Source: Desulfatibacillum alkenivorans DSM 16219
GTDB taxonomy: Bacteria; Desulfobacterota; Desulfobacteria; Desulfobacterales; Desulfatibacillaceae
NCBI RefSeq assembly: GCF_900142135.1
Contig: NZ_FQZU01000006.1
Span: 124,001-188,000, forward strand
DNA length: 64,000 bases
Reading direction: 5' to 3'
Below are positions 1-64,000 of the stretch, piece by piece. The position numbers were made by a program, and so were the translations under genes. Under the pieces are notes generated by a model. It made no database searches and had not been told where the DNA came from. It saw nothing but the letters and a program-made list of their open reading frames with translations. The stretch's first letter is position 1; each line of letters opens with the position of its first letter.

Positions 1-432
1 CTGGCCCTCAAAGCCATGGGCAAGCCCCTGCCGTCCTGCGCTTATTTGATGAGCCCCTGGGTGAACCTGGCGGACAACGATTTGCATTTTAAGGCGCCTT
101 TCACCAAACGCACCGACATTGCCGACTGGTTTTGCCACTTCATGTCCCACATGTACGTGGGGAAGGGCGATCCCGCCCATCCGTTTATCTCGCCAATCTT
201 TGGGGACTTTCAAGGCCTGCCGCCCTTATTCGTGACCGTGGGAAAATACGAGCCTTTGTGCAGACAAGCAAAGGAGTTGGCGGAAAGAGCGCAGATAGCC
301 GGGGTGGACGTGACCTTCAAACCCTATCGCAGCCCCATCCACGTGCTTCAGGCTCTGGCCCCGTTTTCCAAAAAAATCCACGGCCTCTTGGCCAAAGGCG
401 GCGACTTCATTCACGAGCATTGCCCGGCCTAA
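1..432 (+). CDS. Alpha/beta hydrolase (HSL-type esterase/lipase), 5' truncated
   Basis: The gene enters from the left edge and the reading frame is open from base 1, so only the C-terminal ~143 residues are present. The LMSPWVNLA segment, the VGKYEPL segment and the following ELAERAQIAGVDVTFKPY stretch match the C-terminal half of hormone-sensitive-lipase-type carboxylesterases. SPIHVLQ supplies the catalytic His. The acid is probably the Glu in YEPL, where many relatives carry Asp. The HGGG oxyanion motif and the nucleophile Ser (GDSAGG type) lie outside the window. The substrate is probably a short acyl ester but cannot be read from here. The TAA stop is followed by repeat-rich DNA. Confidence 0.8.
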   Translation: MALKAMGKPLPSCAYLMSPWVNLADNDLHFKAPFTKRTDIADWFCHFMSHMYVGKGDPAHPFISPIFGDFQGLPPLFVTVGKYEPLCRQAKELAERAQIAGVDVTFKPYRSPIHVLQALAPFSKKIHGLLAKGGDFIHEHCPA

Positions 433-463
433 ACAGTGCAGTCTCTGCCTACCAGGCTTCTCG

Positions 464-484
464 TTCCCATGCTTTGCGTGGGAA
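464..484 (+). repeat. Type C hairpin (TTCCCATGC/GCGTGGGAA)
   Basis: Nine-base arms close on a TTT loop with one T-G pair. The same hairpin occurs at 42246, 48669, 52454 and 52892, and inverted at 63072. A half copy lies at 41591. Confidence 0.75.
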
Positions 485-565
485 TGAATATTTAACATTT
501 TGAAATCAAAGCTGTTTCGGGCATCGGCGATGCAACAATAAACCGCCGAAGATATTGGGCGGCCG

Positions 566-586
566 CGGCAGGGCAGTATCCTGCCG
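566..586 (+). repeat. Type A hairpin, 9-nt loop
   Basis: Arms CGGCAG/CTGCCG enclose the loop GGCAGTATC. A small GCGC-GATA-GCGC stem follows at once. The loop matches those at 41680, 42132, 35767 and 48744, while the stem sequence differs. Confidence 0.65.
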
Positions 587-760
587 GGGCGCGATAGCGC
601 GTTTGGTTCGACCCCTCGGTTGATAGAATCCACCGATGCCATGCGAATGGAAAAGGTGTCCAAAACCAAACAAAAGTCGTAATTCAATCAACTTAATGCG
701 TCCGCCGAACAGTCCCGATTTCCATAATCTATTCGGGCCGCGCCTACTGTTGCTTCGCAA

Positions 761-787
761 CACTGGCAGCAAACTACGCTGCCAGTG
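761..787 (+). repeat. Type G hairpin (CACTGGCAGC arms)
   Basis: A perfect 10-bp stem with a 7-nt loop AAACTAC, followed by GCCACCC. A near copy with loop AATCAAC is at 10813-10839. In both places a GTAG-headed REP-like unit follows about 80-100 bases later, so the two form a composite. Confidence 0.7.
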
Positions 788-864
788 CCACCCTATGATC
801 CTATTCTATCAGCATTGCATGCCGCGGCTGGTGCGGCATTTGTCACTGAGGTTGAATTTGATTT

Positions 865-908
865 GTAGCGGCAGGCCCCCGTGCCTGCCTTGGCCGCGCA
901 ATGCGCGG
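865..908 (+). repeat. GTAG-headed REP-like unit (type D)
   Basis: The tetranucleotide GTAG (865-868) precedes a stem GGCAGGC/GCCTGCC with loop CCCCGT. A second stem CCGCGC/GCGCGG (894-908) follows. GTAG at the foot of a hairpin is the hallmark of REP sequences handled by RAYT transposases. Related units are at 10914, 35921, 42008, 52557, 52995, 62923 and 63240. Confidence 0.65.
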
Positions 909-1003
909 ACAAATGGAGCCCGCAGGAGGGACGCGGCGGCATTGCTTCATTACTCCAATTTGCTTGAACTTGGTCTGGCGCCGCTGAGCTTTTCCTGTCA
1001 ATG

Positions 1004-2098
1004 TTACTCTTTGGCGGCCGCCGGGCTGGGCTGCAGTTCTTTTAATGCTTCCCGCATCCATTTTGCGGTCACGGCGTGGCCGTATGGGCTGTAGTGGGCG
1101 CCCATGCTTTTATAGCGTAGCAGTTCCTTGGGCGCAGTCTTTGAGTCGATGAACATCCTGCGGGCTTCGTCCGGAGGCAATTGGCGGAAGTATTCTGTAA
1201 AATCAAAGTAGTGATAGCCTGCGGCCTCAAGCTCCCTGTTCATGATGCTGAAAAAGGGAATGTCGGCCTTCATCCCGCCCGCCGTAGGCAGCCGCACAAT
1301 GGCCATAGGCGCTCCTTTGGATTGAGCCATCGCCTGCATCTCTTGGAAAATGGCCATGACCGTTGCCAGCAGGTCCCTCTGGGTCTTGTAGACCCCCTCC
1401 GGCTTGTCTCGCCGGATTAACATTTCACGCGCCTTTCCCGCGGCCCGAACAAGCCCCAGATCGGACCACCACGCCGTCTTGCTCCAAAAACCCGGATACG
1501 GGTCGGGCGCAGGGGCGTTCATGGTATGCAGGCGGCCGTCTTTCACCTGCATCCACGGCTTGGGATAAATATCAAACCGGTCCGCGTTCATGCGGCTGAT
1601 GTCCGCATCAATAAAGCAGACCAACAGCATGTCATAGTCGAAATGGGACCATTCCTTGCGATGCCAGAGATGCATCTGGTCCAGGCCGTAACCCCCCTGG
1701 CCCATGTTCATCACTTCCAGATCAGGCGAGGACGCCTCCAGCCTGGCGCAGAACGATTCATCGTCCCCGACCCCGTAGCCCAGGGTGAAGGAGTCCCCCA
1801 CGCAGACGATGCGGGTTTTCCCTTCCGGCGCCTTGCGGGCGAAGTCGTGGTTTGCGCGAAATCCCTGATTGTTGATGGTGAGGCTTCTGCCCGGCCCGTA
1901 CATGTCGGGGATGACGATCCCGGGAATGTTGGACCATCCCAGAATGGGATCATGCCTGCAATGGACGTTCTCGGCGAACAAGGCCGGCCCCAGGGAAGCG
2001 GCGGCCATAAGGAGGATTCGGGCGCAAAGCTCCAGCGCCCCTAAAACAAGCAGTCCCATTAACAGGTAATTGCGGATTGTGCGGGATTGTTTTGCCAT
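1004..2098 (-). CDS. Membrane-anchored SGNH/GDSL-like hydrolase
   Basis: This 364-residue protein has an N-terminal hydrophobic helix (about residues 10-35), probably a signal anchor. It then carries an SGNH-fold block: VCVGDSFTLGYG puts the nucleophile Ser at residue 102, with an NMGQGGYG segment (Gly block) further on. Near the C-terminus HYSPYGHAVTA provides the catalytic His, with Ser where GDSL enzymes often have Asp. Such proteins hydrolyse acyl or acetyl esters on glycans or lipids at the cell surface. The substrate here is unknown. The gene is preceded by only a weak ribosome site and is not closely coupled to nikO. Confidence 0.65.
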   Translation of the reverse strand: MAKQSRTIRNYLLMGLLVLGALELCARILLMAAASLGPALFAENVHCRHDPILGWSNIPGIVIPDMYGPGRSLTINNQGFRANHDFARKAPEGKTRIVCVGDSFTLGYGVGDDESFCARLEASSPDLEVMNMGQGGYGLDQMHLWHRKEWSHFDYDMLLVCFIDADISRMNADRFDIYPKPWMQVKDGRLHTMNAPAPDPYPGFWSKTAWWSDLGLVRAAGKAREMLIRRDKPEGVYKTQRDLLATVMAIFQEMQAMAQSKGAPMAIVRLPTAGGMKADIPFFSIMNRELEAAGYHYFDFTEYFRQLPPDEARRMFIDSKTAPKELLRYKSMGAHYSPYGHAVTAKWMREALKELQPSPAAAKE

Positions 2099-2147
2099 GA
2101 CGCCCGCATTGTATCACGGCGTTTTCAGGCGTCAATAAAAAGTCCGG

Positions 2148-2960
2148 CTATTGGTCGTCTTCATGGGTGTGCACATGCCCTTCGTGGGCGTGGTCATGGC
2201 CGTCATGGGGATGCTCCTGGGCCGCGATCCCGTTGTGCCTGTGAGGCGTCTCTCCCAAGGGGTGGATGTGGGTGTGGGTGTGCAGGGCCGATGAATCGCC
2301 GTAATACATGATCTTGCCCTTTTGCATGCCGAAAAAATCCCGGGTGGTGCGGGCCAGAAAATCGTACTCATGGGAGACGATTAAAAAGGATTTATCCAGC
2401 TTATTCAAAATCTGGATGATGTGCTCCCGGGTGTCCATGTCCAGGCCGGTGGTGGGCTCGTCCAAGAGCAGCACCTCCGGGTCCATGGCCAGGACCGTAG
2501 CGATGGAGACCAGCTTTTTTTCGCCGCCGGAGAGTTTGTAGGATATGCGTTTTTCAAACCCGTTCAGGTCCAGGCTTTCCAGGGTTTGCAAGGCGATTTC
2601 TTTGGCCTCCTTGGGGGACTTGCCCAGGTTTAAAGGGCCGAAAGCCACGTCTTCCAGAACCGTGGGGGAAAACAATTGGTCGTCGGCGTTTTGAAACACG
2701 AAACCCAGTTTGGGCCGCATTTTCTTGAAATCCTTTTCCGACTCCATTTTCTCCCCAAGAATGCGGATGCTGCCGGCGGTGGGCGTCAAAAGCCCCATGA
2801 GCAAATGGAGCAGAGTGGTTTTCCCGCTTCCGTTATGGCCGATAAGTCCCGCTTTTTGGCCGTAATGAAGATGAAACGAAAAATTCTCCAACACGGTCTT
2901 GCCGTCCGGATAGCTGAAAGAAATATCCTGGATTTCAAATATATGGGGATGTGATTCCAT
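2148..2960 (-). CDS. nikO: Nickel/cobalt ECF transporter ATPase with His-rich tail
   Basis: A 270-residue ABC ATPase and the last gene of the nickel importer operon. Walker A GHNGSGKT is at residues 41-48, the Q-loop VFQNADDQLF near 90, the LSGGE signature at 143-147 and Walker B VLLLDEP at 163-169. It powers uptake through the membrane proteins NikM and NikQ. The last ~45 residues form a tail with 14 histidines in HTH, HPH and HDH patterns, longer than the ATPase fold requires. This suggests metal storage or hand-over at the cytoplasmic face. NikO and CbiO cannot be told apart from the ATPase itself; the nickel call rests on the NikK and NikL neighbours. Confidence 0.85.
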   Translation of the reverse strand: MESHPHIFEIQDISFSYPDGKTVLENFSFHLHYGQKAGLIGHNGSGKTTLLHLLMGLLTPTAGSIRILGEKMESEKDFKKMRPKLGFVFQNADDQLFSPTVLEDVAFGPLNLGKSPKEAKEIALQTLESLDLNGFEKRISYKLSGGEKKLVSIATVLAMDPEVLLLDEPTTGLDMDTREHIIQILNKLDKSFLIVSHEYDFLARTTRDFFGMQKGKIMYYGDSSALHTHTHIHPLGETPHRHNGIAAQEHPHDGHDHAHEGHVHTHEDDQ

Positions 2961-3018
2961 TACCGTGGCCCGTCTGGGTTAACCGGTTTGACCCGGCGCG
3001 TTTCAACAGGCCATTGTC

Positions 3019-3771
3019 CTACAATGCCCATTGCCAGATTGCCAGAAAAAAAATAACCAAAGCCAGAAAACCGCCCCAGGCTGCGTCCCGAAAGGTGAAC
3101 TCCATTTCGTCCAGGCAATAAAACTTGCCGGAAAAGCCCCGGCAGACCATGGCCTGATGCACGCGCTCGCCCCGGTCCGCCGCCCTGACCATGAGCATGC
3201 CCACAAGATAGGCGTATGTCCGGTAGGTGTGGAGGTTGGTCCCCGGAGAAAAGCTCCTGATCCTGGCGGCCCGCACCAACTGGTTCAATTCCGCTTCCAG
3301 CACAAAGATGTACCGGTAGGTCAGAAGCAGCAGGGCCGTGAGCTTGACGGGCATTTTTAGGCGGTTCATGGCGTGGCCCAATGTCGCTACGGGCATGGTG
3401 GAGAAAAACACGATGGACCACAGAACAATGGCGTTGGATTTCAGCGTGATGATCGCGCAGAGCCGGATTCCCTCCTTGGCCGCAACCAACGGCCCCAGGT
3501 AAAACCAGGGCGTTCCGTTATACGTAAACGGCAGGACCACCCACAAAAACAGCACCAGCCCGTTCACCAAAGCCAAACGCTTTAATACGGCCAGGGGGTG
3601 AAGCCGGGCCGCAAAGGTCATCAGGACCGCCAGGCCCAAGGCGGCGCCCAATACGTCGAACCGGTCCGCCAGGGCCGCAACCACCGCGAACAAGGTCCCT
3701 ACAATCACTCGTACCCGCGGGTCCAGCCGATGCACTGGGGATTCGCCGAATGCAAAGGTTTCCGCTATCAA
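3019..3771 (-). CDS. nikQ: Nickel/cobalt ECF transporter T component
   Basis: A 250-residue integral membrane protein of the CbiQ/EcfT family, with several hydrophobic segments and the coupling-helix motif RAARIRSFSPG, which docks on the ATPase. The call uses a TTG start at 3769-3771. This overlaps the stop codon of nikL by three bases and lies downstream of a GGAG-type site, so translation is probably coupled. Gene order (nikL before, nikO after) matches the known nikKMLQO type. Confidence 0.87.
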   Translation of the reverse strand: MIAETFAFGESPVHRLDPRVRVIVGTLFAVVAALADRFDVLGAALGLAVLMTFAARLHPLAVLKRLALVNGLVLFLWVVLPFTYNGTPWFYLGPLVAAKEGIRLCAIITLKSNAIVLWSIVFFSTMPVATLGHAMNRLKMPVKLTALLLLTYRYIFVLEAELNQLVRAARIRSFSPGTNLHTYRTYAYLVGMLMVRAADRGERVHQAMVCRGFSGKFYCLDEMEFTFRDAAWGGFLALVIFFLAIWQWAL

Positions 3772-4403
3772 GCCTTTTCCAGCTCCTTGATCTTCCGGCG
3801 ATAATGGAAATACGCCGCTACGCCCGCCAGCCCAAGAATATACCCGATTCCCCCAAAGACGTCCGAGGCCTGGGGTTCGGTTTCCCTCTCCTGCGCTTCC
3901 ACCAGCAACCGGGTGATGGGCTTGAGTTTCTTGTCCAAAGCCTTTTCAACAATGGCCTGGATTTCTTCCGCGTTGGCGCCCGGCGCCGTTTGAGCGGGAG
4001 AGACGGAAGTGGTTTGCATAGCCGGCTGGGCGGCGTCCTCTTGGGCAGGCTCCTCCGTTGCCGCAGCGACAGGTTCGTCTCCCATGGCGTCCAGAATTTC
4101 GTCCAGGGAAATAGTCCAGGCGTTGGCGTGCCCCATGGTGGCGTCCAGTTCGATCACCAAGGCGGTTTTTTTGGGGATTTTAAACGAAAACTCGCCCGCG
4201 TCGTTGGTCACGCCTTCCAGAAGCAGGTTTTTATCCTCGTCATAGACAAAGACTTTGCCGTTTTTCACCATTTTTCCGCCCGAGAATTTGCTTTCGGTAA
4301 AGACCGTATCGCCTTCCAGCCAGGCGAAAATGTTTACCTTATGAGCATAGGCCATGCCCGACAGTATGAGGAAAATTCCCAGGGCTGCAAACAGTTTTTT
4401 CAT
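3768..4403 (-). CDS. nikL: NikL-like periplasmic/anchored component of nickel importer
   Basis: A 211-residue protein with a signal peptide (MKKLFAALGIFLILSGMAYA) and mature N-terminal His. It has a beta-rich domain resembling the carboxypeptidase-regulatory fold (VTNDAGEFSFKIP, ALVIELDATMGHANAW), an Ala/Glu/Pro-rich linker, and one C-terminal membrane helix ending in basic residues (YRRKIKELEK). NikL-type proteins accompany NikM and NikQ in ECF nickel importers that lack NikN. The exposed N-terminal His and the MGHA segment could bind metal. Assignment relies on architecture and operon position. Confidence 0.75.
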   Translation of the reverse strand: MKKLFAALGIFLILSGMAYAHKVNIFAWLEGDTVFTESKFSGGKMVKNGKVFVYDEDKNLLLEGVTNDAGEFSFKIPKKTALVIELDATMGHANAWTISLDEILDAMGDEPVAAATEEPAQEDAAQPAMQTTSVSPAQTAPGANAEEIQAIVEKALDKKLKPITRLLVEAQERETEPQASDVFGGIGYILGLAGVAAYFHYRRKIKELEKA

Positions 4404-4417
4404 GATATCGCCTTCCG

Positions 4418-5020
4418 TTATTGGGCGCCGGGAAGCATGCCCGGCTGAACCTTTCTTAAAAACTCAATGCATATAACCGAAAACACGCCCTCCGCAATCA
4501 TAATGACGACGTGGGCGCCCAAAACCGCCGCAGCGGCTTCGAAGAAGTTTTCCTCCGTCAAAAACAGCGCCAAAGCCACCAGCACTCCGGATAAAAGCAC
4601 GGAGAAAAAACCGCAGGCAAACGCTCCGGCCATACCCATGGGACCGCCTTTAGCAACGATCTTCCCGAAAACCAGGTAGCAAAATACGGCGGGCGCCGCC
4701 ATGACGACCGTGTTGACGCCCAGGGTGGTGATTCCCCCAAACTGGAACAGCACGGCCTGCAGCATGAGCGCCACCGCGATGGCGGGAAAAGCCGTCCACC
4801 CGAGGAGCAGGCCCAGTATACCGTTTAAAATCAGATGCGCGCTGGACACGCCGATGGGAACGTGCACCAGGGAAGCCACAAAAAATCCCGCTGACAAAAC
4901 CGCCGCCCGGGGAATTTTCTCAAAATCCAGCTTTTTCAGCCCGTACGCGGTCCCGGCGACGGCGACGGCCGCTCCCGCCGCCAACACCGGGCCGGACAAA
5001 ACTCCTTCGGAAATATGCAT
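4418..5020 (-). CDS. nikM: Nickel/cobalt ECF transporter S component (CbiM/NikM)
   Basis: A 200-residue multi-span membrane protein beginning MHISEGVLSG. The free N-terminus with His2 is the metal ligand set typical of CbiM/NikM. The segment VPIGVSSAHLILNGILG carries a further conserved His. The length fits the short CbiM form without a fused NikN domain. It lies between nikK upstream and nikL downstream. It is the substrate-specificity subunit that binds and releases the metal. Confidence 0.9.
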   Translation of the reverse strand: MHISEGVLSGPVLAAGAAVAVAGTAYGLKKLDFEKIPRAAVLSAGFFVASLVHVPIGVSSAHLILNGILGLLLGWTAFPAIAVALMLQAVLFQFGGITTLGVNTVVMAAPAVFCYLVFGKIVAKGGPMGMAGAFACGFFSVLLSGVLVALALFLTEENFFEAAAAVLGAHVVIMIAEGVFSVICIEFLRKVQPGMLPGAQ

Positions 5021-5104
5021 GATTCCTCATTATACAAATAGTTAGACCCAGGAAGGTTGTTTACCTTCCCGGGCCTTTCAAATCAATGCAAAAGACTTGT
5101 TTGA

Positions 5105-5869
5105 TTAAAAATCTTCAAACTTCACCCAGATGACGGCGCCCAGCTCCACGTCCTTATCCTGGCCTTCGAACTTCAGTTGATAGTCCGCGGTGTTGAGCGC
5201 TGCAAATCCCCACCAGCCGGCAAAAGGAGCGGCGTAGGTGAACACGCCGTTGCCGTCAGCCTTGATGGTCTGGGTGACCATATAATCCGTGGGAGCTTCC
5301 TTTTTGCCGTCCTTGTTGTAGTATTCCACTTCCACTTCCGCGTAAGGCACAACCTTGCCGTCCAGCTTCACGACGCCTTGGAACACGTTGCCCTTGTATT
5401 GGGCGAAAGGCTTGGCCAAAGGCACGATTTCCGTCTTGAGGCCCAGCTCTTCGTCCCAGCCTTCGTCATCGCCGAAAGCTGTCACAACGGTCTTGGTGTA
5501 ATGGATGATAAAGCAGTCTTCGGCGGGCTCCCAATAGGGAACAGGCTCCATAACGAAAGCGTAAACGCCGGGCCGCTTGATCTGATATTCGGCCTTCCAT
5601 GCGGGATGGTCCATCACCTTGGAGGCTTTCAGGCTTTTGGCCAGGTCCGTGGTTTTGCCTTCATGAGCCACGGTGAAAGACTTGGGGGCGACCAGCTCCA
5701 TGCCAATCAGTTCCATGGGATGGGAAAAGGACAGGTCCAGGGTGATGGTGCGGTCGTCGTCCTGCATGACCATGTTGTCGGACGGAATCACCATGCCGTA
5801 ATGGGCGAAGGCGGAACCGCAAAACAAACAGACCAGGGCCAATGCGCTCAGCAAGCAAATTTTCTTCAT
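5105..5869 (-). CDS. nikK: NikK-like DUF4198 periplasmic metal-binding protein
   Basis: A 254-residue protein with a clear signal peptide ending SAFA and a mature N-terminus beginning HYGMVIPSDN. It is built as the DUF4198/NikK family: an N-terminal beta domain with a conserved SFSHPMELIGMELV segment and a C-terminal Ig-like domain (GVVKLDGKVVPYAEVEVEYYN ... WGFAAL). It is probably the periplasmic nickel receptor of the ECF importer. It is first in the operon, with a strong ribosome site AAGGAG seven bases before the ATG. The cognate enzymes would be [NiFe]-hydrogenases or CO dehydrogenase, which are not in this window. Confidence 0.85.
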   Translation of the reverse strand: MKKICLLSALALVCLFCGSAFAHYGMVIPSDNMVMQDDDRTITLDLSFSHPMELIGMELVAPKSFTVAHEGKTTDLAKSLKASKVMDHPAWKAEYQIKRPGVYAFVMEPVPYWEPAEDCFIIHYTKTVVTAFGDDEGWDEELGLKTEIVPLAKPFAQYKGNVFQGVVKLDGKVVPYAEVEVEYYNKDGKKEAPTDYMVTQTIKADGNGVFTYAAPFAGWWGFAALNTADYQLKFEGQDKDVELGAVIWVKFEDF

Positions 5870-6060
5870 GTTCTCGCTCCTTAAAAATAAGTGGTTTGGT
5901 TAAGTATACTGCTATGAAAATAAAGCAAACGCCGTATAAACAAAAAAAGGCCAACCCCTTTTTTGCAAAAAAGGATTGGCCTTCATGACCGTTATTCAAG
6001 TATTTGTCGCTGCCGCCCCCGATGTCTCGGGAGTTGGAAAGACTTCTGTCTTGCCGATTA
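5870..6060 (-). ncRNA. Candidate structured leader (attenuator/riboswitch) of nik operon
   Basis: The predicted nik transcript starts near 6060 and has a ~190-nt leader before nikK. Reading the minus strand it contains a hairpin AAGAC-AGAA-GTCTT, a hairpin CCCGA-GACA-TCGGG, a G/C-rich linker and then an intrinsic terminator (5942-5983), followed by the nikK ribosome site. This layout is that of a metal- or cofactor-sensing attenuator. I could not match it to the cobalamin box or with confidence to the NiCo aptamer. Confidence 0.55.
5942..5983 (-). terminator. Intrinsic terminator inside the nik leader
   Basis: On the minus strand arms AAGGCCAA/TTGGCCTT plus inner CCTTTTTT/AAAAAAGG close on a 2-nt loop and are followed by TTTTTTT. 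It sits between the promoter and nikK, so it should end transcription unless disrupted. Confidence 0.75.
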
Positions 6061-6067
6061 TGCTGAG

Positions 6068-6096
6068 AATACAACAAAACTTCCCGGAAATGTCAA
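6068..6096 (-). promoter_or_regulatory. Sigma-70-type promoter of the nik operon
   Basis: On the minus strand TTGACA (6091-6096) and TGTATT (6068-6073) are separated by exactly 17 bases. This predicts a start near 6060 and a ~190-nt leader to nikK. Confidence 0.65.
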
Positions 6097-6107
6097 CCTA
6101 AAATATT

Positions 6108-6469
6108 CACCGCCGAACCGCCGCATTGGAAATCGGCAGCCTCCGGCGGCGAACTGAAAAACCACAGCCTCCGGCGGCCCGCTTTTGAAAAAGCGGGGCA
6201 AATCTTTTTAAATGGCGTTTTACGCAAAACAGGAGGGTGGGGCGGCCATTCCCGGGCCTTCTTTTCGGGAGTCCGCTCCCCAATTCCGGGTAGGGCAAGC
6301 CCTGCGGCAAAGAATCAAATGCAACCTTTGCGGCAAAACTATCCGGCCAGCCCCGGCATTGCATGCCGCGGCTGGCCTCTGTGACTTCGGCGCTGCAAGT
6401 ATAGTGGAGCACTGCCAAGTACGGCTGGCCGGAAGGTATTCCGGTGGACGCCCGCAATTTCTATAGCGG
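6108..6469. repeat. Repeat-containing intergenic region
   Basis: No gene is visible. GCCTCCGGCGGC occurs twice (near 6137 and 6167), followed by a stem CCCGCTTTT/AAAGCGGG. Near 6353-6375 a CCGGCATTGCATGCCG palindrome with flanking GCGGCTGG resembles sequences at 813-835 and 35850. Confidence 0.6.
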
Positions 6470-6904
6470 TCACCCTTCGTCTTGAATCTCGCCGTTCAGC
6501 AGGGCCTGGATCACGGCTTTGACGTGTTCGATGGGCGCGTCGGTTTTGCAGCCGGGGCAGCAGGAGGCCATGCGCTCCCAGTTTTTTTCGTCTCTGAGGA
6601 CGGCTTCCAGGAATGGCCATTTGCGGCACATTTTGGGTTTGACCGGATGGATGGAGCATTTGTCCGTAAAGAAGACGCATTTGCCGTCTTCTCCCTGGGC
6701 CAGGACCGGCTTTCCTCCAGAAAGCTGGCAGTATTCCTCCCTGACCGTCTCGGGCGATTTGCCGATAAACTCGGCGATGGCCTGGATGTCCGTTTCCGTT
6801 ACGTAGGTGCCGCCGTAGCCCTGGCAGCATTTGCCGCACATGGTGCATTCAAAAATGTCTGTCGATTTGAGTTCTTTCAATTCCGATCCAAAATATGATT
6901 CCAC
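6470..6904 (-). CDS. YkgJ-family cysteine-cluster protein
   Basis: A 144-residue protein with the UPF0153/YkgJ pattern: FECTMCGKCCQGYGG near residues 18-32, then CVFFTDKCSIHPVKPKMCRKWPF and a late CCPGC. The conserved cysteines probably bind a metal or an Fe-S or zinc centre. The biochemical role of the family is not established. It begins five bases after recR ends, so it is likely co-transcribed with dnaX-ybaB-recR, although no recombination function can be inferred. Confidence 0.75.
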   Translation of the reverse strand: MESYFGSELKELKSTDIFECTMCGKCCQGYGGTYVTETDIQAIAEFIGKSPETVREEYCQLSGGKPVLAQGEDGKCVFFTDKCSIHPVKPKMCRKWPFLEAVLRDEKNWERMASCCPGCKTDAPIEHVKAVIQALLNGEIQDEG

Positions 6905-6909
6905 CCGGC

Positions 6910-7509
6910 CTATAGGCAGTGCCGGGAGTCCAAGGCCCTTTTAAGCGTTAATGCGTCTGTGTATTTCAGGTCGCCCCCGATGGGAACGCCCGAGGCTATG
7001 CGAGTGACTTTTACGCCCGAACCCTCGAGGACCTGGCGCAAATAATTGGCGGTGGATTCCCCCTCCACGCTGGTGCCCGTGGCCACAACCACTTCCTTGA
7101 TTTTTCCCTTTTTCAACCTCTCCACAAGCTCGCGAATGCGCAGGTTGTCCGGCCCCACGCCGTTCATGGGCGACAAGCACCCCTGCAACACGTGATACCT
7201 CCCCTTGAACGCCCCGGATTTTTCCAGGGCCACCATGTCCGTGCCTTGCTCCACCACGCAGACCACGTCCTGATCCCGGGTTGCGTCCCGGCAGATGTGG
7301 CACGGATCCGAGTCGGCCAGGCCGTAGCAGACCGAGCACAGCCGGACCGTTTCCTTGGCTTCGGATATGGACTCAGCCAACGCCTGGGCGTCCTTGACCG
7401 ATCCTCTAAGAATATGGAGGGCCAGGCGTTCGGCGGTTTTCTCCCCGATTCCGGGCAGCTTGGATAGCTGTTTGATCAGATTGACCAGGCTGGGAGGGTA
7501 AAAGGACAT
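6910..7509 (-). CDS. recR: Recombination protein RecR
   Basis: A 199-residue protein of normal RecR length. It has an N-terminal helix-hairpin-helix (LSKLPGIGEKTAERLALHIL), a four-Cys zinc finger (CSVCYGLADSDPCHIC) and a Toprim domain (VVCVVEQGTDMVALE; VVVATGTSVEGESTANYL). It ends with a segment placing the Walker-like GVPIGGDLKYTDALTLKRAL. With RecF and RecO it loads RecA at gaps. It lies downstream of the YbaB-like gene and dnaX, the classical dnaX-ybaB-recR order. Confidence 0.95.
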   Translation of the reverse strand: MSFYPPSLVNLIKQLSKLPGIGEKTAERLALHILRGSVKDAQALAESISEAKETVRLCSVCYGLADSDPCHICRDATRDQDVVCVVEQGTDMVALEKSGAFKGRYHVLQGCLSPMNGVGPDNLRIRELVERLKKGKIKEVVVATGTSVEGESTANYLRQVLEGSGVKVTRIASGVPIGGDLKYTDALTLKRALDSRHCL

Positions 7510-7537
7510 GAAAGGAAAAACCTTTTTAACAAAAAAA

Positions 7538-7852
7538 TTAGAACAGGCCGGGAATGTTCATGCCGCCCGTGAGCTTGCCCATTTCGCCTTGCACCATGTC
7601 CTGGCTTTTGTTCAGGCCTTCGTTCACGGCCGCCAAAACCATGTCCTGGAGCATTTCCACGTCTTCAGGGTCAACCACTTCCTTCTCGATTTCAATGGAC
7701 AGAACCTGCTGCTTGCCGTTCACAACCACCTTGACCATGCCGCCCCCCGCGGAGGCTTCCACGGTCTTGTCCCCCAGTTCCTCCTGAAGCTTGGCCATCT
7801 GGTTCTGGAGCTTTTGAGCCTGCTTCATGATGTTGCCCATTCCCTTTTTCAT
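7538..7852 (-). CDS. YbaB/EbfC nucleoid-associated protein
   Basis: A ~104-residue small basic/acidic helical protein: [46 protein letters not shown] is the family core. The start at 7852 was chosen because AAGGAGG lies five bases upstream. A farther upstream ATG at 7870 precedes that ribosome site. It binds DNA as a dimer and is often encoded between dnaX and recR, as here. The C-terminus is rich in Gly and Met. Confidence 0.9.
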
Positions 7853-7954
7853 GCATTCCTCCTTGTGCAAATAATGCTGGCGCCAGGCAACGCCCGGCCG
7901 CCAGTGTATTGCGTATTATTTTGGCTCCCGGTTTTTTGGAACCAGGTTCCTATA

Positions 7955-10279
7955 TTATTCCATTTGACGAATTTCCACAACCTTGCCGCCGAAAATACGC
8001 ACCGCTTCCTCCACCAGAGGGTGGTTCAACGCCTCCTGCTCCAGTTCCCGGCGCTTTTCCGCCTGATTCATGGCCGGGGCGGGACGGTCCTCCTCGCTGG
8101 GCTCTTCAATGACCAATTGCACCTTGCGGCCAAAGAGGCTTTTGCATACGCCCATGAGAATCGTCTGATATTCCGGCAGGTTTAACTGATCCCGAGAAAA
8201 TGGCGAGCCGTCGGTTTCCAGAACAAAGCGGCCTTCTCCATATTCCTTTAGGCGGCATTTTTCAAGGGTGAGGCCCAGCATAATGTTTTTTTCCTTCACA
8301 TCCTTGGAAAAAGCCTCCCACGGATCCCCTTCAAAAGGCGGCGGCTCCGGCTCGTCATCTTCCGGCTCCGGGGCCGGGGCGTCCGGTTCTTCAGGCGTTG
8401 CAGCCTCCTCCATGACTTCCGGTTGAACCTCCCGGGTTTCATATTGGGGCGGATCGTAGTCCGGCTCCATGTCCGGGATGATGGGCTCGGAGTCGGCCGC
8501 AGCGTACGTGGGGTCCGGTTCAGGATAATAGGGCGATTCGTCGTCCGCCTGATAGGCGTCCGAGTCGGCGGCCTGCCCGGGATTGGACTCCTCTTCCGGC
8601 TCCTGCGATGCGCTTTCCACGGGAGCTTGCACTTCCGCCTCCGCCTCGGCCTCGGGCGCCGCCTGGGGCGCCTCCGCCGGCGGTTGGGGCTCGGGGTCAG
8701 GTTCCGGTGCAACTTCCTTTTCAGGCTTCGCCGGCGGCTCCAGTTCAGGTGCAACTTCCTTTTCAGGCTCCGCCGGCGGCTCCGGTTCAGGTGCAAGTTC
8801 TTGCTGCGGCTCCGGTTCGGGTTCGGGCTTCGGATCAGGTGCAAGTTCTTGCTGCGGCTCCGGTTCGGGTTCGGGCTTCGGTTCAGGTGCAAGTTCTTGC
8901 TGCGGCTCCGGTTCGGGTTCGGGCTTCGGCTCAGGTGCAAGTTCTTGCTGCGGCTTCGGTTCGGGCTGAGGATCAGGCGCTATAGCAGGAGCGGCCTCCT
9001 CGTGTTGAGGCGCCGCTTCCGCCGCGGAAGCCGTTGCATCTTCCGGCGCGGGAGGCGCGCTTTCTCCGCTGGACTCCGGCAGGGCGGGCGCCGGGCCGGA
9101 TGCCGGGCCGATATGAATGATCTGGTCTTTGGATGCCGTCTGGGAGGCCAGAACCTCCAAGGCGGCGACTAAAGAGTCTATGGCGACGGCCGGGGTGACT
9201 TCGCAAATGCGGATCAGGGCTACTTCCAGGGCCAGCCTGGGCTGAGGCGACAGCCTGACGGCGGCCTCCTCTTTAAATAGCAGGCTCAGAACCTGATTCA
9301 CAAAAGACGGGGAGACCTTGGCGACCTGTTCCTGCATGGCCTGGATCTCGCCGGGCGGAATGTCCAGGAGCGGGCCCGGATCCCGGACCGTTTTCACTAC
9401 GGTGAGATCCCGCAAGTGATCCAAAAGGTCAGCCATGACCTGCTTGAGGTCGTATCCCCTGGCGTAGAGCTGGTCCACGGCCGAGAGGCAGGCCGGGACG
9501 TCCCGGTTTAAAAGAGCCTGGGCCAGGGCGAACAAGGACTTGCGTCCGGCCACGCCCAAAATGTCCAGAACCTTCTCAAAGGAGGCCTCGCCCGTGGAAT
9601 AGGCCATGACCTGATCCAAAAGGCTCAACGCGTCGCGCATGCAGCCGCCGGAGCGCCGGGCCACGGCCCACAGGCTCTGCTCCTCGATGGTGAAATTCTC
9701 CAGGCCCGCCAGCTTGGCCAGATGCCCCACAATGTCGTCCAGGCTGATGCGTTTGAAATCGTAGCGCTGGCACCTTGAAAGGATGGTCACCGGAATCTTA
9801 TGGCTTTCCGTGGTGGCCAGGATGAACATCACATGGGGCGGCGGCTCCTCCAGGGTTTTTAAAAGCGCGTTGAACGCGGCCTGGGAGAGCATGTGCACTT
9901 CGTCGATGATGTACACCTTGTAATTGCCCAAAGCCGGGGCGTATTGCACGTTTTCCCGAAGCTCCCGGACCTGCTCCACGCTGTTGTTGGACGCCCCGTC
10001 AATTTCAAACACGTCCACCGCGTTGCTGGCCGCGATCTCCTTGCACGAGGCGCACACGCCGCAAGGCTCGGGCGTAGGGCCGTTCACGCAATTCATGGCC
10101 TTGGCCAGAATGCGGGCCACCGTTGTCTTTCCCGTGCCGCGAGGGCCGGAAAGGCACAGGGCGTGGGCCACCCGCTCCTGATTGATGGCGTTTTTCAGGG
10201 TTTCGGTAATATGAGGCTGGGCCACCACCTCGTCAAAGGTCTGGGGCCTGTATTTTCTGGCCAGAACTAGATAGGACAT
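7955..10279 (-). CDS. dnaX: DNA polymerase III gamma/tau subunit
   Basis: A 774-residue clamp-loader subunit. The AAA+ domain covers residues 1-360: Walker [10 protein letters not shown] near 45-53, a zinc-binding Cys set (C64, C73, C76, C79), Walker [11 protein letters not shown] and the SRC motif [10 protein letters not shown] long acidic, proline-rich linker follows (~residues 415-650). It contains three almost identical 16-residue units of the type [16 protein letters not shown] and several [11 protein letters not shown] units. A C-terminal tau-like domain ends the protein. The linker is much longer and more repetitive than usual. No classical internal frameshift signal for a short gamma form was found in the expected place. 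Confidence 0.93.
8700..8965 (-). repeat. Tandem 48-bp repeats in the dnaX linker
   Basis: Three nearly identical 48-bp units (GCAAGTTCTTGCTGCGGCTC and following bases on the plus strand) plus degenerate neighbours encode the PEPKPEPE linker. Such an array can change copy number by slippage without breaking the frame. Confidence 0.8.
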
Positions 10280-10812
10280 GGATTACCTGTAGGACCGCTA
10301 TCCTGGATGAGTTCGAGAAAAAATGGCTGACTCTGGTTTCATAAACAATTTAAGGCTGGCTATCAAGTATTACCGGAAAAATTCCGCCCGATTTGCCAGG
10401 AATCTTAATTGGTTTTATTCAAAAACAAAATAAAACCAACTATTTATAAAAATTCGGACTCGATCCCTGCGCCTGTACCCGCAGGGCTTGCCCTGCTTTA
10501 TATCCTGCCATTCCTGGGAACGCAGGAATCCCGTGTCCTTGTTTTTCCTGAATCCCGGTTGCATCCGTTCTTTCGGCATTTTAAAAAAAGGACGCTGGGT
10601 TCCCGTTTCCGGAATTTTTTCATGGTGATTGCAAACCGCCGCAATCATCCCGTCAAAATTCCTCCACGGGAATGACGGACGGAGGCGGTTGATGGCGCGG
10701 GATTTGGTTGCAAACGGGTTCAAGGTCATGGAATCCTAAAAAGCATTTGAATTCAACCAACACCGTACGCCCGCCGTCCATACCCATTTTTTACATTGTT
10801 CTCAGTTCGCAA
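10280..10812. other. Intergenic region upstream of dnaX
   Basis: No supported gene. A CCGCAGGGCTTGCCCTGCTT-type segment and a CTGGGAACGCAGGAATCCCG segment resemble the type E dispersed repeat (28843, 45831) in degenerate form. No 4.5S RNA or tRNA signature was found next to dnaX. Confidence 0.5.
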
Positions 10813-10839
10813 CACTGGCTGCAATCAACGCTGCCAGTG
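10813..10839 (+). repeat. Type G hairpin (second copy)
   Basis: Arms CACTGGCTGC/GCTGCCAGTG with one mismatch and loop AATCAAC, followed by GCCACCC. Same family as 761-787. Confidence 0.65.
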
Positions 10840-10913
10840 CCACCCGATCGAAAGACTCCCACAGGGGGGCGCATTACAATGTTACGACAACCGGCAGGGG
10901 TTGGATTTGTTAT

Positions 10914-10985
10914 GTAGTTGCAGACCCCCGTGTCTGCCAGGGACGCGTCCGGCGCGTCCTAAAGCACAGCAAGGTGTGCGGCTAC
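10914..10985. repeat. Paired GTAG/CTAC REPIN-like element
   Basis: GTAG (10914-10917) precedes stem GCAGAC/GTCTGC with loop CCCCGT. A middle stem GGACGCG/CGCGTCC (10941-10959) follows. An inverted unit GCACA/TGTGC ends in CTAC (10982-10985). Two inverted REP units facing each other form a REPIN-type element. Confidence 0.65.
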
Positions 10986-11089
10986 GTTTTTTCCAATAAC
11001 CCCAAACCATGAATCCGCCGTGTAGGTCGCAGGGCTTGCCCTGCCCGTTGTTGCGCCGTCTCCGCGCTTTTTGTTCCGGGCTGGATTGT

Positions 11090-11857
11090 TTACTCCCTGG
11101 CCCAATTCCTCCAAAATTTTCCCAAGCCGGAGGTGAAGACGGGCTGGCTGGAGGGCTCAATCTCTCCCTGAATGGCTGCGGCTTTATCAAGGTAGCTTTG
11201 CGCCTGCTCGTCCTCACCCATGGCCTCATAGCAAATGGCCATGTTTTTATAGATTATTCCGGATTCGGGGTGGTCGAGGCCGAAGGAGCCTTCCATCACG
11301 GCCTGGGCTTTTTTAAAACTGATTGCGGCGTCTTCATAGTCGGCCGTGCTTGCTTGGATAATGCCCAGGCTGTTATATGCGTCCCCCAAATTATAATGTC
11401 CGGGGGATAGGGCGACTTTATAAATGGCGACCGCCTTTTTCTGGCGATCCCTGGCTTCCTGAAGGCGTCCGGTCGCAAAATAAATATCCGCCAGCAGCGC
11501 TTGGGCGTCGCCAGTTATTTCCCGATATTCGCCGAAATTATACTCCAAAATTTGCAGCGCCTGTAAGACCTTTTCCTCCGCCAGTTCGTATTCCCCCAAT
11601 TCCATATGCCCAATGGCGACAATCATGAGGGTGTTTCCAAAGTTGGGGGCCTTTCCTCTTAGTTTGTCCTTTTCTAAATCCACCACCTTTTCCAGCATGG
11701 CCATGGCCTTGTCCGTATCACCGTCCGCCATGATCAGGTGAGCCAGGCGGGTTGTGACGAAGCACGTTAAGGGGCTTTTCTCTCCAAGCTCTTGAGTGCA
11801 AATCTCCACGGCGTTTTCAAGGATCGGTCTGGCCTTCCGGTGCTTGCCTTCACTCAT
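11090..11857 (-). CDS. TPR protein, C-terminal part of an amber-split gene
   Basis: A 255-residue open frame of tetratricopeptide repeats (for example YMSEGKHRKARPILENAVEI, LMIVAIGHMELGEYELAEEKVLQALQ, NMAICYEAMGEDEQAQSYLDKAAAI). It lies in the same frame as the larger TPR gene upstream and is separated from it only by one TAG codon (11864-11866) and two sense codons. There is no ribosome site before the ATG at 11857. It is therefore best read as the distal part of one ~740-residue lipoprotein, lost or made only by readthrough. Confidence 0.6.
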   Translation of the reverse strand: MSEGKHRKARPILENAVEICTQELGEKSPLTCFVTTRLAHLIMADGDTDKAMAMLEKVVDLEKDKLRGKAPNFGNTLMIVAIGHMELGEYELAEEKVLQALQILEYNFGEYREITGDAQALLADIYFATGRLQEARDRQKKAVAIYKVALSPGHYNLGDAYNSLGIIQASTADYEDAAISFKKAQAVMEGSFGLDHPESGIIYKNMAICYEAMGEDEQAQSYLDKAAAIQGEIEPSSQPVFTSGLGKFWRNWARE

Positions 11858-11863
11858 GTATTG

Positions 11864-13312
11864 CTAGGCAATGCTGATTTGGGTGAGGGTTGTCAGCAAT
11901 GTGTTCGGTCCGCATAAAGACTCCAAAAGCTCCAGCGATTTTTTGTAGGAATTGATGGCTTCAGAATGCTTCGCCTGCCGGAATTCCAAATTGGCTTTTC
12001 TGAGAAGTATTTTACTTTGCAGATAAAGACCAACTTCGGGGTTTTGATCTTGAATGGCCGACGCCCTCTCCAGTAGCTCTTCCGCCTGGTCCGGCTTGTT
12101 GACGGCTATATGCAGTTTGGCCAGTTCCAACATGGCGATGCATGCGTGGATGTTATTTCCCTCCAAGTGCTTTTCGTAGATGCGAACGCTTTCCGTCAGG
12201 TTTTTTTCCGCCTCCTTGAATTCACCCAGCCGGACCTGTAAGACGCCCAGTTTGTATAGATTCGAAGCATAAAACCTGTTGTCTTTGTTAGGGAGCAGAT
12301 CTAACGCGGCAATATACCCTTTTTGGTATATTTCAGCCCGCGCCAATACCTTGGGCGAGATGTTATATAAGGCGCAATTCACATATGCGGCTTTCCATGC
12401 AGGGGATTCTTTCTCCATTTTACTCAGGGACGAAGAAGAATGGTATCTTGCCGATTCGTGTTCTCCCGTGTTCAAGTATACAACCGCCAACCCCGCCTGG
12501 GCCTTTGCTATAATCGGGTCCAAAGCTATGTATTTTGGAAATTCTATCTCATAGGCCGTCTTAAAACATTTTTCCGCACTGCCGTAATCCGCCATATGGA
12601 GGAATGACTCTCCCAAGGTGCATAGGGTTCGCGCAACATCGCGATCCCTGGGGCCAAGTATTTTTATTTGCGCTTTCAGGACCTTTTGATAATACTCTTC
12701 CGCCTCTTCAAACCTGCCGAACAGGGTAAGAGCATCCCCCAATGTTAAAACGTCTTCCACATAGGCGGGCTCGATAGTTTCATTCCGGCTTTCGGACAGA
12801 GCGCAGACCTTTTTGTGACACTCCATCATGTTTTCAAAGTCGGCGGCCTCCCCAAAGTTTTTTCCTGCTATATGCCAGTAATGCGCCATGTCAGGGGCGT
12901 CCGGTCCCACGAGTTTTTCGAATATGGCCAGAAACCGGTTCTGCCGGGCCTCCATTTCCTCCCAGTTGCGCATTTCAGCGCACACGGCGCTGCCGGCTAT
13001 GAGCATGTACCCCATTTCGGGAGATTCCGGCCCCTGATTTGCGGCTATCTCCGCCAGCCGTGTTTTGCAGGTGTTTTCATACTCTTCCAGGCTCCGCCCC
13101 GGGTCCTCTTTCCAGGTTGCGATAAAAGGGTATTCTGCCTTAAAGCCTTCCTGCGTCAAAAAGGGGCCGTAGTCATACTGGAGGGGAGGCGCCTGTTCGC
13201 CCGACCGGCCAAAATTCGTCCCGTTGGCGCAGGCGAAAAAAAAAGAGGCCGTCAAGGCAATGGTGAGCGGAAATAGAACTTGTTTGAACATTCTGGAGCG
13301 AGACATGGACAT
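11864..13312 (-). CDS. TPR lipoprotein, N-terminal part ending at in-frame amber
   Basis: The chosen start (13312) gives MSMSRSRMFKQVLFPLTIALTASFFFAC, a lipoprotein signal peptide with the lipobox Cys. About ten TPR units follow (such as DVLTLGDALTLFGRFEEAEEYYQKVL and IAMLELAKLHIAVNKPDQAEELLERA). The frame ends at TAG 11866-11864 in the middle of a TPR helix. Without that codon the repeat would run unbroken into the next open frame. The upstream extension to 13444 has no signal and is not used. It probably acts as a periplasmic or outer-membrane scaffold of unknown partner. Confidence 0.7.
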   Translation of the reverse strand: MSMSRSRMFKQVLFPLTIALTASFFFACANGTNFGRSGEQAPPLQYDYGPFLTQEGFKAEYPFIATWKEDPGRSLEEYENTCKTRLAEIAANQGPESPEMGYMLIAGSAVCAEMRNWEEMEARQNRFLAIFEKLVGPDAPDMAHYWHIAGKNFGEAADFENMMECHKKVCALSESRNETIEPAYVEDVLTLGDALTLFGRFEEAEEYYQKVLKAQIKILGPRDRDVARTLCTLGESFLHMADYGSAEKCFKTAYEIEFPKYIALDPIIAKAQAGLAVVYLNTGEHESARYHSSSSLSKMEKESPAWKAAYVNCALYNISPKVLARAEIYQKGYIAALDLLPNKDNRFYASNLYKLGVLQVRLGEFKEAEKNLTESVRIYEKHLEGNNIHACIAMLELAKLHIAVNKPDQAEELLERASAIQDQNPEVGLYLQSKILLRKANLEFRQAKHSEAINSYKKSLELLESLCGPNTLLTTLTQISIA

Positions 13313-13484
13313 AAGGCTTTCCCCATTTTTCCCGAACAATAAATCAGATCCGGTTTTGATTTTTAAAATCTTATATAATGCCAAATCAATACTGCGATTA
13401 GTCTGATTTTTCAAGGAAGAGTTGCATAAACAACAGGGGGACATGACTCAATCTTAATATCCCGGGACGAACAACATTATTTGT

Positions 13485-14441
13485 TTACCGCGCCTTGGGC
13501 GGCCGATTGTATCCCTTGTCTCCGTATGGCTGGAGCTTTTCCAGCCACAGGTCCAGCAGAACCTCCACCTCTTTGGCGTAGTCGAAATCGGCGTCCTTGC
13601 TCTGCTCTATGGACTCCAGGATCTCAAAGGTGAAGGCCTCAGCCCCGAGTTCCTTGTAATCCTTCAGCAATTCTTCGTTCCGGTGGGAGCCCAGCTTCAA
13701 CTCCGACTGATGCCTCCGCACCAGGGCCTCCACGTTCAGGCTGCCGGCCAGAAAAACCTTGCCGTTGACCGTGTTGGTCACCTTGCATATTCCGGGCGCC
13801 CTGAACGCCTCCATGTACTCCCTTTTCAGCGCTTTGCGTTTGTCCATTTTCCTTTTCCTCTTGCTAATTCCAGGGGAGGCCGCGTCCCGGCTTTCGGGCA
13901 GCCAATACACCCCGTCCTTTCTTTTTAAAATTCCGTTGTCCGCCATTTCCCGGCGGACCGTGCAATGATCCTCAAAGGCGTTTTGGATCAGGGCGTTGAT
14001 TTCCGGCTCGCTGTACTTGACTCCCGGATCGAACCGTTTCGCCAGTTCCTCCAGCACCACCAGCCTTTTTTTATATTGGGCGGGCAGCCTTTTCAGGCGG
14101 CCTCCTTCAAAAAAGGCCCTGATGATTTTTTTCCGGTAGTCCCGCAGGCGGCGATCCTGCGCTCCCGCCTCCGGGTTGCGAAAGTCCGCCAGGCATCGGA
14201 GGCTCAGGTCAAAGACCTCCTCCCGCACGAAATAGACCACGTAATACTGCTCCTTTTTCTTGCCGGCCAATCCGGCGGCCTCCAGCTTCTTCAAATGATG
14301 GGAGGTGGTGGACACGGCCAGATCCAGCCGCTGGGCCAATTCCTCCACGTACTGGGGCCTTTCAAGCAGGGCGTTGACGATTTTCAGCCGGGAGGGATCC
14401 GCCAGCGCTTTCAGAATTATAATGCTTTGCTGCATGTCCAT
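13485..14441 (-). CDS. ArsR-type regulator fused to DUF2087 and GIY-YIG-like domains
   Basis: A 318-residue protein with three parts. Residues 1-90 form an ArsR winged helix (LKALADPSRLKIVNALLERP, STTSHHLKKLEAAGL). It lacks the usual metal-binding Cys motif. Residues ~120-190 match DUF2087 (KYSEPEINALIQNAFEDHCTVRREMADNGILKRKDGVYWL). Residues ~218-312 resemble a GIY-YIG nuclease (GICKVTNTVNGKVFLAGSLN, then RRHQSELKLGSHRNEEL and AFTFEIL). The two motifs are degenerate (GIC and FLA instead of GIY and YIG), so nuclease activity is doubtful. ArsR-DUF2087 fusions are known; the third domain is unusual. The gene stands alone, with an ATG start inside a CATTTGCTT context. Confidence 0.75.
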   Translation of the reverse strand: MDMQQSIIILKALADPSRLKIVNALLERPQYVEELAQRLDLAVSTTSHHLKKLEAAGLAGKKKEQYYVVYFVREEVFDLSLRCLADFRNPEAGAQDRRLRDYRKKIIRAFFEGGRLKRLPAQYKKRLVVLEELAKRFDPGVKYSEPEINALIQNAFEDHCTVRREMADNGILKRKDGVYWLPESRDAASPGISKRKRKMDKRKALKREYMEAFRAPGICKVTNTVNGKVFLAGSLNVEALVRRHQSELKLGSHRNEELLKDYKELGAEAFTFEILESIEQSKDADFDYAKEVEVLLDLWLEKLQPYGDKGYNRPPKAR

Positions 14442-14547
14442 TTGCTTCGCCTTTTATTTTTGATTCGATACAGATCGAAATAAAGAATAGGGACAAACGG
14501 GAGGGATGTCAATCTGTTTTTATGGCTATCGAATTAAATTTTCGACG

Positions 14548-14740
14548 TCAACAGGACGGGCCGCCTCCGGAGCCGACCAGCCTTTTGATGGTCAGGCCCT
14601 GGACGAGGATGGAAAAGACCGCCGCGGCCACGCCGTGGATAAACAGGGATTCCCCGGCGATTTTGGCTTCCAGGGCTTTGGATGCGTCCGCCCTATTAAG
14701 AATGGCCGCCGCGATGGGACCCGGCAAGACAATGTTGTGA
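14548..14740 (-). pseudogene. Internally deleted Na+/H+ antiporter relic
   Basis: The minus strand encodes, in one frame to a TGA at 14548-14550, a peptide containing GPIAAAILNRADASKALEAK, then IAGESLFIHGVAAAV, then [14 protein letters not shown]. The first part matches the middle of the antiporter at 19206-20453 (DPIAVLAIL ... [10 protein letters not shown]) and the second matches its extreme C-terminus. The intervening 211 codons are missing. No start codon or ribosome site remains. It abuts the stop codon of the kinase gene. Confidence 0.8.
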
Positions 14741-17700
14741 TCATGCCTTGGCTTCGTCCAGCGCCCGGCGCACCATTCTAGCCACTTCCCTTTTGATGGC
14801 CGGTTTCATGATCAGGCCTTTCACGCCCAGCGCATCCAGCCGATCCGGGGAGATTTTTTCACTATAGCCGGTGCAGATGATGATGGGGATGTCCGGCCGA
14901 ATTTCCAGAATGGCCAGAGCCAGTTGATCTCCGGTCATGTGGGGCATATTCATGTCCGTCATGACCAGGTCAAAGGCCTGGGGATTCTCTTGAAAGGTTT
15001 GCAGGGCCTCCCTGCTGCCTATCCGTGTGGTGACCCGATATCCCAGTCGGGTCAGGGCGGCTTCCTGGATTTTAGCCACCGGGGCCTCGTCATCCACCAG
15101 CATGATCCTTTCGGTTCCAAGGGGGCAGGGCTCCTGCTCCGGCTGTTCGATGACTTTTTCTGCGTCTGTGTGCAGGGGCAGGCTGACAGTGACGGCGGCG
15201 CCTTTGCCCGGTTGGCTGTCTATCCTGACGCCTCCCTTGTGCTCTTTTACGATCCCATGGATGACCGCCAGGCCCAGGCCGGTCCCCTTGCCTTTCCCCT
15301 TGGTGGTGAAGTAGGGGTCGAAGATTTTGTCCCGGATCGCCGGATCGATTCCGCATCCATTGTCTGCAACGGTAAACTCGGCATAGAATCCAGGCAACAG
15401 GTCCTGCTCTTTCAGGTCATGGCCGAACAGCGGCTTTTCTTTCAAGCTGACCTTGATGATTCCCCCCGATTCTTCCACGGCATGGTAGGCGTTGGTGATC
15501 AGGTTCATGGCAATCTGGTGAATCTGCGTGGGGTCCGCCTTGACCAGTCCGCAATCCGGCTGGATGTCCTGCAGGATTTCAATATTGGCCGGGATGGAGG
15601 ACCGGCTTAATTTGAGGGCCTCCTGGATCACTTTTTGCAAACGTATGGGAATCATCTCGTGTTCGGACTGCCTGCTGAAAGCGAGGATTTGCCGGACAAG
15701 GTCTCTCCCCCGTTTTCCCGCCTTGTGGATCTCCAGGATGCTGTCCCGGTCCTGGCTGTCAGGCGTCATATCTTCCAGCATCATGTCTGATATGCCGACG
15801 ATGGGAGTTAGAATGTTGTTGAAATCGTGGGCGATTCCTCCCGCCAGGGTGCCGATGGACTCCATTTTCTGGGCCTGCATCAGGCGGGTTTCCAGCCTGT
15901 TGCGTTCAGCCTGGGCCTGTTTGCGGTCCGTGATGTCCAGAATGGTGCCGACCAGGCCCGCGGTTTCTCCCGCCCGGTCTTTGAACACGGCCCGATAAAA
16001 AACAATATCGCGCAGTTCGTCCAGGGCCGCGGCGATTTGCATTTCGATGATTTGTATGCCTCCGTCCCGAAAAAGCTCGATGTCCTTTTGGTGTAAAAGC
16101 TCCGCCGCATCAGGCGGGTAGAGATCAAAAACGGTTTTGCCGACAAGTTGCTCCATATCTTGCCCGAAAAAATCCAGATAGGCTTTGTTAAACCCCAGAA
16201 ACAGGCCTTCCCTGTTTTTGTAGCAGACAGGAACCGGGATGGCGTCGAGCAGTATATTCAGAAAAGACTCGCTTTCGCGCAGAGCATCTTCCGATTTTTT
16301 CAGTTCGGTCAGGTCAAAGCCCGAGGCGATGACGCACGACTGGTCCTGAATCCTTACCACATCTCCAAACCATAGAATGGGAACCCTTTTTCCGCTGCGG
16401 GTTATGATTTCCACGGGAAGGTTATGGGCGTAACCCTTTTGCTTTAACTCCCTGATAACGAAATCCCTGTCCATGTTTTGCCAAAGCCCCAGGTCTTCAG
16501 CCTTTTGGCCGATCAGGTCCTCCCGTTCGATTTCCAACATGTCCAGAAACAACTGGTTTGCATCCAAAAACCTCCCTTCCTCCAGGGTGGAGATGGACTT
16601 GATGACCGGGCTGGAGTGGAACGCCTTGTAGAATTTTTCTTCGCTTTCCCGGATGGAGTCCTGGGTTCGCTTGAGTTCGGTGATGTCCCTGCCGTTAACG
16701 GCGACGCCTGTGATCTTCCCTTGCTCCCTATGGGGCGTGTAGGTGATGTCCATGAACCTGCGGCCCCCGCCGGCAAACTCAAACCATTCCTGGTACCGTG
16801 CGTTTTCGCCCCGCAGGCATCGATCGATTTGAGGTTTTACAATGCTTTGAAAAACCTCCTCGCCCACGTTCTCGGCCACTGTGCGGCCCACAAGGTCTTC
16901 CCTGGCTTTTTGAGTCAGCGTTAAGTACGAATCGTTTACAATCACATATCTGTAGTCGCGATCCACCAGCGAGATGAAATCCGTTGTGGCGGACACGATG
17001 TTTTTGTGCGCCAACAGGTTTTCCTGGAGCTGTTTTTTTTCGCTGATATCGGAGTAGGCCACAACCACGCCGTAGTTCTCAAGCGGTAAAGGCGTCGCCG
17101 TCACATTGAGCCACATCACGCTCCCGTCTTCCCGCAGGATTCCCATTTCCTGGTTTTTTACCAGCCGTTCTTCCCGCAATGCAACGACTGATGCAAATTC
17201 CTCGGGAGGCATGTCGGTTTTGTCAGGCCGGATGATGCGCCAGTTTTCCCCGTCCAGGAACCGTTGTTCGAGCTCGTGTTTGGGCGCCCCCAGGAGTTGT
17301 TCCGCCTTTTGGTTGGTTTCCATGATTCGCCCTTGAGAATCGGAAACCGAAATGCCCAAAGGAAAGGAGTTGAAAAGCGTCCGGTATTTTTCCAGGCTTT
17401 CCTGAAGCCTTTTTTCGCTATCCCTGATGGCGGCCTCCCTCCGGGCCAGTTTGCCGGAAAGATGCTTGACGGAATTGGCGATTCTCTGCATTTCCAGGCC
17501 CTTGCCGGCGGAAAAATCCCTGGAATAGGCGCCTTCCGAAATGTCCTCGATGCCCTGGAGCAGATCTCCCATGGGATCGGACAGAAGGGTTCGCACCACC
17601 AGAAAGACCTGCAAGATGGAAAACAACAAAACCGGCAGCAGGATGGTGAGCGCGGTCATCAGGGTGCGCTTCCATATGGGCCCGGAATCAAAAGGCGCAA

Positions 17701-18070
17701 AGGCGACTTCCACCGCGCCGATCACCTCGTTCTTCATGACCACATTGCGCCTGAGCACTTGGGATCCCTGCGCCTGCTCCTTTCCTGAGGATAGATGGAA
17801 TTGCCCTGATGCATCCCATATTTTCAATGCCTTTATATAAGACATTTGAAAAGCGGCCGCGGCCATGTAATCAAGGGCGGGCTCGTTGTAGGTCCATAGA
17901 TCAATGGCAATTTTCCCGGCGATGAAGTCCGCCTGCCGGGCCATATTCTCCTCATACGCCTGCTTGTCGGTCTGAACCAGATAGTAGGAGAACAGCCCTC
18001 CCGTAAGTATTCCCAAAATGAGAATGATGACGCACAGCCTGACCGCAATGATCCTACTGATGGATTTCAA
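14741..18070 (-). CDS. Hybrid sensor histidine kinase with PAS domains and receiver
   Basis: A 1109-residue membrane sensor. Two membrane helices (~8-30 and ~133-160) flank a periplasmic sensor region, followed by HAMP. Four PAS/PAC units follow (~225-350, 350-470, 480-600, 605-725). A HisKA domain carries the phospho-acceptor in GIAHDFNNIL and an HATPase carries NGCGID, FTTKGKGKGTGLGL. A C-terminal receiver has its phospho-Asp in VMTDMNMPHMTG. The start is TTG, supported by AAGGAG eight bases upstream, directly after the stop of the binding-protein gene. Coupling suggests the two proteins sense together. No cognate DNA-binding regulator is adjacent. Confidence 0.9.
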   Translation of the reverse strand: MKSISRIIAVRLCVIILILGILTGGLFSYYLVQTDKQAYEENMARQADFIAGKIAIDLWTYNEPALDYMAAAAFQMSYIKALKIWDASGQFHLSSGKEQAQGSQVLRRNVVMKNEVIGAVEVAFAPFDSGPIWKRTLMTALTILLPVLLFSILQVFLVVRTLLSDPMGDLLQGIEDISEGAYSRDFSAGKGLEMQRIANSVKHLSGKLARREAAIRDSEKRLQESLEKYRTLFNSFPLGISVSDSQGRIMETNQKAEQLLGAPKHELEQRFLDGENWRIIRPDKTDMPPEEFASVVALREERLVKNQEMGILREDGSVMWLNVTATPLPLENYGVVVAYSDISEKKQLQENLLAHKNIVSATTDFISLVDRDYRYVIVNDSYLTLTQKAREDLVGRTVAENVGEEVFQSIVKPQIDRCLRGENARYQEWFEFAGGGRRFMDITYTPHREQGKITGVAVNGRDITELKRTQDSIRESEEKFYKAFHSSPVIKSISTLEEGRFLDANQLFLDMLEIEREDLIGQKAEDLGLWQNMDRDFVIRELKQKGYAHNLPVEIITRSGKRVPILWFGDVVRIQDQSCVIASGFDLTELKKSEDALRESESFLNILLDAIPVPVCYKNREGLFLGFNKAYLDFFGQDMEQLVGKTVFDLYPPDAAELLHQKDIELFRDGGIQIIEMQIAAALDELRDIVFYRAVFKDRAGETAGLVGTILDITDRKQAQAERNRLETRLMQAQKMESIGTLAGGIAHDFNNILTPIVGISDMMLEDMTPDSQDRDSILEIHKAGKRGRDLVRQILAFSRQSEHEMIPIRLQKVIQEALKLSRSSIPANIEILQDIQPDCGLVKADPTQIHQIAMNLITNAYHAVEESGGIIKVSLKEKPLFGHDLKEQDLLPGFYAEFTVADNGCGIDPAIRDKIFDPYFTTKGKGKGTGLGLAVIHGIVKEHKGGVRIDSQPGKGAAVTVSLPLHTDAEKVIEQPEQEPCPLGTERIMLVDDEAPVAKIQEAALTRLGYRVTTRIGSREALQTFQENPQAFDLVMTDMNMPHMTGDQLALAILEIRPDIPIIICTGYSEKISPDRLDALGVKGLIMKPAIKREVARMVRRALDEAKA

Positions 18071-18073
18071 ATG

Positions 18074-18886
18074 TCATTCTCCTTGGAAGGGCGGGGGGGC
18101 CATGGATTCAAACTCCTGGAGCAGCCGGTTCAAGGTCCCGTCTGCCTCCATGGCATGGAGCGCTGCTTCCAGAACAGGCGCCAGGTCTTTATGGCGCTTG
18201 TGCAGGTAAGGGTATAGCGGGGACTCGGAAACCACAAACTGCGGCTGTATTGCCTGTAAATGCGGATTCTTTTGGCGGAGGCCTTTCAATAGCGCTTTGT
18301 TGGAGATCCCGGGGCCTCCCAGATAGGCCTGAATCCGGCCGCCGCCCAGCATGAAAAAGGCCTGTTCCGGCATCGACAAGGCGATTTTGTTTGCGGCGGG
18401 AAGGGGCTGCAACAACTCCGCCGCCTTTTTGCTGCCCTCCAGATATCCGACCATCCAGCCTTTTTGCGCCGCGGCCTCCAGAAGCGATTCCAGGCTGTCG
18501 ATTCCGGCCAATTCCGATGTTTCGGCGAAGATGATATGCTGCACCCTGTAGTGGCAGGCCTTAATTTGAATGAGGTTGGGATACCCGGCCCTTTCCAGGC
18601 CTGCTATTCGGGCCGCAAGTCCGTCATACACGCCGGCATTGGCATCCAGGAGGCATCGTTTTTTGGGCAGCTCCACAATCCTGTATGACGCCCCGGTCCT
18701 GTTTTCCAGTTCCTGAAAAACCATTTTAAGATAGTTGGTGAAGACAGCTTCTCCCTCGGGCGTGGCGAGTGTCAGGGTTTTTACGCCGGCGCCCTCCAAC
18801 TCCGCGGCTGACCCCGGAATGATCCAGCTTGTCAGAAGAATAAAAACAAGCAACAAGCGGCGTGGATTCATCTTGGCTCGTTTCAT
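18074..18886 (-). CDS. Periplasmic solute-binding (SBP-3-like) protein
   Basis: From the start at 18886 the protein begins MKRAKMNPRRLLLVFILLTS and has a signal peptide ending PGSAA. The mature part resembles family-3 periplasmic binding proteins (LTLATPEGEAVFTNYLKMVFQELENRTG; KAYLGG-like region; SESPLYPYLHKRHKDLAPVLEAALHAMEADGTLNRLLQEF). It lies directly upstream of the sensor kinase, five bases from its TTG start. It may therefore be an accessory ligand sensor and not a transporter subunit, since no permease is nearby. A longer frame to 19015 is open but lacks signals. Confidence 0.7.
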   Translation of the reverse strand: MKRAKMNPRRLLLVFILLTSWIIPGSAAELEGAGVKTLTLATPEGEAVFTNYLKMVFQELENRTGASYRIVELPKKRCLLDANAGVYDGLAARIAGLERAGYPNLIQIKACHYRVQHIIFAETSELAGIDSLESLLEAAAQKGWMVGYLEGSKKAAELLQPLPAANKIALSMPEQAFFMLGGGRIQAYLGGPGISNKALLKGLRQKNPHLQAIQPQFVVSESPLYPYLHKRHKDLAPVLEAALHAMEADGTLNRLLQEFESMAPPPFQGE

Positions 18887-19205
18887 CCCCGATAAGGCCC
18901 GGCAGTACAAGGGCCCGGATCCGTAGAAATCGAAAGGCATTGCATCACCCTGTGAGGTTTTCCGAAAGAGGGGTCTGAACGCTCTGTGAAAAGTCCCGGA
19001 GAACTCAAGCTGCACGTGTGTATCCCCATCATGAATGCAAAGCGAAAGTCTAACATAGGGGCGGGGATCAGAGCCAGTTTTTTATCCGGCCGGTTGAAGG
19101 GAAAGGGGATAGGCTTCACGCGGAAAAGCCGTACAAGATTTTTTGACGGCAATGCGCCTGTCAGCGAAGAAACGCCGTCACGCCCGAGGATTTGTGGGGG
19201 CAGGG
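18887..19205. other. Intergenic region
   Basis: About 320 bases between the antiporter end and the binding-protein start. I see no gene, terminator or repeat of the window's families with confidence. Confidence 0.4.
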
Positions 19206-20453
19206 TCAACCTTTCGGCGGGGCGCCGTTTCCCGACTGAACCAGCCTTTTGATGGTCAGGCCCTGGACGAGGATGGAGAAGACCACCACGGCGTAGGTCA
19301 TGGTGAGGATCAATTCCCGGTTGCATTCCCTGGGCAGGGACAAGGCCAGGGCCACGGAAATGCCGCCCCGGAGGCCTCCCCAGGTCATGATGGATATGGC
19401 TTTGGGCGCGAAAGGGCGCCATTTTTTCATGATGAGGACCGGGCCTCCCACGCTGATGAACCGGGCCGCGAGGACCAGGGGGACGGCCAGGATTCCGGCA
19501 ATGAGAAATTGGCCCTTGAAGGACAGGATAAAGACTTCCAGGCCGATGAGCACGAACAACAGGGCGTTCAAAATTTCGTCGATCAGCTCCCAGAAGGTGT
19601 CCAGGTTGTCCACGGTTTCCTCGGACATGGCCAGGCGGCGGCCGTGGTTGCCGATGAGCAGGCCGGAGACCACCATGGCGATGGGCCCGGAGATGTGCAG
19701 CTTGTTGGCCAGGGCGTATCCCCCCAGGACCAGGGCCAGGGTGATGAGCACCTCCACCTGGTAATTGTTGATGGAGGACAGGAGCCGAAACGCCGCGTAC
19801 CCGGCGACCAGCCCCAGGGCGATGCCTCCCAGAACCTCCTCTCCGAACAGGGCCAGCACATGCCCGGGGGAGACATGTCCGCCGCCCGCGGCGATCTCCA
19901 GGAGCACCAGAAAGACCACCACGCCGATGCCGTCATTGAACAAGGATTCCCCGGCGATTTTGGTTTCCAGGGTTTTGGGCGCGCCCGCTTTTTTCAGGAT
20001 GGCCAGGACCGCGATGGGGTCCGTGGGCGAAATCAGGGCGCCGAAGAGCAGGCAGTCCACAAAACGCAAGCCCATGTGGAAAAACGAGGCCGCATAATAA
20101 AAGGCGCCCCCCACCAGGAATGTGGAGGCCATAACTCCCAGAGTGGCGAAAACCGTAACCTCCAGCTTCTGGGCGGCCAGATCGTCCAGGTTCACGTGCA
20201 AAGCGCCGGCGAAAAGCAGCAGGCCCAGCATGCCGTTCAACAGCACCGTGGAAAAGTCGATCCCGCTCACCAGTTGATCCGCGTAATGGGCGACGGGCAG
20301 GCCCACGCCTTCCAGCAGAATCAGGGCCAGGGACGCCATGAGGGACAGAAACATGAGCCCGATGGTCATGGGAATGCGCAAAAAGCGGTGGTTTATATAA
20401 GCAAGGGCCGCAGCCATGCTGATGAGTATGGCGATGGTGTTCAAGGCTTCCAT
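19206..20453 (-). CDS. Cation:proton antiporter (CPA1/NhaP type)
   Basis: A 415-residue protein with about 11-12 hydrophobic segments. Family motifs are visible: [32 protein letters not shown] (the FNDG motif), and a late [15 protein letters not shown] segment. It exchanges Na+ or K+ for H+ across the inner membrane. It ends [17 protein letters not shown], with no cytoplasmic regulatory tail. Its DNA contains two 12-bp copies of AAGACCACCACG (19279 and 19912) whose recombination would give the relic at 14548-14740. Confidence 0.9.
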
Positions 20454-20561
20454 GGCGCTGTATCCTATTTATAAAAATGAGCGGGAAAGTGATCCGTAAA
20501 ACGAAAAAGTGCGAGGCAGGATAGCATCAAGCGCCGGGCGGCGCAAGATTTTAAGGGCCTG

Positions 20562-20603
20562 AAAAAGCCCGGGAAAGGCGGCGGCAAGCGGCCTTTCCCG
20601 GGC
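20562..20603 (-). terminator. Intrinsic terminator downstream of the radical SAM gene
   Basis: Perfect 13-bp arms GCCCGGGAAAGGC/GCCTTTCCCGGGC with an 11-nt loop. On the minus strand they are followed by TTTTT. It lies ~230 bases past the end of the radical SAM gene. The rest of 20454-20831 shows no gene. Confidence 0.6.
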
Positions 20604-20831
20604 AAACCATGAAACGCTCCGAGACGCGGCGAAAAGAATCAATCATTGGCGGCCCCGCCTCAAAGAATAAGGAACTGCATCGGCGCTCCGCAGGGAGCAA
20701 TGACCCAAATGATAAATACCCTTAAACCCTTGACCCAATGTAGTTCCGTGACTGCACATACCACGGGGCCAGGGGCCTTGGCAATAGAAAAATATCAAAA
20801 TTTAATGCGCTGAATTGTCATAAATGCCAAA

Positions 20832-22352
20832 TCATGCCGTCTCCTGGGCTTTTACCATCTGCCGTGTGATTTTGTGAAAGTGATGGCCCACGATGGAAAA
20901 CTTGACGGCCTCGGAAAAGGTCCTCCGGTTCTTCACAAAGCGGGTGGTTATGAACTTGAGGTATTGATATCCATAGGGCGTGAAGGGCTGTCTGGCCAGG
21001 GACCGGAGGAGCATCATGATTTCCCGGAACCTCACTTCCCGCATGGTAAGGGAAGGGTCTCCCACGTTATCCAGCAACTTGCTGCACCGATCAAAGTAGT
21101 TTTTCAAATTTTTATCGTAAATTATTGACAATAATTTCGTATAGGATTGCTGCAGGACCGCCGCGTCCATCTTGGTCCGGAAGTTGGCCGTCGTGTTGTG
21201 GGTGTTGTTGCCGTCGCTCACCCGGAGCAGGCGCCCCTCCCGCTCCAGCCGGCTGTGCAGCTCCGTGCCCGGCAAAGCCGTGAGGATGCCCACCATGGCC
21301 TGGGGAATGCCCGTCTGCTGGATAAAGGCGGCTTGGCGCTCCACAATGTCCTCGGTGTCCGAGTCGAATCCCAGGATGAATCCGGCCATGACCTCGATGC
21401 CGTATTCCTGAATTTTCGTGACCGCCCGGGCCATGTCGCATTTCAGGTTCTGGGTCTTGCCGGTTTCGGCCAGGGCTTCGGCCGAAGGGGTTTCAATGCC
21501 GATGAACACCTCGTTGAACCCGGCGGCGGCCATGCCCTGGAGCAGGGCGTCGTCGTCGGCCAAATTGATGCTGGCCTCGGTGAAAAAGCGGAAGGGGTAT
21601 TTGTGGTCCTTTTGCCACCGGAACATGGCCGGCAGCAGCTCGGCTTTGACCCGCCTCTTGTTGCCGATGAAATTGTCATCCACCACAAAAACCGGGCCGC
21701 GCCAACCCTGGTCGTGCAGGGTCTGCAATTCCCGGATCATGCTTTCCGCGGGCTTCAGGCGGGGCTTGTTGCCGTAGACCTTCCAGATGTCGCAGAATTC
21801 GCAGTTGAAAGGGCAGCCCCGGGAATACTGAACGCTCATGGAGGCGTAGGATTCCATTTTCAGCAGGTCGAACCGGGGCGGCGGGGTCTGGTCCAGGGAG
21901 GGCTTTTCCGGCGGCGGATATAATCCTTTGGCCTTGCCCGCCTGAAAATCCTCCAAAAATCCCTGAAAGGAGTTCTCCACCTCGCCCAGGACGAAATGAT
22001 CCACGCCGCGGATTTCCTTGTGGCTGGAGCCCGCGTAGGGCCCTCCCGCGATCACGGGCTTGCCCGCCGCCCTGGCCAGGGCGACGACCTCTTCAAACGA
22101 ATCCTTCTGGATAATCATGGCTGAGACAAACACCGCATCCGCCCATTCCAGATCCTTTTTCCGGAGTTTTTCAATATTCAGGTCCACCAGCTTCAGCGTT
22201 ACGTCCCGGGGAAACATGGCGGCCAGGGTGATCAGCCCCAGGGGGGGCATGGAGCTTTTTTTCCGGACGAACCGGAGGGCGTGCTTGAAGCTCCAATAGG
22301 TGTTGTCGGGAACCTTGGGATATACCAGCAGGGCCTTGGTCAGTTTCTTCAT
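20832..22352 (-). CDS. B12-binding-domain radical SAM protein
   Basis: The start at 22352 (MKKLTKALLVYPKVPDNTYW) has AGGAG eight bases upstream. An N-terminal Rossmann-like cobalamin-type domain (SMPPLGLITLAAMF; VDLNIEKL; VIAGGPYAG) covers ~1-150. A radical SAM core carries RGCPFNCEFCD with the three cluster cysteines, and VDDNFIGNKRR and FIGIETPS follow. The C-terminal part is of the DUF4070 type. The opening resembles class B methylases such as hopanoid methylase HpnP, but the family is broad and I cannot assign the substrate. It is divergent from the MerR gene across an operator-rich region. Confidence 0.85.
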   Translation of the reverse strand: MKKLTKALLVYPKVPDNTYWSFKHALRFVRKKSSMPPLGLITLAAMFPRDVTLKLVDLNIEKLRKKDLEWADAVFVSAMIIQKDSFEEVVALARAAGKPVIAGGPYAGSSHKEIRGVDHFVLGEVENSFQGFLEDFQAGKAKGLYPPPEKPSLDQTPPPRFDLLKMESYASMSVQYSRGCPFNCEFCDIWKVYGNKPRLKPAESMIRELQTLHDQGWRGPVFVVDDNFIGNKRRVKAELLPAMFRWQKDHKYPFRFFTEASINLADDDALLQGMAAAGFNEVFIGIETPSAEALAETGKTQNLKCDMARAVTKIQEYGIEVMAGFILGFDSDTEDIVERQAAFIQQTGIPQAMVGILTALPGTELHSRLEREGRLLRVSDGNNTHNTTANFRTKMDAAVLQQSYTKLLSIIYDKNLKNYFDRCSKLLDNVGDPSLTMREVRFREIMMLLRSLARQPFTPYGYQYLKFITTRFVKNRRTFSEAVKFSIVGHHFHKITRQMVKAQETA

Positions 22353-22454
22353 GGCATGAACTCCTGTCTTGCTCGATTGGGGGAATAGATATGTACGCCG
22401 TGTTTGCAAGCAAGATAAGCGAGTTCCTTCGCCCTGTACAGCCTTGGTCAGTCC

Positions 22455-22472
22455 TTTTACATTTGTTTTACA
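22455..22472 (+). promoter_or_regulatory. Operator-like site 1 (tandem TTTTACA boxes)
   Basis: TTTTACATTTGTTTTACA: two TTTTACA boxes 11 bases apart. An exact inverted copy lies at 22522-22539, and a close copy at 34866-34883. Confidence 0.55.
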
Positions 22473-22521
22473 AGCCGTGCGGGGTTCCGGTAGGCGACGG
22501 CAAAATGATTTTCAGGATCAA

Positions 22522-22539
22522 TGTAAAACAAATGTAAAA
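22522..22539 (-). promoter_or_regulatory. Operator-like site 2 (inverted copy)
   Basis: Exact 18-bp reverse complement of site 1, 49 bases away, between the radical SAM gene and the MerR gene. Loop formation by one regulator, probably the MerR protein, is possible. The rest of 22353-22794 has no gene. A TTGACA at 22686 may be the MerR promoter. Confidence 0.55.
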
Positions 22540-22794
22540 GATGGAGTTGCGGGGGGCTGGAAATTCCCATCAGATGGGATGAAAAAGGGCGGGATCTTAA
22601 CCTGTCAAAGTATATATCAATACTATTTGATACATACGTAACTTAATAATTATACTGCTATTTTCGATGTATTGCATAATTTTTCTTGACAAGCCGTGGC
22701 CGGCGGCCTTAAGGTGATTCCATAAGCTCGCTCTAGGCATTTCACCAATCTGCACACACTGTTTCCGCCGTTACTTTTTTTTAAGGAACCATGC

Positions 22795-23511
22795 ATGAAA
22801 ATCAGCGAATTGGCCAAGGCGGCCGGAGCGCCCAAGGAAACCATTCATTTCTACATCCGGGAAGGCCTGCTTCCCAAGCCCCGGAAAAAGGCCCGCAATG
22901 TTGCGGAGTACGACGATTCCTACATCGAACGCATCAAATACATCAAAGAATTGCAGGATAAACATTTCCTTCCGTTGTCCGAGATCAAAAAAATCGTCAA
23001 ACGCTGGAACAAAGGGTCTCCGGTCCAGGGGGCGGTTCTCCAACTGCAAAGCGAGTATTTCAGCGCGGTGGAGCGCCTGTTGCCCGGAGAAATCAAAGGG
23101 GAGGAGAATTTTCGCAAAGCCACGGGCCTGAGCGAAAATTGGCTGGTTAGGATGGAAGAGTGGGGCGTCATCACGCCGGAAACCATTGACGGAGAAAAGG
23201 TGTATTCCCAGGATGACGTGTCCCTGGGCAAGGTCATTTGCGACATGGACCGGGTGGGCCTGGGGCCCAAGGACGGGTTCGAACCCGGGGCCCTGCGCGA
23301 ATACAAGGAGGATTTCAAAGTCCTGACATCCAGGGGCAACAAATACTTTTTCGACGCTCTCTGGGAAAAGGTGGACGATGAATCCTTTCACGCCCGGGCT
23401 CAGCAGGGCATGGAGATCATGAGCATCTTCTATTACCACCTGTACCGGAAGCTGGCCAAACAAACCTTTGCGGAAGAAATGGAAAAACGGCGGAGCGAAA
23501 GCTCCCAATAG
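22795..23511 (+). CDS. MerR-family transcriptional regulator
   Basis: A 238-residue protein with a MerR DNA-binding domain at the N-terminus: MKISELAKAAGAPKETIHFYIREGLLPKPRKKARNVAEYDDSYI, with the helix-turn-helix and wing residues. The rest (~100-238) is helical and unlike metal-binding MerR tails; no Cys cluster is seen, so an organic ligand is likely. The gene is divergent from the radical SAM gene and lies just upstream of the ABC importer operon, both plausible targets. The start ATG has an AAGGAACC site nearby. Confidence 0.85.
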   Translation: MKISELAKAAGAPKETIHFYIREGLLPKPRKKARNVAEYDDSYIERIKYIKELQDKHFLPLSEIKKIVKRWNKGSPVQGAVLQLQSEYFSAVERLLPGEIKGEENFRKATGLSENWLVRMEEWGVITPETIDGEKVYSQDDVSLGKVICDMDRVGLGPKDGFEPGALREYKEDFKVLTSRGNKYFFDALWEKVDDESFHARAQQGMEIMSIFYYHLYRKLAKQTFAEEMEKRRSESSQ

Positions 23512-23600
23512 GCTCCCCCCAAAACCCGGACGTCCTCACGGCGCCCGTGAACCAACCTGAAGCCATTCCCCGGATGAAACGGGAATGCGTATATAAATGC

Positions 23601-23648
23601 AAAAAAAGGCGCTTCGGCTTAGGCCGACCAGGCCGGGCGCCTGTACAA
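23601..23648 (-). terminator. Hairpin with minus-strand T-run
   Basis: Arms AGGCGC/GCGCCT and inner TCGGC/GCCGA. The minus strand continues with seven T. No minus-strand gene lies to its right, so it may act on antisense transcripts or on the end of the MerR message. Confidence 0.4.
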
Positions 23649-23778
23649 AGTGCAGTATGTCAAACCGGATTAAACCCTAACATTGTGAAAAAAGGAGGAG
23701 CTTCAGGATCGGAAATTAGATTATTCGACGCTTTTTTCTTACATTCAGAGACTTTAACGAACACGCAAGGAGGTTACA

Positions 23779-25116
23779 ATGCAAAAGACATTAAAGGCCG
23801 TTTCCTTTGCCGCCTGTTTGTTCCTGGCCGCCTCTCTGTTTTTGGCAGGCTCGGCGTTGGCCGAAAACGCTTTTAAGATTGAAGATATGTCGGACATGTC
23901 AGATTTCGACCCCAACAACTTTCAAAACCCAACCGGAGATACGTTCAAAATCGGCCTGCTTCAGATTTTCAGCGGGCCGGGCGCCGGAAACGGCGAATTG
24001 TTCTGGCTCACCACCACCTGGGTCGCCCACGACATCAACAAACGGGGCGGCATCATGATAGACGGCAAGAAAAAGCTCGTCGAAGTCATCAAGGGCGACG
24101 TCATGGGCAAGCCGGCAGCCACGAAAAAGGCCGCCGAAAAACTGGTCCTGGAGGACAAGGTGGACGTCCTGTGGGGCACTTCAGGCAGCCATCTGGCCCT
24201 GGTCATCCAGAACGTGGCCGAACGTTACAAGGTCATCTTTCATCAGTCCCTTTCCATGTCCGATTCCCTCATGGACGAGAAAAACTTCAACAAGTACACC
24301 TTTCAAACCATGTGGACCACCAACCAGGTCGGGGAGACCACGGCCTATTTTTACGCCCAGCGCCAAAAGGAAAAGAAATTCTACATCATCTGCCAGGACT
24401 ACCTCTTCGGCCACTCCCTGGCTGACGCCTTCAAAAAGGGCCTGGCAAAATACTATCCCGAAGCCGAAATTGTGGGCGAAGACTACCACCCCCTGTTCGC
24501 CAAGGACTTCGCCCCCTACCTGACCAAGGCCAAAGCCTCGGGCGCGGAAGTCATCTTCACCGGCGACTGGATGCCCGACGGCGGCAACCTGGTCAAACAG
24601 GCCCGCCAACTGGGAGTGGACCTGCCTTTCGCCAACATTTTCATTGACGAGCCCAATTCCCTGGCCGCCATCGGCCCGGAAGGCACCAAGGGCCTGGTCA
24701 ACCTCAATCAGCACATCGGCGATAAAAACAACAAAAACGGCATGGCCTTCGCCAAAAAATGGAACGACCTGTGGAAAGACAAATGGTCTGCGCCCTACAA
24801 CACGCTCCTGTATAAGTGGCCCGGCGGCACCCTGGGGTACGCCCTGGAAAACACCTATTGGATGCTGGACGTGTTTGAGAGGGCGGGCTCCTCGGACCCC
24901 GAAAAGGTCATCAAAGTCTGGGAAGGCGACGTGTACTACACCGCCGACGGCAAGCGGCTTGAAATGCGCGCCTGCGACCACGTGACCATCCGCGACACCT
25001 ACGCTACGGAATACGTGTATCCCAACCCCTGGTTTGAAGAAATCTCCTCCGGCGATGAGGTCTTTGTCATTCCAGCTGAAAAATCCATGCCCGTCAAGGG
25101 CGGGACCTGCAAATAG
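23779..25116 (+). CDS. ABC transporter substrate-binding protein (branched-chain type)
   Basis: A 445-residue periplasmic receptor with signal peptide (residues 1-28, ending GSALA) and the type-I fold of LivJ/UrtA/FmdD proteins (FKIGLLQIFSGPGAGNGE; VDVLWGTSGSHLALVIQNVAERYKV; KFYIICQDYLFGHSLADAFKKGL). It is first in a five-gene importer operon and has an AGGAGG site just before the ATG. The ligand is not readable. The co-located acyl-CoA ligase suggests an organic acid or amide and not necessarily an amino acid. A 306-base gap with GTAGGTTGGG repeats separates it from the permease gene. Confidence 0.88.
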   Translation: MQKTLKAVSFAACLFLAASLFLAGSALAENAFKIEDMSDMSDFDPNNFQNPTGDTFKIGLLQIFSGPGAGNGELFWLTTTWVAHDINKRGGIMIDGKKKLVEVIKGDVMGKPAATKKAAEKLVLEDKVDVLWGTSGSHLALVIQNVAERYKVIFHQSLSMSDSLMDEKNFNKYTFQTMWTTNQVGETTAYFYAQRQKEKKFYIICQDYLFGHSLADAFKKGLAKYYPEAEIVGEDYHPLFAKDFAPYLTKAKASGAEVIFTGDWMPDGGNLVKQARQLGVDLPFANIFIDEPNSLAAIGPEGTKGLVNLNQHIGDKNNKNGMAFAKKWNDLWKDKWSAPYNTLLYKWPGGTLGYALENTYWMLDVFERAGSSDPEKVIKVWEGDVYYTADGKRLEMRACDHVTIRDTYATEYVYPNPWFEEISSGDEVFVIPAEKSMPVKGGTCK

Positions 25117-25422
25117 CCGGTTAAGAATCTATGCGGTAATCCGGATAGGACGGTTTTTTTGCAGCCCCGCGGCTGTTCTTGTTGGGTTTCGCGAGCTCAA
25201 TCCAACCTACGTCGCGAATGCCAAAATGTAGGTTGGGTTAAGAAGTCCGGCTCCCAAGCATCACGCAGCCTTTGCTGATTTTGGACTTCGAACCCAACAT
25301 GTCCAAATAGCTAGGAAACCTTTTCTCATTCCCAAGCCGCTCCCCCCTCCGGCCATGCCGGGGCGGGGGACTCGGCGCTGGTCATACAGTTTTCAGCTTT
25401 AATTTTTTGGAGGACATATTCC
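25117..25422. repeat. GTAGGTTGGG-type REP cluster (type N)
   Basis: Inside the importer operon: an inverted unit 25179-25212 (GTTGGGTTTCGCGAGC ... CCAACCTAC) followed by a direct unit 25228-25298 (GTAGGTTGGGTTAAGAAGTC ... TTCGAACCCAAC). Both units are hairpins with GTAG at the foot. Gene expression balance between receptor and permeases may be affected. Confidence 0.7.
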
Positions 25423-26304
25423 ATGAGCCCGGTAACGGCAATGTATGTGGCCCAGGCCATTCACGGACTGACCTACGGTATGCTTTTGTTCCTGGTGGCG
25501 TCCGGCCTGACCCTCATCTTCGGCATGATGGGCATACTCAACTTGGCCCACGCCTCGTTTTTCATGCTTTCCGCGTATTTCTGCTACCAGGTGGTCGCCT
25601 GGACGGACAGCTTCTGGATGGCCCTGATCCTGGCCCCCCTGGGGACCGGACTCATCGGCGTCTTTGTGGAAAGATTCTTACTGCGCAAGGTGCAGCAATA
25701 CAACCTGGGGCACATCGGCGACCTGTTGCTCACTCTGGGCATTGCCCTGGTCATCGCCGAAGGCGTGAAAACCATCTGGGGCACGGAAAGCCATCAGGTG
25801 GTCATCCCGCCCTCTCTGGAAGGCCTGGTTTCCGTGGCCGGGCTGGAATACCCCATTTACCGGCTGTTCATCATTGGGCTGGCTGCGGCGATTTTATCCG
25901 CCCTGGCCTTCATCCTGTATAAAACCCGTCTCGGCATGATCATCCGGGCCGCCGTCTCCGACGCCGACATGGTCAGCGCCTTGGGCATCAACATGCCCCG
26001 GGTGTTCATGTTCGTGTTCGGCGTGGGGACGATCATGGCCGGCGTGGCCGGGGTGGCCGCCGCGCCCATGCTCACCGTGTTTCCCGGCCTGGCCGACCAG
26101 ATCGGCCTGGACGCCTTTGTGGTGGTGGTCGTGGGAGGCTTCGGCAGCCTGTTCGGCGCCGTGGTGGTTTCCCTGTTTTTGGGCGAATTGAACGCTTTCG
26201 GCATCCAGTTCATACCCAGGTTGGCGCCGGTCTTGGTCTTTTTGTTCATGGCCCTGGTGCTTTCCTTCAAACCCATGGGATTTTTTGGAGAACGAGATGA
26301 TTAA
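25423..26304 (+). CDS. ABC transporter permease (LivH-like)
   Basis: A 293-residue inner-membrane permease with eight or so hydrophobic segments. It carries the LivH-type opening (IHGLTYGMLLFLVASGLTLIFGMMGILNLAHASF) and the coupling segment RAAVSDADMVSALGINMPRVF. A TTGGAGG site precedes the ATG. Its last bases overlap the start of the next permease gene. Confidence 0.9.
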   Translation: MSPVTAMYVAQAIHGLTYGMLLFLVASGLTLIFGMMGILNLAHASFFMLSAYFCYQVVAWTDSFWMALILAPLGTGLIGVFVERFLLRKVQQYNLGHIGDLLLTLGIALVIAEGVKTIWGTESHQVVIPPSLEGLVSVAGLEYPIYRLFIIGLAAAILSALAFILYKTRLGMIIRAAVSDADMVSALGINMPRVFMFVFGVGTIMAGVAGVAAAPMLTVFPGLADQIGLDAFVVVVVGGFGSLFGAVVVSLFLGELNAFGIQFIPRLAPVLVFLFMALVLSFKPMGFFGERDD

Positions 26305-27295
26305 ATCCAAACGCAATCTTGCCTTGTGGGTTGTCTTCCTGGCTGCGGCGGGAATTGCTCCCCATGTGTTGGGCATTGTGAAAACCAATGTGCTGGTGGA
26401 ACTGGCCGGGTTCGTCCTGTACGCCGTCAGCCTGAACCTGCTGCTGTCCTACACCGGGGTGCTCAGCTTCGGCCACGCCCTGTTTTACGGGGTGGGGGCC
26501 TATACCACCGCCCTCTTGCTCTACCACGTGGAAGGCTTTCCGGTGATCGGCGCGTTGCTTTTAAGCGGCCTGGCCGCCGGCGTCATAGGCCTGATCCTCA
26601 GCCCTCTCCTGGTGCGGGTGACCGGAACCGCCTTCGCCATGCTTACCCTGGCTTTCGGGCAGCTTATGTTCATCCTGTGCCTCAAGTTCCGGGAAGTCAC
26701 GGGCGGCGAGGACGGCATTGCAGGCTACGACGTCCCCAACCTGAACATTCCGGGGATCGCCTCCTTCGACATGCTGGACCCCACGGTCTTCTACTATTTC
26801 GCCCTGGCGGTCTGCGTGATCGGCGTCCTCATCATGTGGTACATCACCAAAACCCCCCTGGGCCAGGTGGTGGTGGGCATCCGGGACAACACCCTGCGGG
26901 TGGACTACCTGGGCTACAAGGTGCCCCAGACCAAGGCCATCGTCTTCGCCGTGTCCGGGTTTTTCGCCGGCATTGCAGGCTCCCTGTTCGCCTTGTTTCA
27001 AGGAATCGTCTCCACGGACGGCGTGCTGCACATCATGGTGTCGTTCTATCCCATCATGGCCATCCTCATCGGCGGCATAGGCACCTTTTTCGGCCCCATC
27101 CTGGGCTCGGGCATCCTCATTGTTCTGGAGGATCTGATCATGCGGTACACCGAAAGGGCGGAGCTGATTACCGGCCTCCTGTTCATCGGCGTGGTGCTTT
27201 ACGCCCCCGGAGGCCTCCTCTGGCTGTGGAGGGGCCTCATGGCCAAGCTGTTCGGAAGTAAATCCCAGCCCGCGTCCGAGGAGGTGGAAGCATGA
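26297..27295 (+). CDS. ABC transporter permease (LivM-like)
   Basis: A ~332-residue permease. The ATG at 26297 was chosen because GGAG lies six bases upstream; it overlaps the previous stop by eight bases. The LivM pattern is visible in LNLLLSYTGVLSFGHALFYGVGAYTTALL and the cytoplasmic coupling loop GIRDNTLRVDYLGYKVPQTKAIVF. It forms the channel with the LivH-like protein. Its C-terminus is rich in Glu/Ser and overlaps the first ATPase gene by four bases. Confidence 0.9.
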   Translation: MIKSKRNLALWVVFLAAAGIAPHVLGIVKTNVLVELAGFVLYAVSLNLLLSYTGVLSFGHALFYGVGAYTTALLLYHVEGFPVIGALLLSGLAAGVIGLILSPLLVRVTGTAFAMLTLAFGQLMFILCLKFREVTGGEDGIAGYDVPNLNIPGIASFDMLDPTVFYYFALAVCVIGVLIMWYITKTPLGQVVVGIRDNTLRVDYLGYKVPQTKAIVFAVSGFFAGIAGSLFALFQGIVSTDGVLHIMVSFYPIMAILIGGIGTFFGPILGSGILIVLEDLIMRYTERAELITGLLFIGVVLYAPGGLLWLWRGLMAKLFGSKSQPASEEVEA

Positions 27296-28047
27296 GCGAA
27301 AACATCCTGGAAACCATCAACCTGTTTTACGACTACTCCGGCCTGCAAGTGCTCACAGGCGTGGATTTGCAGGTGGAAAAAGGCGAACGCCACGCCATCA
27401 TAGGCCCCAACGGGGCGGGCAAGACCACCCTGTTCAACGTCATCACCGGCATGTACTCCCCCAGCCGCGGCAAGGTCATGTTCAAAGGCAAAAACGTGAG
27501 CGGCTTCAAGCCCCACAAGCTCTCCCGCCTGGGCATGGGACGGTCCTTCCAGATAACCAGCACCTTCCACAACCTTTCCACCTTCCAGAACATCCGCATG
27601 GGCGTGCTCTCCCGCATGGGCATCCGGTTCAACATGTTCAACCGGGTGGACAAAATGGAGGATGTCACCAAAGAAACCAACGCCATCCTGGAGCGGATCA
27701 ACCTGAAAGAGGAAACCCACGCCCCGGCCGACGCCCTGTCCTACGGCAAGCACCGTTCCCTGGAGGTCTCCCTGGCCATGTCCACGGACCCGGATCTGGT
27801 CATGCTGGACGAACCCACGGCGGGCATGAGCCGGGACGAAACCCATAGCGCCGTGGACCTCATCCGCAGGCTTACCGAAGGCAGGACCATGGTCATTGTG
27901 GAGCACGACATGGACGTGGTCTTTTCCCTGGCCGACCGCATTACCGTGCTGCATCACGGCAAGGTGCTGGCCGTGGGCAGGCCGGACGAAATCCGGAACA
28001 TGAAAGAGGTCAAGGACGCCTATCTGGGTCACAGGAGGGAGGTGTAG
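27292..28047 (+). CDS. ABC transporter ATP-binding protein (LivG-like)
   Basis: A 251-residue ATPase with Walker A GPNGAGKTT near residue 38, an LSYGKHRSLEV signature in the LivG style, Walker B LVMLDEPTAGM and the H-loop VIVEHDMDVV. The ATG overlaps the permease stop (ATGA). It pairs with the following LivF-like ATPase. Confidence 0.92.
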   Translation: MSENILETINLFYDYSGLQVLTGVDLQVEKGERHAIIGPNGAGKTTLFNVITGMYSPSRGKVMFKGKNVSGFKPHKLSRLGMGRSFQITSTFHNLSTFQNIRMGVLSRMGIRFNMFNRVDKMEDVTKETNAILERINLKEETHAPADALSYGKHRSLEVSLAMSTDPDLVMLDEPTAGMSRDETHSAVDLIRRLTEGRTMVIVEHDMDVVFSLADRITVLHHGKVLAVGRPDEIRNMKEVKDAYLGHRREV

Positions 28048-28048
28048 C

Positions 28049-28762
28049 GTGTTTTTGGAAATCAAGGATTTGAATACTTATTACGGACCCAGCCACGTGC
28101 TCCAGGGGATCTCCCTCAACGTGGAGCAGGAGGAAATCGTCGCCTTGTTAGGCCGCAACGGCATGGGAAAGTCCACCACCCTGAAATCCGTCATGGGCAT
28201 GGTCAAACCCAAGTCCGGCAAGGTGATCTTTCAGGGCGCCAATATCTTCGGCAAGCCCCCCCATAAGGTGTCCATGGCCGGCATCGGCTATGTGCCCGAA
28301 GAACGGAGGATTTTCCCCAACCTCACCGTGGAGGACAACCTGAAGATCGGCGTCAAAGGCGGGGTGGTGGACGAAAGCAACCCCAAGGCCTGGACCCTGG
28401 AAAAAATCTACGAGGTCTTTCCGTCTCTGAAAAAAAGGCGAGACAACAAAGGCGCCAACCTCTCCGGCGGAGAGCAGCAAATGCTGGCCATAGGCCGGGC
28501 GCTCATGGGCGCTCCGTCCCTGCTTTTGGTGGACGAACCCACCGAAGGCCTGGCGCCCATCATCGTGGACGCGGTCCGGGACGTGTTGGAGGAAATCAAT
28601 AAAAGAGGCGTTTCCATCCTCTTGGTGGAGCATAACCTGGAGGTGGCCATGAGCCTGGCCCACAGGGTGTACCTGATGGGCAAGGCCCACATCGGATTCG
28701 TGGGAACCGTCCAGGAACTGGACGACAACCCCCAAGCCCGGGCCCAATACCTGGAGGTTTAG
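28049..28762 (+). CDS. ABC transporter ATP-binding protein (LivF-like)
   Basis: A 237-residue ATPase beginning with GTG one base after the livG-like stop. Walker A GRNGMGKST, signature LSGGEQQMLAIGRAL, Walker B LLLVDEPTEGL and H-loop LLVEHNLEVAM are all visible. GYVPEERRIFPNLTVEDNL is typical of LivF. It completes the importer. Confidence 0.92.
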   Translation: MFLEIKDLNTYYGPSHVLQGISLNVEQEEIVALLGRNGMGKSTTLKSVMGMVKPKSGKVIFQGANIFGKPPHKVSMAGIGYVPEERRIFPNLTVEDNLKIGVKGGVVDESNPKAWTLEKIYEVFPSLKKRRDNKGANLSGGEQQMLAIGRALMGAPSLLLVDEPTEGLAPIIVDAVRDVLEEINKRGVSILLVEHNLEVAMSLAHRVYLMGKAHIGFVGTVQELDDNPQARAQYLEV

Positions 28763-29339
28763 TTTCATACAGGCTGAAATTACCCGGTTGACTGATGCCA
28801 AGTTGCGTTCAAACAAGAAATTATATTCCAAGGCAGGTATAGAATGACGCTGGGTCCCGGCTTGCGGGACGGTCCTGAAAAGCGGACCGCCCTTGCCGGG
28901 ATGACGATTTTTTGCGGTTAGAAAAGGCACTGAGGGCGCAAATCCATTTGTTGGGTTTCGCACGTATGTTTTCGGCGTTGATCATTATTCCGGCGAGAAC
29001 TGGACAGCTTTTTTTGAAAAGTCCTGTAAGCTCTACCCAACCTACTATCTTTATGGATAAAACGTAGGTTGGGTAGAGCGCTGAAACAGAATGTTGAACT
29101 GAGAAAAAGACGTCTTGTTTAAACGTATTATAAAGTTATGATCGCTGGCGCGAAACCCAACAATGCAGGATGGCTGCTACAGCCGCCTCTGTTTGTCATT
29201 CCCGGAAACGGGGACCCAGTGTCGTTGTGGAATAGCGGAGAGATGGGAATATGACCATGTTAAGTGAATGGCTCAGTTACTCGAATGAATGCAACTTGAC
29301 ATGAAACTTTGTATAAGGTGGCAAAAGAGGAGGTGAAGC
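28763..29339. repeat. Repeat-filled intergenic region between importer and acyl-CoA ligase
   Basis: It contains a type E element (28843-28907: CGCTGGGTCCCGGCTTGCGG ... GCCGGGATGACG) and a type N cluster. The type N cluster has GTTGGGTTTCGC at 28949, a perfect 15-bp inverted repeat CTCTACCCAACCTAC (29031) / GTAGGTTGGGTAGAG (29074), and CGAAACCCAACA at 29151. A further partial type E copy lies near 29199. No gene is visible. Confidence 0.7.
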
Positions 29340-30896
29340 ATGCTGGAACGCGCAGGACTGAATATCGCCGGTTCGGTAGGAACCCATGCCAAATATCGCG
29401 GAAGCCGCATCGCCTTTAAATGCGGAGACCGGCAGGTCACCTGGGGCGAGTTCGACGCCAGGGTGAATCAGGTTGCAAACGCCCTCATCAAGGCGGGCCT
29501 GAAAAAAGGCGACAAGGCCGCTCTGTTGTCCTTGAACTGCATTGAAGCCCTGGAAATCATGTGCGGCGTCTTGCGGGCCGGCGGGGTGATCGTCCCTCTC
29601 TCCCCGCTCCTGACCTCCGGGCAACTGGCCTTTTTGACCCAGGATGCGGGCGCGTCCTTTTTCTTCTGCACCTTTCCCCTCCAAGGCCTGGTGCAGCCGG
29701 TTCTGGATCAACTGAACGGCATCCCCCGGGAGCGGCGCCTGGCCGTGTTCTTTGACGAGGAAGGGTGGACGCCTTACGAAGACTTCTTGTCCGGCGCCTC
29801 CGTAACCCCTGTCTTTGTGGACACCCAGGATCATGACGAGGCTGTCATCATCTATTCCTCGGGAACCACCGGCCTGCCCAAAGGCATTGTGCACACCCAC
29901 TTCAGCCGCACCATGCTTGGCATGGCCGGGGGGCTGGAATTCCGTATCCACAGCGGCTCCATCATGCTCATCAATACGCCTTTGTTTACCAACGCCACCT
30001 GGGTCATGCTGCTGGGATCCATGGGCGTGGGCGCGTTGGTCGTGCTCTTGCCGACCTTCTCGCCCGAGGCCTTTTTCCATGCCGTGGAGCAGGAAAAAAT
30101 CACCCACACCTTTTTGGTGCCCACCCAGTACCATGTGATTTTGGATCACCCGGAGTTTGACAAACACGACCTTTCCAGCCTGCAGATCATGGTATCCATG
30201 GGATCGGCCTTGCCCTTGCCGGTCAAAAAGCAAATCCTCCAGCGCATGGGCAAGGGCCTGATAGAACTCTACGGCCTGACCGAAGGCGTGGGAACCACCC
30301 TCAAGCCCGAGGAAATCGAGGCGAAGACCGGCTCCGTGGGCACGCCTATCTCCGGCACGGAAATCCGCATCATCGACCATGAGGACAAGGAGCTTCCCTT
30401 CGGCGAAATCGGCGAAATTGTGGGCATCAGCTCCGGGCTCATGAAAGGCTATCACAACCGGCCGGACGCCAATGCGGAAATCATCTGGAAGGACGAGTTC
30501 GGCAGGAGCTTTATCAAGACCGGCGATATCGGCCGTTTTGATGAGGACGGCTTCCTGTATATCCTGGACCGGAAAAAGGACATGATTGTGTCCGGCGGCA
30601 TTAACGTGTTCGCCTCGGACATCGAGGAGGTATTGATCCAGCACCCGGACGTCAACGAAGCCGCGGTAGTGGCCATTCCCCACGAAAAGTGGGGCGAGAC
30701 GCCCCTGGCCCTGGTCATTCCCTATCCGGACGCCAAAGCCCGTGAAGACGAGATCATGGGTTGGGTGAATCAGCGCCTCGCCAAGTATCAGCGCCTGGCC
30801 AGGGTGGAGTTCCGCCGGGAGGACTTCCCCCGCAACGCTCTGGGCAAAGTCCTCAAGCGCCAGCTTCGCGAACCCTATTGGAAGGATCAAGCCTGA
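29340..30896 (+). CDS. AMP-forming acyl-CoA synthetase
   Basis: A 518-residue ANL-superfamily ligase. The AMP-binding signature YSSGTTGLPKGIVHTH is near residue 179. YGLTEG, the TGDIGRFDEDGFLYILDRKKD hinge region and the C-terminal catalytic Lys in NALGKVLKRQL are present. It activates a carboxylic acid with ATP and CoA. Closest in style to medium/long-chain or aromatic acid ligases, but the acid cannot be named. It follows the ABC importer in the same orientation and probably activates what is imported. A GAGGTGAAGC site precedes the ATG. Confidence 0.9.
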   Translation: MLERAGLNIAGSVGTHAKYRGSRIAFKCGDRQVTWGEFDARVNQVANALIKAGLKKGDKAALLSLNCIEALEIMCGVLRAGGVIVPLSPLLTSGQLAFLTQDAGASFFFCTFPLQGLVQPVLDQLNGIPRERRLAVFFDEEGWTPYEDFLSGASVTPVFVDTQDHDEAVIIYSSGTTGLPKGIVHTHFSRTMLGMAGGLEFRIHSGSIMLINTPLFTNATWVMLLGSMGVGALVVLLPTFSPEAFFHAVEQEKITHTFLVPTQYHVILDHPEFDKHDLSSLQIMVSMGSALPLPVKKQILQRMGKGLIELYGLTEGVGTTLKPEEIEAKTGSVGTPISGTEIRIIDHEDKELPFGEIGEIVGISSGLMKGYHNRPDANAEIIWKDEFGRSFIKTGDIGRFDEDGFLYILDRKKDMIVSGGINVFASDIEEVLIQHPDVNEAAVVAIPHEKWGETPLALVIPYPDAKAREDEIMGWVNQRLAKYQRLARVEFRREDFPRNALGKVLKRQLREPYWKDQA

Positions 30897-31013
30897 TTGA
30901 CATTTTCATGAAATTCCTATAGCCCGTTTATGGCGCCATGCAGCAGGTCCGTAAACGGGTTTGTATTGTGGAATCTATCGAATCCCGTTTTTTTAACTTT
31001 TTTTGAGGAAGTC

Positions 31014-31679
31014 ATGACCGAACCTGAAAAAACAATGGATATCAAAACCCTGGCCGTGGGGGCCTATCAGGCCAATTGCTACATCGTCACCTGCCTGAAA
31101 ACCATGGAGGCCGTGGTCATCGATCCGGGCGGGGAAGAGGCCCGCATCGCCGCCGCCGTCAAGATGATGGGATGCAAGGTCAAATTGATCCTGGCCACCC
31201 ACGGGCATGGCGACCACGTCATGGGCGCCAAGGGCTTGGCCGACATGCTGAATGCGCCCATCGCCATGCACGAGGACGACGTCAGCTTTTTCCAGGGGAT
31301 TTATATGAATCGGCCGCCCAGCCAAAGTTCACGATATCCCAAGACCGACATTCTGTTCAAGGACGGCCGGGTTTTTGACATCGGAGAGCTTCAGTTCAAA
31401 GTGCTGCACACGCCCGGGCATTCCCCCGGCTCCTGCTGCTTTTTATGCGGAGATTATCTGTTCACCGGCGACACCCTGTTTGTGGAAGGGGTGGGGCGCA
31501 CCGACATGGGCGGCATGACCCTGCAGGATCTCCTGAACTCCGTGGACAATAAAATCCTGCCCCTGCCGGGAGAAACCATCATCCTGCCCGGGCACGATTA
31601 CGGCCCGGCGCCCACTTCCACCATCGCCAGGGAAAAAGCGAACAATCCCTATATCCGGGATTTCATTTTGGATAAGTAG
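31014..31679 (+). CDS. MBL-fold metallohydrolase (glyoxalase II-like)
   Basis: The start at 31014 has GAGGAAGTC before the ATG; a longer frame from 30930 has no such site. About 221 residues. The metal motif THGHGDH is near residue 61, with HTPGHSPGSCCF, TGDTLF and PGHDYGP completing the ligand set. Members hydrolyse thioesters such as S-lactoylglutathione or other acyl thioesters. It follows the acyl-CoA ligase, which may hint at a thioesterase role. Confidence 0.85.
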   Translation: MTEPEKTMDIKTLAVGAYQANCYIVTCLKTMEAVVIDPGGEEARIAAAVKMMGCKVKLILATHGHGDHVMGAKGLADMLNAPIAMHEDDVSFFQGIYMNRPPSQSSRYPKTDILFKDGRVFDIGELQFKVLHTPGHSPGSCCFLCGDYLFTGDTLFVEGVGRTDMGGMTLQDLLNSVDNKILPLPGETIILPGHDYGPAPTSTIAREKANNPYIRDFILDK

Positions 31680-31774
31680 GCAGCTCTCACGCCGGCGCTT
31701 TTCGTTTGTTTGCCTTGACCCCACGATCGGATTTGGGCCATGATATGCAGGAACAATAACCTGCAGGAGTCATC

Positions 31775-32008
31775 ATGTCCCTGGAAATTCAATTAAAACT
31801 CTTCGCCACCCTGGCGAAGTTCACGCCCCCGGACCCGGATCACTTTCCCATAGAGGAAGGGGAAACCGCCGCCCAGGTGCTGGAAAGGCTGAACGTCCCC
31901 TTAAAGGAGGTCAAGCTGGTCTTCATTGACGGAGTCCGCAAGGATCTGGACTGGGTTTTGAAGGGGGGCGAGCGGGTGGGGATTTTTCCGCCTGTGGGAG
32001 GTGGATGA
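31775..32008 (+). CDS. MoaD/ThiS-like sulfur carrier protein
   Basis: A 77-residue ubiquitin-fold protein ending VGIFPPVGGG, the C-terminal Gly-Gly needed for adenylation and thiocarboxylation. The core VLERLNVPLKEVKLVFIDG fits MoaD/ThiS relatives. It overlaps the ThiF-like gene by four bases, so the two probably act as carrier and activator. The pathway (molybdopterin, tungstopterin or another sulfur transfer) is not evident here. Confidence 0.8.
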   Translation: MSLEIQLKLFATLAKFTPPDPDHFPIEEGETAAQVLERLNVPLKEVKLVFIDGVRKDLDWVLKGGERVGIFPPVGGG

Positions 32009-32862
32009 TGGCGGACCTCAGCCAAGCGCTTTTTAACGCCTCTTATCAGGGAAGCCATCCCCGCACCGACCCGCGCCGCTTGATCAAAGACCGCGAAATA
32101 GAGCGCATCGCCGAGGAATTCGGGATCAGCCGCAACGAGGCGGAAATCGCCGCCCTGGAGGCGGAAATCGTCCCGGCCCGGTACGTCCGTAACATGGCCG
32201 CCCTGGACTGCAAGGACCAGATTAGCCTGCTGAAATCCCGCGTCGTGATTATCGGCCTGGGCGGACTGGGAGGATACGTCGCCCAGACTCTGGCCCGCTC
32301 CGGCGTGGGAAGCCTGGTTCTGGTGGACGGCGACGTGTTTGAGCAAACCAACCTGAACCGGCAGGCGTTCAGCACCATTCGCACTCTGGGGGAGAACAAG
32401 GCGGAAGCCGCCTTGGAGAAGATTCGCAAGATGAATCCTTCGGTGAATCTGGAATGGGAAGGGGTGTTTCTGGATAAAGACAACGCCGGGCCCATCCTCA
32501 AGGGCGCGGATGTGATCATGGATTGCCTGGGTGGGCTGGATAACCGGGCTCTTTTGCAACAGGCGGCCCATGATTTGGAAATCCCTCTTGTTTCAGCCGC
32601 TTTGGCCGGATTCACCGGCCATGTGACGGTTGTTTTTCCCGGAGATCAGGGCCTGTTTTCCGGGATGGGGCCGGACGGGAATTCTTCGGGCGAAGGCGTG
32701 GAAACCGACCTTGGCTGCCCGTGCCCGCCGGTGATGCTGGCGGCCAGCATCCAATGCTCCGAGGCGATCAAGGTTTTGACCAACAAAGGAAAGCCCCTGC
32801 AGAACAAGCTCCTGGCCTTTGACCTGCAGGACAACACCTTTCAGGTTTTTGACCTCTCCTGA
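32005..32862 (+). CDS. ThiF/MoeB/HesA-family E1-like adenylyltransferase
   Basis: A 285-residue enzyme. After a helical N-terminal extension (~1-70) the nucleotide-binding motif GLGGLGGYVAQTLARSG appears near 79-97, then LVDGDVFEQTNLNRQ and an MDCLGGLDNR segment. It should adenylate the C-terminal glycine of the overlapping MoaD-like carrier. The CxxC zinc pairs of MoeB are not seen; only DLGCPCPP near the C-terminus has close cysteines. Confidence 0.85.
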   Translation: MMADLSQALFNASYQGSHPRTDPRRLIKDREIERIAEEFGISRNEAEIAALEAEIVPARYVRNMAALDCKDQISLLKSRVVIIGLGGLGGYVAQTLARSGVGSLVLVDGDVFEQTNLNRQAFSTIRTLGENKAEAALEKIRKMNPSVNLEWEGVFLDKDNAGPILKGADVIMDCLGGLDNRALLQQAAHDLEIPLVSAALAGFTGHVTVVFPGDQGLFSGMGPDGNSSGEGVETDLGCPCPPVMLAASIQCSEAIKVLTNKGKPLQNKLLAFDLQDNTFQVFDLS

Positions 32863-32932
32863 GGCGAGAGGGCCGTTTTCCTGCTCTTTCCGTATAGCCC
32901 CGGATTCCCGGCAAATGCTCTCCCGAATAAAA

Positions 32933-32959
32933 AAAGCCCGGCCTTCCGGGCCGGGCTTT
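32933..32959. terminator. Bidirectional intrinsic terminator
   Basis: Arms AAAGCCCGGCC/GGCCGGGCTTT with a 5-nt loop and A/T tracts on both sides. It separates the convergent ThiF-like and acyltransferase genes. Confidence 0.85.
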
Positions 32960-32988
32960 ATAAAAATCGAATCATGGACGGAGCTTTG

Positions 32989-33936
32989 TCATCCCGCGGC
33001 TGCGGCCGGTACCTCGTCCGTGTCGGCGGCTTCCAGGCCCTTGCCTTCCTGAGCCAGCAGATCGTCCAAAAGGGCGTCCTTTTCCACCCACAGGTCGTTG
33101 ACCCATTTTTGAAACCGGGTCCGGAACAATTCGTCCTTAAAGTAGTCGCCCTGGATTTCTTCCGAAATGGGCAGGGCTTCCACCCGCACCGTGATTTTGG
33201 CGATGCGTCCGCACAGATAATCCCAAAAACTCTTGTCGCCGTATGGATAGGCGATGGTCACGTTCACCAGGGAGTGCAGCTGGCCGCCCATGGCCGCCAT
33301 GACAAAGGCGATGCCCCCGGCCTTGGGCTTCAATAAATGCTTGAACGGGGAGTTCTGGCGTTCGTGCTTTTCCTTGGTGAAGCGGGTTCCCTCCACGTAG
33401 TTGACGATGGAGACGGGCATCTTCTTGAATTTTTCGCAGGCCTTTTGGGTGGTTTCCAGGTCCTTGCCTTCCAAATGGGGGTTCTTTTTCAGGAAAGCCT
33501 TGGAGTAGCGCTTCATAAAGGGGAAGTCCAACGCCCACCAGGCGATGCCCATGACAGGCACCCAGATCAGCTCCTTTTTCAAAAAGAATTTTAAAAACGG
33601 AATTCTGCGGGAGAAAATGGTCTGCAGCACCAGAATGTCGGTCCAGGACTGGTGATTGGAAATCACCAGGTACCAGTCCTTGCTTTTCAGGGAATCCAGG
33701 CCCTGGACGTCCCAATTGGTGTTGTTAATCAGCCGGTTGTTGAATGCGTTCACCGCCACCCAGCCCGAGGCCAGATGCTTCAGAAGCATGGCGCAAAAGG
33801 TCCTCCAGGCGTCTATGGGAATAATCAGCTTGAGGATGGAGATGGGAACCAATAAGGAGAATACCACCAGGGTGTTGAGTCCAAGCAGAATGCAATGGAT
33901 GCAACCGCGCATCGTGGCAGGTAGAAAACTGAGCAT
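32989..33936 (-). CDS. PlsC-type lysophospholipid acyltransferase (YihG-like)
   Basis: The start at 33936 has GAGGG before the ATG. About 315 residues with an N-terminal membrane segment (ILLGLNTLVVFSLLVPISI). The acyltransferase motif I NHQSWTD supplies the catalytic His and Asp, and YVEGTRFT is motif III. The overall layout resembles the YihG/acyltransferase group that acts on lysophosphatidic acid or related lipids. It has a C-terminal Ala/Glu-rich tail. It sits downstream of an SDR gene on the same strand, 100 bases away. Confidence 0.85.
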   Translation of the reverse strand: MLSFLPATMRGCIHCILLGLNTLVVFSLLVPISILKLIIPIDAWRTFCAMLLKHLASGWVAVNAFNNRLINNTNWDVQGLDSLKSKDWYLVISNHQSWTDILVLQTIFSRRIPFLKFFLKKELIWVPVMGIAWWALDFPFMKRYSKAFLKKNPHLEGKDLETTQKACEKFKKMPVSIVNYVEGTRFTKEKHERQNSPFKHLLKPKAGGIAFVMAAMGGQLHSLVNVTIAYPYGDKSFWDYLCGRIAKITVRVEALPISEEIQGDYFKDELFRTRFQKWVNDLWVEKDALLDDLLAQEGKGLEAADTDEVPAAAAG

Positions 33937-34041
33937 AATCCCTCGCTTTAGGTAAACGCCCTTTTTGCTGCAAAGGCCGCGCAAGGCCAAAGAGGGATTA
34001 GCCGGAAGGCCCCAGGGGCCTCCCGGCGCCGCTCTTTGACT

Positions 34042-34812
34042 TTAGAAATTGATGTACGCGCCGTCTATGATCACCATGTCGCCGGAGTGGTAGGCGCTGG
34101 CGTCCGAGGCGAAATAAACGGCTATCCCCCCGAAATCCTCCGGTTGTCCCCACCTTCTGGCGGGAATCCGGGGCAAAACCTTTTTCTGGAATCCTTCGGT
34201 CTCGAACCAGCCGTCCGTGATGCTGGTTTCGATCCAGCCCGGAATAATGGCGTTGGCGCGGATTCCGTATTTTCCGTATTCCACGGCAAGGCCCCTGCAC
34301 ATGGAAAGAAGCGCGCCCTTGGTGGAGGCGTAATGCTCGCCCCTGGCCATGCCGGAAATTGCGGAAAGGCTGGAAGTGGCCACCAGAGAGCCTCCTTCGC
34401 CCCTCTCCACCATATGCCTGGCGGCGGCCCGGAAGGTGTAAAACACGCCGTCCAGGTTGATGCTCATGATCTGGTTCCACTCTTCCGTGGTGGTTTTGTG
34501 GAACGGGGTTCCCCGGGCGCCGACGCCGGCGTTGGCGAAGCAGGCGTCCACCTTGCCCAGCTTATCCACGGCTTCGGCGAAGCAGGCGTTCACCTGCTCT
34601 TCGTTGGAGACGTCGCACTGCAGGGCCAGGACTTTGGTCCCAAAGGCCTTGAGCTCTTCCTCGGCCTTGGCGTTGGCTTCGGGCTTCCGGCCCCAGACGC
34701 AAATATCCGCGCCCGCCTGAGCCATGGCCTTGGCCATTCCCAGGCCAATGCCGCCGTTTCCGCCGGTCACCAGTGCAACTTTTCCTGTCAGATCGAACAT
34801 AGACACCGCCAT
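34042..34812 (-). CDS. Short-chain dehydrogenase/reductase
   Basis: A 256-residue classical SDR. The NAD(P) motif TGGNGGIGLG is at ~15-24, the NAG motif reads FANAGVGA, the catalytic Ser is in TSSLSAISG, and Tyr/Lys in HYASTKGAL. An AAGGAGGG site precedes the ATG. The acid after the second strand is replaced by WGRKPEANAKA, suggesting NADP preference. An operator-like TTTTACA pair lies 54 bases upstream. The substrate could be a 3-oxoacyl or hydroxyacyl compound but this is not determined. Confidence 0.88.
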   Translation of the reverse strand: MAVSMFDLTGKVALVTGGNGGIGLGMAKAMAQAGADICVWGRKPEANAKAEEELKAFGTKVLALQCDVSNEEQVNACFAEAVDKLGKVDACFANAGVGARGTPFHKTTTEEWNQIMSINLDGVFYTFRAAARHMVERGEGGSLVATSSLSAISGMARGEHYASTKGALLSMCRGLAVEYGKYGIRANAIIPGWIETSITDGWFETEGFQKKVLPRIPARRWGQPEDFGGIAVYFASDASAYHSGDMVIIDGAYINF

Positions 34813-34865
34813 AACGCCCTCCTTGGTAGCAGCATTTACCTTGTTCAGGAAACGCTTAAAAATGG

Positions 34866-34883
34866 TTTTACATTTCTTTTACT
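34866..34883 (+). promoter_or_regulatory. Operator-like site 3 (tandem TTTTACA boxes)
   Basis: TTTTACATTTCTTTTACT with the same 11-base box spacing as the pair at 22455 and 22522, upstream of the SDR gene and on the far side of Hsp20. Confidence 0.5.
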
Positions 34884-35051
34884 TTTGTCATCTGCAACAC
34901 TGTACTCTTGTCAAAACCCGCGCTGCGACGCAAGAAGGAAATGGAAAAACAACTCACGAACTCTTGACGCAACGCCTCCCGTGCTTAACTTATCTGCGAA
35001 GAGGAAGGCCTTCAACCTCTTAATATGACTGCAATAAGGAGGTTTTACATA

Positions 35052-35504
35052 ATGAATGGACTACTGCCGTTAATTTCAGGAAGCTATAACCTGAGACAGC
35101 CGAATTTCAACACACTGGACAAACTTCTCCTGCGCAAGAGCCTGCTGGATAACCTGGGCGGCGCCCGCGCGAAAGAGACCTGGACCCCGGCCATGGACGC
35201 AGTGGAGCGGGAAAACGACTACGTCATCCAAATGGAAGTTCCCGGCATGGAGAAGAAGGACATCGACATTACCATCGACCAGGGCGTGCTCACCGTAAAA
35301 GGCGAGAAAGGCCGCGAAAACGACGGGGACGATGTCAGGCTGCACATTGGGGAAAGGCGTTACGGCGCTTTCACCAAGGCCGTGAGGCTGCCCGAATCCG
35401 TGGACGCAGCCGCCGTAACCGCCACCACCAAAAACGGGATTTTGACCATCACGCTGCCTAAAGCGGAAGAAGAGAAACCCAGGCAGATTAAGGTAGGAGC
35501 ATAA
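35052..35504 (+). CDS. Small heat-shock protein (Hsp20 family)
   Basis: About 150 residues from the ATG at 35052, which has AAGGAGG nine bases upstream. The alpha-crystallin domain covers ~45-145: WTPAMDAVERENDYVIQMEVPGMEKKDIDI, then LTVKGEKG and the C-terminal GILTITLPKAE with the usual I-x-I-like tail (RQIKVGA). It is an ATP-independent holdase. Confidence 0.93.
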   Translation: MNGLLPLISGSYNLRQPNFNTLDKLLLRKSLLDNLGGARAKETWTPAMDAVERENDYVIQMEVPGMEKKDIDITIDQGVLTVKGEKGRENDGDDVRLHIGERRYGAFTKAVRLPESVDAAAVTATTKNGILTITLPKAEEEKPRQIKVGA

Positions 35505-35563
35505 CTTTTAGCCGGATTTTTTTAAGGTTTTTGCATCACGCTCATTTGCATCATCGCTGAACA

Positions 35564-35605
35564 AAAGGCGCCGGGACGATTAACCCAGCGCCTTTGTTGT
35601 TTTTA
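35564..35605 (+). terminator. Intrinsic terminator of the Hsp20 gene
   Basis: Arms AAAGGCGC/GCGCCTTT with an inner GGG/CCC pair, followed by a T-rich stretch. Confidence 0.7.
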
Positions 35606-35610
35606 GGCAA

Positions 35611-35640
35611 TGGGGTCAAATCTACGTTTGACGTTTGAGA
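35611..35640 (+). repeat. Solo RAYT-associated REP
   Basis: A 30-base sequence identical to the left end of the RAYT element at 61251-61280 (begins TGGGGTCAAATCTACG). It holds a hairpin GTCAAA-TCTACG-TTTGAC with GGG at its foot. Confidence 0.85.
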
Positions 35641-36046
35641 GCCCAGCCGCGGCATGCGATGCAGGGGACCGTGGGAACGACATCTTCGTGTTGGAAGGCG
35701 TATCCGGTGGTTTGAGTTCCCCAATTTCATACGGCCTGTGGGTTTGAACTAAATGTCGCGTTGCGACCCCGGCAGGATACTGCTCTGCCGGGGCTACCCA
35801 TGCCCAGATATAAGGATTCAAGGAATTCCGCGGCGGGGCATTCTCCCCGGCCAGTCCGGCATGCAATGCCGGGGGGCTGCTGCTACAGCCGCATCCATCT
35901 TTCACGCCGCATAAAACAATGTAGTTGCGCCCCCCGTGGGCGCCTTGTTTCAGCACGCAGCCTCCATCGAGGCGTAGGTTGGATAGAGCTTGCGAAACCC
36001 AACAATAGCAGCCTGTTATGACTAAAATCCTGCCGCAGATTCCCCG
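35641..36046. repeat. Cluster of dispersed hairpins
   Basis: No gene. It contains a type A hairpin at 35767-35793 (arms CCCCGGCAG/CTGCCGGGG, loop GATACTGCT, the exact complement of the AGCAGTATC loop), a CCGGCATGCAATGCCGG palindrome near 35849, a GTAG-headed unit 35921-35943, and a type N unit 35974-36004. Confidence 0.7.
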
Positions 36047-36775
36047 TTAACGATTGAACAAATCCTTCAGAGCGATATCCAAATCAATATCCACGGGCAA
36101 GGGCTTTTTCACGGTAATGCCGCAATCCAGCACCCCTTTCACCGGAGCGTTGATCACGGCATCCAGGGGAAGATTCCCGTTGATGACAAAATCCAAGGGC
36201 GCGTCCACGGTTTGATTGATGGACACGGGCAAAGGCTCCTGCAGCATGACCATCAACTCGTTGGGGATTTGGATTTCCTGGTCCAGGGGCACGTCAATGT
36301 CCAGGGGCACGCTGCCTTTGACGGGCACGGTCATGGTTACGCCCAGGACCTTGGTTTCGAACTCCGTGTCTATGGGGATTACCGCGCGCACCTTCACCGT
36401 GTCCTTCAGCCGCAAGGGCTGATCCAGCACCACGGGGAAAGTCTTGTTTAAAGGTATCAGAAAGGTTTCCTTGATGGGAATCCTGACCACCGAGGTCACG
36501 GGAAACTGGATGGGAATGTCTGCGTCAATATTGATGGGGAACTCGTGGTCAATGGCGGCGTCCACCCGAAAGTCCTCGGTGAACGTGATGGGCAGGGATT
36601 TTTGCAGATGCACCTGCCATTCCTTGAGGTGTGACAACTCCCGCCACATTAGCCCCAGGGCGGCGATCAGCACAATCGTCAGGATGGGGAAAAACAACCT
36701 GGCGGCGCCTTTCTTGGCTTTTATAGCGCTGGATTTATGGGACATTTCTTCTGAATCGCTTCTGTGATGCCGCAT
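36047..36775 (-). CDS. Membrane-anchored protein with proline-periodic beta-like repeats
   Basis: The start at 36775 has GGGGAG before the ATG. About 242 residues: a basic N-terminus, one membrane helix (LFFPILTIVLIAALGLMW), then ~180 residues in which short hydrophobic strands end in a Pro-hydrophobic pair every 10-16 residues (FPINI, IPIQFP, IPIKE, IPLNK, VPLDIDVPLD, LPVDIDL). Such a pattern suggests a beta-solenoid or repeated-strand surface domain on the outer face. I do not recognise a family. It stands alone between repeat clusters. Confidence 0.6.
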   Translation of the reverse strand: MRHHRSDSEEMSHKSSAIKAKKGAARLFFPILTIVLIAALGLMWRELSHLKEWQVHLQKSLPITFTEDFRVDAAIDHEFPINIDADIPIQFPVTSVVRIPIKETFLIPLNKTFPVVLDQPLRLKDTVKVRAVIPIDTEFETKVLGVTMTVPVKGSVPLDIDVPLDQEIQIPNELMVMLQEPLPVSINQTVDAPLDFVINGNLPLDAVINAPVKGVLDCGITVKKPLPVDIDLDIALKDLFNR

Positions 36776-37317
36776 GGCGCAACTCCCCTGTCCGGTCTTT
36801 GACCGGCCTTCCCCACCGGCCAAAGACGGCGTGCAAGGCCTGAACGCCGCCTGGGTGTATGAGAAACTATGTTAAACCTTCAAGATTGAGCAAAAAGGCT
36901 TAGAATCCATATGTTCAGTCTGGTTGTTGGGTTTCGCAAGCTCTACCCAACCTACGTTTTATCCAAAAAGACCTTAGGTTGGGTTAAGAAGTCCGGCTTC
37001 AATGCCTCAAGAAGCCCTTGCCGCTTTTGGACTTCGAACCCAACATCCATTCTGAAATCGTCCTGCCTGCATCCCGCCTTTTTGCGCGTCAGCGCATTTA
37101 GTCAGGCCGTTACTTTATTTGAAGCCCAAAACGCAGGGCAAGCCCTGAATCTGCATTGCCTTTTGAAACCTCAGCGGAGGATTCGCCTATTTTCTCGTAT
37201 CCTCTCCGCCCCTGCGCGAAGCGCCATTTAAGGTTTTTTGCGGAGCTTTTTTTTAAAAAAAAAGCGACTCGCCGAAGGCAAAAAAACTTTGCTTTTCGCT
37301 TTTTTTGCCCCCGCCCG
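36776..37317. repeat. Type N repeat cluster
   Basis: An inverted unit 36924-36955 (GTTGGGTTTCGCAAGC ... CCAACCTAC) followed by a direct unit 36973-37045 (TTAGGTTGGGTTAAGAAGTC ... TTCGAACCCAAC), the same order and spacing as at 25179-25298. No gene is visible in the remainder. The stretch before the next stop is A/T- and AAAGC-rich. Confidence 0.65.
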
Positions 37318-38382
37318 TCATCCCAGCAAATCTTTGGCGGCCTTGGATTGATAAAAGGACTGCAGGCGCTGGCGGATGCGCTTCTCCAGATATCCGCTGG
37401 CCTTGGCCTTGGCCAGGATGGGCGCCAGAAACTCCACGATTTCCAAAATAACCATGTCGCTGGTTACGCCCACGTCCTCCAGAAGCACGTCCATTTCCTT
37501 ATCGCCGTATTTTTCAAAAAAGTAGTGCACCAGTTCGGTGTACGTCTTTTTAAAATATTCGGTCTTGCGGAATTCCATCCAGAACTCGTAGCCGATGACA
37601 ATGAAATCCTCCATGTCGTCCGCGTCGATGTTGCTGTAGTGCTCTTCCAGGGTCAGGCCGGCTATGTGATTCCAGGTCCCGTCGCTGATGCCGGCAATGC
37701 GGTCTCCGTCCAGGAATCCCATGAGGAACTCTTCGCTGTCGTGGATGGCCGTCTCCACCTGTGCCTCAATCCGCTCCTTGATCTGGGCGTCGATGGCCGG
37801 CTCCAGGCTGGGCGCGGCCATGCGCACGGCGCCCTGGCCCATTTTAATGAGCGAGGAGAGGCCGGGCATCTTTTGCACGAACAGGTTTTGCTGCAAGACG
37901 AATTCCTTGGCCACGGTGTATATGGCGTCGGCGATGAGTCTGGAATAGGCCGGATTCCGCACGGTCCTTTTGATGGCCGCCATGCGGACCCGGTCCAGGC
38001 TGGAGGCTTTGTCCACAATGGCGTCAAAGGATTTGCGGGGAATGATTTCGTCCAGGGTGGTTTCCGCGCTGTGCTTCGAGGCAATGACCATGCGGCTCAT
38101 CTCGCCGATCAACTCGGTAAGGCCGCCGGCCACGGGCAGTTCCACCACGTTTCTTTTGATAACCCCCAGGACCCGATCCGCTGAGGCGAGCTCCTTCAGG
38201 CGGATTCCCTCCAGCCACTGGAACGCGGCCTCCACCTCTTCCCGGACGGTCTTTTCAATGCCTTTGGGAGTAAAGCGCCGCATCTCGAACTGAACGTGGG
38301 CGTCCAGCAGTTGGGCGGCGAGGTCCGGGCTTTGCTTGGCGCCGGATGCAGCTTTGGGACTGTTTTTTTTCTTGGTTGTCAT
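37318..38382 (-). CDS. Conserved-looking hypothetical protein
   Basis: A 354-residue, mostly helical soluble protein without signal peptide or membrane helix. It starts with a Lys-rich segment (MTTKKKNSPKAASGAK) and contains AAFQWLEGIRLKELASADRVLGVIKRNVVE and an acidic patch near GLTLEEHYSNIDADDMEDFI. I do not recognise a family. It is last in a minus-strand run of five genes that includes a FabR-like regulator, an acyltransferase-like protein and an alpha/beta hydrolase, so a lipid-related role is possible. Confidence 0.6.
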   Translation of the reverse strand: MTTKKKNSPKAASGAKQSPDLAAQLLDAHVQFEMRRFTPKGIEKTVREEVEAAFQWLEGIRLKELASADRVLGVIKRNVVELPVAGGLTELIGEMSRMVIASKHSAETTLDEIIPRKSFDAIVDKASSLDRVRMAAIKRTVRNPAYSRLIADAIYTVAKEFVLQQNLFVQKMPGLSSLIKMGQGAVRMAAPSLEPAIDAQIKERIEAQVETAIHDSEEFLMGFLDGDRIAGISDGTWNHIAGLTLEEHYSNIDADDMEDFIVIGYEFWMEFRKTEYFKKTYTELVHYFFEKYGDKEMDVLLEDVGVTSDMVILEIVEFLAPILAKAKASGYLEKRIRQRLQSFYQSKAAKDLLG

Positions 38383-38436
38383 GAAGCCGTTTCCACCGGA
38401 TAGGGTTGAAAAATATACGGGAGCAGCCAGCCGGCC

Positions 38437-39090
38437 TTAGGAGATCAAGGCGCCCAGAAGCAAAAACACGCATTCCCGGGCCGTCCGCGCTTTGGCCTCG
38501 GGCCATTCATCGGACTCCCGGCAAAGCGTTTCCTGAGCTGCGGCGGCCGCCAGGTTCAACATGGCCATGGCCAGAGCCTGACCGGTTTCCCGTCCTTCGC
38601 CGAGATCCACGCCCAAAGAGTCCATCCGCTCCCACAAGGCCTGGGCGGATTTTTCAAACTCCTGGGCGGCCGATTCCCGCAAGGCTCGGGAACTGCCGGT
38701 TCTTTCCTGGAAAAACAGGCGAAACAGATTTTGGTTTTCGGCGACTACTTCAAAAAAACACTCAACAAAAGGAGAAACAACGCCCTGCAAGGTTTCGGCG
38801 ATTTGAGCCGGCTTGGCGTTTTTGCCCGGCGCGGCGTAGTCCATGCCGTCCAGGGCCTTTTCCAAAGCCGGGTGCAAAAGTTCTGCAGCCTGATCCACCA
38901 AAGCCAGCCCCAACTCGTCCATGTCGCGAAAATGGCGATAAAACGAAGTGGGCGCAATGCCCGCCTTACGGGCCACGGACCGGAGGCTCAAGCTGGCGTA
39001 ACCCTCTTCCGCACTGAGCTGGAGAGCCCCTTCCATCAAACTTTGGCTGACGATCCGGCGCTGGCGTTTTTGCTCTTCCTTAAAACCCAT
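38437..39090 (-). CDS. TetR-family regulator (FabR-like)
   Basis: The start at 39090 (MGFKEEQKRQRR) has AAGGA upstream; an earlier ATG at 39144 has no site. About 217 residues. The helix-turn-helix YASLSLRSVARKAGIAPTSFYRHFRDMDELGLAL is strikingly like that of E. coli FabR, repressor of unsaturated fatty-acid synthesis. The rest is a typical helical ligand domain. A GTGCGTACA-type palindrome at 41483-41502 upstream of the gene run resembles FabR operators. It is therefore likely to sense acyl-CoA or acyl-ACP composition. Confidence 0.85.
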   Translation of the reverse strand: MGFKEEQKRQRRIVSQSLMEGALQLSAEEGYASLSLRSVARKAGIAPTSFYRHFRDMDELGLALVDQAAELLHPALEKALDGMDYAAPGKNAKPAQIAETLQGVVSPFVECFFEVVAENQNLFRLFFQERTGSSRALRESAAQEFEKSAQALWERMDSLGVDLGEGRETGQALAMAMLNLAAAAAQETLCRESDEWPEAKARTARECVFLLLGALIS

Positions 39091-39202
39091 AGGTCCTTGT
39101 TTGCTTGGTTTTTCAACCGGTATGACTAATGCGAGGTTTGACATCCGTTATTTTCCATTTGTAACAGATTCTCAAGGGAACTTCCAGAGTATTTATCGCG
39201 TT

Positions 39203-40066
39203 TTAAGCCCCGGCGCCGCGTTCGATGAGCCGCTGCATGCGCCTGCCCGCCAAAAGCGTTTTCACCTTGTCGGTCATGAGGTTCATTTCCGCCCGGATGC
39301 GTTCGGCCTCCACGTTCAGCATGAGGCTGCACTCTCTTGGGCTGAGGGTTTTAAAGTCTTTTTCCGTCATACTGGGCGTGTAAAGCTGAGCCAGGGCTAC
39401 GTAGTTGTCCAGCTTTTTATACGGCGGCAATGTCAGGTTGACGCCCCGCAGCCCAAAGGTATTGGGCAGGGACAATCCCAAGGGCAGCCTCAGCCGCCGG
39501 TTCCAGGTCTCCGCGCCCTGATGGGCGACCAGGACCAGGTTGGCGTTGGACCGGATGGCCGCGGCGATCATGCCCCGGGACCTGAACGGCCCCACGTATT
39601 CCTTAAAGGAAAGAAAGCTGTTGGCGCCTTCCGGCGCCGTGCCCGTCACCTGAATCCTGCCGGTCTTCAAAAGCCTGGTCAGGTGATCCACGGTTTTCAC
39701 CTCCGTGGGCGTCCCCAGAACCCGTTTGTAATACTCCTTGAATCCCGGCACGAGAAACACCGCCTTGTGAGGAACCATGCCGCCGATCAAATCGCCGCAC
39801 CCGGAATCCACATAATGCTTGCTCACCAAGGCCAAAATGGGAACCCAGGCCAGCCCGGGTCCGTGGGAAACGATAATCACTACAGGCCTGCCGTTTTCGG
39901 GGATCAAGGCTTCCCCGTTATGCAATTCCGCCCGCTCCACAAGCCGGTTTAAAACAAAATCGTAAAAGGGCTGCATCTCCTTTAAGCGGACGCCCATGCC
40001 CTTGCCGCTTTCAAAAATCCCGGCGTTCTTCTCGCCGACCCCCGGCGTATCCGGTCCTTGTTTCAT
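39203..40066 (-). CDS. Acyltransferase-like protein with degenerate motifs
   Basis: The start at 40066 (MKQGPDTPGVGEK) has GGGAGG six bases upstream. About 287 residues. Two segments recall glycerolipid acyltransferases: VVIIVSHGPGLAWVPIL in place of the NHxxxxD motif and TAPEGANSFLSFKEY in place of the EGTR motif. The His is kept but the Asp and Arg are not obvious. It lies just downstream of an alpha/beta hydrolase in the same unit. Function as a lipid acyltransferase is a guess based on motif and context. Confidence 0.6.
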   Translation of the reverse strand: MKQGPDTPGVGEKNAGIFESGKGMGVRLKEMQPFYDFVLNRLVERAELHNGEALIPENGRPVVIIVSHGPGLAWVPILALVSKHYVDSGCGDLIGGMVPHKAVFLVPGFKEYYKRVLGTPTEVKTVDHLTRLLKTGRIQVTGTAPEGANSFLSFKEYVGPFRSRGMIAAAIRSNANLVLVAHQGAETWNRRLRLPLGLSLPNTFGLRGVNLTLPPYKKLDNYVALAQLYTPSMTEKDFKTLSPRECSLMLNVEAERIRAEMNLMTDKVKTLLAGRRMQRLIERGAGA

Positions 40067-40113
40067 TGTCCCCCTCCCAACTATCTGATTCCAAGTAGTC
40101 CTTTTTTGTCCCC

Positions 40114-41082
40114 TTAACCCGGGTTGCCCGCAAGCAGGGACCCGCCGTCCAGTTTGGCTGCTTCCAATGTGCTCGGGCGCGCCGGCTCCGAGGTCCCGGC
40201 AACGTGCTCCACATGGCAGTACGGCGTGTCTCCCACCTGAACAATGGGAACGTCCTTCATAAAATCCAAAATCGCTTTGGCCGTATCTTCCGGCTTTTCC
40301 TCCTGGGGCATGTGCCCGCATTCGGGCAAAACCACAAAGGTTCCGCGGCCCATTTGTTGGTCCAAAAGCTGCTGCCCATAATGCAGGGGAATCCACCGGT
40401 CGTCCTCGCCCCAGATCACCAGCACCGGCGCCTTGACCGAATACCCGCCGTCCATGAAACGCAGGAACGGCTTGGGATCCATGGCCCGGGCCGCCAGGGT
40501 CTGGGCGTACAGGCAGCCGGGGGAGCGCAAGGGGTCGTAATAGGCTTGCACCTTTTCCGGCGTGACGAACCTGGGGTTGAAAAACACCTGCTTGAGGTAA
40601 TACCGCACCACTTCCCGCGTCACCACCAGGCCGGCCAGTCGCGGCGCCAGGGGAAAATGGGAAAGCCGGATGATCAGAGGGTGGGGGATGTCGTAAGGCG
40701 CCAGGGCGTTCAGCAGCACCAGCTTGCTCACCTTTTCCGGATACACCAGGGCCATGAGCGACGCGATGCCTCCGCCCAACGAATTGCCCGTAACCACCGC
40801 TTTTTCCAGGCCTACGGCGTCCATCCAGTCCACCACGTCCTCCATGAGGCTGAACGGGTCGTATTTGCCGTTTTTGGGCTTTTCGGAGTAGCCGAAACCC
40901 TTCAGGTCCAGGGCCCACACGTTATAGCCCTGCTTATGAAGGAGGGGCGCCATCTCCTGCCAGGTGTAGGACGAGGACGCGAATCCGTGAATCAAAAGCA
41001 CGTCCTCTCCAGGGCCGGGCAGTTCCGTATAATGAATCCGCACTCCATTCACTCGCACGAATCGATCCCATAAAAGGTTCAT
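40114..41082 (-). CDS. Alpha/beta hydrolase
   Basis: The start at 41082 (MNLLWDRFVRVNGVRIHY) has GGGGAGG upstream and overlaps the preceding stop by four bases (ATGA). About 322 residues. Oxyanion segment LLIHGFASSS, nucleophile elbow GNSLGGG, acid in WGEDDRWIP and His in ECGHMPQEEKPE are all seen. It belongs to the broad hydrolase/lipase group that acts on C-C or ester bonds. It probably works on lipids, given the neighbours. The ~45-residue C-terminal tail after the fold is unusual. Confidence 0.85.
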   Translation of the reverse strand: MNLLWDRFVRVNGVRIHYTELPGPGEDVLLIHGFASSSYTWQEMAPLLHKQGYNVWALDLKGFGYSEKPKNGKYDPFSLMEDVVDWMDAVGLEKAVVTGNSLGGGIASLMALVYPEKVSKLVLLNALAPYDIPHPLIIRLSHFPLAPRLAGLVVTREVVRYYLKQVFFNPRFVTPEKVQAYYDPLRSPGCLYAQTLAARAMDPKPFLRFMDGGYSVKAPVLVIWGEDDRWIPLHYGQQLLDQQMGRGTFVVLPECGHMPQEEKPEDTAKAILDFMKDVPIVQVGDTPYCHVEHVAGTSEPARPSTLEAAKLDGGSLLAGNPG

Positions 41083-41444
41083 CTTTCGCCTCCCCGGCCG
41101 CATGCGCTCCGATTTTTTGCGGCCAAACGCAAATGTCCGAAATGGCTGTAGCATGACGCCAGCAGCGGATAGTCCGGCTCCAGAGAGTCGTGACTATGGC
41201 GGATTTCCTGCTCCAGCCGGATGCCCAGGCGGGAAGCGGCCCGGCCGTCCTCTCCCAGGCGGCAGCGTTTGGCGCCCGCCGCTCTTTCCGGGCGGGGAGG
41301 CGTCAGGGCTTGGCGAAGCCTTTTCCAGGAGCGTTTGGCGTCCTTGGCGCTTCCAAGCGCGTGGAGGTTGTTTTCCGGTTTAAGGGCGTTTTTCAGCAGT
41401 TCGCTGGCCCGGCTTTCGATATGATTTAATAATTGCTTGCTCAT
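41079..41444 (-). CDS. Small hypothetical protein heading the lipid gene run
   Basis: From the ATG at 41444 (GGAGG five bases upstream) about 121 residues: MSKQLLNHIESRASELLKNALKPENNLHALGS, then a basic Lys/Arg-rich stretch and two late Cys. No family recognised. It overlaps the hydrolase start by four bases, so translation is coupled. The palindrome at 41483-41502 lies 39 bases upstream. Confidence 0.55.
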   Translation of the reverse strand: MSKQLLNHIESRASELLKNALKPENNLHALGSAKDAKRSWKRLRQALTPPRPERAAGAKRCRLGEDGRAASRLGIRLEQEIRHSHDSLEPDYPLLASCYSHFGHLRLAAKNRSACGRGGER

Positions 41445-41482
41445 ATGTTCCTCCATCTGTATGGACAAGTTTTAACTCATCT

Positions 41483-41502
41483 GTGCGTACAAGTGTACGC
41501 AC
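41483..41502. promoter_or_regulatory. FabR-like palindromic operator
   Basis: GTGCGTACAAGTGTACGCAC: perfect 9-bp arms around AG. It sits just upstream of the five-gene minus-strand run that encodes a FabR-like regulator. A half site GTGCGTA follows at 41535. Confidence 0.6.
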
Positions 41503-41679
41503 GACTTTGCATCCTGTCAAGACGTTTTTTTCGCCGTGCGTAAAATTTTTTCCGATGGGAGGATTAAAAAGGCAGGGCGCGTTAAAAACTCGTTCCCATG
41601 CTTTACAAGAAAATATCTGTATAACTATTTGAAACCATGTCTGTTTTAAGGCCTAAGACGGCTGTAAAAACCAAGGGCG

Positions 41680-41708
41680 GCCCAGGCACAGCAGTACCGT
41701 GCCTGGGC
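41680..41708 (+). repeat. Type A hairpin
   Basis: A 10-bp perfect stem (left arm GCCCAGGCAC) with loop AGCAGTACC, followed by a small GCGC-GCAA-GCGC stem and AGTAGG. Confidence 0.7.
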
Positions 41709-42007
41709 GCGCAAGCGCAGTAGGAACGGCCTTTTTCGGCAGTAGAATCCCGATAACTCAAGCGAACGAATGTTCCATCTATAACTGCCAAAAACTGGAA
41801 TCCGAGCATCGCCGCACGCCCGCCCAGCATCCTTAATTTCAATCCTCCTTCCCGGCCGCACCTTTTGTTGCTAACGCAACCCAGGCAATACACGACATTG
41901 CCTGGGCCGCCCCAAAAACAGGCGGGGCAAGCCCCGCACCCTGCACCAATATTGGCCATCATCCTGGTATTACATGCCATGGATGCCGGCGATGTCTGCT
42001 CGTCAGT

Positions 42008-42052
42008 GTAGTTGCAGGCCACCGGGCCTGCCATGGACGCGTTTTACGCGCC
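42008..42052 (+). repeat. GTAG-headed REP-like unit
   Basis: GTAG (42008-42011), stem GCAGGC/GCCTGC with loop CACCGG, then a GACGCG/CGCG stem. Confidence 0.6.
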
Positions 42053-42131
42053 CATAAAACTCAACAAGCAATACGCCGACATTGTTTTAAAAATCCAGAA
42101 GGTAAAATTTCGCCCTATGAGCATGGGCAGC

Positions 42132-42156
42132 CCGGGCAGAGCAGTATCCTGCCCGG
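42132..42156 (+). repeat. Type A hairpin
   Basis: Stem CCGGGCAG/CTGCCCGG with loop AGCAGTATC. The stem differs from that at 41680 by paired changes; the loop is nearly constant. Confidence 0.7.
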
Positions 42157-42297
42157 ATGCGCCAGCACATGCCGTTCGACCCGTCAGGCCGCAGAAATCC
42201 GACGCGCTGGGTCAAACCAAAACCTGTCTTGGAACGAACATCCCGTTCCCATGCTGTGCGTGGGAGTTTATATATAAACACTTGAAATTAATTATAT

Positions 42298-43170
42298 TTA
42301 ATACAAGGAAAGAAAATAATTGAGAGAGGACTTGCGAATCAGCTTTTCGGAAAAACCGTCTCGTCCCGGCCGGGCGATCGTCCGCCCCAAGGAAAGGCCC
42401 CAGGACGCCAGACCCTCCAATGGCCTTGCTCTGCCGTGGCTTTTTTCTGCAGCGTACCGGCACTTGCCGTGCATGGCGGCTTTATTCAAAAAATACTCCC
42501 GGGTCATGCGGTCCGGGGTCATAAAATGAGTAACGCAGAGGCCGGGGTCGTAGACTGTCGCCAATCCCGCCTTTTCCAGGCGCAGCATGATTTCCAGGTC
42601 TTCGCTGTCGCCAAGGCCCTTGCCCGAGCGGCCCAGACCCGTGTGAAAGCCTCCGATTTTTACCAGAACCTTTTTGGGAAAGGCCATATTGGTTCCGTAC
42701 AGGATCTGAGGATATTTGAGAAAACGCCTTTGCGGGCCATGGTCCAGCTTGTTGCACCAGATTTCCAGGTCTGACGAAAACCAGGACGGCGGGGTTTCAA
42801 TGCACTCCACCCGGATGGGACCGCCGGCCGCGCCCGGATTGGGGATGTCATGGAGCAGGCTGTCCAGATTATTCAGGTATTGGGGATCCAAAACCGCGTC
42901 GTCGTCCACATAGACGATGAAATCGCCCTTGGACTCTTTGACGGCCCGGTTCCGGGCGTGGGAAAGGCCCTGGCGGGATTCCTGTACGATTCGCAGACGG
43001 GCATGCCGGGCGGAAAGGTCCGCCAGCACGGCCGCCGTGTCGTCCGTGGAGTTGTTGTCCACCGCCAGCACTTCATAGTCCGGGGCGCCTTCCTGGGCCA
43101 AGGCCGCCAGGATGGACCGCTCCAGGATGTCGCTCCGATTGTACGTGCAAACGGCGATGGTGTATGTCAT
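42298..43170 (-). CDS. Glycosyltransferase family 2
   Basis: A 290-residue GT-A fold transferase. The nucleotide-sugar part shows AVCTYNRSDILERSI, VDNNSTDDT and the metal motif VDDDAV. An acceptor-binding GGFHTGLGRSGKGLGDSEDLEIMLRL segment follows. The C-terminal ~80 residues have little resemblance to known domains. No membrane segment is present. The gene follows the LysE exporter by 30 bases. The sugar and acceptor are unknown; surface polysaccharide or protein glycosylation is usual for the family. Confidence 0.9.
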   Translation of the reverse strand: MTYTIAVCTYNRSDILERSILAALAQEGAPDYEVLAVDNNSTDDTAAVLADLSARHARLRIVQESRQGLSHARNRAVKESKGDFIVYVDDDAVLDPQYLNNLDSLLHDIPNPGAAGGPIRVECIETPPSWFSSDLEIWCNKLDHGPQRRFLKYPQILYGTNMAFPKKVLVKIGGFHTGLGRSGKGLGDSEDLEIMLRLEKAGLATVYDPGLCVTHFMTPDRMTREYFLNKAAMHGKCRYAAEKSHGRARPLEGLASWGLSLGRTIARPGRDGFSEKLIRKSSLNYFLSLY

Positions 43171-43200
43171 GACCGCCCCCTCCGGCGGCTAGGCAAATGT

Positions 43201-43836
43201 TTATTTTTCGATGAAGGCCAGACGGCAGGCGAGTCCCACGAGCATGGCGCCCAGGCAGCGTTCCAGCCACAGGCCGACCTTTTTGCTTTCCCGCAATTTG
43301 ACGGTCAGGCGATCGCCCAAAAAGATGATGGGCGGCTCCACAAAGGCGGCTACGACGATGATCAGAGCGCCGTGCACGAACAATTGCAGCCACATGGGGC
43401 CTGCTCCCTGCACCACGAACTGGGGCAGAAAAGCCAGGAAAAAAGTCGCGACCTTGGGGTTGAACAGGTCCACCAGAACCCCCTGCCGAAACACCGGCCA
43501 CAGGTTGCCGCTTTTCACTTCCTTGTTTGCGGTCAAAGCCTCTCCGCCGGAGCGAAAGGCCTGGAGGCCCAGCCAAAGCAAGTAGGCCACGCCCGCCCAC
43601 TTGACCACCGAAAAGGCCGTGGCCGAAGCAGCCACAATGGCCGACAACCCCAGCGCCGCCAAAGCTACATGCCCCATGGCGCCCGTCCAGATGCCGAACA
43701 TGGCGGCAAGGCCGTTCTTTTTGCCGCCGTTGACCGTGTGGCCCATAATAAAGGCGATGTCCGGTCCAGGGGCCAGATTCAAAATCAAAGCAGCGGCGAA
43801 AAACGACGTCCAATGGGCCGGGCTGTATTCCAACAT
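43201..43836 (-). CDS. LysE-family translocator
   Basis: A 211-residue protein with five or six membrane helices. LILNLAPGPDIAFIMGHTVNGGKKNGLAAMFGIWTG is the family opening with its conserved Pro-Gly-Pro. Members export amino acids such as lysine, homoserine or threonine, or related metabolites. The start ATG is at 43836. Confidence 0.88.
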   Translation of the reverse strand: MLEYSPAHWTSFFAAALILNLAPGPDIAFIMGHTVNGGKKNGLAAMFGIWTGAMGHVALAALGLSAIVAASATAFSVVKWAGVAYLLWLGLQAFRSGGEALTANKEVKSGNLWPVFRQGVLVDLFNPKVATFFLAFLPQFVVQGAGPMWLQLFVHGALIIVVAAFVEPPIIFLGDRLTVKLRESKKVGLWLERCLGAMLVGLACRLAFIEK

Positions 43837-43951
43837 GATGCAAACTCCGAAAAAAAAGATGGTTCAGGCTAATGCCTTGTCGGCCGACATCATAAGGCCT
43901 GCCGCCTGCAAAGGCAAGGGGCGATCTTTTTTCTTGCCGTCTGTTCCGCAT

Positions 43952-43992
43952 AAAAAAACGCGGGCCCCGGCCCCCACCGGCGTCCGCGTTTT
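43952..43992 (-). terminator. Intrinsic terminator of the aldehyde dehydrogenase gene
   Basis: Arms AAAACGCGG/CCGCGTTTT with an inner GC-rich stem. The minus strand continues with T seven times. It lies 24 bases past the aldehyde dehydrogenase stop. Confidence 0.75.
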
Positions 43993-44015
43993 CTATCATA
44001 GCTGTATGGAGCAAT

Positions 44016-45452
44016 TTACAGCTTGTCGATCATAAACCTGAGGGCTTTCTCGAAACCCGCGCTGTATGGCGCCCGTATCAACCGGGTGCTGCACGGGCTG
44101 CCCTGGAAGAACACGCCCCGTTTGTTGGAAAAGGTGTCGAATCCTTCCGGGCCGTGATACGAGCCCATGCCGCTGAATCCCACGCCGCCGAAGGGCAGAT
44201 CGTCCTGGGCCACGTGCAAAAGCGTGTTGTTGATGCACGTACCCCCGGCCTGGGTCATTTTCAGGACCTTTTGCACCCATCTATCCTTGTTGGAAAAATA
44301 ATACAAGGCCAAAGGCCTGGGCCGGGCGTTAACATAAGCGATGGCCTCGTCCAGGGTGGAGTAGGGCAAAACCGGCAAAATCGGCCCGAAAATTTCGTCC
44401 TGCAGCAGGATCATGTCCTCCGTGCCGTTCAAAACAATAGTGGGCGCGATTTTTTTCGTGGCCGGATCGATCTCCTCATTGGCCGGATTCACCCGGATCA
44501 CCTTGGCGCCTTTTTCCTCCGCATCCTTTATGGCGTGATGCAGGCGGTCGAAATGGCGCGTGGTGATGATGGACGTAAAGTCCGGATTGTTCTCCAAAGT
44601 AGGATAGCAAGTGCGGATGGCTTTTTCAAAGGCCTCCACAAACTGATTCACCTTGTTTTCCGGTACCAGGGCATAATCCGGGGCGATGCAGGTCTGCCCG
44701 GCGTTGAAGAATTTGCCGTGTGCGATCCTGTCAGCGGCCGCCTGAACATCAAAATCCTGGCCCACGATGGCCGGAGACTTGCCGCCCAATTCCAGGGTCA
44801 CGGGCGTCAAATTTTCCGCCGCCGCCGCCATGACCTGCTTGCCCACGCTGGTGGAGCCGGTAAAGCATATGTGGTCGAAGGGCAGCCGGGAAAATGCCGA
44901 ACCCACGCCTGGCCCGCTGAAAATCACGCTCACCTTGTCGGGCGGAAAAATAGCGCCCAACAGGTCTTTCATGCACTGGGAGGTCCGGGGCGTAAACACC
45001 GACGGCTTGAGCATGACCCGGTTTCCCGCCGCCAAAGCGCTCAGCGTAGGAACCATGGCCAGGTAAAAGGGGTAGTTCCACGGTGATATAACGCCCACCA
45101 CTCCCAAAGGCTCCATATACACCCTGGCTTTGCCCGGCATATACAGCCAGCCCACGCTCCGTTTGCGCGGCTTCATCCATTTTTTCAAATGCTTCTTGGT
45201 GTAATGCACCATGGACAAGGTGGTGTTGATTTCCGCAATCAGTATTTCGTGACGGGAGCGGGAGCCGAAATCCTGCACCATGGCCTCCACGATTTCGTCC
45301 ACGCGTTGGCCGATGGCCGTTTCGATCCGTTCCAGTTCCTTAATGCGTTCCTGGTATGAGGTGGGGCCCTGGGCGATGAAAGCGGCTTTTTGCGCTTCCA
45401 GAATTTCCACCATGGCCGCGACGTTGGAATTGGGTTTGCGGGCTGTGGTCAT
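44016..45452 (-). CDS. NAD(P)-dependent aldehyde dehydrogenase
   Basis: A 478-residue enzyme. The NAD-binding FTGSTSVGKQVMAAAAENL, the Glu-bearing VTLELGGKSPAIV and the catalytic Cys in FFNAGQTCIAPD are in the expected order. LGVVGVISPWNYPFYLAMVPTLSALAAGNRV and the FFQGSPCSTRL tail resemble coniferyl/long-chain aldehyde dehydrogenases. It oxidises aldehydes to acids. Two GACC-type operators lie just upstream. The GMC alcohol oxidoreductase gene lies ~520 bases upstream on the same strand, so alcohol to acid oxidation is a reasonable joint role. Confidence 0.93.
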   Translation of the reverse strand: MTTARKPNSNVAAMVEILEAQKAAFIAQGPTSYQERIKELERIETAIGQRVDEIVEAMVQDFGSRSRHEILIAEINTTLSMVHYTKKHLKKWMKPRKRSVGWLYMPGKARVYMEPLGVVGVISPWNYPFYLAMVPTLSALAAGNRVMLKPSVFTPRTSQCMKDLLGAIFPPDKVSVIFSGPGVGSAFSRLPFDHICFTGSTSVGKQVMAAAAENLTPVTLELGGKSPAIVGQDFDVQAAADRIAHGKFFNAGQTCIAPDYALVPENKVNQFVEAFEKAIRTCYPTLENNPDFTSIITTRHFDRLHHAIKDAEEKGAKVIRVNPANEEIDPATKKIAPTIVLNGTEDMILLQDEIFGPILPVLPYSTLDEAIAYVNARPRPLALYYFSNKDRWVQKVLKMTQAGGTCINNTLLHVAQDDLPFGGVGFSGMGSYHGPEGFDTFSNKRGVFFQGSPCSTRLIRAPYSAGFEKALRFMIDKL

Positions 45453-45524
45453 GACGACTCCTCATGTGCGTCTGGGTTGGAATTTAAATGGGGCGGGCCT
45501 GTGGGTCCTGCTTCGCCCCTCATA

Positions 45525-45539
45525 ATGACCCACGGTCAT
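45525..45539. promoter_or_regulatory. GACC-N3-GGTC operator 1
   Basis: ATGACCCACGGTCAT, a perfect 6-bp-arm palindrome, 73 bases before the aldehyde dehydrogenase start. Confidence 0.6.
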
Positions 45540-45558
45540 TTAGTATTCTATAATTTAA

Positions 45559-45573
45559 TTGACCTTGGGTCAT
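45559..45573. promoter_or_regulatory. GACC-N3-GGTC operator 2
   Basis: TTGACCTTGGGTCAT, near-perfect copy of operator 1, 34 bases away (about three helical turns). Both flank the A/T-rich promoter region. Confidence 0.6.
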
Positions 45574-45936
45574 AAATCAATGAAAAAAATACGCTGCCTC
45601 AAAAAAATCATCAAAAAATGACCCTCGAATATAAAACAATAACCATGAAATCTCGAAGAATCAAGCCAGTACGATGCGTTATTTCCTGTTTTTAAAAGGG
45701 CGCCGCGGCTGACGGAATTGGGCGGCATTTAAAATGCCTTCACCGGCGATTCTTTTCAGTCTTGCAGAAATCGGTTCTTGTCCCCGTAAATATCTTCCAG
45801 CCTTGCCGCCGCCGCTCACCTCCACAGCCCGTCATCCCGGCAAGGGGCGGTCTGCTTTTCAAGACCGCCCCGTAAGCCGGGACCCAGCGTTATGAATTTG
45901 ACCGGGAACAGAAAACATAGTTGAGTGCAACTTGAC

Positions 45937-45965
45937 CTCAAACGTCAAACGTGGATTTGACCCCA
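45937..45965 (-). repeat. Solo RAYT-associated REP, opposite orientation
   Basis: CTCAAACGTCAAACGTGGAT and the following bases match the right end of the RAYT element with one mismatch. It directly precedes the 3' end of the GMC gene. Confidence 0.85.
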
Positions 45966-45975
45966 TGCCGCGAAA

Positions 45976-47301
45976 TCAAGCGGCTTCTTTTTCCTCGGGC
46001 TGAACCCCTTCGGCTCCCGCCAAATGGGCGCCCAGGCGTTTGGCAAGGCCTATGAGCGCCAGTGTGGGCGGCAGGCCCCAGGCTTCGGGGATCACCGAGC
46101 AGTCGCACACGTAGAGGTTGTCATACTGGGTCCGGAGGTTGGAGTCCACCACCTCGCCCAGTTTGGCCGTGCCGCCGGGATGGGCGGCGATGTACCATGT
46201 TTTGTACACGGCGGTTGCGCCCGCGTTTTTCAGGATGCCCTTGGCCCGTTCAAAGCCTTTGTTCAGGCTGGCCTTGTCCGATCTGGCCAGGCGTTTGTTG
46301 ACAAGCCCCCGTTTGGTGATTTCGCCGCCCAAGGAGTCCCGGGCCTTGATCATGATCCCCAGGGTGTTGCGGTGATTGATGGCGCCGCCCAGCTTGAGCA
46401 CCTGGGCGCTGAAGGCCATGTGCATCATCTGGTGCAGGGTCATGTCGGTCATCATGTAGCCTTCGTCCTTGATGTGCACTCCGGCGGCCATGGGCATTTC
46501 GCCTCTGCCCTCCATGCCCGGAACCACGCCGATAGCCACGAACAGGGGGTCGAAAAAGAAATTGTAGCCCGCTTCCTTGATGCCCGCGGTCCGCAAAAGC
46601 AGGGGCGTGCCGATGCCGCCGGCGCTGACGATGATTTTCGGCGCGTAGGCCTTGTACACCTTGCCGTTCTTTTTAAAGGCCACGCCTACGGCTTTGTTTC
46701 CGTCCATGAGAATCCGTTCGGCTTTGGCCCGGTTTAACAGCCTGGCGCCGTTGCGCACCGCTTCCTCCACGTACCAGCGGGAGGACCACTTGGCCCGGTT
46801 GGGGCATCCGTAATAGCACTTGTAGCAGTTTTTCTCGCAGTTTTCCTGAACCAGATACTTGTCCAGGTTGTTCCAGGAGTACCCAAGATCCCGGGCGCTT
46901 TCCCGGATCAGCAGGGATTGGGGCGCCATATACGCGTCGTCGATCTTCCGGATAGGCAGTTCCTGGCGGACATCGGCCGTTATCTGGGACAAATCCACCC
47001 CATAGCGCCGGAACATGTCGTGATCCGGTTCAAAAGCCGTGCCGCAATACACGACCGACCCGCCGCCCGTGGTAATCCCCCGGGCCATGGCCAGCCCTTC
47101 GGTGGTGAAAAGCATGCCCTTGCCGGGAGTCCCCAAAATATCCACGGCTTGGGGCAGGGTTCCCTTCAAAGGCTCATTGCCCCCCCATTCCAGAATCAAT
47201 GGCTTTTGTCCGGCTAATGAAAGCTCCCTGGCCAGGGTTCCCCCCCCGGGGCCGGACCCGATGATGATTGCGTCGAATTCCTGCTTGTTGGCGTTTTTCA
47301 T
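45976..47301 (-). CDS. GMC-family oxidoreductase (long-chain alcohol oxidase-like)
   Basis: The start at 47301 has GGAG six bases upstream. About 441 residues. The FAD Rossmann motif AIIIGSGPGGGTLARELSLAG is at the N-terminus. A Cys cluster NCEKNCYKCYYGCPNRAK corresponds to the conserved Cys motif of long-chain alcohol oxidase and cholesterol-oxidase-like relatives. AAHPGGTAKLGEVVDSNLR supplies the His near the flavin. Electron acceptors other than oxygen are expected in an anaerobe. A TTAATCGATCGGTCAA operator-like site lies ~100 bases upstream. Confidence 0.85.
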   Translation of the reverse strand: MKNANKQEFDAIIIGSGPGGGTLARELSLAGQKPLILEWGGNEPLKGTLPQAVDILGTPGKGMLFTTEGLAMARGITTGGGSVVYCGTAFEPDHDMFRRYGVDLSQITADVRQELPIRKIDDAYMAPQSLLIRESARDLGYSWNNLDKYLVQENCEKNCYKCYYGCPNRAKWSSRWYVEEAVRNGARLLNRAKAERILMDGNKAVGVAFKKNGKVYKAYAPKIIVSAGGIGTPLLLRTAGIKEAGYNFFFDPLFVAIGVVPGMEGRGEMPMAAGVHIKDEGYMMTDMTLHQMMHMAFSAQVLKLGGAINHRNTLGIMIKARDSLGGEITKRGLVNKRLARSDKASLNKGFERAKGILKNAGATAVYKTWYIAAHPGGTAKLGEVVDSNLRTQYDNLYVCDCSVIPEAWGLPPTLALIGLAKRLGAHLAGAEGVQPEEKEAA

Positions 47302-47634
47302 GGAAATCTCCATTTGGTGAGTATAAAAGGACAGGGATGTCGCAGGCGGAATAGCGTATTTGGGACTATATCCTTTGCGACGCACTGCGTCAATAGCTTT
47401 TTAATCGATCGGTCAAGTTTTTAGCCCCGCCCCTGGGAAAATCCCTTTGATTGACCCCCGGCCGGGGTTCTGATAATTCTGTGCATTATAAGGAATGATA
47501 TCCGATTGAAAGAGAGACAATATGGGATTTCGGGGACATGAACTTATTTCTGTATACTTGACTAAATATAACGTGAAATCGATGAGATAAGTATCGAGTC
47601 CCCCGAAATCCAATGATATGCAACGGGAGAAAAT
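47302..47634. promoter_or_regulatory. Divergent intergenic region with TetR-like operator
   Basis: It lies between the GMC gene and purN. TTAATCGATCGGTCAA (47401-47416), an imperfect palindrome around CGATCG, is the most visible site. No gene is present. Confidence 0.45.
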
Positions 47635-48390
47635 ATGGCGGAAAAACTGAAAATAGGCGCCCTGATTTCGGGCGGAGGGACCAATCTCCAGGCGATCATC
47701 GACGCGTGCGAGGCGGGGGAAATCAACGCGGAGATGGCGTTTGTGGGATCGGACCACCCCGGCGTCAAGGGCCTGGACCGGGCGGCGAAGCACGGCATTC
47801 CAAGCTTTGTCATGGAATACGGCCCGATATTGAAAAATCCGGAAGATTACCCGGCGGCCCCGGGCCTGGACCTGGACGACGTGATTTCCAAGCAGCATCT
47901 TTTTTACGGGGAAGGCGCTTTGGAGCGGGCCGAGCTTTATTGCGCGGTTCGCGCCGTGGCCGAGGCCCAATTGCTGAAGGAAATGGACAAGTTTGAATAC
48001 GACGTCCTGGTTCTGGCCGGCTTCATGCGCATTTTTACGCCTTATATAATAGACAAAATCAACAAGGGGCATGACCTTCCCAGGATTATGAACATTCATC
48101 CGGCCCTGCTTCCGGCCTTTCCCGGCGTGGACGGCTACGGAGACACCTTTGCCTACGGCTGCAAAGTGGGCGGCTGCACCGTGCATTTTGTGGATTACGG
48201 CGAGGATTCCGGCCCCATCATCGGCCAGAAAGCCTACACCATCGATCCCGGAGACACGGAGGCGGACATCCGAAAAAAAGGCCTGGAGCTGGAATGGCGG
48301 CTTTACCCCGAGTGCATCGGGCTTTATGCGGACGGCCGCCTGTCCCTGGCCAAGCGCGGCCGGCGCACCGTGGTGGAAGTCAGTAGATAA
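47635..48390 (+). CDS. purN: Phosphoribosylglycinamide formyltransferase-like protein
   Basis: A 251-residue formyltransferase. The nucleotide segment ALISGGGTNLQAIIDAC, the catalytic set in MNIHPALLPAF and the VHFVDYGEDSGPII loop with Asp fit PurN. It is longer than E. coli PurN by ~40 residues because of an insertion near EYGPILKNPEDYPAAPGLDLDDVI. It transfers a formyl group from 10-formyl-THF to GAR in purine synthesis. It stands alone, which also allows a specialised formyltransferase role. Confidence 0.85.
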   Translation: MAEKLKIGALISGGGTNLQAIIDACEAGEINAEMAFVGSDHPGVKGLDRAAKHGIPSFVMEYGPILKNPEDYPAAPGLDLDDVISKQHLFYGEGALERAELYCAVRAVAEAQLLKEMDKFEYDVLVLAGFMRIFTPYIIDKINKGHDLPRIMNIHPALLPAFPGVDGYGDTFAYGCKVGGCTVHFVDYGEDSGPIIGQKAYTIDPGDTEADIRKKGLELEWRLYPECIGLYADGRLSLAKRGRRTVVEVSR

Positions 48391-48949
48391 TTGTCCCGCA
48401 ACATTTTGGAACAGCCTCATTCCTTGATTGACGCAAAACAGGCGGGCGGATTATCCTTTTTCTAACAAAAGGCTTGTATAGAAGAAATGCAAAAGGGCAA
48501 TCTCGGCCGTTCCAACCTTTTGGTTAGGCCCTCTGCCGGAGCTGGCTATCAGGGGGCGGCCCAGGCAAGGCCGTTCTTTGCCTGGGCGCGAAGCGCAGTA
48601 GGTGCGACCGGGAAAGATTGCAGAAATCAGGCAAGGCCGGCGGGCGGCAGCCTTCGGTTACGATCTCGTTCCCATGCTTCGCGTGGGAATGCATATGGAA
48701 CTGCTTGAAATCCAAACCTTTCCATTAGATGTCGCGTTGCGAACCCGGCAGGATGCTGCTCTGCCGGGGCTGCCCGCTTAAAGAGGCGCCTCCTTAAAAC
48801 CTGGCGCCATGCAGCCGCGGGGGGCTCCCCGCCCTGTAGCCGCGAGGTTTCCTCGCAATGCACTTACGCGGTCTCACCGCCCCGCGGCCGTAAAGACCGC
48901 CCCGTTCCGTGTGCGTCCGCTTTATAATAATTAATTTGGAGGGTTTGAC
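48391..48949. repeat. Composite hairpin region
   Basis: In order: a hairpin with arms GCCCAGGCAA and 9-nt loop GGCCGTTCT (48559-48587) followed by GCGCGAAGCGC, a CCGGCGGGCGGCAGCC segment, a type C hairpin (48669-48689), a type A hairpin (48744-48768, loop GATGCTGCT), and GC-rich stems to 48858. Same composite order as at 52286-52480. No gene is supported. Confidence 0.7.
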
Positions 48950-50602
48950 ATGGCTTTGCATGCATTGGCCGGAAAAATGGCCCCAAGAGACATATTGGAA
49001 AACATCCCCAGGCTGGTGACCGAATATTACGCGGCCAGGCCGGATCCAAACAACCCTTTGGAACAGGTTTCCTTCGGAACCTCCGGGCACCGGGGCTCCT
49101 CCAAGTCCAGGAGCTTTAACGAGGACCATATCCTGGCCGTATCCCAGGCCATTTGCGAGTATAGAGCTTCCCAAAAAATTACGGGGCCTTTGTTCATGGG
49201 CATGGACACCCACGCCCTGTCCGAGCCCGCGTTCGTCACGGCCCTGGAGGTGTTCGCCGCCAACGGGCAAAAGGTCGTCGTCCAGCAAGGCCGGACCTAC
49301 ACGCCTACGCCGGTCATTTCCCACGCCATCCTGGTCCATAACCTGGCGGGCCGGGGAGGAACCGCGGACGGCGTGGTCATCACCCCGTCCCACAATCCCC
49401 CGGGCGACGGCGGATTCAAGTACAATCCCCCGGAAGCCGGGCCTGCAGGCGCGGAAATCACCCAGGTCATCCAGGATCGCGCCAACCAAATCATGCAAGG
49501 GGGGCTGAAGGAGATCCAAAGGATTTCCTTCAAAAAGGCCATGGCCTCGGATTTTGTCATGGAAAAGGATTACCTGGCGCCCTACGTGGACGATTTGAAA
49601 AACGTCCTGGACATGGACGCGATTACCAATGCGGGCCTGAAAATAGGCTGCGATCCCCTGGGGGGCTCCGGCCTGTATTTTTGGGAGGTTATCGCCTCCA
49701 AATACAAGATGGACATCCAGGTGGTCAATCCGGTCCTGGACCCGGCCTTTGGCTTTATGACCGTGGATAAAGACGGCAAAATCCGTATGGACTGTTCGTC
49801 GCCTTACGCCATGGCGGGGCTCATCGGCCTGAAAGACGATTTTGACATCGCCTTTGGCAATGATCCGGACTACGACCGCCACGGCATCGTAACAAAAGGC
49901 TCCGGCCTTATGAATCCCAACCACTACCTGGCCGCGGCCTGCTGGTATCTTTTCGCCAACCGCCCCGGCTGGAAAGCCTCGGCCGGCATCGGCAAGACCC
50001 TGGTTTCCAGCTCCATGCTGGATAGAGTCGCCCAGGCTCTGGACAGGCCCATCTGCGAAGTCCCCGTGGGCTTTAAGTGGTTTACGGACGGGCTTATCAG
50101 CGGAGATTTCGGGTTCGCCGGAGAGGAAAGCGCCGGCGCCTCCTTCTCCCGCCTGGACGGAAGCGTCTGGACCACGGATAAGGACGGCTTTATCATGGAC
50201 CTGCTGGCGGCGGAGATCACGGCCAAAACCGGAAGCGATCCCGGCCAAATATACAAGGACCTGGAAGACAAATTCGGAAGCCCCATTTACAGCAGGGTGG
50301 ACGCGCCTGCTTCGGCCGAGCAGAAAAACGTGCTCAAAGGCCTTACCCCGGACATGGTGGAGGGAAGCGAACTGGCCGGGGAGGCCATTGAGGCCAAACT
50401 CACCAACGCCCCCGGCAACGGCGCGGCCATCGGCGGGCTGAAGGTCGTCGCAAAAAACGGCTGGTTTGCGGCCAGGCCTTCGGGAACCGAGGATATATAC
50501 AAAATATACATGGAGAGTTTTAAGGGCGAAAACCATCTGAAAAGGATCCGGGAGGAAGCCCAGGCCATGGTCGCCAAGGCGTTCAAGGCGGCGGGCGTTT
50601 AG
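48950..50602 (+). CDS. pgm: Alpha-phosphoglucomutase
   Basis: A 550-residue enzyme, the length of E. coli Pgm. [11 protein letters not shown] near the N-terminus, the phospho-Ser loop [22 protein letters not shown], the metal loop NDPDYDRHG and the sugar-binding [11 protein letters not shown] and C-terminal phosphate site [13 protein letters not shown] are visible. It interconverts glucose-1-phosphate and glucose-6-phosphate for glycogen and nucleotide-sugar supply. A TTGGAGGG site precedes the ATG. Confidence 0.95.
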
Positions 50603-50699
50603 GGCGCCGCCAGGTTTTGAGGAAGGCGTTCCTTAAGTGCTTCTTGGCTTTTTTATACAAAAGAAGCAGGGGCCGCTTCACGTCTTTTAAGTCGAAAAA

Positions 50700-50715
50700 T
50701 GTGATTTGAATCACA
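50700..50715. promoter_or_regulatory. CRP/FNR-family binding site
   Basis: TGTGATTTGAATCACA, a perfect TGTGA-N6-TCACA palindrome. Its centre is ~81 bases before the predicted start of the promoter at 50753-50781. Confidence 0.65.
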
Positions 50716-50752
50716 CAACAGCCGGAAAATCTACAAAATTCCGCCAATAACA

Positions 50753-50781
50753 TTGACTTTGCCGGCCTGTTTTCGTATACT
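50753..50781 (+). promoter_or_regulatory. Sigma-70-type promoter of the SPOR/TPR gene
   Basis: TTGACT (50753-50758), 17 bases, TATACT (50776-50781). Predicted start near 50788. Confidence 0.65.
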
Positions 50782-50849
50782 TTCAAACCGTAAAGCGCTT
50801 TTTCGATCTGTTGCAATCAATCACATTCCATAAAGGTTCGGGGGATAAC

Positions 50850-52199
50850 ATGAAGAAATCATCAGCCATCCGATATATTGTTATGGCAATTGCCTTTCTC
50901 GTGGTTGGCATGACGCCCTTGACAACCTGGGCTGCGGACCAGAGCCGGGTTGACCTTCTTCTGGAAAAAGGACTCTTGGCCTACGACTCCAAACAATACG
51001 CCCAAGCTATTGATTATTGGACGGAATCCCTATCCATGGATTCCTCCCAGTATAAAGTCTACTACAACAGAGGCATGGCGTGGTTCAGGCTGGGACAGAC
51101 CCAACAGGCTCTGGAGGACTTCTCCCAGGCTATCGATAAAAAACCGGACTATTCCCGCGCATACACCTCCCGCGGCTACCTGTGGAACAAAATCGGCCGG
51201 TTTGAAAACGCCAAGGCCGATTATATCAACGCCCTGACTTACGCACCGGACCTGCCGGACCCCTATTACCAATTGGCGCGCATCTACGCCCTGTGCCCCG
51301 TGGAAAAATTCCGGGACGGAGAACAGGCCGTCATGTGGGCCTTGAAAGCCCAGGAACTGAGAAACGATCCTGACACCCTGATGCTGCTTGCTGCGGCTTA
51401 CGCCGAAAACGGCGACTTCAACAAGGCCGTGACCGCCCAGGAAGAGGCCATCAACTGGCTTCGCCGCGACAATATGGTCTATGAACTGGAAAGCGCCCAG
51501 GCTCAGTTGGCGAGGTATAAGGAAAACCGCCCCCTGATCGATTCAACCCTGGCGGAAGAGGAAATCGAAGCAACCTACGCAGAAGCGCCCAAACCCGCTC
51601 CTGCTCCTGCGCCCAAACCGGCCCCTGCGCCCAAACCTGCGCCTGCCCCCGCTCCCAAACCGGCTCCGGCGCCCAAACCGACTCCGGCGCCCAAACCGGC
51701 TGTTACACCCGCTCCCGTGGGCCAGGGAAGCTACTATGCGGCTCAGAATTATCCCTATGTGATTCAGGTGAGCGCATACCGGGACAGGGACAAAGCCAAT
51801 ACAGTAGCCTTAGATCTCAGGCAAAAAGGCGACGTCGCCTACACCTGCCGCGCCGACATTCCTGAAAAAGGAACCTGGTACAGGGTTTTCGTAGGCTTCT
51901 ATCCTTCCAAAAACGTCAGCATGGACGCTGCTGCAAGCCTTAAAGCCAGAAACTTCACTTACTCCCTGGTCAGAAAAAAAGCCTGGACCATTTCCGTGGG
52001 GGATTACTCCAATGAGCAGGCCCTGAAAAACATGGAAAAGGCGCTTCAGGAACAGGGGTATCTGGCTTATCGTTTGAACGGAAGCTCTGGCAGCGCAACG
52101 CGTCTGGCCATCGGCGCCTACGCCACCGCCAATGAGGCCGACCAAATGAGCAAGGAAATCGAAAACAACGGCTTTCCCGTTCAGGTGGTGAAACGCTAG
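50850..52199 (+). CDS. Periplasmic TPR protein with C-terminal SPOR domains
   Basis: From the ATG at 50850 (GGGGG upstream) ~449 residues. Signal peptide ending TWAADQS; three or four TPR units (~30-170: LAYDSKQYAQAIDYWTESLSMD, YYNRGMAWFRLGQTQQALEDFSQAID). A Lys/Pro/Ala-rich linker (KPAPAP repeats, ~240-300) follows. Two SPOR-like units follow (YVIQVSAYRDRDKANTVALDLRQKG; TRLAIGAYATANEADQMSKEI). SPOR domains bind denuded glycan strands at division sites, so a cell-envelope or division role is likely. Confidence 0.85.
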   Translation: MKKSSAIRYIVMAIAFLVVGMTPLTTWAADQSRVDLLLEKGLLAYDSKQYAQAIDYWTESLSMDSSQYKVYYNRGMAWFRLGQTQQALEDFSQAIDKKPDYSRAYTSRGYLWNKIGRFENAKADYINALTYAPDLPDPYYQLARIYALCPVEKFRDGEQAVMWALKAQELRNDPDTLMLLAAAYAENGDFNKAVTAQEEAINWLRRDNMVYELESAQAQLARYKENRPLIDSTLAEEEIEATYAEAPKPAPAPAPKPAPAPKPAPAPAPKPAPAPKPTPAPKPAVTPAPVGQGSYYAAQNYPYVIQVSAYRDRDKANTVALDLRQKGDVAYTCRADIPEKGTWYRVFVGFYPSKNVSMDAAASLKARNFTYSLVRKKAWTISVGDYSNEQALKNMEKALQEQGYLAYRLNGSSGSATRLAIGAYATANEADQMSKEIENNGFPVQVVKR

Positions 52200-52230
52200 T
52201 TCGTTCACATCATCCGTAAAAATCATCAAG

Positions 52231-52263
52231 GGGGTTGGAAAGCGCTTTCCAACCCCTTTTTTT
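52231..52263 (+). terminator. Intrinsic terminator of the SPOR/TPR gene
   Basis: Arms GGGGTTGGAAAGC/GCTTTCCAACCCC followed by TTTTTTT. Confidence 0.9.
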
Positions 52264-52285
52264 ATGTGATTTAACAACACAAGGC

Positions 52286-53106
52286 GCGGCCGGGAAAGGC
52301 CCCATCGCTAAATGGCTGCCGCGAATTGAGGCTTATCTTTGGAAAGGGCGGCCCAGGCATGCAATGCCTGGGGCCGGAGGCCAAAAGGCGCGGCCGGGAA
52401 AGGTTTTCGAAATTGAGGAAAGGCCGGCGGGCGGCAGCCTCCGGTTGGAGCCTCGTTCCCATGCTTCGCGTGGGAACGCATATGGAAGCATCTGAAATCT
52501 ATATATTTCCATCAATGACCAAACTTCAGGAAGTCCTTTACCGCTATCAACACAATGTAGCCGCGCCCCCCTGTGGGCGCCTTTTGGAACGCGCGTTGCG
52601 CGTCCTTGCAGGCACAGGGGCCTGCGCTACACCGCCAGACCAAAGCCATCGCCTGCTTATATCTCCTTCGATATTACCGGCCAGTTGCGGCAGGCAACGC
52701 CGGGGGCCGAAAGGCCGATAAGTGCGGCCGTGAAAGGCCCCATCGCTAAATGGCTGCCGCGAACCGAGGCTTATCTTAGGAAAGGGCGGCCCAGGCATGC
52801 AATGCCTGGGGCCGGAGGCCAAAAGGCGCGGCCGGGAAAGGTTTTCGAAATTGAGGAAAGGCCGGCGGGCGGCAGCCTCCGGTTGGAGCCTCGTTCCCAT
52901 GCTTCGCGTGGGAACGCATATGGAAGTATCTGAAATCTATATATTTCCATCAATGACCAAACTTCAGGAAGTCCTTTGCCGCTATCAACACAATGTAGCC
53001 GCGCCCCCCTGTGGGCGCCTTTTGGAACGCGCGTTGCGCGTCCTTGCAGGCACAGGGGCCTGCGCTACACCGCCAGACCAAAGCCATCGCCTGCTTATAT
53101 CTCCTT
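52286..53106. repeat. 438-bp-period tandem duplication of a composite repeat
   Basis: A ~383-bp sequence at 52286-52668 is repeated with few changes at 52724-53106. Each copy carries, in order, a CCCAGGCATGCAATGCCTGGG hairpin, a CGGCGGGCGGCAGCC segment, a type C hairpin (52454-52478; 52892-52916) and a GTAG...CTAC REPIN (52557-52630; 52995-53068). The composite order matches that at 48541-48720. Short open frames in it are repeat artefacts. Confidence 0.9.
52557..52630. repeat. Paired GTAG/CTAC REPIN-like element (copy in duplication unit 1)
   Basis: GTAG, stem GCGCCC/GGGCGC with loop CCCTGT, a middle GGAACGCGCG stem, then an inverted unit GCAGGC/GCCTGC with loop ACAGGG and CTAC at 52627-52630. 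The second copy is at 52995-53068. Confidence 0.7.
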
Positions 53107-53318
53107 TATATTATCGACAATATGGAAAGAATCTGTCAAAATTTGGACTTTATCCTAAAAAACGAAAAAATCCTTGAAAAATACAAAATTGTACGATAAA
53201 TTCCAACCAGTCGGCAATTTTGTGGAAAAGCCGGAGCCGAAAGGCCCCGGCGCTTTTTTTCTGAACCGCCGGAAATATTCCGGAGAAACCCAACCATAAC
53301 GTATTTTTAAAGGTAATC

Positions 53319-54830
53319 ATGAATCAGGAACTGTCCTGCCTGCACGATATAGCAATAGCCCTGTCCGAATCCGATCTTCGGCCCTCCTTGTACAAAGCCC
53401 TGGAACTTCTCTCCACGTCCATGAAAATGGATCGCGGAGCAATCACCATAATGAACCCGGTGCAGCATGAAATCCGCATCGAGGCGGCCCACGGCATGTC
53501 CGCCGGCGCCATCCAAAAGGGAAGATACAAACCCGGCGAAGGCATCACGGGCCGGGTGATTCAAAGCGGCAAGCCCACCATTGTCCCGAAAACCAGTCAG
53601 GAGCCCTTGTTTTTGGACAAGACCGGGCATCGAAAAACGGACGACGTGGAATACTCCTTTATTTGCGTGCCCATCACCAAGGGCAAGCAGGTGGTGGGGT
53701 GTTTGTGGGTGGACAGGCCCTATGACCCGGAGTACAACCTGGACAACGCGCTCCAGGTGCTGACCATTATTGCGGCCATGGTGGCCCAGAGGGTGGCCAG
53801 CCTGGAGACCCTCCAATGGGAAAAGGAAGCCCATAAGGAGGAAAGCCGCCGCCTGCGCCAGGAATTGGGGCAGCGGTACAGCATCACCAACCTGGTGGGC
53901 AACAGCAACAAAATGCGGGAGGTCTTTCAGATGATCTCCCAGGTTTGCAAGAGCAACGCAACCGTGCTGATTCGCGGCGAGTCCGGCACAGGCAAGGAGC
54001 TGGCTGCCACCGCCATCCACTATAACAGCCCACGGGCGGACAAGCCCTTCGTCAAGGTGAATTGTGCGGCCCTGCCTTCCAACCTGATCGAGAGCGAGCT
54101 TTTCGGTCACGAAAAAGGCGCGTTTACGGGCGCTATCCGGCAAAAGCCCGGCAAGTTCGAGCTGGCCAGCAAGGGCACCATATTCCTGGATGAAATCGGT
54201 TCCATCAACCTGGACGTCCAGGCCAACCTTTTGCGGGTTTTGCAGGAAAAGGAATTCGAACGGGTGGGCGGCATCAAGACCCTCAAGGCGGACGTTCGCG
54301 TCATAGCCGCCACCAACCGGAACCTGGAGCGCGCAGTGGAGGACGGCAGTTTTCGGGAGGATTTGTACTACCGCCTGAACGTTTTTCCCATTTACATGCC
54401 GCCCTTGCGCCAGCGCAAGACCGACATCCTGCTTTTGGCCGAGTATTTTGTGGAAAAGTACTCCAAGGAAAACAGCAAGGAAATCCGCCGGCTTTCCAGC
54501 CCGGCCATAGACATGCTCATGCAATACCACTGGCCCGGCAACGTGCGCGAGTTGGAAAACTGCATCGAACGGGCCGTGGTTCTGTGCGACTCCGGCGTCA
54601 TTCACGCCTTCCATTTGCCGCCCTCCCTGCAGACGGCGGAAGAGTCGGACACCTGGCCGGGCCGCGGCCTGGACGAAGCCGTGGAGGCCTTGGAGCGGGA
54701 AATGATTGTCGATGCGCTGAAAAGCACCCGGGGCAATACGGGCAAGGCCGCTGAGATTCTCAAGTCCACCCCCCGGAAAATCGGGTACAAGGCCCACAAA
54801 TATCAGATCAATTACAAGGACTTCCGCTAG
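53319..54830 (+). CDS. Sigma-54-dependent activator with GAF domain (NifA-like)
   Basis: A 503-residue enhancer-binding protein. An N-terminal GAF domain (~15-170: [42 protein letters not shown]) precedes a sigma-54 AAA+ domain (~190-425) with [23 protein letters not shown] and the Walker [11 protein letters not shown] Fis-type helix-turn-helix follows at the C-terminus ([23 protein letters not shown]). The GAF domain may bind a small ligand. Organisation recalls NifA, but no nif genes are here. It lies just ahead of the kinase/regulator pair. Confidence 0.92.
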
Positions 54831-54883
54831 CCGGCAATCCTTTTTCAAGCCGCGGGAATTCATCCCCGCAGCAGGATTTTTTC

Positions 54884-56368
54884 ATGAGTTCCAAAAACGG
54901 GAACAGCAACCATTCAGATCAGCATTCCCGGCTCCAAGGGCGCTCCGCCGCCAGCCTGACGGTCAAGCCCGTCAGGCTGGTGCAAAACTTCACCTCCCTG
55001 AGCCTGGCCGTGATTTTTCTGGCCACCCTTATCCTGTCCATGGTCCTGACCCAGAACGCCCGGACCGTGCTCATGCAGAAAAACCAGGAATACGCCGCAC
55101 TCATCGCCAACAACCTCAACCATCAGGTGTTTTGGCAGTACGTCTATCCCACGGTCAAACAATTCGGCAGGATCAACCTGTACAACGAGCCTGAGTTCGA
55201 CCTCCTGGACAGCGTGGTGCGCCACACCCTCCACGGCTTTAACGTGGACGTGGTCAATATTTATAACGAGGAAAATCAGGTTCTGTACAGCTTCGACCCG
55301 GACCTGATCGGAAAAAAGGTCACCCTGGGCCGGGAATACAACATGGCCCTGAAGGACGTTTCCAGCTCCAAGCTCCTCCAAACCGGTTCCGGCTGGGGCA
55401 TTTGGCTGGGAAGGCCCGAAAGCACCATTTTAAAAACCTATTCTCCGTTTTGCATCAGGCATCCTGAAACGGAGGAAATGATCAAAATTTACGGCGTGTT
55501 TGAGATCGGAATCGACCTCTCCAACGACTACAGAACCATCTTCAACTTCCAGCTCATGGTGGTGGGCGTGTCGGCCACCGTCATGCTCCTGCTGTTTTTG
55601 GTGCTCCGTTTTTACGTGGGACGCGGCGAGGATTTCCTGCTGCAAAGAGCCGAGGAGCGCCTTAAGCTCGAAGAGCAATTGAGCCGCGCCGAACGCCTGG
55701 CCTCCCTGGGCGAAATGGCTGCGGGCGTGTCCCATGAAATCCGGAACCCCCTGGGAATCATTCGAAGCTCGGCCGAACTCCTGGGCAAACGCTATGACGG
55801 CCCCAACAGGCAATTGCTGGAAGTCATTATTGAAGAATCCACGCGATTAAACGACATCATCACGGATTTTCTCAACTTCGCCCGCCCCACCGAGCCCCGG
55901 TTTCAGGAATGCAGCGTGGCGGGCGTGCTTGGAAAAAACCTGGCTTTCCTGGCCCCAAGGCTCAATCAGGACGGATACCGCGTGGAGCAAGAGGCGCCTT
56001 CCGGCCTGCCCATGGTCTGGGCCGATCCCAATCTGTTGTATCAGTCCTTTTTGAATATCCTGATCAACGCCATGCAGGCCATGCCGGCAGGCGGAACCGT
56101 GCACGTCAAAACCCGGATCCAAGGGGAAAAGCTCTCCGTCAGCTTTACGGATGAGGGCAAAGGGGTGACGGACGAGGCCATGAAAAAAATCTGGAATCCC
56201 TTTTTCACCACCAAGGAAAGAGGTACCGGATTGGGCTTGTGTGTGGTACGGAATATTATTGAGGCTCATGGTGGAAGCGTGGCCATAGAAAACTCCGAAG
56301 ACAAGGGCGCCTGCGTCCGGGTGGAACTCCCCATAGGAACACATGATGGAAACGATTCTGATAGTTGA
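54884..56368 (+). CDS. Sensor histidine kinase (NtrB/ZraS-like)
   Basis: A 494-residue membrane kinase. A first membrane helix (~41-62) and a second (~222-245) flank a periplasmic sensor. The HisKA domain carries MAAGVSHEIRNPLGII and the HATPase has NILINAMQAM, DEGKGV and FFTTKERGTGLGLCVV. It overlaps the response-regulator gene by 26 bases, so the two form a pair. The signal is unknown. Confidence 0.9.
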   Translation: MSSKNGNSNHSDQHSRLQGRSAASLTVKPVRLVQNFTSLSLAVIFLATLILSMVLTQNARTVLMQKNQEYAALIANNLNHQVFWQYVYPTVKQFGRINLYNEPEFDLLDSVVRHTLHGFNVDVVNIYNEENQVLYSFDPDLIGKKVTLGREYNMALKDVSSSKLLQTGSGWGIWLGRPESTILKTYSPFCIRHPETEEMIKIYGVFEIGIDLSNDYRTIFNFQLMVVGVSATVMLLLFLVLRFYVGRGEDFLLQRAEERLKLEEQLSRAERLASLGEMAAGVSHEIRNPLGIIRSSAELLGKRYDGPNRQLLEVIIEESTRLNDIITDFLNFARPTEPRFQECSVAGVLGKNLAFLAPRLNQDGYRVEQEAPSGLPMVWADPNLLYQSFLNILINAMQAMPAGGTVHVKTRIQGEKLSVSFTDEGKGVTDEAMKKIWNPFFTTKERGTGLGLCVVRNIIEAHGGSVAIENSEDKGACVRVELPIGTHDGNDSDS

Positions 56369-57728
56369 CGACGAAAAAAACTACCCCCCGCTTCTGGCCG
56401 CCGTTTTAGGCGACGAAGGATACGAAACCCTGACGGCCAACAGCGGCTTGGAGGCTATCCACATCCTGGAAGGCTCGGACGTGGACCTGGTCCTCACCGA
56501 CATGAAAATGCCGGGCATGGACGGCATGGAGCTCATGGAGCGCATCAAGACCCGGGACCCGGACCTGCCGGTCCTCATGATGACCGCCTACGGCACCGTG
56601 GATATGGGCATGGCCGCCATGGAGAAAGGCGCCTATTCCTACATCTGGAAGCCTTTTCAGAACGAGCAGCTTATCCTCTTCGTCAAACAGGCTCTGGCCA
56701 TGTACCGGGTGGTCCAGGAAAACCGCCTGCTTAAGAATCAACTGGGCGACAGATACTCCTTTGGAAACATCATCGGAAAAAGCCCGGCCATGATCAATAT
56801 CTTCGACACCATCGTCAAAGTGGCGCCCACCAACGCCACCGTCCTCATCCAGGGAGAGTCCGGCACAGGCAAGGAAATGGTGGCCAAGTCCATCCATTTC
56901 AACTCCCATCGCAAAGACGCGCCCTGGGTGGCGGTCAACTGCGCCGCCCTGGCGGAATCCATCCTGGAAAGCGAACTCTTCGGCCATGAAAAAGGCGCCT
57001 TCACCGGCGCGGCGGCCATGAAAAAAGGCCGTTTTGAACTGGCGGACGGCGGCACCCTGTTTCTGGACGAAATCGGCGAAATCTCCTCCGCGCTTCAGGT
57101 TAAGCTCCTGCGCGTTCTCCAGGAAAAAACCTTTGAAAGGGTGGGCGGGGTCAAACCCATCGAGGTGGACATCCGCCTTATCGCCGCAACCAACCGGGAC
57201 CTGAAAAAGGAAGTGGAAAAAAGCGCCTTCCGCGAAGACCTGTTCTATCGCCTCAACGTCCTGCCCATCCAGCTTCCGCCCTTGAGGGAACGCCAAAAAG
57301 ACATCCCCCTCCTGGTGGACCACTTCTTGCAAAAATACGCCGCAGGCCCCGGCGGCGAATCCAGGGTAAGAAGGGTGCTCCCGGACGTACACAGGCTGTT
57401 CCAGGAATACGCTTGGCCCGGCAACGTGCGCGAACTGGAAAACGTCATCGAGCGGGCCATCATCCTGTGCAATTCCGACGCCATTTCCGTGAACGACCTG
57501 CCCAGGGAGCTGACCCGCAGCGTGTCCAACACCCTGCACATGGAAGGCATCCCCGCGGACGCCACCCTGTACGAAACCCTGTCCATGGTGGAACAGGCCA
57601 TGATCAAACGGGCCATGCTCATGTCGGACAACGTGCAGTCCCACGCCGCCCAGATTCTGGGAATCGGGAAAAGCGGCCTGAATCAGAAGATCAAAAAGTT
57701 CGGCCTGGACTTTGGTTTAAAAAGTTGA
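56343..57728 (+). CDS. Sigma-54-dependent response regulator (NtrC/ZraR-like)
   Basis: A 461-residue regulator. A receiver domain (phospho-Asp in LVLTDMKMPGMDG, residue ~53) is joined to a sigma-54 AAA+ domain with GESGTGKE and [10 protein letters not shown], and a C-terminal Fis helix-turn-helix (VQSHAAQILGIGKSGLNQKIKKFG). It starts within the kinase gene. A sigma-54-like promoter ~295 bases after its stop (58024) is a nearby candidate target. Confidence 0.93.
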   Translation: MMETILIVDDEKNYPPLLAAVLGDEGYETLTANSGLEAIHILEGSDVDLVLTDMKMPGMDGMELMERIKTRDPDLPVLMMTAYGTVDMGMAAMEKGAYSYIWKPFQNEQLILFVKQALAMYRVVQENRLLKNQLGDRYSFGNIIGKSPAMINIFDTIVKVAPTNATVLIQGESGTGKEMVAKSIHFNSHRKDAPWVAVNCAALAESILESELFGHEKGAFTGAAAMKKGRFELADGGTLFLDEIGEISSALQVKLLRVLQEKTFERVGGVKPIEVDIRLIAATNRDLKKEVEKSAFREDLFYRLNVLPIQLPPLRERQKDIPLLVDHFLQKYAAGPGGESRVRRVLPDVHRLFQEYAWPGNVRELENVIERAIILCNSDAISVNDLPRELTRSVSNTLHMEGIPADATLYETLSMVEQAMIKRAMLMSDNVQSHAAQILGIGKSGLNQKIKKFGLDFGLKS

Positions 57729-58023
57729 ATTCCAAAATACCTTATAAATCTAGTGTTTTATTCAAGCTGGAAGAGCCCTTGAATTTTTGGTTCAAAATTT
57801 TGAACCCGGCTGTTTTTGAGGATTATCTTATAAAATCAAAACGTTACTGTTTTCGGCCGATTTCGGGTTCATAAATGCGAACGCAGGGGCCTGAAAAAGG
57901 GCTTTTGCAAGGGCGATTCAACAGAGGCTTTACTAGGGGATTGAAAAATTTTAAATAATTTTTTGGTTTAATTTAAGATAGTTGCGTTTGTGTAGGGAGG
58001 AAAGAGTAAGAAAAAATTCTATT
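57729..58023. other. A/T-rich intergenic region before the candidate sRNA
   Basis: About 295 bases, A/T-rich near 57945-58000. No gene or known repeat is seen. An upstream activator site for the adjacent sigma-54 regulators may lie here but I cannot point to one palindrome. Confidence 0.4.
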
Positions 58024-58039
58024 TGGCAAGGTGCTTGCA
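58024..58039 (+). promoter_or_regulatory. Sigma-54 (-24/-12) promoter
   Basis: TGGCAAGGTGCTTGCA fits the sigma-54 consensus TGGCAC-N5-TTGCW with one change (A for C at position 6). GG and GC are 10 bases apart as required. Predicted start ~58050. Confidence 0.6.
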
Positions 58040-58049
58040 ATTACTCAGG

Positions 58050-58133
58050 TCAAACGGAAAAAAACATCCGTTTTCCTCCTTTTTCCTCTTTATAAAGGCC
58101 GACCGCATAAAATGCGGTCGGCCTTTATAATTG
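58050..58133 (+). ncRNA. Candidate sigma-54-driven small RNA
   Basis: The predicted ~84-nt transcript has a hairpin AAACGGA/TCCGTTT (58052-58073), then a pyrimidine-rich single strand TTTCCTCCTTTTTCCTC that resembles an anti-Shine-Dalgarno. It ends with an 18-bp perfect terminator-type stem (58091-58128, loop AAA). No start codon with ribosome site is present. It is placed directly after three sigma-54 regulator genes. Confidence 0.55.
58091..58128. terminator. Long perfect hairpin, bidirectional terminator
   Basis: An 18-bp perfect stem (arm begins TATAAAGGCCGACC) with loop AAA. It can end the candidate sRNA on the plus strand and the TPR gene (stop at 58148) on the minus strand. Confidence 0.75.
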
Positions 58134-58147
58134 TGGGGCCGAAAATA

Positions 58148-58849
58148 TCAGCTTGCGGAGGCGGCCAGCTTTTCCTTGACCATCTGGGCGTAAGCGGAGC
58201 CCGGATAGTCGGCTGCAAATTTCTCGTAGGCCTGAACGCTCTTGCCGGCGTCGCCCTTGACTTCGTAAATGCGGGCCACGGCCAGGGCGGCTTCTTCCTT
58301 GCCCAATCCCATTTTGACGGCCAAAACCTTGTTGTACATTTCCAGGGCCTTGTCGTAGTCCGCCTTTTGTTCATAAGCGTAGCCGAGCCCCAAAAGCGCC
58401 CTGCTGCTTTCAATGGGATCTCCGGAAAGGGCTTTCAGGCTCTTGTTCCACCATTCAATGGCTTCGTCGTAGTCGCCTGCGTCATAGGCGGTCTGGCCCA
58501 CCATGAGCGTGGCCAGCTTGCCGGCGTCCGTCCCGGAGTATTCCTGGGCCACGTTCTTGAAATCCTCGTTGACGGCTACAGCCGCTTGCTTGGCGTCCGA
58601 ACTGGTGGTCATGATGCCGGCGTATTTAGCCTGGGCGGCGGAAAACATGGTGGACGCCTTGCTTTCGGTCCGGGCGGAAAACACGGTCCAGCCCGAAATG
58701 ATGACGACAAGCAGCGCCACAATAACGCCCGCTGTGTACAGTTCCTTTTCATGGTCCCGGCACCAATTGACCACCTTCCCGGTCATGGTGATGAATTCAT
58801 CGGGCTCGTTCAACAGTTCCTTGCGTGAGATGCGTTTTGCGTTTGCCAT
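58148..58849 (-). CDS. Membrane-anchored TPR protein (YfgM-like)
   Basis: A 233-residue protein with a cytoplasmic N-terminus, one membrane helix (LYTAGVIVALLVVIISGWTVF) and TPR units (AGDYDEAIEWWNKSLKAL, QKADYDKALEMYNKVLAV, GDAGKSVQAYEKFAADYPGS). The layout matches YfgM, which assists Sec-exported proteins with chaperones. It is the last gene of a minus-strand run, 107 bases after the PfkB gene. Confidence 0.75.
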   Translation of the reverse strand: MANAKRISRKELLNEPDEFITMTGKVVNWCRDHEKELYTAGVIVALLVVIISGWTVFSARTESKASTMFSAAQAKYAGIMTTSSDAKQAAVAVNEDFKNVAQEYSGTDAGKLATLMVGQTAYDAGDYDEAIEWWNKSLKALSGDPIESSRALLGLGYAYEQKADYDKALEMYNKVLAVKMGLGKEEAALAVARIYEVKGDAGKSVQAYEKFAADYPGSAYAQMVKEKLAASAS

Positions 58850-58955
58850 TCTTTCCGTCCGCGTTGTGAGAAATAGGTTAATGGGATCTTAAACGGTTTA
58901 TTGGCCCGATGGTCTGCTGGTCAGGCCAGTAGCCCAGTTGGCCCCTGTATAATCG

Positions 58956-59948
58956 CTAATCAAAGAGCGCCTTGATCCGGCGCCATCCCTCTTCCGGTAT
59001 GCCCGCTCCCAGCACCTGGCACACCTCATGGCCGCAAGCCGATCCAATCCGGCCGGCCTTTTCCATGGAGTATCCGTTCACCAGGCCGTACAGGAAGCCC
59101 GAGGCCCACAAATCGCCGGCGCCGGTGGTGTCGCACACCCGGCCGCCGCATTGGGGCTCCACCCTGGTCATTTCCCCCTGGTTCAGGATATAGCTGCCCC
59201 GCTCGCCCACTTTCAGGACGCCGATTTCGGATTTCTCGCCCAGCTTTTTCAGGGCGGCTTCCTCGTCTTCCAGGCCTGTGTAGGCTTTGGCTTCATCCTC
59301 GTTTGCAATGAGAATGTCAACGTATTTGTCCACCAGGTCTTCCAGAAAGTCCCGGGCGTGCTCCACCACGGTGAAGGCGGCCAGATCCAGGCAGACCCTG
59401 GCGCCGGCCTTTTTCGCATTGGACAGGGCCGCCGTGATGAGGTCGCGGTTGAATAACAGGTAGCCTTCCACCAGAACCACGGAGGCGTCCTCGAACACGT
59501 CCTCACCGACCTCGTGGGGCTCCAGGCTGCTGGATGCGCCCAAATAGGTGAGCATGGAGCGCTGGGCGTCCGGGGTGACGATGGACAAAACCCGCCCCGT
59601 AGGCTGATCCGAAAGGATGATGGAGGGGTGGACGTTCTTGTTTTTCAGTTCATTAATGAGCTGGCTGCCCAAAGGGCCGCTGCCCGTCTTGCCTACGAAG
59701 CGTCCTGCGCCTCCCAGGCTGGCCACGCCCACCACGGTGTTGCAGGCCGAGCCTCCGGGAACCAGTTGGGGCGGCGTTGCAAAAGAAGGCAGCAGGCCGT
59801 CTATGTGCGAGCCGTCCACGTAAACCATGCCGCCCAGAACGCCGCCGGCCTTCTCAACAAAGGAATGATCCTCGTGCCCCAAAATATCCATGAGGGCCGA
59901 GCCCACGCCGACAACGACGCCGGCGCCTTGTTTCTTATTGAATTCCAT
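58956..59948 (-). CDS. PfkB-family sugar/adenosine kinase
   Basis: A 330-residue ribokinase-fold enzyme. GGSACNTVVGVASLGGAGRFVGKTG is the N-terminal PfkB signature and DTTGAGDLWASGFLYGL the C-terminal one with the catalytic Asp; the usual GAGDAF is GAGDLW here. Closest in style to adenosine kinase-like proteins. It begins 15 bases after the SH3 gene ends and probably forms an operon with it. Confidence 0.88.
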   Translation of the reverse strand: MEFNKKQGAGVVVGVGSALMDILGHEDHSFVEKAGGVLGGMVYVDGSHIDGLLPSFATPPQLVPGGSACNTVVGVASLGGAGRFVGKTGSGPLGSQLINELKNKNVHPSIILSDQPTGRVLSIVTPDAQRSMLTYLGASSSLEPHEVGEDVFEDASVVLVEGYLLFNRDLITAALSNAKKAGARVCLDLAAFTVVEHARDFLEDLVDKYVDILIANEDEAKAYTGLEDEEAALKKLGEKSEIGVLKVGERGSYILNQGEMTRVEPQCGGRVCDTTGAGDLWASGFLYGLVNGYSMEKAGRIGSACGHEVCQVLGAGIPEEGWRRIKALFD

Positions 59949-59963
59949 ATGGTTAAATCCTCT

Positions 59964-60395
59964 CTACCAAACCAAAGACGCGTGGATCCAGCCCACAACA
60001 CCCGACACATGCTCCACTTTGATCCATCGGCCTTTGGTCGTAAGGACTTTAAATGGAACTCCCGCCTCCACTATGGCGACTTTCTTGTTATTGGTGCCCG
60101 GGCCGGAGCGCACGTTGCATTTATCCTTGGTGGTGATCACCGACTTGACGTCGTCCAGCAGGCTTCTATGGAGCCAGCCCGCCTGACCGTCCACGTCCGT
60201 AAAACGGCACCAGTCGTTGACGCAATCCTCCACCAGGACCGGAAAATACCGCTCCACCCTAAAGATGATATCGTAATTGGTCCCCGGGCCGGACCGTATA
60301 TTGGCCTTGTCCACGGCCACGGACATTCTTTTGGCGAAAGCCAGGCCGGGCATTAACAAAAACAGGACTGCCAGGGCGCAAACTATTTTCTTCAT
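59964..60395 (-). CDS. Periplasmic protein with two bacterial SH3 domains
   Basis: From the ATG at 60395 (overlapping the preceding stop by four bases) ~143 residues. Signal peptide ending GLAFA; two SH3_3 units, each with the RSGPGTNYD / RSGPGTNNK motif and GWLHRSLL / GWIHASLV ends. Such domains bind cell-wall peptides or glycans. Function beyond this is unknown. Confidence 0.85.
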   Translation of the reverse strand: MKKIVCALAVLFLLMPGLAFAKRMSVAVDKANIRSGPGTNYDIIFRVERYFPVLVEDCVNDWCRFTDVDGQAGWLHRSLLDDVKSVITTKDKCNVRSGPGTNNKKVAIVEAGVPFKVLTTKGRWIKVEHVSGVVGWIHASLVW

Positions 60396-61018
60396 TTTTC
60401 CAACACCACCACTTCGCAGACCCCATCCAATGCGGCCTTGAACTTGTCCGCGTCCTCCGAGGTTCCGACGATTCCTCCATAATGCATGGGAATGGCAATC
60501 TGAGGCATGATCTTCTTGGCCGCCTCCACGGCTTCGTCCCAAGTCATAACATAGGTTCCGGAGACGGGCAACAGGGCGATGTCCACGTCCAGGGCCTCCA
60601 TTTCCGGGATGAAGTCCGTGTCGCCCGCGTGATAAATTCTGACGCCGTTATAGGTAATGACAAAACCCAGCCAGCCGTTGCCTTTGGGGTGAAAATCCTT
60701 GTTGGTGTTGTATGCGGGAACCGCCGTGACGGTCACGTCCCCGATTTCCACGACATCGCCGGGGGCGACCACCCGGACGTCGCCGGAGAGCTTGGCGGCC
60801 GAGTCTTTTTCCGTCACGATGACCGTGCCGGGCTTGACGACCTTGGCCGCGTCGTCCACGGAGCAGTGGTCAAAGTGGTCATGGCTGATCAACAGGATGT
60901 CGGCCTCAACCGCGCTTTCCAGTTCGTAAGGATCGATGACGATGTTCTTGTCCCCGGCCTTGATGAGAAAGCCGTCGTGGCCGAGCCAACGGATCTTGGA
61001 AACCATTTCCCTGATCAT
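60392..61018 (-). CDS. MBL-fold metallohydrolase (UPF0173-like)
   Basis: The start at 61018 has AGGAGG seven bases upstream. About 208 residues: IRWLGHDGFLIKAGDKNIVIDPYE, the metal motif ISHDHFDHCSVDD, IYHAGDTDFIPEME and IPMHYGG. The family hydrolyses diverse substrates; specificity is unknown. It heads the MBL-SH3-PfkB run. Confidence 0.88.
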   Translation of the reverse strand: MIREMVSKIRWLGHDGFLIKAGDKNIVIDPYELESAVEADILLISHDHFDHCSVDDAAKVVKPGTVIVTEKDSAAKLSGDVRVVAPGDVVEIGDVTVTAVPAYNTNKDFHPKGNGWLGFVITYNGVRIYHAGDTDFIPEMEALDVDIALLPVSGTYVMTWDEAVEAAKKIMPQIAIPMHYGGIVGTSEDADKFKAALDGVCEVVVLEK

Positions 61019-61250
61019 AGTGCACCTCCTGGATTTTTTTTCGGAATTGCGCCGCGCTTGCATGAATAAAAGCGGGCCGCAAAACTCCGTTTCGTGTCGG
61101 CTGTAGGGCGTCCCGCTGAACTTAATGCACATGGCCTTGGGAGTCAAATACTTTGTCCTGAAATCCCGGGGACTCTACGGAGGATTTCTTGCTATTCTTC
61201 GAGGTTGGACGGCTGCTTCATGGACTTTCCGCTGAGAAATAGAAAAAGGA

Positions 61251-61280
61251 TGGGGTCAAATCTACGTTTGACGTTTGAGA
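61251..61280 (+). repeat. Left inverted repeat (REP) of RAYT element
   Basis: Thirty bases beginning TGGGGTCAAATCTACG. Exact reverse complement of 62400-62429. Hairpin GTCAAA-TCTACG-TTTGAC with GGG at its foot. Confidence 0.9.
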
Positions 61281-61443
61281 AATATGCTCCCTCATTATCT
61301 CATTGCATGTCATTTTCTTCATTTTTGTTAAGCGGTGTTTACTTCATTATGGGTAAGGCATCTGTGAATACCAATAACTATAGGGGTGAATAGAGTAAAC
61401 TAAGTGTTTGACATATGATTTTTTTTATGAAATATTTTCATGT

Positions 61444-62418
61444 ATGAGCAGGCCTTTAAGGATAGAATTCCCGGGCGCCTGGTATCATGTCCTGAACCGG
61501 GGGCGCAGAAAGGAGTCTGTTTTTCTCCAGGATGGCGATTACGCCGGTTTTCTGGATTTGTTGGCGAAATCGTCTGAAATGTGGGACGTGGACGTCTGCG
61601 CCTACTGCCTCATGCCAAATCATTATCACCTGTTGATCCGCACGCCGCAAGGAAACCTTTCCCGCTTCATGCGCCATGTCGGGGCGGTGTACACCCAAGG
61701 CTTCAATGCAGTTCATGGGACTGACGGCTCATTGTTCCGGGGCCGGTACAAGGCCATATTGGTTTCCGGCGACTCCTATTTGAAAGAATTGGTCCGCTAT
61801 ATCCATCGCAACCCCCTGGAGGCGGGGCTGGCCAGAATTCCTGGGGACTACCCGTACAGCAGCTACAATGCTTATCTTTCCAGAGCCAAAAAGTGGGAAT
61901 GGCTGAGCACAAAATTGATTCTGGCTCTATTTTCCAAGGATCCGGTCCGGGCCAAGGCAGCTTTTAAACGCTTTGTCAGCAGCGAGTCTCCGAAAAAAAT
62001 CAGCCAAATTTTTTCCGCTCCCAGCCTGCCGTTTGCTTTGGGGCCGGAGAGTTTTATGGAATGGATTAAAAAATCCTTTGGCATGGAAAAACAGCACCCC
62101 GAGGTTCGGCAGTCCAGGGCCTTAAGGCCGGATCCCGAATCCGTCATGGACGCTGTATGCAGAATTTATAATGTAGATGAAGCAGCTTTGCAAAAAGTGC
62201 AAAGGGGGCGATTTAACGAACCTCGCATGGCGGCGATTTACCTCATGCGCACCCTGACCATGAGGCCGCTGGACGATGTGGGCAGTCATTTTCAACTGAC
62301 CAGAAGCAGCTCGGTAAGCTCCGCCGCGGCCAGTGCAGAGGCTCGCATGCAGCAGGATCCCGCCATGAGAAAAAGGGTGGAAGCCGCACGCGCCCAAGTT
62401 CTCAAACGTCAAACGTAG
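61444..62418 (+). CDS. REP-associated tyrosine transposase (RAYT)
   Basis: About 324 residues from the ATG at 61444 (MSRPLRIEFPGAWYHVLNRG). The HUH Y1 transposase core has the metal motif NHYHLLIRTP and a GSLFRGRYKAILV ... ELVRYIHRNPLEAGL segment with the candidate catalytic Tyr. A C-terminal domain with a DnaA-C-like helix-turn-helix (MAAIYLMRTLTMRPLDDVGSHFQLTRSSS) follows. It ends LKRQT with the stop codon inside the right REP. It nicks and joins single-stranded REP DNA. A start farther upstream (61408) has no ribosome site. Confidence 0.9.
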   Translation: MSRPLRIEFPGAWYHVLNRGRRKESVFLQDGDYAGFLDLLAKSSEMWDVDVCAYCLMPNHYHLLIRTPQGNLSRFMRHVGAVYTQGFNAVHGTDGSLFRGRYKAILVSGDSYLKELVRYIHRNPLEAGLARIPGDYPYSSYNAYLSRAKKWEWLSTKLILALFSKDPVRAKAAFKRFVSSESPKKISQIFSAPSLPFALGPESFMEWIKKSFGMEKQHPEVRQSRALRPDPESVMDAVCRIYNVDEAALQKVQRGRFNEPRMAAIYLMRTLTMRPLDDVGSHFQLTRSSSVSSAAASAEARMQQDPAMRKRVEAARAQVLKRQT

Positions 62419-62429
62419 ATTTGACCCCA
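62400..62429 (-). repeat. Right inverted repeat (REP) of RAYT element
   Basis: Exact reverse complement of 61251-61280. It encodes the last residues LKRQT and the TAG stop (62416-62418) of the RAYT. The next gene's ribosome site follows two bases later. Confidence 0.9.
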
Positions 62430-62446
62430 TGCAGGAGGAGGCTTCA

Positions 62447-62857
62447 ATGTACACGTGCAAGCATTTTGCGATTTACGAACTTGTCCCTCCCAAGGTCTAC
62501 AAGGAACGCGGGGGGAAAGCCTGGCAACTGCTGGACGACCGTCTGCTCATGACCCTGGACAAGCTGCGGGAGCGGTTCGGCGTCATGACGGTCAATAATT
62601 ATTATTGGGGCAAAGACAGGGAATGGAGCGGGCTAAGGACTTCGGACAGTCCCTATTACAGCCCGTACAGTCAGCACAGCTTCGGCCGTGCGGCGGATTG
62701 TTTGTTCGGCGCCGCCTCCGTGGAAGCGGTGCGGCAGGAGATTCTCGCCAACCCGGACGACCCGGATTTTGAGTTAATCGGCAGTCTGGAGTTGGGCGTG
62801 TCCTGGCTGCATTTTGACGTCAGGAACTGCGACAGGATCATGACCTACAGGCCATGA
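62447..62857 (+). CDS. M15-like peptidase (D-Ala-D-Ala carboxypeptidase fold)
   Basis: A 136-residue protein from the ATG at 62447, with GGAGGAGG upstream. The zinc motif SQHSFGRAADCLF (S-x-H-x6-D) and the C-terminal SWLHFDVRN supply the three metal ligands and catalytic acid of the M15 peptidase fold. KLRERFGVMTVNNYYWG resembles phage endolysin and structural-protein relatives. It lies immediately after the RAYT right REP, so its native promoter is probably displaced or replaced. Confidence 0.75.
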   Translation: MYTCKHFAIYELVPPKVYKERGGKAWQLLDDRLLMTLDKLRERFGVMTVNNYYWGKDREWSGLRTSDSPYYSPYSQHSFGRAADCLFGAASVEAVRQEILANPDDPDFELIGSLELGVSWLHFDVRNCDRIMTYRP

Positions 62858-63598
62858 GCAGACATGGCGAGTGCAGCTCGTTGTCCAGTGGGCGCCTTGG
62901 GCGCGCGCAAAGCGCGTCCATGGCAGGCGCGGGGGCCTGCAACTACAAACCAGGTCCAACCTCCGCCGTTTCAGGAAGCGATGCGGCTTTAGGGCCTGCC
63001 CTGCATTTTTGGTTTTAAAAACCCGTTGTGGATGGATTAATTTGCTTTGTTTTCAATTTCTTATGTATGCACTCCCACGCACAGCATGGGGACGAGAGAT
63101 TTGGATAGCTCTTCCGGGACGCACACCCTCATGGAATTCAACTAACTTCCAAGGCCGCCCTTATTGCGCTGCGCGCCCTGGCAGCCAAAAAAGCCGCCAT
63201 GGCTGGCCATTACGGATGTTGCGGCATAGGCAATGCAGCGCGCCCCCCTGTGGGCGCCTTTCGGGACGTGCAGAACATGTTCCGGGTAGAGCAGGCCCGG
63301 GCGCCAAAAGACTGAGATGCCTTGAACTCCCTATATAAATGTTCAGCAATAACGAATCCCGCTGTTCTCACCTTCCATTTTCAAGCGCAAAAATCGCCCC
63401 AAAAAATTCGAAAAAATTAGTCAGTTGCATACACCCTTGACACCAGACGATTAATAATGATTAAAATAGGCGATTTAGACTTCGGGAAAACCGCTAGTCA
63501 TTCGCGAAAATTTTTGTTTGATTCCCCAAAAACCATTAAGACAGCCCCGGTTCGACGCAGGCCGAATCCGGAGAAAAAACCACATATTGCAAAACAAG
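62858..63598. repeat. Repeat-filled intergenic region
   Basis: It holds an inverted REP unit 62923-62946 (stem GCAGGC/GCCTGC, loop GCGGGG, CTAC), an inverted type C hairpin 63072-63096, and a GCGCCC-CCCTGT-GGGCGC hairpin 63240-63257. A weak promoter, TTGACA (63437-63442) and TTAAAA (63461), lies before the last gene. No gene is supported. Confidence 0.6.
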
Positions 63599-64000
63599 AT
63601 GCCTAATAAACCTGCTCTCCATAAACCCGAAGACCCTGATTTTGTTCTCATTGATAATGACAATGCTTTGGCCGATTTGACCCAAAGCCTGCAATCGCAA
63701 CAATGCATCGCCGTGGACCTGGAAGCGGACTCCATGTTTCATTACCAGGAAAAGGCCTGCCTGTTGCAAATTACTTCCAACGGTTTAAACTACATCGTGG
63801 ATCCCCTGTGCGACTGCAATGTCAGGGCTCTGGCGCCCATCCTGGAGAACGGCGAAATCCAGAAGGTTTTTCACGGAGCGGATTACGACGTGCGCTGCCT
63901 GTATCGGGACTTCGGCATCGAACTCCACAACCTGTTCGACACTCAGGTGGCCGCCCGTTTTCTGGGAGAGCCCCAGACCGGCCTGGCGCCGCTTTTGGAA
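63599..64000 (+). CDS. rnd: Ribonuclease D-like 3'-5' exonuclease, 3' truncated
   Basis: The frame is open from an ATG at 63599 to the right edge (134 residues seen). DEDD exonuclease motifs: VDLEADSMFHY (Exo I), FHGADYDVRCLYRDFG (Exo II). FDTQVAARFLGEPQTGLAPLLE leads toward Exo III, outside the window. The family trims tRNA 3' ends. No strong ribosome site is seen, so the start is uncertain. Confidence 0.8.
   Translation, partial: MPNKPALHKPEDPDFVLIDNDNALADLTQSLQSQQCIAVDLEADSMFHYQEKACLLQITSNGLNYIVDPLCDCNVRALAPILENGEIQKVFHGADYDVRCLYRDFGIELHNLFDTQVAARFLGEPQTGLAPLLE

Follow-up and report, generated by a model that had tools for sequence, protein, structure and literature searches.

Does the interval between an NtrC-like response regulator gene and a convergent TPR protein gene of Desulfatibacillum alkenivorans encode a sigma-54-dependent small RNA and, if so, what would such an RNA control? 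We addressed this question in a window of 64,000 nucleotides (the whole stretch of DNA analysed), corresponding to positions 124001-188000 of contig C33 in a host genome of 6.47 Mb distributed over 102 contigs. The explanation that we consider probable as a whole is that the locus encodes a porin-repressing, trans-acting sigma-54 small RNA driven by the adjacent kinase/regulator pair. Specifically, the kinase (54884-56368) would phosphorylate the NtrC-like regulator (56343-57728), which would bind both enhancers, at 57790 and at 57867, and activate the sigma-54 polymerase at 58024-58039. The region 58050-58133 would then be transcribed as a trans-acting RNA whose 3′ end is formed by the hairpin 58090-58130, and its CAUCCGUUUUCCUCCUUU stretch would pair with the mRNAs of outer-membrane porins across the Shine-Dalgarno (SD) sequence and the start codon. 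Since the RNA would block porin translation, we propose that the input signal to the kinase lowers porin synthesis. The features involved and their neighbours were as follows.

53319-54830, plus strand: NifA-like GAF / sigma-54-activator gene (Pfam), a neighbour only, outside the conserved unit
54884-56368, plus strand: histidine kinase gene (HisKA, HATPase_c; Pfam)
56343-57728, plus strand: NtrC-like response regulator gene with receiver, sigma-54 activator and HTH_8 domains (Pfam), the presumed activator of the RNA
57790-57805, no strand assigned: putative enhancer 1, the exact palindrome GTTCAAAATTTTGAAC, also present upstream of RNAs in relatives
57867-57882, no strand assigned: putative enhancer 2, the degenerate copy GTTCATAAATGCGAAC; several relatives likewise have a second site
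58024-58039, plus strand: -24/-12 (sigma-54) promoter TGGCAAGGTGCTTGCA, a sequence match conserved in relatives
58050-58133, plus strand: predicted small RNA (fold; counterparts in relatives), presumably starting at about 58050 and ending in the T-rich tail
58052-58073, plus strand: 5′ hairpin (fold), absent from the consensus structure of 25 relatives
58065-58082, plus strand: anti-RBS stretch CATCCGTTTTCCTCCTTT, the complement of AAAGGAGGAAAACGGATG, with a conserved UUUYCUCC core
58090-58130, no strand assigned: terminator hairpin of 19 bp with a 3-nt loop (58090-58108 / 58112-58130; fold)
58148-58849, minus strand: convergent TPR protein gene (Pfam; synteny in L217 and L221), a neighbour with no role in the mechanism

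The -24/-12 promoter put forward in the initial annotation was present at 58024-58039, and it is conservation in relatives that raises it above chance. In the window alone, the pattern TGGCAN6TTGCW matched once against 0.46 matches expected and 38 of 100 shuffles had a match; as this was not significant by itself, the comparison among relatives had to decide. No sigma-70-type promoter was found in 57700-58900. Assuming the usual sigma-54 geometry, we expected +1 at about 58050. The RNA 58050-58140 folded with -42.3 kcal/mol (z = -8.6; 0 of 200 shuffles as good), and the leader alone (58050-58092) formed the one hairpin that had been described, at 58052-58073 (z = -3.07; 1 of 200 shuffles as good). 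The anti-SD stretch, initially given as exposed, was so in part: UCCUCCUUUUUCCUCUU, 3′ of the leader hairpin, was unpaired in the predicted fold, whereas the first U residues of the stretch lay inside the stem. The terminator stem measured 19 bp, with its 3-nt loop, rather than the 18 bp first stated. The T-run of the window sits in the base of this stem and a simple terminator scan did not list the hairpin 58090-58130, which can terminate both strands, that is, the RNA and the convergent TPR gene. The statement that no open reading frame follows needed qualification, as a mechanical GTG frame (58031-58828, 265 aa) runs through the RNA; this frame is antisense to the TPR gene. Within the host genome, the joint promoter and TTTYCTCC pattern matched once, and a similarity search returned no further RNA copies (the terminator matched itself inverted, and the next hit had an E-value of 0.41).

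The genes upstream also differed from their first description. Three sigma-54 regulator genes had been counted, but the Pfam domains of the middle one (54884-56368) are those of a histidine kinase and not of a sigma-54 regulator. Matches to the NifA-like gene were confined to the shared activator part in the 22 loci searched; this gene not being conserved, a three-gene regulator unit was dropped, and the unit consists of the kinase and the NtrC-like regulator only. Of the 59 genomes searched, 50 (the host genome among them) contained a match to the response regulator over almost its full length with 54% identity or more, and the remaining matches showed 51% identity or less, except for a partial one of 73% in G012. 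The kinase orthologue adjoins the regulator in relatives (L217 and L221, 45-46%), where the TPR and pfkB genes downstream constitute a conserved neighbourhood. Outside the order Desulfobacterales, in the same phylum, the succession kinase, regulator, RNA was kept at L297, L299, L300 and L301, with kinases 38-43% identical to that of the window, and regulator and RNA were kept at L298, where the contig starts. Across L297-L301, the regulators were 55-58% identical to that of the window and the RNA promoter was located about 195 nt past the regulator. The window additionally contains a 300-nt direct repeat (52286-52585 and 52724-53023, 98% identity) immediately preceding the NifA-like gene, and a gene (61408-62418, plus strand) whose product combines a Y1_Tnp (IS200-like) transposase domain with one of the DnaA C-terminal type (Pfam).

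The initial annotation had staked its proposal on the conservation of the -24/-12 element and the stem, and promoter, enhancer and terminator clearly recur in relatives. Thirty regulator orthologue loci were fetched, and L012, L013 and L027 were left out for having too little downstream DNA. At 15 of the 27 testable orthologues, the promoter-stem pair was found downstream of the regulator, as a -24/-12 element with a short, CU-rich anti-SD RNA and a terminator behind it; these loci carry 16 RNAs, two of them in tandem at L016, and the other 12 orthologues had no RNA next door. On a larger scale, 242 genomes from the order were searched for the promoter plus TTTYCTCC pattern. It occurred in 117 of them, a figure that includes some chance matches or another RNA class, while the reversed pattern occurred in 5. 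In a phylum-wide sample, the same joint pattern was present in 51 of 247 genomes and its control in 11 of 247. A second control, with the 3′ motif reversed as CCTCYTTT (69 of 242 genomes), was set aside as a poor one because the true RNAs contain CCTCCTTT, and we relied on the reversed pattern and on shuffles instead. When 25 RNAs of common layout were compared (chosen by us on RNA motif and layout out of 58 loci), all 12 consensus terminator pairs showed compensatory changes.

RNA copies unlinked to the regulator also exist, with up to four per genome (four in G169, three each in G079 and G210). The L327 RNA (G035) lies on a different contig from the regulator and the L330 RNA (G043) about 190 kb from it. 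Extra copies that the first pattern had missed, each with its own -24/-12 element, were seen at L258 (G051:C23), where the enhancer is present too, and at L268 (G050:C22). Among the 57 of 80 named regulator records that were examined for an adjacent RNA, L131, L143 and L144 carried one, and the other few pattern matches looked coding or due to chance. No RNA was detected beside the regulator in Desulfobulbus-, Electrothrix- and Desulfacinum-type records, nor was such an RNA found at five Desulfovibrionaceae-type regulator loci (46-50% identity range), and the exact 26-mer gave no match in viral contigs.

The palindrome upstream of the promoter connects the RNA to the regulator. The exact 18-bp enhancer GGTTCAAAATTTTGAACC occurs once in the whole genome, at this locus; with 3 mismatches it appeared at three other genomic places, and the reversed pattern at one. 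We then considered 58 loci, leaving out those with less than 200 nt upstream as well as repeated RNAs, and counting class B (6 loci) apart. An enhancer with 3 or fewer mismatches was present within 330 nt upstream of the -24 box in 35 of them, compared with 6 of 1160 shuffles. A terminator was found in 46 of these loci, both elements in 33 and neither in 10, which look like chance hits. With the enhancer criterion unchanged, 20 fresh loci that we chose on the RNA motif and layout gave an enhancer in 18 (shuffles, 4 of 1000) and a terminator in all 20. Other lineages have other palindromes, TTTCCAAATGGAAA-like at L030 and L033 and GTAC...GTAC-like at L050, L051, L052 and L297-L299. Similarly, the recognition helix of the regulator differed: GTTC enhancers were accompanied by K-S-G-L-[NS]-[QW]-K, TTTCC enhancers by SGLSKK or SGFNKK, and GTAC enhancers by SL[IM]QHK or NNLHYR, while L049 (f42) had a GTAC-type helix and both enhancer types nearby. 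Since the recognition helix changes where the enhancer changes, the regulator is tied to the enhancer, and the conserved palindrome is its predicted binding site, judged by sequence only. Regulators of the order without an adjacent RNA (the 12 orthologue loci and L132) retain the common helix, which is consistent with an RNA elsewhere in the genome, as in G035 and G023; for most regulators without an adjacent RNA, none was found elsewhere either. Altogether, conservation strongly supports the predicted sigma-54-dependent small RNA and its control by the adjacent NtrC-like regulator.

We next consider what the RNA may target. The reverse complement of its conserved core, AAGGAGGAAAACAGATGAAGAAA, corresponds to a ribosome-binding site and start codon. 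The complementarity of the CU-rich stretch to SD sequences that had first been pointed out stood, and target prediction sharpened it to porin starts, best in relatives and only moderately in the host genome. There, the best non-self matches of the 18-mer were porin 2 (a 490-aa outer-membrane-type protein) and a 119-aa ORF, with 2 mismatches each. Porin 3 (492 aa) was among 19 matches with 3 mismatches, as was a PstS-like binding protein; the total, counting self, was 22 matches, and the reversed pattern gave 6. Three porin-like genes lie in tandem on C8, at 35707, 37941 and 40303, and they are homologous to the G031 protein discussed below (44% identity to porin 3, E 3.9e-58); the host porin scanned had no Pfam match, and porin 2 (L121) did not match NCBIfam DESULF_POR1. 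When duplexes were compared with those of 405 control genes of the host genome, each allowed the best of up to 8 starts, 6, 25 and 64 controls paired as well as porins 2, 3 and 1, respectively; with best-SD starts, these numbers were 3, 13 and 35. Porin targeting in the host genome is thus moderately supported.

In relatives, the predicted complementarity to porin starts was strong. A 27-mer spanning the SD sequence, the start codon and the first codons was searched in 10 genomes, allowing 3 or fewer mismatches. A porin-type start was the sole non-RNA match in G031, G092, G128 and G175 (exact; these four belong to one genus, and the G092 contig stops after 81 codons) and in G033 (1 mismatch). 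G233 and G241 returned the RNA gene only, the match in G051 was another RNA gene, which has a promoter and enhancer of its own, and G071 and G050 gave no match. As for the nature of these proteins, L251 and L253, two further f24 members, scored above the Pfam Porin_4 cut-off, and the G031 porin matched DESULF_POR1 at E 6.3e-14, under the curated cut-off. DESULF_POR1 was detected in 9 of 10 porin family members, the scores seen being 19 to 51.5 bits where the cut-off is 250. The family had no sequence match in the PDB. A 23-mer search of 20 genomes gave non-RNA matches at 0-1 mismatch in G029, G234 and G016. In G029, the 23-mer occurred exactly at two divergent outer-membrane-type genes, one near the Porin_4 cut-off and the other without a family match, and the G234 match hit DESULF_POR1 weakly. 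The G016 match (L282, G016:C163:40769) was a DESULF_POR1-family homologue in which the usual ATG reads AGG and the ribosome-binding site is otherwise conserved, indicating either that an alternative start is used or that the assembly contains an error. In total, 14 of the 30 RNA-bearing genomes searched yielded the porin family. By eye, the f24 porin leaders (L261, L251, L253 and L256) also carry AAAATTATCAGG. This sequence is complementary to CCTGATAATTTT, which lies towards the 5′ end of the f24 RNA, and the two may form a second pairing site.

The duplex energies of porin starts were compared with controls here as well. No control paired as well as the porin start in G031 (0 of 33), G033 (0 of 29), G051 (0 of 43) or G071 (0 of 12); in G001, 1 and 3 of 55 controls matched the porins, and in G005 the porins ranked poorly (6 to 12 of 26). 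In a competing explanation, to which we give an appreciable but clearly minor weight, the sigma-54-dependent anti-SD RNA has broad targets, namely mRNAs with a strong GGAGG, many with ATGAARAAA starts and mostly encoding exported proteins, the porins being just some of them. It would account for the host porins not being clearly the best partners among the controls, for the 23-mer matches at 2-3 mismatches, which comprised DnaK and SAICAR synthetase as well as, by eye, binding proteins and others, and for the several CCUCC blocks in the tandem RNAs of L016; the RNA core is also identical to the SD-binding sequence of 16S rRNA, which would fit the same explanation. Against it, the 27-mer in five relatives found porins only, besides RNA genes.

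We think it improbable that a genuine, sigma-54-dependent RNA works in some other way, for example through protein binding or on non-porin mRNAs, with the likeness to porin starts reflecting common strong ribosome-binding sites. Four f46 genomes that keep the RNA had no target within 3 of 24 mismatches, and the preference of porins for their own RNA was weak, the best partner among 11 RNAs being that of the same genome in just 2 of 15 cases; yet exact 27-nt complements were restricted to porins in f24 genomes, and the duplex ranks were low in the four genomes with no equal control. Finally, the absence of any small RNA, with a chance -24/-12 match beside the terminator of the convergent TPR gene, appears highly improbable, for although the promoter match alone lacked significance and the hairpin is located between convergent genes, promoter, enhancer, anti-SD motif and terminator recur jointly, including at places not adjoining the TPR gene and in multiple copies, and a chance promoter was rejected on this conservation (117 against 5 of 242 genomes; enhancer at 35 of 58 and 18 of 20 loci).

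The porin-repressing small RNA consequently remains our preferred reading. No Hfq gene was found in the host genome (PF17209, 0 of 1), the same search being positive in 5 of 14 control genomes, which makes it likely that the RNA acts without Hfq or with another chaperone. If this reading is true, porins would be controlled by a circuit made of sigma-54, an NtrC-like regulator and a base-pairing RNA, apparently without Hfq; to our knowledge, these three components are not known together for porin control. It would suggest a function for the regulator-adjacent sigma-54 ncRNAs that are listed in Desulfovibrio without one, and it opens to experiment the question of how small RNAs work in bacteria with no recognisable Hfq. 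Given the conserved enhancer and the several RNA copies, the regulon can be read from sequence.

Other short RNAs behind sigma-54-type promoters were also observed. A second class (L211-L216, in G036, G038, G095, G122, G062 and G178) has a hairpin GGAATGAAG-loop with CCTCC-CTTCATTCC, followed by CACCTCC and a terminator whose loop is C-rich; these loci showed no exact GTTC enhancer, and a Flagellin_N protein gene is nearby in L211. Conserved ACCAGCTT-type short RNAs ending in CCTTTTCTCC lie behind a -24/-12 element at L302-L305 (G408, G431, G328 and G356), after a serine hydroxymethyltransferase gene (Pfam) at L302 and a similar ORF at L305, and two of these loci have GTAC- or GTTC-type palindromes upstream. 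A further conserved sigma-54-type RNA (L293-L296 and L306, in G422, G398, G466, G344 and G312) has AACC/CCTTTCCTCC and a GCTAACCGG-like terminator, with neither enhancer palindrome nor activator gene seen nearby. Tentatively, and with slightly less than even credence, we extend the reading to sigma-54-dependent, Hfq-independent anti-RBS RNAs as a class spread across the phylum, in which a dedicated kinase/regulator pair, a lineage-divergent enhancer code and 1-4 RNA copies would jointly shut down porins as the sigma-54 counterpart of the MicF/RybB envelope responses, and further classes, among them those near flagellin-like genes and those after serine hydroxymethyltransferase genes, would use the promoter-plus-CUCC design for other targets.

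A literature search at the level of titles and abstract openings found no published description of this RNA. The window had no gathering hit in Rfam 15, and eight loci examined at E-values up to 1 gave three hits, all under the gathering score: rli61 at L016 (28.4 of 50 bits), STnc560 (22.2 of 55) and Qrr (RF00378; 25.6 of 50, E 0.95), the latter on the opposite strand. In D. vulgaris, the regulators DVU0653 and DVU0679 have a sigma-54-dependent ncRNA downstream, that of DVU0679 being expressed on tiling arrays, and the passages of these papers on the two ncRNAs give no target or function (Rajeev 2011, PMC3333781; Kazakov 2015, PMC4641369). At the level of description, those loci share with ours, as predicted here, an NtrC-type response regulator directly followed by a sigma-54-dependent ncRNA. 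Regulator-driven sigma-54 RNAs include Qrr, GlmY and CrcZ. The initial annotation had compared the locus with GlmY (GlrR/GlrK), and the comparison holds for gene order, promoter type and the NtrC-like regulator but not for the predicted action, since GlmY acts through RapZ and GlmZ and pairing with a ribosome-binding site is predicted here. The Qrr RNAs of Vibrio (LuxO) share the NtrC-family regulator, the sigma-54 promoter, the regulatory RNA and its several copies in some genomes; they have quorum-sensing targets and depend on Hfq, for which no gene was found in the present genome. MicF, MicC, RybB and OmrA/B of enterobacteria repress porins from other promoter types and in an Hfq-dependent manner, and they share with our RNA the predicted pairing at the porin ribosome-binding site. 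The Qrr RNAs for the wiring and the porin-repressing RNAs for the target are closer than GlmY to the predicted action of this RNA.
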